NCBI GenBank assembly: GCA_016871375.1
Contig: VFYY01000007.1
Coordinates: 1 to 45,379, forward strand
Origin: Acidimicrobiia bacterium
GTDB taxonomy: Bacteria > Acidobacteriota > Vicinamibacteria > Vicinamibacterales > UBA2999
DNA length: 45,379 nt
Direction: 5' to 3'
Part shown: one piece after another, positions 1 to 45,379 of the stretch
Layout of the letters: each line of letters starts with the position of its first letter
Numbering within the stretch: position 1 is the first letter of the stretch
Program-made: the position numbers and the translations under genes
Notes under the pieces: model-generated
The model's input: only the letters and a program-made list of their open reading frames with translations
What the model was told of the DNA's origin: nothing
Databases searched by the model: none

Positions 1-156
1 GATCGCGACGGCCGGAGCCATTCGCGATCCAAACACCAGGACGCCTCGTTCAATCAAATGGACGCCGAAAACAGCGACAAAAATAGGTCAAAGGTCAAAG
101 GTCAAGGGTCAAAGGGACATGCCTACCTTTGACCTTTGACTTTTGACTTTTGACCT

Positions 157-2031
157 CTAGAACCTCACCGTCACGCCGCCGACGATCCGCTTCGGCGGCC
201 GGACGACGAGCACCTCGTCGTACACCGACGCATCGAGCAGCTCCTCGCGGAACAGGTTGCGCACCGCGACGAGCATCTCCCACTGCGCGCTGCTGAAGTT
301 CATGAACGGCAGCGACTGGTTCACCTGCACGTCGAAGCGCGCCCGCGTCCGCGGCTGCGCCGCGGGCACCGCGTCCGCGAACCCGGTGTTCAGCTTGTAG
401 AGGACGAACACACGCGTCTCGGTAACCGGCACCACGCTCTCCACCGACGCCGTCACGTCGTGGATGCGCTCGTCGGAGCGGAACGTCGCCCGCGCCCAGG
501 TGGTGTCGACGCGCGTGTAGTCGATGGACGCGCGCACGGCTTCGGAGACCGCGCGGCTCAGGCTGACGCCCCAGCCGCTGGCGTCCACATCACCCGCCGA
601 GGCGACGTAGTAGTGGCCGATTGGCGCCGGCGCGCTGCCGGCCGGCGAGACGCCGAACAGCGTCACGAGCTGGTCGCGCACCGACTGGCGGAACAGGCGG
701 CCGCCGATTACGACGTCGGCCACCGTCTCGCGCTCCGCGGCGACTTCGACGTGGCTGATGCTCTCGGCCGTGAAGCCGCCGCCGCGCGTCAGCGGCGAGA
801 ACGTGCGCTCCGGGGGCAGCCACAGGCCCGTGCTGGGCGGGATGAACTCCTCCGCGCCAGGCGCCATCTGCCGCCGTGAGACGCTGGCGCGAATCTTCAC
901 CGGGTCGTCCTCGAGCGGCGCGACGGTCACGCTCGCGCGCGGACTGAGCAGCCCCTGCTGCGCCAGGTAGTCGTAGCGCGCGTACTTCGCACCGTAGGCG
1001 ACGCTCACGCGCGGGTTGATCGTCCAGTCGTCGTAGGCGTATACCGCGCCGACGTTGCGCGCGCCGTCGGTCACGGCCGCGAGGGCATCCGCGTTGCCGC
1101 CGAGATAGCGCTGCATGCCGTAGGAGACGCCGGCCTCGTAGCGGTGCTCCGCGGCCGCGCCGCGCAGGTAGGAGCCTTCGACAATCCACGACGACAGGTC
1201 GCCCTGCGTCACGGCGCCGCGGACGCGCCAGTCGCCGCTGCCCGCAGGCGCGTGCAGCGCCACGAATGCGATGCCGCCGGGCACCCATGTCTCCGGGTGG
1301 AACATGTCCTGCGGGCGGTCGAACGAGGTCCTCGTCAGCAGGTTGAACTGCCCCGAGAGCGGCAGGTCGGTGAAGAGCGCCGTCGCGTAGCGCGCGGGTG
1401 TCCCGACCGTCCGCGTGAACGTCGCGATCGAGCCGTCGAAGAACGAGTCGTCGCCGGTGTCGAGCACGCCCGGTGCGACTTCCTTGAGCACGCCGCGCTT
1501 GAGATGGCGCAGGCGCCATGCCACCTCGCCGTGATCGTGCGTGGACGTGTCGTCAGTCCCCTCGGCGGCCGGGTCGTCATCGCCGCCGGTGGCGCCCACA
1601 CCCGCCTCGAGCACCTGCGGCGCGGCGTCGCTGCCGTCCGCGCGACGCGTCAGCGCGATGGCCGCCAGCGTCCGTGTGGCCTGGGTGACCTGGACGATGC
1701 GGGCGCGGGCGGGGACGTAGCCCTGGAGATGCGCGCGAATGAGATAGGGGCCCGCGGGCAGGTTGCGGAACGTGAACTGCCCCTGGCGATCGGAGACGGC
1801 GAACGCGGTGGCCGACCCGAGCGCCGAGATCACCGCGCCGGTCAGGGGCGCACCACGGTCGTCGAGCACCGTGCCGTGCAGGTCGGTCTGCGTCGTCGCC
1901 GCGACCTGCGTCACCGGGCGCACCTGCGCCACCGGCGCCAGGGCGGGGATCTGCGCGTCCGCCGGCGCAGCGGTGCCCCCGAGCCACAGCAGGGCGGCCA
2001 GTGCGCACAGCGCCGGGCGGACGTCAATCAT
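157..2031 (-). CDS. Carboxypeptidase-regulatory-like domain / TonB-receptor-like outer membrane beta-barrel protein
   Basis: 624-aa ORF with signal peptide, CarboxypepD_reg-like segment (LHGTVLDDRGAPLTGAVISALG...FTFRNLPAGPYLIRAHLQGY) and beta-barrel-like C-terminus ending in VTVRF; no evident plug domain. Confidence 0.75.
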   Translation of the reverse strand: MIDVRPALCALAALLWLGGTAAPADAQIPALAPVAQVRPVTQVAATTQTDLHGTVLDDRGAPLTGAVISALGSATAFAVSDRQGQFTFRNLPAGPYLIRAHLQGYVPARARIVQVTQATRTLAAIALTRRADGSDAAPQVLEAGVGATGGDDDPAAEGTDDTSTHDHGEVAWRLRHLKRGVLKEVAPGVLDTGDDSFFDGSIATFTRTVGTPARYATALFTDLPLSGQFNLLTRTSFDRPQDMFHPETWVPGGIAFVALHAPAGSGDWRVRGAVTQGDLSSWIVEGSYLRGAAAEHRYEAGVSYGMQRYLGGNADALAAVTDGARNVGAVYAYDDWTINPRVSVAYGAKYARYDYLAQQGLLSPRASVTVAPLEDDPVKIRASVSRRQMAPGAEEFIPPSTGLWLPPERTFSPLTRGGGFTAESISHVEVAAERETVADVVIGGRLFRQSVRDQLVTLFGVSPAGSAPAPIGHYYVASAGDVDASGWGVSLSRAVSEAVRASIDYTRVDTTWARATFRSDERIHDVTASVESVVPVTETRVFVLYKLNTGFADAVPAAQPRTRARFDVQVNQSLPFMNFSSAQWEMLVAVRNLFREELLDASVYDEVLVVRPPKRIVGGVTVRF

Positions 2032-3110
2032 CAGGCTTCGACGGTAAAGTTCGTGTTCTGCGTCAGCGTCTTCCCTGAGATCTTATCCGTGATCTTGATC
2101 TCGAGGCGGTAGTCGCCGGCGGGGAAGCTCATCAGCGGCACGACGAGGCTCCCCGGGAGCTGGTGGCCCATCGCGACGTCGAACTGCGGCGGCAGCGTCT
2201 GCGCGTTGAGCTCCTGCGGGGCGGTCTTGTTGAAGTACTTCTCGGTGCCGTCGGGGTTCTTCACGTGGAAGTTGTATTCCACGAGCACGTTCGGCTTCCC
2301 CGCCGCCTGCTGCGTCCCGTAGATCCAGAACAGCACCTGGAGCTCGCCGGCCTTCTTCAGCTTCATCGTCGCCGACGGCACGACCTTCATCGTGCCGAAG
2401 ACGTACGGGTTCTCCTGCTGCTGCTCGCGCGTGAGCGGCGTGTTCACGGGCTCGATCGCGTCCGCGATGATGATGCTGCTCGTGCTGAGATCGGGCGCGT
2501 TGAAGTCCGGCACGGTCAGGTCGCGGCGGAGGAGCCCCGTCTTGGCCGGCGGCGCGTTGCGCGGCGGGTTCGCCGGCGTGCGTTCCTTCACCGCGATGAA
2601 CACCTCGTACTCGCCCGGCTTGAGCGCCATGGCGCGCGACACCTTGCCGCCGTCGGGAACGTCGAGGAAGTGCACGTTGTCCCACGGGTAGACGACGCGC
2701 GGCGGCGGCTGATTGCGGTCGTTGTTGCGGTTGTTCTGCTCGGCGGCCGGCGCCGGCGCGGGCGCACCCTTGTTCACGACGCGCACGTAGACCGCGGCGC
2801 CCGGCGCCGCCATCTGGCTGCGGTTGATCGCGATCGTGAACGGAATGTAGGTGGAGCCGTCGCCGCCCTTGACGTTGTGGCTGGCATCCCACGCCACTGC
2901 GATGTCCGTCGGGGCGGGCATCTTGCCGGCGCTCACCGCATCCACGAGCTGGACCACCGCCTGAATATCGCGCTGCTCGGCCTGGCTGCGCTGCTGTTCC
3001 TGGCGGTTGTTCTGGTTGTTCTGTGCCTCGACGACCGGCGACAGGACGGCCAGAGACGCCGCCGCAACGGCCAGGGTGAGGAGCCGGGAGAAATTCATCA
3101 TGCCTCGCAT
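2031..3110 (-). CDS. Secreted hypothetical protein
   Basis: ORF with signal peptide (MMNFSRLLTLAVAAASLAVLSPVVEAQ); ATGA overlap with the downstream gene; start chosen at 3110 (3101 also possible). Confidence 0.7.
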   Translation of the reverse strand: MRGMMNFSRLLTLAVAAASLAVLSPVVEAQNNQNNRQEQQRSQAEQRDIQAVVQLVDAVSAGKMPAPTDIAVAWDASHNVKGGDGSTYIPFTIAINRSQMAAPGAAVYVRVVNKGAPAPAPAAEQNNRNNDRNQPPPRVVYPWDNVHFLDVPDGGKVSRAMALKPGEYEVFIAVKERTPANPPRNAPPAKTGLLRRDLTVPDFNAPDLSTSSIIIADAIEPVNTPLTREQQQENPYVFGTMKVVPSATMKLKKAGELQVLFWIYGTQQAAGKPNVLVEYNFHVKNPDGTEKYFNKTAPQELNAQTLPPQFDVAMGHQLPGSLVVPLMSFPAGDYRLEIKITDKISGKTLTQNTNFTVEA

Positions 3111-3225
3111 CAAGAGAGAAGGAGCCCCAGGACGGGGCCATCCAAGAATCTGAATCGCCTGATCATAGGCCCGGGGGAAGGCCAAGTCAAAGTGGTATCA
3201 TCGGCCCCTTTCGCCCCCGGGCGCG

Positions 3226-5935
<2,710 letters not shown>

Positions 5936-5937
5936 AG

Positions 5938-6684
5938 ATGCACCGACTCGTTCTGCTCCGCCACGGCGAAAGCGCCTGGAACCGCGAGAACCGGTTCACG
6001 GGCTGGACCGACGTCGATCTCACCGACAAGGGCCGCGAGGAGGCGCGCGAGGCCGGCCGGCTGCTGCGCGCCGACACGTTCGAGTTCGACGTCGCGTTCA
6101 CCTCGGTGCTCAAGCGCGCGATCCGCACGCTCTGGATCGCCCTCGACGAGATGGATCTGATGTGGATCCCGCAGCACACGACGTGGCGGCTCAACGAGCG
6201 TCACTACGGCGCCCTGCAGGGACTGAACAAGGCCGAGACCGCCGCGAAGCACGGCGAGGCGCAGGTCAAGATCTGGCGGCGCAGCTACGACATTCCGCCG
6301 CCGCCGCTCTCCGCGGAGGATCCGCGCCATGCCTCCCACGAGCGGCGCTACGCGTCGCTCGAGCGCCAGGAGCTGCCGTCCACTGAGTCGCTGAAGGACA
6401 CGGTGGCGCGCTTTCTTCCGTACTGGCACGGGATGATCGCGCCCGAGATCAAGGCGGGCCGCAAGGTGATCATCGCGGCCCACGGCAACAGCCTGCGCGC
6501 GCTGGTGAAGTATCTGGACAACATCTCCGAGCAGGACATCCTCGAGCTGAACATCCCGACCGGCATCCCGCTCGTCTACGTGCTCGACGACGACCTGCAG
6601 CCGCTGCAGAAGTACTACCTCGGCGACCAGGACGCCGTCCGCCAGGCGCAGGCCGCCGTCGCCAACCAGGGGAAGGCGCGCTAA
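5938..6684 (+). CDS. gpmA: 2,3-bisphosphoglycerate-dependent phosphoglycerate mutase
   Basis: [61 protein letters not shown]. Confidence 0.95.
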
Positions 6685-7631
6685 TTCGACGGGTTGGCGT
6701 GGCACCGCCCCGCCCCTGACGGGGGGGTGCCCGCCATCGGCTGCGCGGGCACGAACGCCCAGTCGAAGCGGCCCGGGTACAGCCTCAGCCTCACCACGCC
6801 CAGCGTGCCGGCGACGATCTCTTCGCCGTGCGCGCCCCAGCGGAGCGTCTTCGGCCGGCGGAAGAACCTGGCGCCACCCGTGCCGGCGATGATCGTCGGC
6901 ACACCCTTCGACACGTCGACGACGCCGTCGGGGTTCAGCGGCGGCAGGTATGCGAAGAAGTGTTCGTGCGCGGTGACGGCCAGGTCCGCCCCGTAGCGAT
7001 ACAGGATCCTGAAGATCGGGAGCGCCCACGCCGGGCTGGCGAACTGACCCGACGAGAACGGCGGCCGGTGGAAGTACGCGAGCACGCACCTCGAGGCATG
7101 GTTCGCGCGGAGATCCTGCTCCAGCCACTCGAGCTGCCGCAGGCGCGCGGCAGGCGCCACGAGCTCGGTGTTGAGTGCGTACACCCGCCAGGCGCCGACG
7201 TTGTACGCGTAGTACCCGCGGCGCAGCGGGCCCGCGTTCGGGAAGTAGAGGAAGTAGAACGGCAGGTCCTTGTCCACGCCGTAATCATGATTGCCGGGCG
7301 TCGGAAACACGTGGCCCATCAACCGGCCCCATGACGAGCGATTGAGGCAGTCGTAACTGAGCTCCGACCCGTCGTCGTTCGAGTTGTCGCCGAGCGTGAT
7401 CGCGAGGCTGCCTGGCGTCTCGTCGAGGAGCCGCTCCATGAGACGGCCGGTGATGTCGCCGCCTTCGGGCGCCGCGCAATGCATGATGTCGCCCACGCCG
7501 AAGATGATGGCAGGCGGCGCAACGGGACCCGCGGTACGCGGCGGCTGTTGCGCGTCCGCGGCAGTGGATAGACAGATCAGCAGCGACAGCGTCGTGCCTG
7601 CCGTCGCGGAAGCACACCCCTTCCGTGACAT
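6681..7631 (-). CDS. Calcineurin-like metallophosphoesterase, secreted
   Basis: [37 protein letters not shown], signal peptide; stop overlaps the gpmA stop (CTAA). Confidence 0.8.
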
Positions 7632-7691
7632 CGCGGCGCCCTCCTCCCCTCCCGAGGCGTCGGAGTATATCCGACATGCGATGCAGCCGCG

Positions 7692-7725
7692 CGAAAAAAG
7701 TGTGGTTTCTGATCCAGATCAGAAA
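7692..7725 (-). terminator. Candidate intrinsic terminator overlapping the stop of the 7719-9254 gene
   Basis: TTTCTGATCCAGATCAGAAA palindrome followed on the minus strand by CCACACTTTTTT. Confidence 0.5.
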
Positions 7726-9254
7726 AGGGGCGCGTTCCGGAACTGCGGATCGAGCGTGACGCGCCAGAAGGCGTAGTGGCCGGAGGCGAGGAGTGCGGCC
7801 GCAATGTTCGTACGTCGTGCGTCGTGGGCCCACACCCACGCCAGCGCGTACAGCGCCGGAAATGCGGCCACCAGCAGGTCCATCTCTTCGTTCAACCCCT
7901 GGATCGGCCAGAAGCAGATCACGAAGACCGCTGACGCGAGCGTATACGCCAGTGCCATTCGCACCTCATCGGCGTGTTCGCGCCAGAGCGACACGGCGAC
8001 CAGCAGCAGCGGTGCCCCCACGACCCAGGCCGTCATGGCCAGATCGCGCGCGCCGATGGCGCTGAAGATCGCGGCGTTGACACGACCCTGGCTCACGTCA
8101 TCCACGAACAAAGGGCGCCAGGGAAAGCGTTCGGCGTGGCCGAGCACGATCGGCAGTTTCAGCACGACGATGTAGACTGCGATCCATCCGAGGTAGGCAG
8201 CCGTGCCCCACGCAGCGATGCGGAGCAGCCGGCCGACGCGGTCCGCCGCGCGCGCGCGCGCGGCCAGCGCGGCAAGCCAACCGCCGATGATCGACACGAG
8301 TCCCAGCGCATGGAACGCCGCGCCCAGACCCGCGAGGACGCCTCCGGCTTCCAGGCGCCAGCCGCCGTCGCGCAGGCCGCGGGCGAGCAGCGGGTAGGCC
8401 GCCACGTTCAGCGACATGTAGCCCACCTCACGCCAGCCGAGATACAGCAGTGCCGACGGTGCCAGCACCGCGAGCGCGACGTATCGCACGATCATCGGCG
8501 ACCAACGCTCCAGCGCAGCAACGGCGAGCGCGCAGATAAGGAACCAGGCCGACGCGGCACGGGCCAGCACGATCTGGGCACGCACTGGCGACTCCGTCGT
8601 CGCGCCGCCGAGGTGATCCAGGCGCCCGAGGAGGGCGTACGAGAGATGCGCCTCGTACCGGATCTCGTACACGCCGGCGTAGCGCCCGAACGCGAGGCGA
8701 GTCTCGGAACTCTGGTTCGCGTCGCCCATACGCACGAAGGCCGGAGACAATGGCAGCGTGACGCCCAGGATCCCGACCACGATCAGCGCCGCAACGGTGG
8801 TATTGCGCCGCAGGCGCACGCTCGTCGCGCGGGACGCCGCGAGCACGGATGCGCCCGCAAGCAGCAGCCACAGCGACTGGTGCAACTGCCACAGCTGCAG
8901 CGGACTGTCGAAGCGATCGCTGAAGGGATACGGCAGCGGCCGCACGGCGACGCGAATCGTCGGCGACGGGACCGTGAACGCCTCGCGGTCGATCGCCGCC
9001 GTGTCCTCGACCGCCGCGTCGGTGACGAGGTCCCGGATGTTGTCGCGGGAACGGTCACCGAGGTCGTACCGCCACGTCGTGCCGCCGTCCGGTTCGCCGT
9101 TCCGGAGGCTGTAACGCTCCTCGAGGCCGGCACGCGCCGCGGCATCAACGCCCGGGCCCCAGCGGACCGCCACCCGCGGCCCGCTCGTTCGAACGTCCAC
9201 AAGCGCCGCCACCGCGACGACGACGAGCGCCGCGGCAATCCATGTCTTCTTCAT
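7719..9254 (-). CDS. Polytopic membrane protein, unknown function
   Basis: ORF from MKKTWIAAALVVVAVAALVDV with many hydrophobic segments; ATGA overlap with the upstream gene. Confidence 0.65.
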   Translation of the reverse strand: MKKTWIAAALVVVAVAALVDVRTSGPRVAVRWGPGVDAAARAGLEERYSLRNGEPDGGTTWRYDLGDRSRDNIRDLVTDAAVEDTAAIDREAFTVPSPTIRVAVRPLPYPFSDRFDSPLQLWQLHQSLWLLLAGASVLAASRATSVRLRRNTTVAALIVVGILGVTLPLSPAFVRMGDANQSSETRLAFGRYAGVYEIRYEAHLSYALLGRLDHLGGATTESPVRAQIVLARAASAWFLICALAVAALERWSPMIVRYVALAVLAPSALLYLGWREVGYMSLNVAAYPLLARGLRDGGWRLEAGGVLAGLGAAFHALGLVSIIGGWLAALAARARAADRVGRLLRIAAWGTAAYLGWIAVYIVVLKLPIVLGHAERFPWRPLFVDDVSQGRVNAAIFSAIGARDLAMTAWVVGAPLLLVAVSLWREHADEVRMALAYTLASAVFVICFWPIQGLNEEMDLLVAAFPALYALAWVWAHDARRTNIAAALLASGHYAFWRVTLDPQFRNAPLF

Positions 9255-9832
9255 GGCACGCCGTCGGCGCTTCGCCTCGCCCGCGCATCCTCGACGGCGG
9301 CCGCGAGGTAGGGGCGCCTGATCGGCAGCGCGGCGAGCGGCGGCAGGAAGCTGCGTGTCGAGATCAGAATACCGGGGGCCACGGTCGATTCCGGTGTGAT
9401 GTAGCCCGACACCAGGAACCCGTGCCGGCGGTCGATGATGCGGATGACGCGCAGCGCCTGCATGAAGCGGTGCAGCGGACGCCGGGGCCACGCGTAGCGC
9501 CCGAGCAGCGCGCGCGGGCTGACATCCACCGCGCCGCACTGATCCGCACCCGCCCACGCGGCGACGCGCGCGACCTGCCGGCGGGCGTTCGCGTGGCGCG
9601 CCACCGTCAGCAGCTGCGCGCCGCGCCGGCGCGGCGGAGCGATGAAGAGGAAGAACGCGAGACCGTACAGGGAAACGAGAAGGCCGGAAAGCGCGGTCCT
9701 GCCGAGGCGCTCGTGCACGTTATGCACGATGCGCACCGGCAGGCTCGACTGTCTCAGGTTCGCAAAGAGCGCCTGGCGAACCGGATCGGAATCCGCGCGG
9801 ACGACGATCCGGAGCGCCCGGAGGAGAAACAC
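9251..9832 (-). CDS. Hypothetical protein with one hydrophobic segment
   Basis: 193-aa ORF co-directional and overlapping with the downstream gene. Confidence 0.55.
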   Translation of the reverse strand: MFLLRALRIVVRADSDPVRQALFANLRQSSLPVRIVHNVHERLGRTALSGLLVSLYGLAFFLFIAPPRRRGAQLLTVARHANARRQVARVAAWAGADQCGAVDVSPRALLGRYAWPRRPLHRFMQALRVIRIIDRRHGFLVSGYITPESTVAPGILISTRSFLPPLAALPIRRPYLAAAVEDARARRSADGVP

Positions 9833-9849
9833 ATCCCTACTCTACCGTG

Positions 9850-10152
9850 TTACTCGACGGTCTCCTTCGCCTCGTCCGCGCCGATACGCAGCGACCGGAG
9901 GAACCGGCGATCGTTGGCGGTGAGGTCGAACGGCTTCCGTGCCGGGAGCAGACGCGCCGGCGTCGTGATCTTCGTGAGCGCGCCGCCGTTGTTGCGGTTG
10001 ACGAATCCCACGACGGCTTCGAGCGTGACTTTCATGTCGAAGCCCGCCTCGCGCGCTTTCGCGCGGCACGCTTCGACCTGGGGACTCTCGGCAACGGCAG
10101 CGGCGATCGCGTCGGCCAGCTCTTTAGCGAACCGGTTCACGACGTCATCCAT
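9850..10152 (-). CDS. Small hypothetical protein (100 aa)
   Basis: ORF MDDVVNRFAKELADAIAAAVAESPQVEACRAKAREAGFDM...; divergent from mcmA. Confidence 0.6.
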   Translation of the reverse strand: MDDVVNRFAKELADAIAAAVAESPQVEACRAKAREAGFDMKVTLEAVVGFVNRNNGGALTKITTPARLLPARKPFDLTANDRRFLRSLRIGADEAKETVE

Positions 10153-10266
10153 TCCAGTCCTCCTCACCGCCGCCGGGCCGGGATCCGCGGCGTCTCCCGA
10201 TCCGAACCTGCCCGGCCGGGGAGACCGGCAGGGATCGGGTGCCAAATGTTTCATCTACTTGGATTT

Positions 10267-10289
10267 AGCCTTTTGGGAAGGCTTGTTTT
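10267..10289. promoter_or_regulatory. Small hairpin with T-rich 3' flank in a divergent intergenic region
   Basis: AGCCTT-ttggg-AAGGCT followed by TGTTTTG. Confidence 0.35.
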
Positions 10290-10394
10290 GCATTGTAGAG
10301 GCACGATCTGAGAGTGTCAAATCCAGCGGACGAGCTGCCTGCTCGAGCCTTCGACATAGGTTCGCGTCCGAGGCGGTAGAATCCCCCCAGACGG

Positions 10395-11918
10395 ATGAGC
10401 GGCGGCCCCGACTTCGACCGCGATATCGGCGCGCCCGGCGTCTTTCCCTTCACCCGCGGCATCCAGCCGCAGATGTACCGCGGCCGCCCGTGGACGATGC
10501 GGCAGTACGCGGGGTTCGGCACCGCCGCGGAATCGAACCGGCGCTACCGGTACCTGCTCGCGCGCGGCGTCACCGGGCTGAGCGTCGCCTTCGATCTCCC
10601 CACGCAGATCGGCTACGACTCCGATCACGCGCTCGCGGCCGGCGAGGTGGGACGCGTCGGCGTGGCGATCGACTCGGTCGAGGACATGGCCGCCCTCTTC
10701 GAGGCCATCCCGCTCGACCGCGTGTCCACCTCGATGACGATCAACGCCACCGCCATCATCCTGCTCGCGCTGTACGCGGCGGTGGCGCGACGTCAGGGCG
10801 TGCCGCTCGACAAGTTGTCGGGCACCGTGCAGAACGACATCCTCAAGGAGTACGTCGCCCGCGGCACCTATGTCTATCCCCCGCGCCCCTCGCTCCGCAT
10901 CGTCACCGACATCATGGCGTTCTGCGGGCGCGAGATGCCGCAGTGGAACACGATCTCGATCAGCGGCTACCACATCCGCGAGGCGGGCTCGACGGCGGTG
11001 CAGGAGGTCGCGTTCACGCTCGCCAACGGCATCGCCTACGTGCAGGCGGCGCTCGAGGCCGGCCTCGACGTCGAGGCCACGGGCCAGCGCGTGTCGTTCT
11101 TCTTCAACGCGCACAACGACTTCCTCGAGGAGATCGCCAAGTTCCGCGCCGCGCGGCGGCTCTGGGCGGTCGTCATGCGTGACCGGTTCGGCGCGAAGAC
11201 CGCGCGCGCCCAGCAGCTGCGGTTCCATGCGCAGACCGCGGGCAGTACGCTGGCCGCGCAGCAGCCCGACAACAACATCGTGCGCGTCTCGCTGCAGGCG
11301 CTGGCCGCGGTGCTGGGCGGCACGCAGTCGCTGCACTGCAACGGGAAGGACGAGGCGCTGGCGCTGCCCACCGAGGAGAGCGCCACGATTGCCCTGCGGA
11401 CGCAGCAGATCATCCTGCACGAGACCGGCGTGGCCAGCACGGTCGATCCCGTCGGCGGCTCCTACGTCATCGAGGCGATGACCGATCGGATCGAGCGCGA
11501 CGCGTCCGATCTGATCGCGCGCATCGACGCCGCGGGCGGCACGCTGGTCGCGATCGAGACCGGGGCCATCCAGGAGCAGATTCAGGAGGCGGCGTATCGC
11601 GCCCAGCAGGCGATCGATGCCGGCGAGGCCATCGTCGTCGGCGTGAACCGGTATGCGGACGAGGGGGCTGCGGGCGTCACGGCGGACCTGTTCCGGTTGG
11701 ACCCCGAGATCGAACGCCGGCAGGCCGGGCGTGTGCGGGCGGTGCGGGCAAGCCGCAGCGCCGGCGAGTGGCAGACGGCGCTCGCGGATGTGGAGGGGAC
11801 CGCGCGTGGCGCCGGCAACCTCGTGCCGCCGATTCTGGCGGCCGTCGAGGCGCGTGCCACCCTCGGTGAGATCGCCGACGCGCTCCGGCGGGTCTTCGGC
11901 GAGTACACCGCCGCATGA
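10395..11918 (+). CDS. Methylmalonyl-CoA mutase family protein, catalytic (alpha/large) subunit without B12-binding domain
   Basis: [90 protein letters not shown]; ends without a DxHxxG cobalamin-binding module. Confidence 0.9.
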
Positions 11919-12703
11919 CCGCGCCCCTGCTCGACGTGCAGCACCTGACCGTCGTCTTCGACGGCGCACCGGCGCCTGTGACCGCGGTGAACGACGTCAG
12001 CTTCCAGATTGCACCGGGTGAGACGCTGGGGCTCGTCGGCGAGTCCGGCAGCGGCAAGTCGGTCACGGCGTTCGCCATCCTGCGCCTGCTGCAGCGGCCG
12101 GGCCGCGTGGCCGGCGGCACGGTGCTGTTCGAAGGGCGGGACCTGCTGGCGCTCCCGGAGCGCGACATGCGGGCGGTGCGCGGCGCCCGCATCTCGCTCA
12201 TCTTCCAGGAGCCGGCGACCGCGCTGAACCCGGTGATGCGGGTCGGCGACCAGATTGCCGAGGCGCTGACGGTGCACGGGCTCGCCTCCGGCGGCGAGGC
12301 GCAGGCGCGCGCCGTGGAGCTGCTCGAGGCGGTGCGCATCACGGACGCGCCACGGCGGGCGCGTGACTATCCCCATCAGCTCTCGGGCGGCATGCGGCAG
12401 CGCGTGATGATCGCGATCGCGCTCGCCTGCCACCCGCCGCTCGTCATCGCCGACGAGCCGACGACGGCGCTCGACGTCACCATTCAGGCGCAGGTGCTGG
12501 AGCTGCTGCGTGAGCTGAAGGCGACGTACAACCTCGCGGTGCTGCTCATCACGCACGACTTCGGCGTCGTCGCGGAGATGGCCGACCGCGTGGCGGTGAT
12601 GTACAAGGGGTCGCTCGTCGAACAGGGTCCCGTGCGGCAGATCCTGCGCGCGCCCGCGCACGACTACACGCGCAACCTCCTCGCATCGATTCCCGGCCGC
12701 TGA
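11915..12703 (+). CDS. Oligopeptide/dipeptide-type ABC transporter ATPase (DppD/OppD-like)
   Basis: [53 protein letters not shown] overlap with the previous gene. Confidence 0.9.
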
Positions 12704-13581
12704 TGTCTCTGCTCGACGTGCGCCACCTCGTCAAGCACTTCGTGCGCAGACAGGGCCTCTGGCGCCCGCCCTCCGTCGTCAAGGCCGTGGACGATGTGAG
12801 CTTCACCATCGAGGAGGGCGAGATGTTCGGCCTGGTCGGCGAGTCGGGCAGCGGCAAGAGCACCACCGGCCGCTGCATCCTGCGCCTGATCGAGCCCTCG
12901 TCGGGCGAGGTGCTGTTCCGCGGCGACGACGTGCTGCGCTACTCGCGGTCGCAGATGCGCGAGGCGCGGCGTCACATGCAGATCGTCTTCCAGGACCCGT
13001 ACTCGTCGCTCGACCCGCGCATGCGCGTCGGCGACATCGTCGAGGAGCCGCTCGTCATCCACAGGCTCGGGACGAAGGCCGAGCGGCGGACGCGCGTGGC
13101 CGAGCTGTTCTCGCTCGTGGGTCTCGAGCCGGATCACCTCCGCCGCTACCCGCACGAGTTCAGCGGCGGCCAGCGGCAGCGCATCGGCATCGCGCGGGCG
13201 CTGGCGCTGAACCCGGCGCTGATCATCGCGGACGAAGCCGTGTCGGCGCTGGATGTCTCCATCCAGGCGCAGGTGGTCACGCTGATGATGGACCTGAAGG
13301 AGCGCCTGAAGCTGACGTACCTCTTCATCGCGCACGATCTCCGGCTGGTCGAGCACATCTGCACGCGCGTGGCGGTGATGTATCTCGGCAGGATCGTCGA
13401 GCTGGGGGACACGCGCGCGCTGTTTGCGAACCCCACGCACCCCTACACGCGCGCGCTCCTCAGCGCGATTCCGGTCCTCGACCCCGACACGCCCCGCCAG
13501 CGCATCGAGCTCGATCCCTCGTCGTTCGACCGCGAGGCGCCGCTCAGGCAGCTCGGCGCCGGCCACTGGGCCGCGGTGTAG
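12703..13581 (+). CDS. Oligopeptide/dipeptide-type ABC transporter ATPase (DppF/OppF-like)
   Basis: [53 protein letters not shown] overlap with the previous gene. Confidence 0.9.
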
Positions 13582-13587
13582 TGCGGT

Positions 13588-14274
<687 letters not shown>

Positions 14275-14278
14275 TCGC

Positions 14279-14362
14279 GGTCCTTCGTCCTGTGTCCCTA
14301 GTCCTTAGTCTACGCAGGTCCCCGGTCGTTCGTTCCACCAGGGACGAAGGACCAAGGACTAC
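14279..14362. repeat. Heptamer-phased palindromic element (12 x 7 nt; GTCCTTA/GGACNAA type)
   Basis: Manual segmentation: GGTCCTT CGTCCTG TGTCCCT AGTCCTT AGTCTAC GCAGGTC CCCGGTC GTTCGTT CCACCAG GGACGAA GGACCAA GGACTAC. Confidence 0.75.
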
Positions 14363-15153
14363 GCAGGCTTGAGTCTCGCCAGCAGTGATTTCACCACGGG
14401 CGGGGCGTCGGCCGGGACATGGGCCGCCCATGTCTTCGTGTTCACGGGGACCAGGAAGATCTTTCCGCCGGCCAGCATCGGCTTGCGCCGCTCCTCGTTG
14501 ATGGCCGCGGCCAGCTCGCCGGGTGGCGCCACCGACGGACCCATCAGGAACAGGCAGAGGTCGCGCTGCTTGTCCTTCGGGCTGCGCGCCGCCAGCGTCC
14601 ACGCTTCCGCGACGGCGGCCGCGTCAACCACAGGGACGATCCGCCCGAACACGCGCGGCGGAGACTTCATGCTGAAGAAGGCCGGCTTGGGGACGGCGGA
14701 CACCTCGAAACCCTGGAGCCGCAGATCGTCGTACTGACCAAATTCGCTGGCGAGCGCCGACTTGAACCGCTCGCGCGCGAACTTGAGGACGAGGTCGCCG
14801 GAGGCGGAGCGCTCGTGCTGGAAGATGGACGACCCGGACGGCGGCGCGGGCTCCGCGTGCCGCGGGGCCGCCGGACGCGGGGGCGGCGCGGCGACCGGCG
14901 CCGACGTCGGCGCCGCCGGACCGCCCGACGAGATCACCTCGTCGTACTCGGCGCGCTGCGTCTCGTCGGTGAGGGTCTTGTACGCCTCGGTCAGCTCGGC
15001 GGCCCTGACCGCGGCGATGTCCTGGAACTCCTTCCCGAGGTGCGCGACCTTGTCGGGGTGATACTTGGCGATCTCGCGCCGGAACGCGCGCTTGATGTCG
15101 TCGACGGACGCCGACGGCGCCACTTCCAGAAGCTCGTAGTACGTCTTTGACAT
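14359..15153 (-). CDS. J-domain (DnaJ-like) protein
   Basis: TYYELLEVAPSASVDDIKRAFRREIAKYHPDKVAHL...AYKTLTDETQRAEYD, HPD motif. Confidence 0.85.
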   Translation of the reverse strand: MSKTYYELLEVAPSASVDDIKRAFRREIAKYHPDKVAHLGKEFQDIAAVRAAELTEAYKTLTDETQRAEYDEVISSGGPAAPTSAPVAAPPPRPAAPRHAEPAPPSGSSIFQHERSASGDLVLKFARERFKSALASEFGQYDDLRLQGFEVSAVPKPAFFSMKSPPRVFGRIVPVVDAAAVAEAWTLAARSPKDKQRDLCLFLMGPSVAPPGELAAAINEERRKPMLAGGKIFLVPVNTKTWAAHVPADAPPVVKSLLARLKPA

Positions 15154-15155
15154 CG

Positions 15156-15225
15156 ATTCCCAATATCGAAGTTCCAACTCCCAAAGAACGCGCCTTGGGA
15201 GTTGGGAATTGGAAGTTGGGAATTT
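15156..15225. repeat. Heptamer-phased palindromic element (10 x 7 nt; ACTCCCA/GGAGTTG type)
   Basis: ATTCCCA ATATCGA AGTTCCA ACTCCCA AAGAACG CGCCTTG GGAGTTG GGAATTG GAAGTTG GGAATTT. Confidence 0.85.
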
Positions 15226-17270
15226 TACTTCTTAAACTCGGCGACGTTGCTGGCGGCAGGCAGCTCCGGCAGCTCGCGCTTCTGGCGAAGCTTGCCGCGG
15301 GCCGGGCGGCGCGTCTGCGAGAGGTCGGTCGTCTGCGCGCAGAAGGGACAGAACTTCCAGCCGGGCTGCAGCGGGCGGCTGCAGTGCGGACAGCCGCCGC
15401 CGACGCGGGTGCCGCACGCCGGGCAGGCGACGAAATCCGGCGACACCGTCGCGCCGCACTCCGAGCACAGCGCACGCGTCTGGGCCACTTCGGTGACGAC
15501 GCGCAGCAGCTCCTCGGGCGTGGTGACGCCCGACTTCACCTTCAGGAGGCCGTCTTCACCGAGCGAGATCATGCCCGCCGCCTGCGCCTGGTCGCGCAGG
15601 TGCGCTTCGCTGCCGCGCTGCGCGATCGACCGGCGCAGCTTGTCGGTGACCGGCATGATCTCGTAGATGCCGACGCGCCCCTTGTAGCCGGTGTGGTTGC
15701 ACTGCTCGCAGCCGACGGCGCGGTAGAACGTCAGCGTCGCCGCCTCCACGTCCGACACGCTCATCGCGCGCAGGGTCTCCGGATCCGGCGTGTACGGCCG
15801 CTTGCAGCTGCTGCACAGCCGCCGCATGAGCCGCTGCGCGATCACGCCCACCAGCGCCGACGCGCTCACGTACGGCTCGATGCCGATGTCGGTCAACCGC
15901 GTCACGCACGACGGGGCATCGTCGGTGTGCAGCGTGGACAGCACGAGGTGACCGGTCTGCGCCGCCTGCATCGCGATGCGCGCCGTCTCCTGGTCGCGGA
16001 TCTCGCCGACGAGCACGACGTCGGGATCCTGCCGAAGAATCGAGCGCAGCGCGCTGGCGAACGTCAGGTTGATCTTCGAGTTGATCTGCGTCTGGTTGAC
16101 GCCGGGAATCTGGTACTCGACCGGGTCTTCGATGGTGATGATGTTCGTGCGCTCCGAGCGCACCGACGTCAGCGCCGAGCAGAGCGTCGTCGTCTTGCCC
16201 GAGCCGGTCGGGCCGACGACGAGAATCATGCCGTGCTGGTGGCGGAGGAAGTGGCGGATGCGCTCGAGCGCGGTGGCCGAGAAGCCGAGCTCCTCGAGCG
16301 GCGGCACGCCCTTGCGGTGATCGAGCACGCGCAGGACGATCTTCTCGCCGAAGATCGTCCGCAGCGTGGACGCGCGGAAGTCCACTTCGGCGCCGTCCTC
16401 GGCGGTGGCGCGGATGCGGCCGTCCTGCGGCAGCCGTTTCTCCGCGATGTCCATGCCGGCCATGATCTTCATGCGCGCCACCAGCCCCTCGTGCACCCAC
16501 TTCGGCAGGTCCATGACCTCCTTCAGCAGGCCGTCGAGCCGGTGGCGGACGACGACGTTGTTCTCGGTCGGCTCGATGTGGATGTCGCTCGCGCGGCTCT
16601 TGAGCGCGCTCTTGATCACCAGATCCACGAGATCGATGATCGGCGCGGTCTCGGGGCTGGCCGTCTTGTCGGCGGCGGCCTGCTCGAAGACGTCGTCTTC
16701 GGGCCGCGCCGCGAGCGTGCCGCCCGGCGACACCAGCGGGGCCAGCATGCCGCCCTGCGTCGTGTCCTCGCCCGCCTGGCCCGGCCGCGCTGCGCGCGCG
16801 CGCACCGAGAGGCCGCTGCCGCCGGGATTGACGCGCGCGAGCGCCTTGTCCGGATACGACGCGTGGATCGCGTCCGCGATCTCTCCGCGCGTGGCCACGA
16901 CCTGCTTGATGCGGTAGCCCGTCTGGAACTCGAGGTCCTGGACCAGCGTGAAGAGCAGCGGGTCCGACATCGCGACCGTGAGCAGGTTCTTCTCCACGGC
17001 AATCGCGAGGCACGTGCGTTTGAGCGCGACTTCCTTCGGGATTAAGATGACCGCGGCCGGATCGGGCGGGTTCTCGGCGAGGTTCACGTACGAAAACCCG
17101 AGCTGATACGCCAGCGCCTTGGCAATCTGCCGCTCGGTGGCGAGGTTCATCCGCACGAGGACAGCCCCCAGGCGTTCGCCCGAGCGTTTGTGCTCGACGA
17201 GAGCGGCTTGCAGATCTGTTTCGGTGATGAGTCCCGCCTGGACGAGACACTCGCCGATCTTCTTGCGCAA
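15225..17270 (-). CDS. Type IV pilus/type II secretion assembly ATPase (PilB/GspE) with MshEN-like N-terminus and C-terminal double zinc ribbon
   Basis: GPTGSGKTTTLCSAL, EDPVEYQIPGVNQTQIN, LRSILRQDPDVVLVGEIRDQETA, CSSCKRPYTP/CEQCNHTGYKGR; C-terminal CxxC pairs. Confidence 0.95.
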   Translation of the reverse strand: MRKKIGECLVQAGLITETDLQAALVEHKRSGERLGAVLVRMNLATERQIAKALAYQLGFSYVNLAENPPDPAAVILIPKEVALKRTCLAIAVEKNLLTVAMSDPLLFTLVQDLEFQTGYRIKQVVATRGEIADAIHASYPDKALARVNPGGSGLSVRARAARPGQAGEDTTQGGMLAPLVSPGGTLAARPEDDVFEQAAADKTASPETAPIIDLVDLVIKSALKSRASDIHIEPTENNVVVRHRLDGLLKEVMDLPKWVHEGLVARMKIMAGMDIAEKRLPQDGRIRATAEDGAEVDFRASTLRTIFGEKIVLRVLDHRKGVPPLEELGFSATALERIRHFLRHQHGMILVVGPTGSGKTTTLCSALTSVRSERTNIITIEDPVEYQIPGVNQTQINSKINLTFASALRSILRQDPDVVLVGEIRDQETARIAMQAAQTGHLVLSTLHTDDAPSCVTRLTDIGIEPYVSASALVGVIAQRLMRRLCSSCKRPYTPDPETLRAMSVSDVEAATLTFYRAVGCEQCNHTGYKGRVGIYEIMPVTDKLRRSIAQRGSEAHLRDQAQAAGMISLGEDGLLKVKSGVTTPEELLRVVTEVAQTRALCSECGATVSPDFVACPACGTRVGGGCPHCSRPLQPGWKFCPFCAQTTDLSQTRRPARGKLRQKRELPELPAASNVAEFKK

Positions 17271-17432
17271 CCTCGGGTGCTCCTGGGGGTCCGTTACACG
17301 TTTCGGGTCGGTGCGGGCAGGCCGGTAGCCGCCGAATTTGTAAGCGCCGAGTATATAGTCGCGATGTCGCGATGTAAGTATTCCGAAAATTCAGCCACTA
17401 GTGTCGTATAAAGTCATCTGGAGGCAGGCCGC

Positions 17433-18455
17433 GTGCCGTCCGGGCTCGATTCCACCGATACCGGGTACATGAGCGACGCCGTCGAGCTCCGCAAGCAGGT
17501 CGCGCGTGCGCTGCTGGCGCGCGGCCGCGCGATCGTCAAGGAGTCGATCGCCGTCTATGCGTTCGCGGGCCTCGACAACGTGACGGCGCCCGATCGCCTC
17601 CGCCTGGCCGAGAGCCTCTTCCAGCTCCTGACCGGTGCCATTCACGACGGCGCGCTCGACGCGCGATCGACGCCGGTCGTCGAGACGCGCGCGTTCGCCG
17701 CGGACACGGCGGTGTCCGTGCGCGCGCTGTTCGAGCTCGTGCACCTCATGGAGCGCTCCGCGCTCGACGAGCTCGCCATGGACGAGTCGTTCGGCGCCGC
17801 CTCGGAGCCGTGGCCGGCCATCGCGCAGATGGTGCGCCGCGCGTCGTTCGACGTGCTCGGCGCGTATGCCGAGCTCGCCATCGGGCATTCAGACGGGGAT
17901 GCCCACGATCCGCTGACGACGCTCTACACGAGAGCGGTCCTGCAGGCGGCGCTCGAGAAGGAGATTCAGCGCTCCGAGCGGTTCGGGCATCCCTTTGCGG
18001 TGCTGCTGCTCGACGTGGATCAGCTGGCCGAGATCAACGTGAAGCACGGCTACGGCGCCGGCGACCGCGTGCTCGAGCGCATCGGCATCCAGGTGCGCGC
18101 CTACTTCCGCGAGCAGGACTGGGTCGCGCGCTGGGCGGGCGATGCCTTCGCGGTCATCCTTCCCGAAACCCAGCCGGGCGACGCCGTGGCGCTGGCCGAT
18201 CGCGTGCGCCTCATGATCGAGGAGCGCCTGGAGCTGCGCGATCACCGCTCCGGCGCGCAGGTGCCCGTCACCGTCTCGGTCGGCGTCCTGGTCGTCCACT
18301 CGGCCGACAAGTCGTTCAAGGCAGAGCCGCTGCTGGCGCGGGTGAAGGACGCGGTCGATCGCGCCAAGCAGGGCGGGCGCAACCGCGTGGAGCGCGTCGA
18401 GATTTCGGCGGACCGCTCGGCGCCCCCGCAGCGCGAGCGGCTCTCCATGGACTAG
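17433..18455 (+). CDS. GGDEF-domain protein with degenerate active site (AGDAF) and RxxD I-site
   Basis: FAVLLLDVDQLAEINVKHGYGAGDRVL...YFREQDWVARWAGDAFAVILPE; GTG start (ATG at 17469 alternative). Confidence 0.85.
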   Translation: MPSGLDSTDTGYMSDAVELRKQVARALLARGRAIVKESIAVYAFAGLDNVTAPDRLRLAESLFQLLTGAIHDGALDARSTPVVETRAFAADTAVSVRALFELVHLMERSALDELAMDESFGAASEPWPAIAQMVRRASFDVLGAYAELAIGHSDGDAHDPLTTLYTRAVLQAALEKEIQRSERFGHPFAVLLLDVDQLAEINVKHGYGAGDRVLERIGIQVRAYFREQDWVARWAGDAFAVILPETQPGDAVALADRVRLMIEERLELRDHRSGAQVPVTVSVGVLVVHSADKSFKAEPLLARVKDAVDRAKQGGRNRVERVEISADRSAPPQRERLSMD

Positions 18456-18486
18456 AGCGGTTTCTGAAACGTCGTAACCGCGCTAA
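18452..18486 (-). repeat. Short copy of CTAGAGCGGTTTC inverted-repeat family
   Basis: ctagagcggtttctgaaacgtcgtaaccgcgctaa; relatives at 33957, 36262 and 45206. Confidence 0.8.
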
Positions 18487-18553
18487 CGTCCAACCTCCAA
18501 CGTCCAACGCCCAGGACGCCTTGGGAGTTGGTCGTTGGGAGTTGGGAATTGAT

Positions 18554-18555
<2 letters not shown>
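18486..18555. repeat. Heptamer-phased palindromic element (10 x 7 nt)
   Basis: ACGTCCA ACCTCCA ACGTCCA ACGCCCA GGACGCC TTGGGAG TTGGTCG TTGGGAG TTGGGAA TTGATCT. Confidence 0.85.
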
Positions 18556-20518
<1,963 letters not shown>

Positions 20519-20533
20519 GACGGCCGATTATAG

Positions 20534-22075
20534 CTAGGCGACCGGGGCGGCCGTGGGGTTCGTCTCCGCGAGGATGGCGTGGAACTCCGCCTCGCACGCG
20601 TCGTAGAGGTCGAGCGCCGCGGGCTCGAACTGCGTGCCGCGCTCCGCGCGGAGGCGGCGCGCCGCCTCCTCGCGCGGGAGTCCGGGGCGATACGGACGCG
20701 CGGAGGTCATGGCGTCGTAGGTGTCGGCCACGGCCATGAGCCGCGCGTGCAGGTGGATGTCCGTCCCCGCGAGTCTGTCGGGGTAGCCTTTGCCGTCCCA
20801 CCGCTCGTGGTGGCCCCGGACCGCAGGCAGCGACTGGCTGAGGAACGGCACGTGCTCGAGCATCGTGTAGCCGATCACCGGGTGCAGCTCGATGGTGGCG
20901 CGCTCCTCCGCATCGAGCGGGCCGGGCTTGCGGAGCACCGCGTCGGGGACACCGACCTTGCCGATGTCGTGCAGCATGCCGCCCCGGCGCACGATCTCGA
21001 GCTCCGCGTCGGGCAACCCGAAGGCCTTCGCGAGGACGAGCGTGTACCGCGTCACGCGCTCGGAGTGGCCGGCCGTGTAGCGGTCGCGCGCGTCGATGGC
21101 TTTCGCGAATGCTTCCAGCGTGGCGCGGAAGTGCGCTTCACGGTCGTCGTAGAGCTGCGCGGTCTCGAGTGCCGTGGCGGCGATCGAGGCAAACGCGGCC
21201 GCGTACTGCGCGAGCTCCTGCGCGAACACCTGCGCGCCGCCGACGCGGTCCGCGTAGAGCGCGCCGATCGGACCGCTGCGTCCGAGGAGCGGCACGCAGA
21301 TCGCCGAGTGGACGCGCGCGCCGACGAGGCTCTGCGCCTGCGAGAGCTTGGGATCGAGCGTCGGGTCGTAGATGATCAGCTCGTCCGGGTTCCGCAGCGC
21401 CTCGCGGATCACCGTCGAGCTCGCGAACTCCGACACGGACTTGTACGCGCCCTTCGGCCGCACCGCCCGCGGCACGAAGGTGCCCGTTGCCGGGTCGATG
21501 AAGAGAATCGCGCAGCGATCCGGCTTCAGGATGGCCTGCAGGCGGTCGAGGGTGCGCTCGAGGAGCGCCGGCAGATCGCCGAACCCCATCAGCTCGCGGC
21601 TCGTGGCCAGCAGCGCCTCGAGCGCCAGCTTGTCCACGGGCACGGTGTCCTTCTGCACCGAGACGCGCAGAATCGTTTCCTGCGCGAAGTCGGTGGACGG
21701 CAGCGCCGGCGCGGGGCGCGGCGCCTGCTTCTCGGCCTGCCCGCGCACCATCACCGTGTACTCGGCAACACCGAACGTCACCAGGTCGCTGGACTTGAGC
21801 GAGGCCGCCTTCTGCTGGACCCCGTTGATCAGGATGCCGTTGGTGCTGCCCAGGTCCTCGACGCGCAGCGACCCGTCGCGGACGTCGCGCATCACGCGCG
21901 CATGGAGGCGCGAGAGACTGGGGTCGTCGATGCGCACGTCGGCCTGCGTGCCGCGGCCGATCGTCTTCGCCTCCCCGGGCTGCAGGTCGATGTCAGGCAG
22001 GCGGGACGAGGCGTCGACCGGCGTGAGCCGGACACGGACGCTGAGCTTCGAGGTGTCGGGCTGGTCTTTCGTCAT
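20534..22075 (-). CDS. FHA-GAF-HD-GYP protein (putative c-di-GMP phosphodiesterase)
   Basis: FHA: IGRGTQADVRIDDPSLSRLHARV...LGSTNGILING; HD-GYP: GMLHDIGKVGVPD, HHERWDGKGYP. Confidence 0.92.
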   Translation of the reverse strand: MTKDQPDTSKLSVRVRLTPVDASSRLPDIDLQPGEAKTIGRGTQADVRIDDPSLSRLHARVMRDVRDGSLRVEDLGSTNGILINGVQQKAASLKSSDLVTFGVAEYTVMVRGQAEKQAPRPAPALPSTDFAQETILRVSVQKDTVPVDKLALEALLATSRELMGFGDLPALLERTLDRLQAILKPDRCAILFIDPATGTFVPRAVRPKGAYKSVSEFASSTVIREALRNPDELIIYDPTLDPKLSQAQSLVGARVHSAICVPLLGRSGPIGALYADRVGGAQVFAQELAQYAAAFASIAATALETAQLYDDREAHFRATLEAFAKAIDARDRYTAGHSERVTRYTLVLAKAFGLPDAELEIVRRGGMLHDIGKVGVPDAVLRKPGPLDAEERATIELHPVIGYTMLEHVPFLSQSLPAVRGHHERWDGKGYPDRLAGTDIHLHARLMAVADTYDAMTSARPYRPGLPREEAARRLRAERGTQFEPAALDLYDACEAEFHAILAETNPTAAPVA

Positions 22076-24630
22076 TTACCGGGTTTCAGCCTCTGGCTCC
22101 ACTCTGCCGCTTTATCGGGTCTTCCCCAGCTCTGATATAGCTGCACGATCAGGCCGCCCACCTGATCCAGCGCGGCCCGGCTCTCGCCCGGCGCCGTGCC
22201 CGCGCGGCGGCTCAACCCCTCGTAATTGGCCACCATCAGCGGCTCCGCCTGCGCGAATTTCCGCTGGCTGAAGTAGGTCAGCCCGAGGTTCGCCATCGTC
22301 GCCAGCGTGTCCGGGTGGTCGTTGCCGAGCACGCGCCGCTGCGTGTCCAGCGTCTTCGAATAGAGCTGCTCGGCCTCCGCGATCTTCTTGCTGCTCAAGT
22401 AGACGAACCCCAGGTTGTTCGCGCTGCGCAGCGTCTCGGGATGCTCCTCGCCGAGCACGCGGCGCATGCCGTCGGTCGCCTTGGTGAAGAGCGGCTCCGC
22501 CTGATCGAACCTGCCCTGGCGCGCGTAGAGCGACGCCAGGTTGCTCATCGTGCTGAGGGTGTCCGGGTGATCGGCGCCGAGCACCTTCGTGCGCCCTTCG
22601 AGGGCGGTGGTGTAGAGCGGCTGCCCCTGCGCCAGCTTGCCCTGCTGCGTGTACAGCAGCGCGAGGTTGTTCATCGTCAGCAGCGTGTCGGGATGCTGCG
22701 GGCCGAGCACGCGGCGCATCGAGTCGAGCGCTTTGGTGTAGAGCGCCTCGGCTTCGCCGTACTGGCCCTGCGCCCACTGGAGGGCGGCCACGTTCGTCGT
22801 CGTGCTCAGCGTCTCGCGGTTGTTCTCCCCGAGCACGCGGCGGCGGCCGGCGAGCGCCGCGGTGAAGAGCGGGGCCGCGTCGTCGTACTTGCCCTGGTAC
22901 CAGTAGACCTCGGCCAGGTTGTTGAGCGTGTGCAGCCGATCGCGATGGTCCGGGGGCAGCGCCTTCTGCTGCAGCGCGAGCGCGCGTTCGAGGTGGCGCT
23001 GCGCTTCGGGGTACAGGCCGAGCGCCTTGTACGTGTCGCCGATCGTCTGGCGGATCGACGCTTCGACGAGCGGCTGCGCGTTGAAATTGGTGTCGATACG
23101 GACCGCCGCGCGGTCGAGCGCCGTGCGGACCTTCAGATCGGGATCGGCCTTCGTGTCGGGACGAATCTGCGCCGCCACGCTGGCCTGCGACAACAGGTCG
23201 CCCTGGATGAACTCGTTGACCGCGAGCGCCGTGGCCGCTTCGGTGTCGGCGCGCTGGCGCTCGGCCACCGCGATGTTGCGCTGCTCGGTTGCGACCTTCT
23301 CCGCGGCGACCGCGAGATCGCGCTGCTCGGTCGCCACCTGCTCGGCGGCGGTCGCACGATCGCGTTCCTCGCGCGCCGTCTGCTCCGCCGCGACGGCCCG
23401 GTCGCGCTCCTCGACGGCGGCCCGCTCCGCGCGCGTCGCGCGGATCGCCTGATAGGTGCTTGCCGCCACGCCGGCGATGAGGACGACGAACACCGCCGCC
23501 ACGCCGGCGACGAGCGCCTTGTGCCGGCGCGCGAACTTCTGCAGCTGGTACGTCGTGCTCGCGGGACGCGCGACGATCGGCTGATCGTCCAGGTAGCGCC
23601 AGATGTCCGCGGCGAGATCGGCCGCCGACGCGTAGCGCCGCAGCTTGTCCTTCTCGAGCGCCTTGGCGACGATCGTCTCCACGTCGCCGCGGTAGACGCG
23701 GTTGATCGAGCTGAGGCGCGTCGGCTCCTCGTCCTGGATGACCTTCACCGCCTCGTGCAGCTTCCGGTTGACGTTGTAGGGAAGCTGTCCGCTGAGCGTC
23801 TCGTACAGGATGACGCCCAGCGCGTAGACGTCGCTGCGGATGTCGAGCTCGAGCGGATCGGCGAGCACCTGCTCCGGGCTCATGTACGCCAGCGTCCCGA
23901 TCAGCTGGCCGACGTCGGTCTGCCGCGTCGCCTGCGTGTCGGAGTCGGTGACGCGCGCCACGCCGAAGTCGAGAATCTTCGGCTGCCCGCGCTCGGTGAC
24001 GAGGATGTTCCGCGGCTTCAGGTCGCGGTGAATGAGACCGCGCTGATGCGCGTGGTGCACGGCCTCGCAGACGAGCGCCACGAGCTTGAGGCGCCCGCGC
24101 ATGTTCGGGTTGTGCTTCTTGATGTAGTCGGGGAGTTCCGACCCCTCGATGAACTCCATCGCGAAGTACGGCTGGGAGCCGAACGCGGTGTCGGCGGTCC
24201 CTGCTTCGTAGATCTGCGCGATGCCGGGGTGCTGCAGGCGGCCGAGCGCCTGCGCTTCGAGGTCGAACCGGCGGAGCAGCTCGGGGCCCGCCATGCCCGG
24301 CTTGATCACTTTCAGCGCCACGCGCCGGCGCGGCTGGTCCTGCTCCGCTTCGTACACGGTGCCCATGCCGCCTTCGCCGAGCACACGCACGATGCGGTAA
24401 TTGCCGAACGTCTTCGGAATGTAGGCGCCGCCGTCCTCGCCTTCGACGCGGTCCACGACCATGGTCGCGGCGTCGGCCGCGTCGACAGTGGCGCGCGGCG
24501 CGGCACCTCCGACAACGGTCACCGCTTCGGCAGGGCTGTTGGCTATCGTCGGCGCGTCGTCAGGGCGGCCGGCGAGCGTGGGCGTGTCGTCGTTGGTGCT
24601 GGACACGGGCCCTTCAGTATTGCGCGTCAC
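22072..24630 (-). CDS. Ser/Thr protein kinase with transmembrane segment, coiled-coil repeats and TPR_10/12-type repeats
   Basis: VALKVIKPG, LIHRDLKPRNILVTERGQPKILDFGVARV, SPEQ; repeated LGxxHPDTL...NNLA TPR units. Confidence 0.93.
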   Translation of the reverse strand: MTRNTEGPVSSTNDDTPTLAGRPDDAPTIANSPAEAVTVVGGAAPRATVDAADAATMVVDRVEGEDGGAYIPKTFGNYRIVRVLGEGGMGTVYEAEQDQPRRRVALKVIKPGMAGPELLRRFDLEAQALGRLQHPGIAQIYEAGTADTAFGSQPYFAMEFIEGSELPDYIKKHNPNMRGRLKLVALVCEAVHHAHQRGLIHRDLKPRNILVTERGQPKILDFGVARVTDSDTQATRQTDVGQLIGTLAYMSPEQVLADPLELDIRSDVYALGVILYETLSGQLPYNVNRKLHEAVKVIQDEEPTRLSSINRVYRGDVETIVAKALEKDKLRRYASAADLAADIWRYLDDQPIVARPASTTYQLQKFARRHKALVAGVAAVFVVLIAGVAASTYQAIRATRAERAAVEERDRAVAAEQTAREERDRATAAEQVATEQRDLAVAAEKVATEQRNIAVAERQRADTEAATALAVNEFIQGDLLSQASVAAQIRPDTKADPDLKVRTALDRAAVRIDTNFNAQPLVEASIRQTIGDTYKALGLYPEAQRHLERALALQQKALPPDHRDRLHTLNNLAEVYWYQGKYDDAAPLFTAALAGRRRVLGENNRETLSTTTNVAALQWAQGQYGEAEALYTKALDSMRRVLGPQHPDTLLTMNNLALLYTQQGKLAQGQPLYTTALEGRTKVLGADHPDTLSTMSNLASLYARQGRFDQAEPLFTKATDGMRRVLGEEHPETLRSANNLGFVYLSSKKIAEAEQLYSKTLDTQRRVLGNDHPDTLATMANLGLTYFSQRKFAQAEPLMVANYEGLSRRAGTAPGESRAALDQVGGLIVQLYQSWGRPDKAAEWSQRLKPGK
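23251..23418 (-). repeat. 4 x 42-nt in-frame coding repeat (14-aa coiled-coil unit)
   Basis: AVEERDRAVAAEQT/AREERDRATAAEQV/ATEQRDLAVAAEKV/ATEQRNIAVAERQR. Confidence 0.75.
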
Positions 24631-24682
24631 CGGCCCATCGGCAAGGGGCTGGCGGATTCTAAAGTTCGGAAAACAAAGACTT

Positions 24683-25153
24683 TCAGGGCTGCGGTGGGAG
24701 CGGAGGCGGCACGGCGTCGCCCGGGGTGGGCGGAGGCGGCACGGCCTTGGCGAAGAACACGGCCGCCAGCAGGCCTCCCAGCGTAGCGAACACGAACCCC
24801 GCCATGACCTGGAACGCGAAGCCGGCAGCCAGCCGGAACGCCGCGTTGCCGCGGTTACCCATCATCTCGAGCCAGGCACGCGCCTCGGGCGGCATGTCGC
24901 CGGCGTTCGCCAGCACGTCCTGGATGACACGCTCCTGCAGCGGCGCAATGAGGACGTCGAGCGCCGACGCGGCAATCAGCCAGACGAACGCGCCGCGCGC
25001 GTTGGTGAGCGGCGGGTCGTACTGCGGCAGCAGGTAGCCGGCCAGCACGCCGCCGCCGGCAATCCAGATGCAGCAGCAGTTGGCGATGTGAATGACCGGC
25101 AGCGCGGAGAGGATGCCGATGAAGAGGCCGCCGAGGAGCGCGGACTGGATCAT
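24683..25153 (-). CDS. Hypothetical membrane protein
   Basis: 156-aa ORF with hydrophobic helices, IQSALLGGLFIGILSALPVIHIANCCCIWIAGGGVLAGYLLPQ. Confidence 0.65.
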   Translation of the reverse strand: MIQSALLGGLFIGILSALPVIHIANCCCIWIAGGGVLAGYLLPQYDPPLTNARGAFVWLIAASALDVLIAPLQERVIQDVLANAGDMPPEARAWLEMMGNRGNAAFRLAAGFAFQVMAGFVFATLGGLLAAVFFAKAVPPPPTPGDAVPPPLPPQP

Positions 25154-25156
25154 GGT

Positions 25157-25216
25157 AGCCGGCAGCCGGCTGCCGGCAGCCGGCTGAACTGCCCGCTGCC
25201 TGCTGCCCGCTGCATG

Positions 25217-25219
<3 letters not shown>
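25157..25219. repeat. Heptamer array (9 x 7 nt) of CCGGCAG/CCCGCTG type
   Basis: AGCCGGC AGCCGGC TGCCGGC AGCCGGC TGAACTG CCCGCTG CCTGCTG CCCGCTG CATGCTA. Confidence 0.75.
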
Positions 25220-26530
<1,311 letters not shown>

Positions 26531-26593
26531 GATCGGCCACTATATCATGAGGAAAATCGCAGATTTCCTCTGCAGGAGCCGGCACAGCATTCG

Positions 26594-27142
26594 ATGTTTT
26601 TTCTTCGCAAGTCGTCCCTCGAGCTCCTGCCCGTCGCGATGAGCGGCGTTCGCATGGGCGAGCGCGCGCTGCAGATCGCGATCGACGATCCGGCGCTCGC
26701 CGGCGCGATCGCGGCGAAGGTCGGCTTGAGCGGTACGGCGGCGATGGCGGTCGCCGACGACGCGAGCGCCGCGAGGGCGCGCGAGGGCGCCGCGAGGGCG
26801 GGCGCTCTGGTGGACGTGCACGTCACGCCGCTGCAGACGCTGCCCTTCGCCGACAGCTCGTTCGACGTCGTCGTCGTTCACACGATGGGCGGGCTGCTCG
26901 CGTCGATGGACGAGCCGATGCGCGTCGCCACGCTGCGCGAGGCGAACCGCGTGCTGCGCAGCGGCGGGCGCGTGGTGATCATCGAAGCCGGCGCACGCGG
27001 CGGCCTGCGTGGGCTGATTGGGAGCGCGGCAACGGGCGATGCCGGAGCGACCGTGGCATCGCTGACGACGGCCGGCTTTCGCGGCTCGCGCCGGCTCGCC
27101 GAGCGCGAAGGCTACCGGTTCCTCGAGGGGATGAAACCTTGA
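26594..27142 (+). CDS. Class I SAM-dependent methyltransferase-like protein
   Basis: LPFADSSFDVVVVHTMGGLL...EANRVLRSGGRVVIIEAG resembles Methyltransf_11 motifs; the glycine-rich motif I is weak. Confidence 0.65.
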   Translation: MFFLRKSSLELLPVAMSGVRMGERALQIAIDDPALAGAIAAKVGLSGTAAMAVADDASAARAREGAARAGALVDVHVTPLQTLPFADSSFDVVVVHTMGGLLASMDEPMRVATLREANRVLRSGGRVVIIEAGARGGLRGLIGSAATGDAGATVASLTTAGFRGSRRLAEREGYRFLEGMKP

Positions 27143-27149
27143 TACGCCC

Positions 27150-27199
27150 CGTTCCGGGGTCTGACCCCTTAGTCGCTCCGTTCCGGGGTCTGACCCCTT
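27150..27199 (+). repeat. Two direct copies of CGTTCCGGGGTCTGACCCCTT (29-nt spacing), each a GGGGTC-T-GACCCC hairpin
   Basis: Exact 21-nt repeat at 27150-27170 and 27179-27199. Confidence 0.85.
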
Positions 27200-27291
27200 T
27201 TCGCGACACCACCGCGCGCCACACGACAGATCTCGCCTGAATCCGCCGAAAACGTAAGGGCAAGGTATTTGCCTGGTTGCCGACTGGATTC

Positions 27292-27840
27292 ATGTCCCAG
27301 GCTGTTCTCGCAGTAGTCTTTACGGCCGACGAGGTGGCGCGCGTCGCCGCGCTCTCTGCGGCGATTCATGACGAGCCCGCGCAGAGACGGCTGAAGCTGG
27401 CCCCCGCTTCAGTCGTGGGGGCCGACTTCGGTCGGCCCGTCGCGATCTCCTCGATGTTCTCCACGGCGCCGGGCGCCGCCGTGCGCGGACGGCCGCTCAT
27501 CACGGCAGCCGTCATCGGCGCGATGGCCGTCGTGCTCGTCGTCGTCGCCGCGATGGCGAACCGCGGTCACATCGAGCCGGCAACGGTCGCCGGCGACACC
27601 GTCGGCAGCATCGACGCCGTGGTGTCGGCGTTCAACCGCGCCGGTGCATTCGTCACGAGCGCGCAGGCGCCGCTCGATCTGCTGACGCTCGGCCCCGGCG
27701 AGGAGTCGCCGTTCGTTGTCACGATCCCGAACGTCGGCGACGTCGGCCGCTATCGGGTAAGCTTCCGGACGGATTCCGGCGTCGTCCGCCACGTGGACCG
27801 GCGCGCCACGCAGATCGCGCGCGCGGTCGTGGCGAACTGA
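27292..27840 (+). CDS. Hypothetical membrane-anchored protein with C-terminal beta domain
   Basis: TM segment (LITAAVIGAMAVVLVVVAAMA) then LGPGEESPFVVTIPNVGDVGRYRVSF; start uncertain (27292 or 27454). Confidence 0.5.
   Translation: MSQAVLAVVFTADEVARVAALSAAIHDEPAQRRLKLAPASVVGADFGRPVAISSMFSTAPGAAVRGRPLITAAVIGAMAVVLVVVAAMANRGHIEPATVAGDTVGSIDAVVSAFNRAGAFVTSAQAPLDLLTLGPGEESPFVVTIPNVGDVGRYRVSFRTDSGVVRHVDRRATQIARAVVAN
27391..27436. repeat. Double hairpin CTGAAGC...GCTTCAG / GCCGAC-TTCG-GTCGGC, REP-like
   Basis: Direct reading of inverted repeats. Confidence 0.5.
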
Positions 27841-27856
27841 GGAACTGAGGACTCCG

Positions 27857-28900
27857 ATGCGCAGCAGCTCCCCTTGCCTGCCTGCACGTCGCTGGCTCGC
27901 CGCGACGGCGCTGATGCTGGCGGCCGCCCTGGTCTCGATCTCCGCACAGGGACAGGAAGGCTTCACGTTCCGCAGCGGCGTCGAGCTGATCAACGTCACC
28001 GCAACCGTCACCGACGAGGACGGCCGCTTCGTCGGCGGCCTCCGCAAGGAGGACTTCACCGTCTACGAGGACGGCGAGCGCCAGGAGGTGACGCACTTCA
28101 GCAACGAGCGCGTCCCCGTCAGCCTCGGCCTCCTGCTGGACTCGAGCGGCAGCATGACACCGGACAAGATGTCGTCGGCGCGCTCGGCGATCGACCGCTT
28201 CGTCTTCGACCTGCTGGGCCAGGAAGACGACCTGTTCTTCATGGAGTTCGCCAACCGTCCCGACCTCATTCAGGACTGGACGACGGACCGCCGGGCGATC
28301 AGCCGCGCGGTCGCACGCGTGAACCCGGCGGGCGGCACCGCGATGTACGACGCCATCGCCGACGCGATCCCGATCGTCGAGACCGGCACGCACACGAAGA
28401 AGGCGCTGCTCGTCATCTCCGACGGCAACGACACGAACAGCCGCCTCGACGTGCCCGAGCTGCGGCAGCTCATTCGCGAGAGCGAGGTGCTCGTGTATGC
28501 GCTCGGTGTGGACGGGACACTGTCGTCGGTGACGCGCACGGGGCCGACGATTCAGCTCCCGATCCCGCTGCCGTTCCCGGTGCCCGGACGCCCCCGCGGC
28601 CTGCCGCCGATCATCGGCGGTGGCGGCGGCGGCACGACGCGCTCGCGCGCGGCCTCCGAGCGCGTGAACGCCGACGCGCTGCGGCAGATCACCGACGACA
28701 CAGGCGGCCGCACCGAGATCGTGCGCGGCTTCCGTGATCTCGACGGCGCCACCGCGCGGATCGCGGACGAGTTGAGCCGGCAGTACTACCTTGGCTACGC
28801 CAGCCCCGGGAAGAAAGACGGCCGCTGGCACGCCATCCGCGTGGACGTGAAAGATCGCCGGCTCGCGGTTCGCGCGCGCCGCGGCTACGTCGCGTCGTAA
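27857..28900 (+). CDS. VWFA domain-containing secreted protein
   Basis: Signal peptide; VSLGLLLDSSGSM MIDAS; LVISDGNDTNSR; YYLGYAS C-terminal module typical of acidobacterial VWFA-related proteins. Confidence 0.88.
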   Translation: MRSSSPCLPARRWLAATALMLAAALVSISAQGQEGFTFRSGVELINVTATVTDEDGRFVGGLRKEDFTVYEDGERQEVTHFSNERVPVSLGLLLDSSGSMTPDKMSSARSAIDRFVFDLLGQEDDLFFMEFANRPDLIQDWTTDRRAISRAVARVNPAGGTAMYDAIADAIPIVETGTHTKKALLVISDGNDTNSRLDVPELRQLIRESEVLVYALGVDGTLSSVTRTGPTIQLPIPLPFPVPGRPRGLPPIIGGGGGGTTRSRAASERVNADALRQITDDTGGRTEIVRGFRDLDGATARIADELSRQYYLGYASPGKKDGRWHAIRVDVKDRRLAVRARRGYVAS

Positions 28901-28924
28901 CTGCCGGCGGCCGGCAGCCGGCTG
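28901..28924. repeat. Short heptamer remnant CTGCCGG CGGCCGG CAGCCGG CTG
   Basis: 3 units immediately after the TAA stop. Confidence 0.55.
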
Positions 28925-28933
28925 ATATGATGC

Positions 28934-29692
28934 GTGCGCGTGCGCACGTTTCTGATCGCGCTGGGGCTGAGCCTCGTCGGCGGCCTCGGCGGACTCCTTC
29001 TCGCCTCGGGCGTGCTCCTCGTCAAGGACTCGACGCGGGCCAGGCTGGTTCCCTGGCTCGTCAGCTACGCCGTCGGCGCGCTGCTCGGGGTGTCGATGCT
29101 GCGGCTGCTTCCCACCAGCCTGGAGGCGCTCGCGCCGCAGTTCGGCGGTGACGCGTCGTCGCGCGTGTTCGCGGTCCTGCTCCTCGGCATCCTGCTCTTC
29201 TTCGTGCTCGAGAAGCTCGTGCTCTGGCGGCACTGCCACACGCACGACTGCGAGGTCCACGAGGGCACCGTCTTCCCCATCGTCATCGGCGACGCGTTTC
29301 ACAACTTCGTGGACGGCGCGGTGATCGCGGCGGCCGTCATCACCTCGGTCCCGCTGGGCGTCACCACCGCCGTCGCGGTGGCCGCGCACGAGATCCCGCA
29401 GGAGGTCGGCGACTTCGCCATCCTGCTGCACCACGGGTACTCACGGTCGCGCGCGCTGCTGCTCAACGTGCTCTCGGCCACCGCCAGCGCGCTCGGGGCG
29501 GTGGCCGCGTTCGTCGCCTTCGACATCGTGCCGCGCACGCTCCCCTACTTCCTCGCGCTTGCCGCCGCCAGCTTCCTGTACGTCGCGATGGCGGACCTCA
29601 TCCCCGGCCTGCACCGCGGCCGCACGGATGCCGGATCGATGCGCCAGATCCTCCTCATCGCCGCCGGCGTGGCGACGATGCTCGTGATTTAG
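28934..29692 (+). CDS. ZIP family metal transporter
   Basis: GDAFHNFVDGAVIAAAVI, AVAAHEIPQEVGDFAILLHHGYSRSRALLLNVLSA; His-rich loop HCHTHDCEVHEG. Confidence 0.9.
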   Translation: MRVRTFLIALGLSLVGGLGGLLLASGVLLVKDSTRARLVPWLVSYAVGALLGVSMLRLLPTSLEALAPQFGGDASSRVFAVLLLGILLFFVLEKLVLWRHCHTHDCEVHEGTVFPIVIGDAFHNFVDGAVIAAAVITSVPLGVTTAVAVAAHEIPQEVGDFAILLHHGYSRSRALLLNVLSATASALGAVAAFVAFDIVPRTLPYFLALAAASFLYVAMADLIPGLHRGRTDAGSMRQILLIAAGVATMLVI

Positions 29693-29820
29693 GACAGTTC
29701 CTGCGACTCTGACTTTTTATTCAGAAAACCCGCGGATTCCGCGCTGATCCGCGCTGGCATTCTCTTTGATCTTCCGGTGGCCGAGGGCCGCGAGTGGCCC
29801 TGCGAAGGAGGATGAAGAGA

Positions 29821-30359
29821 TGTTTGCCAGGGTTGTAGCTGCCGCCGCCGTGTGCATCGCGATGAGCACGCCAGCCTGGGCGCAGCGGTCGAATCTCGAG
29901 ACGTTCCGTGACGTGCAGCGGCAGGTGCTGCGCTACCCGCACTTCACGGTCTTCGACAGCGTCCACGCGGTTGTCGACAGCGGCGTCGTCAGGCTGACCG
30001 GCAAGGTGACCATGCCGTACAAGCGCAACGACATCGGCACCCGCGTCGCGCGCGTCGCCGGCGTCTCCAATGTCGTCAACGAGATCGAGGTGCTGCCGGT
30101 GTCGCTGTTCGACGACCAGCTGCGGATCGGGATCGCGAGAGCCATCTACGGCAACTCGAACTTCTGGCGCTACGGGTCGATGGTCAACCCGCCGATCCAC
30201 ATCATCGTGGCGCACGGGCGGGTCACGCTCGAGGGCGTGGTGAACAGCGAGGTCGATCGCATGATGGCGCGCTCGATCGCCAGCTCGTTCCAGGCGTTCT
30301 CGGTGACCAACAACCTCCGCACGGACGCGGAAGCCCGCCAGGAGCTGGAGAAGCTCTAA
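29821..30359 (+). CDS. BON domain-containing periplasmic protein
   Basis: Signal peptide MFARVVAAAAVCIAMSTPAWAQ; VDSGVVRLTGKVTMPYKRNDIGTRVARVAGVSNVVNEIEVLP and a second BON-like repeat. Confidence 0.85.
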
Positions 30360-30360
30360 T

Positions 30361-30430
30361 CAACGCCCAACTTCCAACGCCCAACTCCCAAGCAGATCAA
30401 TTTGGGAGTTGGGAATTGGGAGTTGGAAGT
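30361..30430. repeat. Heptamer-phased palindromic element (10 x 7 nt, 4+2+4)
   Basis: CAACGCC CAACTTC CAACGCC CAACTCC CAAGCAG ATCAATT TGGGAGT TGGGAAT TGGGAGT TGGAAGT. Confidence 0.88.
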
Positions 30431-31152
30431 TCCCCTTCCTGGCCGCGGCGGGCAATCCACCAGATCACCAGCGCGAACGTCAGCAGCGCCGCCACGATCG
30501 TCGCCCCGAACAGCACGAGCGTCGTCAAGAGAATCGAGTCGCTCTCGACGTGCACCTGCAGGCCGAGGGGCGCCCCGGCCAGCCGGTCGCGCAGCGGCTG
30601 CTCCCACTCCAGAATGTTTCCGCGCAGGACGCCGGCCGGCGAGTTGTGGAACACGATCGCGCTGGGCAGGTGCATCTTGAAGAGCACCAGCTCGTCTCCC
30701 GTCCAGCCGACGTCGCCGACAGCCGGGTTCGTGCGTGACGGCGGACCCACCGTCTGCTCGTATTCGTACATGTCTCCCTGCCGCTCGAACCGGTAGCGCG
30801 ACCAGGCCAGCGGCGCGATCCGCGACGCCTGCCGCACGTCGTCCACGTCCACGCTGGCGTGCACGACGCGGCGGCCGTCCCGGCGCGACACGCTGACGCG
30901 CGCCCGCGACTCCGGCGTGGAGAACAGCGCGCGGACCCGCTCGCGATCGAGCCGCGCGCGTGGACTCACGTCGAGGTCCGCGCCGCGCAGCGCGACGAGC
31001 GCCGCCACCGACGCATTGACGTTGATCGTCGCGGAGCCGTCGAGCGCCAGGTAGATCTCTTCCTCGTATTCGTACTCGGGCCGGAAGACGCCGCTGCGCG
31101 AGCAGCCGGCCACCGTGACGCAGACGAGCAGCAGGACCCAGAGAAGACGCAC
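30397..31152 (-). CDS. Putative lipoprotein with C-terminal TM helix
   Basis: VRLLWVLLLVCVTVAGCSRSG lipobox, GTG start; C-terminal TM LVLFGATIVAALLTFALVIWWIARR; the last ~10 aa are encoded by the heptamer element. Confidence 0.7.
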   Translation of the reverse strand: MRLLWVLLLVCVTVAGCSRSGVFRPEYEYEEEIYLALDGSATINVNASVAALVALRGADLDVSPRARLDRERVRALFSTPESRARVSVSRRDGRRVVHASVDVDDVRQASRIAPLAWSRYRFERQGDMYEYEQTVGPPSRTNPAVGDVGWTGDELVLFKMHLPSAIVFHNSPAGVLRGNILEWEQPLRDRLAGAPLGLQVHVESDSILLTTLVLFGATIVAALLTFALVIWWIARRGQEGELPTPNSQLPN

Positions 31153-31161
31153 CAAAACGCA

Positions 31162-33936
31162 ATGATATCCTCGAAGCGAATGGCCCGGCAGACGCTCTTC
31201 CTCATCGACGGCAGCTCGCAGATGTACCGCGCGTATCACGCGTTCCGCGGCCGCGGGCTGTCCAACCAGGAAGGGCGCACCACGCATGCCGTCTACGTGT
31301 TCGTGACGATGCTGCGGAAGCTGATCGCCGACCATCGTCCGACGTACATGGCGGCGTCGTTCGACCTGGCGGGGCCGACCTTCCGCGACACGATCGTGGA
31401 CGACTACAAGGCCACGCGCGCGGCGATGCCCGACGATCTCTCCGAGCAGCTTGCGTGGGTGCACGAAGCGTGCGAGGCGATGGGCGTGCCCATCATCACC
31501 GCGCCGGGATACGAGGCCGACGACGTGATCGGGACGCTGGCGACGCTGGCGGCGCCCACGTTCGACGTGGCGATCGTGTCCATCGACAAGGATTTCTTTC
31601 AGCTCGTCCGCGACGCCGACGCGGGGTCCCCGCCGCGCACGCCTGCGCGGTGGGGCGCCATCCGTGTCTACGACCCGCGTGAGGACGGCGCGTGGTTCGA
31701 CGAGCGGGGCGTCGTCGAGAAGTTCGGCGTGAGGCCGTCGCAGGTGGCCGACGTGCTCGCGCTCGTCGGCGACACCAGCGACAACGTCGCGGGCGTGCCC
31801 GGCGTCGGCAGGAAGGGCGCGATCGATCTCATCGGCGCGTACGGCAGCCTCGACGCGCTGCTGGCGGGCGCGGGCGACATCAGCCAGCGCAAGTACCGCG
31901 AGGCGCTGACCGCGCATCGCGACGATGCGCTCCGCAGCCGGGAGCTGGTGACGATCCGCTGCGACGTGCCGATCGAGGTGGATTTCGAGTCGCTGCGCTA
32001 CCGCGGGCCCTCGCGCGAGCGCTGCTACGAGCTCTTCTCGCGGCTGGCGTTCCGGTCGCTGATGAACGAGTACGCCCCCACCGCGGACACGATCAGGAAG
32101 GACTACGAGCTCGTCACCTCAATGGAGGCGCTCGACCGCCTCATCGCCGGACTTCGGCAGGCGGGCGAGTTCGCGCTCCGCGTGATTCCGGACCTCCCCT
32201 CCGCCATGCGCGCCGGCATCGTCGGCCTCGCCGTATCCACCGGAGAGCGCCAGGCGCGATACGTCCCGATGGGGCACGAGGGCGCGGATGACACGGGCGA
32301 TCTGCTGTCGAGCGCGTCCGTGCCGGTGCAGATCGAGCGCAGGGCCGCGCTGGCGCGCCTGAAGCCGCTGCTCGAGGACGAGACCGTCCGCAAGGTCGGG
32401 CACGACCTGAAGTTCGATCTGGTGCTGCTGGCCGGCCACGGCATCGAGCTGCGCGGGCTCCTGTTCGACTCGATGCTGGCCAGTTATCTGCTCGACGCGA
32501 CGCGGCCCGGGCACCCGCTGGAAGACACGTCGCTCGAGCATCTCGGCTACAAGGCGCTCACCGAAGAGGACGTGTGCGGCCGCGGCGCGAAGGCGACGCC
32601 GCTGTCGCGCCTCGCGCCCGAGGCGGCGCTGAACTTCGCGGGCGAGCGGGCAGACCTGGCGCGCCAGCTGGCCGGACGCCTGGCGCCGCTCCTCGTGACC
32701 GACCAGCTCGACACGGTGTTCCGCGAGATGGAGATGCCGCTCATCCCGGTGCTCGGCGACATCGAGCGCGCCGGCGTCCGCATCGACGGCCCCGCGCTCG
32801 CGGCGCAGTCGCAGCACATCGAGGGCGAGCTCGCGCGCTACACGTCGCGCATCTACGAGCTGGCGGGCGAGGCGTTCAACGTGAACTCGCCGAAACAGCT
32901 CGGCGAGATCCTGTTCGACAAGCTGCAGCTGCCCGCGCTGAAGCGGACGGGCAAGACGCGGTCGGCGTCCACGGCGGTCGAAGTGCTGGAGGAGCTGGCG
33001 CTGACCCACGAGCTGCCGCGCCTGATCCTCGAATGGCGGGGACTGCACAAGCTGAAGAGCACCTACATTGACGCGCTGCCGCAGCTCGTGCACCCGGTCA
33101 CGGGCCGCGTGCACACCTGTTTCAACCAGGCGGTGGCGGCGACCGGCCGCCTGAGCAGCTCGGACCCGAACCTGCAGAACATCCCGATCCGCACCGAGCT
33201 CGGACGAAAGATCCGCCGCGCGTTCGTGGCCGCGCCGGGCAACGTGCTGATCTCTGCTGACTACTCGCAGATCGAGCTGCGGGTGCTGGCGCATCTCGCG
33301 GGCGAGGAGGCGCTGGCCGAGGCGTTCCGCGCGGGCGAGGACATCCACGACCGCACGGCAATGAAAGTCTTCGGTCCCGACAGCGGGCTCGGGAAGCACG
33401 AGCTGCGCCGGCGGGCCAAGATCATCAATTACGCGCTGCTCTACGGAAAGACCGCGTTCACGCTGTCCAAGGACATCGGCGTCACGAAGGAAGCCGCGCA
33501 GGAATTCATCGAGGCCTACTTCGCCGGTTTCCCGCGCGTCCGCGGGTTCATCGAGGACACGCTGCAACGGGCACGCGAGTCCGGCGTCGTGAAGACGATG
33601 TTCGGGCGGCGGCGGCTGGTGCCGGAGCTGAACAGCCGCAACGGGCAGATCCGCGCGGCGGCGGAGCGCGTCACGGTGAACATGCCGATTCAGGGGACGG
33701 CGGCCGACATTCTCAAGAAGGCGATGATCGACCTCCACGCCGATCTCCCGCGCCGCGGCCTGAAGACGCGGATGATCCTCACCGTCCACGACGAGCTGCT
33801 GTTCGAGGGGCCCCGCGAGGAAGCCGCTGCCGCCGCGGCGCTCGTCCGCGAGCGCATGGCGAACGCGGTCACGCTGACGGTGCCGCTGGATGTCGATGTC
33901 GGTGTTGCGGAAAACTGGCGCGACGCGAAACCGTAA
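31162..33936 (+). CDS. polA: DNA polymerase I
   Basis: 5' nuclease FLIDGSSQMYRAYHAF; polymerase motifs DPNLQNIPIRTELGRKIRRAF, SADYSQIELRVLAHL, RRAKIINYALLYG, LTVHDELLFE; ATG 31162 or 31180. Confidence 0.95.
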   Translation: MISSKRMARQTLFLIDGSSQMYRAYHAFRGRGLSNQEGRTTHAVYVFVTMLRKLIADHRPTYMAASFDLAGPTFRDTIVDDYKATRAAMPDDLSEQLAWVHEACEAMGVPIITAPGYEADDVIGTLATLAAPTFDVAIVSIDKDFFQLVRDADAGSPPRTPARWGAIRVYDPREDGAWFDERGVVEKFGVRPSQVADVLALVGDTSDNVAGVPGVGRKGAIDLIGAYGSLDALLAGAGDISQRKYREALTAHRDDALRSRELVTIRCDVPIEVDFESLRYRGPSRERCYELFSRLAFRSLMNEYAPTADTIRKDYELVTSMEALDRLIAGLRQAGEFALRVIPDLPSAMRAGIVGLAVSTGERQARYVPMGHEGADDTGDLLSSASVPVQIERRAALARLKPLLEDETVRKVGHDLKFDLVLLAGHGIELRGLLFDSMLASYLLDATRPGHPLEDTSLEHLGYKALTEEDVCGRGAKATPLSRLAPEAALNFAGERADLARQLAGRLAPLLVTDQLDTVFREMEMPLIPVLGDIERAGVRIDGPALAAQSQHIEGELARYTSRIYELAGEAFNVNSPKQLGEILFDKLQLPALKRTGKTRSASTAVEVLEELALTHELPRLILEWRGLHKLKSTYIDALPQLVHPVTGRVHTCFNQAVAATGRLSSSDPNLQNIPIRTELGRKIRRAFVAAPGNVLISADYSQIELRVLAHLAGEEALAEAFRAGEDIHDRTAMKVFGPDSGLGKHELRRRAKIINYALLYGKTAFTLSKDIGVTKEAAQEFIEAYFAGFPRVRGFIEDTLQRARESGVVKTMFGRRRLVPELNSRNGQIRAAAERVTVNMPIQGTAADILKKAMIDLHADLPRRGLKTRMILTVHDELLFEGPREEAAAAAALVRERMANAVTLTVPLDVDVGVAENWRDAKP

Positions 33937-33956
33937 TCAAAGTGCCTGGGGTACCT

Positions 33957-34072
33957 CTAGCGCGGTTTCGACTTCTTCGTAGTGTCCGGCTTTAGCCGGA
34001 CCACACACGGCGGTGCCGATCAACTTGGTCCGGCTAAAGCCGGACACTACGACGTTTCAGAAACCGCTCTAG
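33957..34072 (+). repeat. Full-length CTAG(C/A)GCGGTTTC element containing a REPIN-like 24-bp perfect inverted repeat
   Basis: Outer arms CTAGCGCGGTTTC.../...GAAACCGCTCTAG; inner arms GTAGTGTCCGGCTTTAGCCGGACC (33979-34002) and reverse complement (34027-34050). Confidence 0.88.
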
Positions 34073-34094
34073 CGTGCCTGAAGTGCCTCGGGTG

Positions 34095-34901
34095 CTAGTT
34101 CCACTGCGCTTTCAGGGCATCCCATTCGGCGCGCAGGGAGGCGGTCGTTTCCTGCTGCTCCCGCGCGGGACGGCCGCGGACGCGCTCGGGGATCAGCGCC
34201 TGCGTGACGAGGCGGTCGAGGTCGGCGCGGACGGCAGCCGCATGGTCGGGCCGCAGGCCGGCGCGGATCCAGCCGGCCATGGCCGCGTGCCACGCGCGCT
34301 CGACCTCGCCGGCGCCGCGCGCGGCGAGCGGCAGCCAGTAGTTCGCGGGCCCGTTGCCCGGGTCCGCCCGCAGCTCGTCCTCCATCCTCGACACGATGCG
34401 CTCGAACATGGCCTGGCGGCGGTCGCCCGGACGGCGCTGCGCTTCCTTCTCGAGCGAGGTGGCCCACCATTCGAGCAGCAGCCAGCGGTCGCGCTCCGGC
34501 AGCAGTGCGGCCCTCGTCAGGGCGGTGTCGAACAGCTCGGCCGAGGCGCCGAAGTTCTCGCCGAGGAACAGCGACTGCCCGAGGCCGACGAGGAGATCGA
34601 GTTGATCGCGAGGGGTCAGCGCGGGGGCGCGGACGGCGGAGAGCGCCTCGCGCGCGGCCGCCAGGTCGGCCGTGTCGCTGCGAAGCCTGAAGCGCTCGAG
34701 ATGCGAGCGGCCGAGCACGAGCGCGGCGGCATCCGCGGACGGCGCATCCGCGCGCGCCATCGACGCGGACGCGATGGCGCCGTCGAAGTCTCCGGCGTTG
34801 TAGAGCATGCGCGCCCGTGCGAGCGCCGGGTGCTCGGCCGCGAACACCGGCGCCGCGGCGATCGCGATCGAGACGATCAGCAGCCCCACGCGCGCGCCCA
34901 T
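34095..34901 (-). CDS. Secreted helical-repeat hypothetical protein
   Basis: ORF with signal peptide MGARVGLLIVSIAIAAAPVFA and TPR-like alpha repeats; divergent from pcnB. Confidence 0.65.
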   Translation of the reverse strand: MGARVGLLIVSIAIAAAPVFAAEHPALARARMLYNAGDFDGAIASASMARADAPSADAAALVLGRSHLERFRLRSDTADLAAAREALSAVRAPALTPRDQLDLLVGLGQSLFLGENFGASAELFDTALTRAALLPERDRWLLLEWWATSLEKEAQRRPGDRRQAMFERIVSRMEDELRADPGNGPANYWLPLAARGAGEVERAWHAAMAGWIRAGLRPDHAAAVRADLDRLVTQALIPERVRGRPAREQQETTASLRAEWDALKAQWN

Positions 34902-34927
34902 GGGGCAATGCTACCCTAGACGGACTG

Positions 34928-36265
34928 ATGGGCCAGCCGGTAGTCGTGCCGCGGGCCGAGCACACGATCTCGCGCAGCCAGGTCGATCCCGACGCACTCA
35001 AGGTGCTGTACCGGCTGCACCAGAACGGCTTCGTCGCCTACCTCGTCGGCGGCAGCGTCCGCGACCTGCTCCTGCAGCGCCGGCCGAAGGACTTCGACAT
35101 CGGCACCTCCGCGCACCCCTACCAGGTCAAGCGGCTGTTCCGGAACTGCTGGATCATCGGCCGCCGCTTCCGGCTGGCGCACGTGAAGTTCGGCCCGAAG
35201 ACGATCGAGGTCGCGACGTTCCGGCGGCAGCTCTCCGCTGAAGAGCTCGCGGCCGCCGAGACGCAGCCCGTGGAGCACGCGGTCCCGATGGACGGCCATC
35301 ACGAGAACGGCCACGACCGCCTGCTCCATCGTGACAACACGTTCGGCACGCCGGAAGAGGACGCCTTCCGCCGCGACTTCACGATGAACGCGCTGTTCTA
35401 CGACATCTCCTCCTTCTCGATCATCGATTACACGGGCGGACTGCACGACATCAACGCGCGGCTCGTGCGCTGCATCGGCGACCCGAACGAGCGCTTCCAG
35501 GAGGATCCGGTACGGATGCTGCGCGCGGTGGCCATGGCCGCGCGCCTCGGCTTCACCATCGACCCGCCGGTCGACGCCGCCATCGCCGCGCACCGTCACG
35601 AGATCGCCAGGAGCGCGCCGGCGCGCCTCGTCGAGGAGTTCTACAAGCTGCTGCGCGCGGGCGCCGCCGAGCGCGCGTTCCGCATGCTCGCCGAACGCCG
35701 GCTGCTGGAGCCGATCGCGGCCGCGCTGCAGAAAGCGTCAGGCGACGCGCTGTGGACATCGCTGGCCGCGCTCGACGCGTACCGGATGCGCTTCGAAGAG
35801 ACGCCCGACACGCTCACGAACCCGATCCTGCTCGGGTCGCTGCTCGTGCCCCTCGGGCACAACACGCGCACGCTGGCGCCGCCACACCCGGTGGGCGACG
35901 AGGATCGCCGCAAACCGAAGCCGCCGATCATCTCGCTGGGGATGCTGCCGCTGGCACGCCGCGATGTGGAGCGGCTGCGCCAGATCCTCGGCCTGCAGCC
36001 GCGCCTGCTGGACACGACGCTGTCGCCGCGCGCCCGGCGCGCGCTCACGCACCGCAGCCCGTTCAAGGAAGCCATGACGTGGCTGGAGATCCACGGCCAC
36101 GCACCAGAGGCGCTCGAGCACTGGCGCGGGTTTCTGGAGGCGGCGGTGACCTTTGAGGCGGAGGCGGCAGCGGAAGGCGGGGACCATCCGCCGCGAAGGC
36201 GCCGGCGGAGACGGCGTCGGCGCTACGGGCCACAGAGACACAGGGACACAGAGAAAAAAGACTAG
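34928..36265 (+). CDS. pcnB: Poly(A) polymerase / tRNA nucleotidyltransferase family
   Basis: AYLVGGSVRDLLLQRRPKDFDIGTSAHPYQVKRLFRNCWIIGRRFRLAHV, RRDFTMNALFYD, EDPVRMLRAVAMAARLGF. Confidence 0.9.
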   Translation: MGQPVVVPRAEHTISRSQVDPDALKVLYRLHQNGFVAYLVGGSVRDLLLQRRPKDFDIGTSAHPYQVKRLFRNCWIIGRRFRLAHVKFGPKTIEVATFRRQLSAEELAAAETQPVEHAVPMDGHHENGHDRLLHRDNTFGTPEEDAFRRDFTMNALFYDISSFSIIDYTGGLHDINARLVRCIGDPNERFQEDPVRMLRAVAMAARLGFTIDPPVDAAIAAHRHEIARSAPARLVEEFYKLLRAGAAERAFRMLAERRLLEPIAAALQKASGDALWTSLAALDAYRMRFEETPDTLTNPILLGSLLVPLGHNTRTLAPPHPVGDEDRRKPKPPIISLGMLPLARRDVERLRQILGLQPRLLDTTLSPRARRALTHRSPFKEAMTWLEIHGHAPEALEHWRGFLEAAVTFEAEAAAEGGDHPPRRRRRRRRRRYGPQRHRDTEKKD

Positions 36266-36324
36266 CGCGGTTTCGACTTCTTCGTAGACGTTTCAGAAAC
36301 CGCTCTGGCTCCGTGCCTCTGTGG
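36230..36324. repeat. Octamer inverted repeat (CCACAGAG ACACAGGG ACACAGAG ... CTCCGTGC CTCTGTGG) with a nested second element
   Basis: Arms at 36230-36253 and 36309-36324; same family as 4528-4592. Confidence 0.82.
36262..36306 (+). repeat. Empty (insert-less) CTAGCGCGGTTTC element
   Basis: ctagcgcggtttcgacttcttcgtagacgtttcagaaaccgctct equals the outer arms of 33957-34072 without the REPIN-like insert. Confidence 0.88.
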
Positions 36325-36343
36325 CTCGTCTCAGAGGCTTGTC

Positions 36344-37441
36344 TCAGCCTCTCTTCCGCTCGAACTCGCGCATGAACGCCACGAGCGCGTCCACGCCGTC
36401 TTCCGGGAACGCGTTGTAGATCGACGCGCGCATGCCGCCCACGGACCGGTGTCCCTGCAGGCCGTCGAGACCGGCGGCCGTCGATTCCTTCACGAACTGC
36501 TTCTCGAGGTCCTCCGACGGCAGGCGGAACGTGACGTTCATCACCGAGCGGCTGTCCTTCTGCGCCGTGCCACGGTAGAACCCGGTGCGGTCGATCTCGG
36601 CGTAGAGCTTCCCGGCCTTGCGCTCGTTCGCGCGCGCCACCGCCTGCAGCCCGCCCTGCGCCTTCAGCCACTTCATCGTGAGCCCGAGAATGTAGATGCC
36701 GAACGTGTTGGGCGTGTTGTAGAGCGAGTTGTTCTCCGCGTGCACCTTGTAGTTCAGCATGATCGGCAGCGCCTCGGTGGAGCGCGCGAGCAGATCCTCG
36801 CGGACGATCACGAGCGTCACCCCGGACGGGCCGAGGTTCTTCTGCGCGCCGGCGTAGATCAACCCGAACCTGGCGACGTCCATCGGCCCATGGAACATGT
36901 CGGACGAGGCGTCGGCGACCAGCGGCGCGTCACCGGTGTCCGGAATGGTGTGCCACTCCGTGCCTTCGATCGTGTTGTTGGTCGTGATGTGCACGTAGGC
37001 GGCCCCCGGCGTCAGCGTGCACTCGCCCGGCGCGGGAATGCGCGTGTACTTGTCGGCCTTCGTCGTGGCCGCAATGTTCACGGTGCCGACCTTCTTCGCT
37101 TCCTTGATGGCCTTGTCCGCCCACGAGCCGGTGTCGATGTAGTCGGCCGTCGCGCCGGCGCCAAGCAGGTTCATCGGCACCATCGAGAACTGCAGCGTGG
37201 CGCCGCCCTGCAGCATCAGGATCCTGTAGGTCGCCGGGATCCCGGCCAGCGCCCGGATGTCCTCGATGGCGCCGTTCAGCAGATCCTCGAACGTCTTCGA
37301 CCGATGGCTGATCTCCATCACCGACATGCCGACGCCGGGCAGCGACACGAGATCGCGCTGCGCTTCCTCGAGCACCGGCAGCGGCAGCACGGCGGGGCCG
37401 GCGGAGAAGTTGTAGATGCGGGTCGTGGCTGGAGTCGGCAT
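36344..37441 (-). CDS. serC: Phosphoserine aminotransferase
   Basis: IYNFSAGPAVLPLPVLEEAQRDL, GMSVMEISHRSKTF, LIYAGAQKNLGPSGVTLVIVR. Confidence 0.95.
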   Translation of the reverse strand: MPTPATTRIYNFSAGPAVLPLPVLEEAQRDLVSLPGVGMSVMEISHRSKTFEDLLNGAIEDIRALAGIPATYRILMLQGGATLQFSMVPMNLLGAGATADYIDTGSWADKAIKEAKKVGTVNIAATTKADKYTRIPAPGECTLTPGAAYVHITTNNTIEGTEWHTIPDTGDAPLVADASSDMFHGPMDVARFGLIYAGAQKNLGPSGVTLVIVREDLLARSTEALPIMLNYKVHAENNSLYNTPNTFGIYILGLTMKWLKAQGGLQAVARANERKAGKLYAEIDRTGFYRGTAQKDSRSVMNVTFRLPSEDLEKQFVKESTAAGLDGLQGHRSVGGMRASIYNAFPEDGVDALVAFMREFERKRG

Positions 37442-37443
37442 TT

Positions 37444-38664
37444 CTATATTTTCACCAGTTGCAGGCTGAGAATGTCCGGGTGACGCTCGATCGCCTGCAG
37501 GACCGCCGCAGGCGGCGCGGCGTCGAGGTTGATGCGGGCGACCGCGGCTTCGGCGCCCTCGAAGATCACGTTTTCGGTCTCCTGCACGTTCAGGTTGCTC
37601 TCGCGCAGGTGGCCGAAAACGTGCGCGAGCACGCCGGGCCGGTCGCAGTGCCGCACGACCAGCATGCAGGTTGCCGGCGTGCGCGTGGCGAGGTTCACCA
37701 CGTTCGGCACCTTGCCCGTTTCCTTGTAGACGCGAATCACGCGCACCGCCTCCGCGGCGATGGCTTCCTGCGCCTGATCCGTCGACGCGCCGATGTGGTG
37801 CGTGCCGTAGACCTGCGGCAGCTCGGCGACCGCGGTGCGGTAGTCCGCGGCGCCGCCCGACGGCTCATCCGGGAACACGTCGAGACCGGCACGAATGCCG
37901 TTGCTCTCGATCGCCTCCGCGAGCGCGGCATGGTCCACCAGCTCGCCGCGCGAGGTGTTGACGAACAGCGCGCCGCGCTTCATGCGGTTGACGATCGACG
38001 CGCCGACGAACCCCTTCGTCTCCTTCGTCAGCGCCAGGTGCACGCTGACGATGTCGCTGCGCTCGGCCAGCTCCCCGGGCGAGGCGACGGTCGTGATGAG
38101 CATGTCGGAGGAGAGCTCCGCCATCGCCGCCGCCGCGTCCCGCTGGAAGCGCGGGCTCCAGACCAGCACCGGCATGCCGAACCCCTTCGCCCGGCGCGCC
38201 ATCTCCTGGCCGATGCTGCCGAAGCCGATCAGCCCCAGCGTGCGCCCGTAGAGGCCGCGCGCCTTCGAGTACTCCTTCTTGTTCCACTTCCCGCCGCGCA
38301 GGTCGGCGACGTTGTCGGGAATGCGCCGGTCGAGCGCGAGGATGAGGCCGAAGGCGAGCTCCGCCACCGCGATGGAGTTCTTGCCCGGGCAGTTGGAGAC
38401 GTAGATGCCGCGCCTGGCGGCCCAGGCGACGTCGATCGTGTTCACGCCCGCGCCCGCGCGCACCACGAGCGACAGCCGTCCGGCGTCCAGCATGGCGGCG
38501 GTCACCCTCGTCGACCGCACCACCAGCACGTCCGCCCCCGTCTTCCCAATCGCGTCCGCCAGCGCATCGTCAACCAGCGCCGGCTCGTAGACGACCTCGC
38601 ACCCGGCGGCCTTCATGCCGTCCAGCCCCGAGGTTTCGAACGCGTCCGCGACGAGGACCTTCAT
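37444..38664 (-). CDS. serA: D-3-phosphoglycerate dehydrogenase
   Basis: VVRAGAGVNTIDVAWAARRGIYVSNCPGKNSIAVAELAFGLILALDRRI, LGLIGFGSIGQEMARRAKGFGM, C-terminal ACT-like domain. Confidence 0.93.
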   Translation of the reverse strand: MKVLVADAFETSGLDGMKAAGCEVVYEPALVDDALADAIGKTGADVLVVRSTRVTAAMLDAGRLSLVVRAGAGVNTIDVAWAARRGIYVSNCPGKNSIAVAELAFGLILALDRRIPDNVADLRGGKWNKKEYSKARGLYGRTLGLIGFGSIGQEMARRAKGFGMPVLVWSPRFQRDAAAAMAELSSDMLITTVASPGELAERSDIVSVHLALTKETKGFVGASIVNRMKRGALFVNTSRGELVDHAALAEAIESNGIRAGLDVFPDEPSGGAADYRTAVAELPQVYGTHHIGASTDQAQEAIAAEAVRVIRVYKETGKVPNVVNLATRTPATCMLVVRHCDRPGVLAHVFGHLRESNLNVQETENVIFEGAEAAVARINLDAAPPAAVLQAIERHPDILSLQLVKI

Positions 38665-39881
38665 CTAAATCATGTAGGAAAGGAGGCCGTCCCTCAGCTT
38701 GGGCTCGAACCAGGTGGACTTCGGCGGCATGATGCCGCCGGCGTCGGAAATCGTCATCAGATCCTCGACGCTGACCGGATACATCGAGAACGCGACCGCG
38801 GCCTTGCCGCTGCGCACGGCCTCCTCGAGCGCCGCGGTGCCGCGCGCGCCGCCGACGAAGTCAATCCGCTTGTCGGTCCGGACGTCGCCGATGCCGAGAA
38901 GCGGCGTCAGCACGAGATCCTGCAGGCGGCTGACGTCGAGCCGGTCCACGGCCGGCGTTCCCGGCGGCGAGACGCCGAGATCGATCGTGTGCCACTCGTC
39001 CATGAGAAACATGGAGACCTGCCCCTTGCGTGCGGGCGCCGGCGTGCCCTCGAGCACCGTGAATCCCTGGTGCAGCTCGGTGAGCAGCGACTCGGGCGTG
39101 TACGCGCCCAGATCCCGCACGATCCGGTTGTAGGGCAGCACCTGCATCTGGTTGTCGGGGAACGCGACCGCGAGGAACCTGTCCCATGCCCCGCGCGCGC
39201 CGCTGGCGCCGCGAAGCTCCTGCCGCACGCGCGCCGCACTGGCGGCGCGGTGGTGGCCGTCGGCGATGTACAGGGACGGGATCCGCGCGAACGCGTCCGC
39301 GAGCGCGCGCTCGCCGGCCGCGTTGACCTGCCAGATCGTGTGCCGCACGCCGTCCACGGCGGTGAAGTCGAAGAGCGGCGGCCGTGCCGTCGTCTGCTCC
39401 ACCACGCTGTCCACCGCCGGCGAGGCCTTGTAGGTCAGGAAGACCGGGCCAGTCTGCGCGCGCAGCTCGAGAATGTGCCGGGTGCGATCGTCTTCCTTGT
39501 CGCGCCGCGTCTTCTCGTGCTTCTTGATGAGGTCGGCGTCGTACTCGTCGACGGAAAACGCGGCCGCGATGCCCGTCTGCACGTGGGTCCCCATGCGCAG
39601 GCGATACACGTAGAGGCTGGGCGCCTCTTCCACGACGAGCGGCGCCTTCTCCTTCAGCGCGGTGAAGTTCTCGACGGCTTTTCCGTACACGGCATCCGCG
39701 TATGGATTGGTGCCGGGCGGGAGATCGATCTCGGCGCGCGAGACGTGCAGAAAGCTCAGCGGATTGCCGGCGGCGAGCGCCTGCGCTTCCTCGGCGCTGA
39801 CGACGTCGTAGGGAACGGCGGCGACCCGCGCCGCCGCCTCGGGCGCCGGCCTGAGCGCACGGAACGGTGCGATCGTTGCCA
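38665..39881 (-). CDS. DUF1015 family protein
   Basis: MATIAPFRALRPAPEAAARVAAVPYDVVSAEEAQALAAGNPLSFLHVSRAEID...YIADGHHRAASAARV; stop abuts the serA start. Confidence 0.88.
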
Positions 39882-39889
39882 TCGAAGGT

Positions 39890-41107
39890 TCAATTATAGG
39901 AGAGCTGTGCGAGCGCGCGGTCGCGTGTGTCCCGGAACGCGTCCATGGCGGCGGCTGGAACCGGATCGCCCGGCGGCATGTTGCGGTGTTCGCGCAGCGG
40001 ATCCACCCACCCGCCGTTCTTCTGCAGGCCGTAGTGCAGATGAGGCCCCGTGGCGAGGCCGGTCGAGCCGACCAGGCCGATCGTCTGTCCCTGCTCGACG
40101 CGCGCGCCGGCGCGGACGCCGGCGGCAAACGCCGACAGGTGCAGGTAATACGACTGGTAACCGCTCGCATGGCGCAGCCGCACCATCCGCCCGTTCGTGT
40201 CGTCGTAGGTCGCGGAGACAACGGTGCCCGATGACACCGCGACGACAGGCGCGCCGGTGGGAGCGCCGTAGTCCACGCCGCGGTGGGCGCGCGCGGTCTG
40301 CAGGACCGGGTGCATGCGCCGCAGCGAGTAGCGCGACGTGATGCGCGGCTCGAACTTGAGCGGCGAGCGCAGGAAGAAGCGGCGCAGCGAGCGTCCCTGC
40401 TCGTCGAAGTAGCCGGGCTGGCCGCCGGGAGGCGTGAAGCGAATCGCGCGCAGGAGTCGACCGTCGTTCTGGAACTCCGCGGCGTGAATGTCGCCGTAGG
40501 TCACCGGACGGTCGGCGCGGTCCTGCCGGCGATACCGGTCGTAGGCCAGCGTGAAGCGGTCGCCGGGCTGCAGCTCGGTGTTGAAGTCGATCTCGCCCGC
40601 GAAGATCTGCGCCAGCGCAATCGTCAGCTCGGCGCCCTCGCCGGCGGACGCCATCGCCTGGAAGAGCGACGGCGTGTCTTCGTCGATGGTCCCGGCGGCC
40701 GACGCCTGCTCGAGCGTGCGTGGAATCGGCAGCACCTCGGCGCGCAGGTTGTCGCTGCCGATCGCGGCCGGCGCGACGCGCAGGAACGACGCCGCGTCGA
40801 TTTCGTACTCGAACTGCCGGAGCGCGCCGTCGAGCGAGGTCACGAGGCGGAACGGCTGCGACGAGCGCAGGCGGCGCGGGTCGAACACCTGGCGCGCCGC
40901 GGAGATGACGCCGGCGACGGCCGCCGCCGCCATCCCATGCCCGCGCAGCATGCCGTCCAGCGTGGTGTTGCTCGGGACGACGCCCTGCACGAGCGTGGTG
41001 TCAGGCGTCAGGAAGATGTCGGCGCGGGTGCCCGAATCCGCCGAGGGCGCCGCCGCGCATGCCGACAGGCAGGCCGCGAGCGCGGCCAGACTCACCAGGC
41101 GAGTCAT
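39890..41107 (-). CDS. M23 family metallopeptidase (lipoprotein)
   Basis: Signal/lipobox LAALAACLSACAAAP; HRGVDYGAPTGAPVVAVSSGTV, GPHLHYGLQKNGGWVDP. Confidence 0.92.
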   Translation of the reverse strand: MTRLVSLAALAACLSACAAAPSADSGTRADIFLTPDTTLVQGVVPSNTTLDGMLRGHGMAAAAVAGVISAARQVFDPRRLRSSQPFRLVTSLDGALRQFEYEIDAASFLRVAPAAIGSDNLRAEVLPIPRTLEQASAAGTIDEDTPSLFQAMASAGEGAELTIALAQIFAGEIDFNTELQPGDRFTLAYDRYRRQDRADRPVTYGDIHAAEFQNDGRLLRAIRFTPPGGQPGYFDEQGRSLRRFFLRSPLKFEPRITSRYSLRRMHPVLQTARAHRGVDYGAPTGAPVVAVSSGTVVSATYDDTNGRMVRLRHASGYQSYYLHLSAFAAGVRAGARVEQGQTIGLVGSTGLATGPHLHYGLQKNGGWVDPLREHRNMPPGDPVPAAAMDAFRDTRDRALAQLSYN

Positions 41108-41110
41108 GAT

Positions 41111-41174
41111 CAATCCCCAACTCCCAAAATCCAACTCCCAAGACGTTTGGAAGTTGGGCGTTGGCCGTTGGAAG
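41111..41174. repeat. Heptamer-phased palindromic element (about 9 units)
   Basis: CAATCCC CAACTCC CAAAATC CAACTCC ... TTGGAAG TTGGGCG TTGGCCG TTGGAAG. Confidence 0.8.
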
Positions 41175-41188
41175 GTGTGCGAATCCTA

Positions 41189-42007
41189 TCAACTGACGCG
41201 ACTCGTGGCGAGGACCTGGCGGAACATCTGGTAGGCATCCACCGCGGAGGCCAGCACGCAGCGCGGGTGGAGGTTCAGCGCCTGGAGCAGCCACATGCGA
41301 AGCGACGAGGCGAACGGCGGGCCGTCGGCGGGGGTGGCCTCCATCACGAGGTCGCGCGCCGCGCCCGGGTACTCGTCGGCTCGAAGCTGCCGGCGCAGCG
41401 CGATGGCCAGCACCACGGCGGCCACCTGCGTGACGTCGGCGCGCTGGTCGTAGCGGTGGATGCTCGCGGACATCGGCATCGCGACGGCGAACTGCCGCCA
41501 GATCTGGTCGCGGTGCCACGGCAGCAGCTCGAACGCGCCGCCGAAGACGCCGTCGGTCAGCACGATCGACCGGTCCGGCCGGACCACGATGTGCGCCGGG
41601 TTGATCGCGCCGTGGCTGACGAGGCCCGGGTGATGATGCAGCAGCGCAACCGCGCGGAGCACCGACTTCGCGAGCTCGAGGATGCCCGTGTCGGTGAGCC
41701 TGATGTTGCCGAACTCGAGGTCGGCGAGCAGATGCGACAGGCGGACGCCGGCGGCGGCGGCGGCGGTGATGCGCAGCGACGCGCCGCGGCGGTCGATGGC
41801 GCGCACGGGCGTGAGGAGCGAGGGGGCCACCAGCGAGGAGCGCGCGGCGCGCGCGCGAATCGCCTGCTCGATCGCCGGGTCGGCGGCCAGGACGCGGCCC
41901 ATGTCCAGCACGTCAACGGCACCGAAGGCCGCGTGGTGCTCGAGCGCCCGCGCCCCCAGACCATCGTCCAGGGTGTAGGACGGCGCTGACGCAACCAGGT
42001 CCAGCAT
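41189..42007 (-). CDS. Protein kinase-like (pseudokinase) protein
   Basis: VLRAVALLHHHPGLVSHGAINPAHIVVRPDRSIVLTDGVFGG aligns by eye with the HRDLKPxN...DFG region but lacks the catalytic residues. Confidence 0.6.
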   Translation of the reverse strand: MLDLVASAPSYTLDDGLGARALEHHAAFGAVDVLDMGRVLAADPAIEQAIRARAARSSLVAPSLLTPVRAIDRRGASLRITAAAAAGVRLSHLLADLEFGNIRLTDTGILELAKSVLRAVALLHHHPGLVSHGAINPAHIVVRPDRSIVLTDGVFGGAFELLPWHRDQIWRQFAVAMPMSASIHRYDQRADVTQVAAVVLAIALRRQLRADEYPGAARDLVMEATPADGPPFASSLRMWLLQALNLHPRCVLASAVDAYQMFRQVLATSRVS

Positions 42008-42049
42008 GCGCCCGGCGTGGTGCAACGACCGCACCGCACAGATGGCGAT

Positions 42050-42080
42050 CGCCAACTCGTTGCCGGACAACGAGTTGGCG
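42050..42080. repeat. Perfect hairpin, 13-bp stem / 5-nt loop
   Basis: CGCCAACTCGTTG-CCGGA-CAACGAGTTGGCG. Confidence 0.85.
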
Positions 42081-42105
42081 CCATGTGACCTGGGCTGTCC
42101 ACGCC

Positions 42106-42150
42106 GCGGCTTACAGTTCGGTCTGCCGGAAATGCCGATCTGTAAGCCGC
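42106..42150. repeat. Inverted repeat GCGGCTTACAG ... CTGTAAGCCGC (11-bp arms)
   Basis: Direct reading. Confidence 0.8.
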
Positions 42151-42190
42151 TGTTACACTTGGGGCCACCTCGCGCACATTCCTGGAACCG

Positions 42191-43309
42191 ATGGAGCTGA
42201 TCCTTCCCCTGGCCGCGGCGCTCGTCGCAGCCCTCGTCGCCACGCTGGTCACACGCCACTCGCTCGCCCGCCACGCGCGCGCGCAGGAGGGCGCGGAGCA
42301 GAAGATGCGCGACGCGTTCCAGTCGGTGGCGGCCGACGCGCTGCACACGAACCGGGCGGCGTTCCTCGACCTCGCCAAGGAGTCGTTCGCCGGCTTCCAC
42401 AAGCCGATTGCGGACACGCTGAAGCGCGTGGACGAGCGGCTCACGGAGTCGGAGCAGGCGCGCGCCAGCGCGTTTGCCACGCTCACCGAGCAGCTCCGGA
42501 CGCTCGACACCACGGCCACGACGCTGTCGCGCGCCCTGCGGACGCCGCACGTCCGGGGGCAGTGGGGCGAAATGCAGCTGCGGCGCGTCGTCGAGATTGC
42601 CGGCATGCTCGAGTGGTGCGACTTCGAGCAGCAGCCCTCGCTCATCGGCGACAGCGGGCGGCTGCGCCCGGACATGGTCGTGCACCTCCCCGGCGGCAAG
42701 CGCATCGTCGTGGACTCGAAAGCGCCGATGGAGGCCTTCCTCGACGCGCAGGAATGCGCCGACGAGGCGGGGCGGGCGGTGAAGCTGCGGGCGCACGCGC
42801 GGCAGGTACGGGAGCACGTGAATCGCCTCGGCGCCAAGTCGTATTGGGAGGCGCTCGAAGGCTCGCCCGACCTGGTGGTGTTGTTCCTGCCCGGGGAAAC
42901 ATTTTTCAGCGCCGCGCTCCAGCACGACCTGAAGCTGGTCGAGGAAGCGCTCCAGCAGCGCGTGCTGCTGGCCAGCCCGATCACGCTGATCGCGCTGCTC
43001 ACCACCGTCGCGCACGCGTGGAGGCAGGAAGCGCTGGTCGAGAACTACCGCGAGGTCGCGCAGCTCGGAAAGGAGTTCTACGAGCGGCTGGCGCGGTTCA
43101 CCGGCCACCTGGACGAGGTCCGGAAGAAGCTCGATGGCGCCGTGCAGGCCTACAACGAGGCGGTCGGCTCGCTGGAGTCGCGCGTGCTGGTGAGCGCCCG
43201 GCGGCTGAAGGAGCTGAAGGTCACCACCGCCGAGGAACTGCCGTCACCGGAGCTGATCGACGCCCGTCCGCGAGGGATGCTGAAGCAGCCGGACCTAAAT
43301 TTGAAATAA
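42191..43309 (+). CDS. rmuC: DNA recombination protein RmuC
   Basis: [71 protein letters not shown]. Confidence 0.93.
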
Positions 43310-43316
43310 TCAGTGG

Positions 43317-45020
<1,704 letters not shown>

Positions 45021-45036
45021 CCAAATCCCAAATCCC
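45021..45036. repeat. Heptamer remnant CCAAATC CCAAATC CC
   Basis: Two units directly after the glnS stop. Confidence 0.5.
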
Positions 45037-45120
45037 GCGTGTGCGACGAGTTGGCTCCACGGCTCGTCTCACCCTCAGAATCAACGCTCTCTCGTGTCGC
45101 GGTGATCAGGGTTCTTCGGC

Positions 45121-45153
45121 CAAAAAGAAAACGGCCCCCGTCTGGAGGCCGTT
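45121..45153 (-). terminator. Intrinsic terminator for a leftward transcript
   Basis: Minus strand AACGGCC-TCCAGACGGG-GGCCGTT followed by TTCTTTTTGG. Confidence 0.7.
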
Positions 45154-45205
45154 GATGATGCTTGAAGGGTGCTACGTGCGCCCGTTCTGTCGTTGCTCAA
45201 TGTAT

Positions 45206-45291
45206 TAGAGCGGTTTCTGAAACGTCGTAGTGTCCGGCTGTAGCCGGACCAAGTTGATCGGCACCGCCATGTGTGGTCCGGCTAACACTAC
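45206..45291 (-). repeat. Decayed copy of the CTAGAGCGGTTTC / REPIN-like element
   Basis: tagagcggtttctgaaacgtcgtagtgtccggctgtagccggaccaagttgatcggcaccgccatgtgtggtccggctaacactac matches the reverse complement of 33957-34072 with internal deletion and loss of one outer arm. Confidence 0.85.
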
Positions 45292-45295
45292 TTTG

Positions 45296-45379
45296 TCAGA
45301 TTCTCAGCGGGGGATTCCGCTGGAAGCTGATGGCTAGATTCAACAGGTCGCGACGGCTGGCGATGTAGAGCATCGCCAT
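45296..45379 (-). CDS. Possible C-terminal fragment of a leftward CDS entering from the right edge
   Basis: Open frame to the window edge ...MAMLYIASRRDLLNLAISFQRNPPLRI*; a minus-strand terminator lies downstream. Confidence 0.3.
   Translation of the reverse strand: MAMLYIASRRDLLNLAISFQRNPPLRI

Follow-up and report, generated by a model that had tools for sequence, protein, structure and literature searches.

The palindrome at 85-156 of the window (the whole stretch of 45,379 nt analysed here, contig VFYY01000007.1 of assembly GCA_016871375.1) is real, and it is a variant within a known but unexplained kind of repeat, that of the single-heptamer systems of Xanthomonas, Nostoc, Geobacter and Beggiatoaceae. 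On balance, we favour a joint reading in which this copy would act as the terminator stem of the gene beside it and would also be a member of a population of heptamer arrays formed in place at gene borders. At least seven heptamer families in this one genome obey common rules, namely a period of 7, inverted pairing with their own kind, a fixed polarity and residence at gene borders. Heptamer repeats have so far been reported piecemeal, as one word in one genome, and have been left unexplained. As seven or more families follow the same rules, the thing to be explained is a process and not a word.

Anatomy of the palindrome

The inverted repeat spans 72 nt (85-156, minus strand) and consists of two 31-nt arms (85-115 and 126-156) that are 90% complementary, phased by 7 nt and separated by a loop of 10 nt (116-125). 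Both arms are period-7 arrays, and the 70 nt at 86-155 divide into heptamers exactly as the earlier note had read them. The hairpin of about 28 bp that was proposed there is confirmed as a hairpin, but the inverted repeat extends one base further at either end and its arms measure 31 nt. The palindrome also adjoins a stop codon as had been claimed, the TAG (157-159) of a minus-strand CarboxypepD_reg/TonB-dependent receptor-like gene (157-2031, 624 aa, assigned by Pfam match) lying 0 nt from it.

For the gene (minus) strand of 85-156, RNA folding was predicted at -38.7 kcal/mol, with z from -6.5 to -7.7, and for the plus strand at -50.8 kcal/mol (z -9.7); none of the shuffled versions reached the native fold stability on either strand. 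The stem is interrupted at three positions, where the gene (transcribed) strand has A.C mismatches and the opposite strand has G.U pairs. No Rfam family matched within the window at gathering score.

The T-tract and the orthologous loci

The order on the gene strand is stop codon, hairpin and ATTTTTG, so that a T-tract (TTTTT within ATTTTTGTCG, 79-83, minus strand) stands directly behind the stem, one base past it. The T-run is present on the gene strand side only, and none is found on the other side of the palindrome. This T-tract was absent from the earlier note, and its position on the gene side points to the likely function of the window copy. Orthologues of the receptor-like gene were recovered from all 40 genomes searched, and at the orthologous loci the T-tract and a similar downstream sequence are kept, with a stem that is unrelated or missing. 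At L081 (protein 66% identical) a G+C stem is followed by an identical CCTATTTTTGTCG, at L085, L092 and L097 unrelated G+C stems are followed by T6-T7, and at L083, L084 and L087 a T-rich stretch comes straight after the stop. The locus at L082 (protein 63% identical) reads GGTCAA...CCTTTGACCTTTTTTTGTCG, i.e. GGGGGTCAACGGCC...CCGGCCTTTGACCTTTTTTTGTCG, with far fewer units than the window locus, and judged from the sequence it seems to share a homologous outer unit and T-tract with the window locus.

As the T-tract is retained in relatives whose stems are unrelated or missing, the palindrome at 85-156 is most likely the stem of an intrinsic (Rho-independent) terminator of the receptor-like gene. 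The T-tract, along with the sequence behind it, is ancestral and the stem exchangeable, the stem of the window lineage being made of heptamer arrays. During evolution the stem has been swapped, with heptamer arrays taking its position in this lineage and the T-tract staying where it was. RNA polymerase leaving the gene would transcribe the stop codon, a heptamer hairpin of about 31 bp and then UUUUUG, and release of the transcript is predicted there, at the T-tract behind the palindrome. The window locus offers a directly testable case of putative terminator-stem exchange, with an array in the stem position and the T-tract retained.

The stem-loop and T-tract behind a stop codon are those of intrinsic terminators, whereas the window stem is long (31 bp), built of repeats and interrupted by A.C mismatches, and most palindromes of its class have no T-tract. 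The A.C mismatches at three positions of the transcribed strand count against a terminator, as selection on an RNA stem should tend to exclude them. A mechanical terminator scan did not list the palindrome at 85-156, the loop limit of the scan being 8 nt and the loop here 10 nt. Across the palindrome class in the 1.065-Mb sample described below, a T-tract of at least 5 T lies behind the palindrome at 1 of the 45 stop-side edges, which rules out that the class as a whole consists of terminators.

A convergent plus-strand gene at 1-86 was also ruled out, as the orthologous loci show a conserved region downstream of the minus-strand gene. About 150-250 nt past the orthologous stop, which is beyond the window start, L081-L107 carry a conserved TGGTATACCGTTTGCTCC-like motif that, recognised by eye, looks like a sigma-54 promoter (-24/-12) before the next gene.

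Census of period-7 arrays in the genome

We scanned 1.065 Mb of the same assembly without bias, which is about a quarter of the genome and includes the window. The genes in this sample were called with a hexamer model of our own (959 genes, 91% coding, G+C 0.687), and their starts may be off. Between genes we found 66 arrays of period 7, and 0, 0, 1, 6, 7, 1, 1 and 1 arrays of periods 4, 5, 6, 8, 9, 10, 11 and 12, respectively; period 7 is the only clear array excess between genes in the sample. We counted 43 hairpins with a 7- or 14-nt phasing against 4 in block-shuffled DNA, and the excess of 7-nt-phased palindromes on which the earlier note had staked its claim is thereby confirmed.

The sample contains 39 intergenic heptamer palindromes, which derive from several unrelated heptamers. 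The heptamer families of the genome are CCAACNN, GATTTGY, GGCAGNN, TAGGTNG, GGTTCNN, GGTCAAR and CAAATCC, beside which there is an 8-nt family, CACAGAGA, and single (unpaired) arrays of the palindrome-family heptamers are common. The arms of the 39 palindromes measure 16-42 nt and their loops 3-41 nt, a spread that rules out the fixed 4 + 2 + 4 architecture, both in its constant unit number and in its two-heptamer loop. A preferred unit count does exist, as the arms cluster near four units and 23 of the 39 palindromes have arms of 28-34 nt (about 4-5 units).

The window itself holds further members, none of them assigned to a strand. A CCAACNN palindrome at 15156-15223 fills the gap that separates the stop of the minus-strand gene at 15225-17270 from the next gene's start, two others lie within a convergent gap (18485-18551) and at a convergent gap (30361-30431), and a GGCAGNN/GCCGGCA palindrome (25156-25219) lies between two minus-strand genes. 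Other phasings were also seen. An 8-nt-phased palindrome of CACAGAGA / TCTCTGTG units is located at 4530-4584 of the window, with further copies across the genome, and 8-nt palindrome families occur in relatives too. Palindromes phased by 9 nt, of the GGCGGGTAG and CGTTCGGAA types, were found in L032 (16165-16247), L068 (8526-8615) and L063 (16391-16463 and 16827-16887).

Polarity, pairing and position at gene borders

Each family forms its dyads in one orientation only (24 of 24 inverted pairs), and CCAACNN palindromes in the whole genome gave 22 matches in one orientation, overlapping matches counted, and 0 in the opposite one. Of the inverted neighbour arrays within 60 nt of each other, 48 pairs were built of one heptamer and 2 of different heptamers, and a distance of 64-460 nt separates the members of a few other inverted pairs of one family. 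With the orientation defined from palindromes, the border polarity count of 86 to 4 is partly circular for these, and only the single arrays provide an independent test of polarity; near stops in four genomes, 17 of them were sense and 3 antisense. Arrays have their 5' end toward the gene, and the same heptamer on both borders gives a palindrome around a locus-specific loop.

Both neighbours were called for 38 of the 39 palindromes, which occupy 26 tandem, 9 convergent and 3 divergent gaps, the sample as a whole having 641, 138 and 140 such gaps, respectively. The palindrome edge is usually within about 10 nt of a stop codon, and in 18 of 32 cases its distance to a start codon does not exceed 7 nt. 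As the gaps are short, part of this closeness would be expected of any insertion that survives. Where a start codon follows an array directly, it often continues the register (e.g. ...CAAATCGCAA-ATG), and a Shine-Dalgarno-like motif is kept before 10 of 25 array-adjoining starts, compared with 34% for all genes and 18% for background. Non-palindromic GGTCAAR arrays were observed directly before start codons in L027 (a sucC-sucD-like gap) and L026 (an iscS-iscU-like gap), whose genes, named by eye, look like those of core metabolic operons.

In tandem gaps the stop and the start are both few nucleotides from the stem base, and together with the start codons that continue the array this would suit a translational bridge, in which coupling would be kept across the inserted spacer by a hairpin that draws stop and start close to each other. 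We consider such a bridge very improbable, as convergent gaps are used too and as G.U pairs (40) are about as frequent as A.C mismatches (38) on the sense strand of tandem gaps, where selection on the transcript should favour G.U. The G.U excess by which a selected RNA hairpin would show itself was not found in this count.

Distribution in relatives and other phyla

The host probably belongs to the Acidobacteriota, judging from its gene content. The sampled relatives, all taken from outside the genus of this genome (genus g2), have the same architecture in other words: AGGTCTC and GGCTTGA in G026, GGCAGTA and GTTGACA in G004, and TCAGTTN, CAGGGAT, TAGTCGT and GCCAGTG in G035. The orthologue of the gap at 15156-15223 has only about 0-20 nt in L115, L116, L121 and L123, is filled by a CAGGGAT palindrome in L124 and holds a direct GGTTCCG array in L111.

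CCAACNN palindromes were detected in 3 of the 297 genomes of the phylum sample. GGTCAAR arrays, of which this genome has 19, were present in 7 of 21 other genomes checked, with 1-4 in each. In a named collection, triple GGTCAAR arrays are spread over many phyla, where chance would give about 1 by our own estimate; most of them are single, and the five that are paired are all in cyanobacterial (Nostocales) records and share the same polarity. Of 12 cyanobacterial genomes, 8 carry GTCAANN palindromes, with a total of 331 matches, overlapping ones counted, and a search of these 12 genomes for the opposite orientation returned 34 matches, almost all of them another heptamer, GTTGACY.

Formation of the arrays

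For the class, slippage combined with inverted copying at gene borders fits best. Arrays would begin at the borders, grow by 7-nt slippage and be copied in inverted orientation to the border across the gap, and we infer that they formed in place rather than by transposition of whole palindromes. Copying from arm to arm is only suggested by the private variants common to both arms, which per 1000 positions number 48.8 without trimming and 20.0 with it, each compared with about 12, as detection bias at the arm ends explains much of the signal. Palindrome detection selects for complementarity and so brings a bias into every test of arm agreement, the permutation of units within palindromes included.

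REP and REPIN sequences are multi-copy intergenic palindromes with RAYT transposases, and the heptamer palindromes are likewise present in multiple copies between genes. If they were mobile palindromic repeats of this sort (REP/MITE-like), a transposase would insert whole palindromes, the insertions in gene gaps would survive and the terminator role would be incidental. This would agree with the high copy number per family, the restriction of families to lineages, the gaps that are empty in relatives, the loop common to many Nostocales copies and the four genes of the REP-transposase type (Y1_Tnp matches C78, C139, C205 and C59) in the genome. However, the heptamers are unrelated between families and so offer no recognition foot that all families share, the same heptamers often occur as single arrays, and the loops are locus-specific, those of same-family palindromes in this genome and in G004 having nothing in common beyond heptamer units. 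Copying of whole palindromes with shared loop and flanks was not found in either genome and was seen in one G035 subfamily only, which is a real repeat element. We hold a mobile origin of the heptamer palindromes to be doubtful.

By the features tested, the heptamer palindromes are not REP/REPIN, from which they differ in having a 7-nt phasing and neither a shared consensus foot (GTAG/CGTC) nor a shared loop. The Y1_Tnp genes may serve or spread the separate REP-like family of this genome. The repeat element of G035 is about 140 nt long and includes a TCAGTTN palindrome, its loop and downstream flank are identical between copies, and these copies are located in L223 (13712-13804 and 14550-14643), L224 (207-299) and L217 (1-70).

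Comparison with known heptamer systems

The short tandemly repeated heptanucleotides (STRRs) of heterocystous cyanobacteria are tandem heptanucleotides between genes, and the likeness to them drawn in the earlier note is apt, as tandem heptamers between genes are found here too. STRRs are not known as palindromes. The palindromic form cannot count as a novelty, as inverted pairs of heptamer arrays, mostly of 4 units, have been published for Xanthomonas (PMC4692102) and 7/8-mer arrays paired on opposite strands for Geobacter (PMC2700814).

The GGGAATC / GGGGAYT heptamers of Xanthomonas and Nostoc (Rehm et al. 2015) lie in sense orientation behind stops and antisense before starts with the 5' neighbour closer, and they are found between aligned genes and rarely between divergent ones; in Xanthomonas they mostly have about 4 units and include 70-75 inverted convergent pairs (PMC4692102). 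Tandem heptamers, inverted pairs, a usual size of about four units, a place mostly between aligned and seldom between divergent genes, and the sense strand behind stops (17 sense and 3 antisense single arrays) with antisense before starts are all seen here. In contrast to their single G-rich, quadruplex-forming heptamer per genome, the present genome has several unrelated heptamers, mostly without G-tracts; its arrays are more often paired than not, and other heptamers stand at the same gap in relatives. The consensus units GGTCAAA, CCAACNN and GATTTGY have no three-G tract on the 5'-arm strand.

The 'global regulator binding sites' of Geobacter metallireducens are 4-5 tandem 7/8-mers that form opposite-strand pairs at variable distance and fall into several classes (PMC2700814). 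The tandem 7/8-mers paired on opposite strands and the several classes in one genome recur here, whereas the words are others and theirs were described as putative regulator sites with insertion sequences at fixed distance (PMC2700814). The TAACTGA direct repeats of Beggiatoaceae, Cyanobacteria and Bacteroidetes lie between genes near start codons and are patchy across phyla (PMC4679880). Intergenic heptamer arrays near start codons with a patchy spread across phyla are common to both cases, but TAACTGA is one heptamer that is direct and almost never inverted (PMC4679880).

Another idea, put forward for Geobacter and Beggiatoaceae, is that the arrays are iterated sites for a DNA- or RNA-binding protein, which would recruit a regulator or nucleoid protein to gene borders. 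The units do have fixed and variable positions, such as CCAAC followed by 2 variable nucleotides (the fixed part being our choice), sites are paired on opposite strands at variable distance as in Geobacter (PMC2700814), and arrays lie directly upstream of start codons as for TAACTGA (PMC4679880). One conserved binder would not be expected to leave many unrelated heptamers in a single genome, nor heptamers that differ between relatives at one gap, and we judge a binding-site role distinctly unlikely. More widely still, the Xanthomonas, Geobacter, cyanobacterial and present palindromes could be outputs of one widespread, unnamed process that writes heptamer arrays on gene borders with the 5' end to the gene and the same heptamer inverted opposite, in words of each lineage's own, possibly via a dedicated polymerase or template; we offer this as a conjecture with rather low odds of being right.

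Other repeat families in the genome

The long hairpins of the 1.065 Mb other than heptamer palindromes belong mostly to one REP-like family. This is an inverted pair, TCGTAGTGTCCGGCTTTAGCCGGACCA ... TGGTCCGGCTAAAGCCGGACACTACGA, which is present at 33957-34072 of the window and at about 40 places in L029-L079, and which has a GTAG foot and, in its middle, 22 conserved nucleotides (CACACGGCGGTGCCGATCAACT). A second family of long palindromes, TGGGGTCGGGAGTCATTTTT ... AAAAATGACTCCCGACCCCA, is distributed over L035-L074, with examples in L038 (6147-6221), L046 (3716-3803) and L074 (3686-3767).
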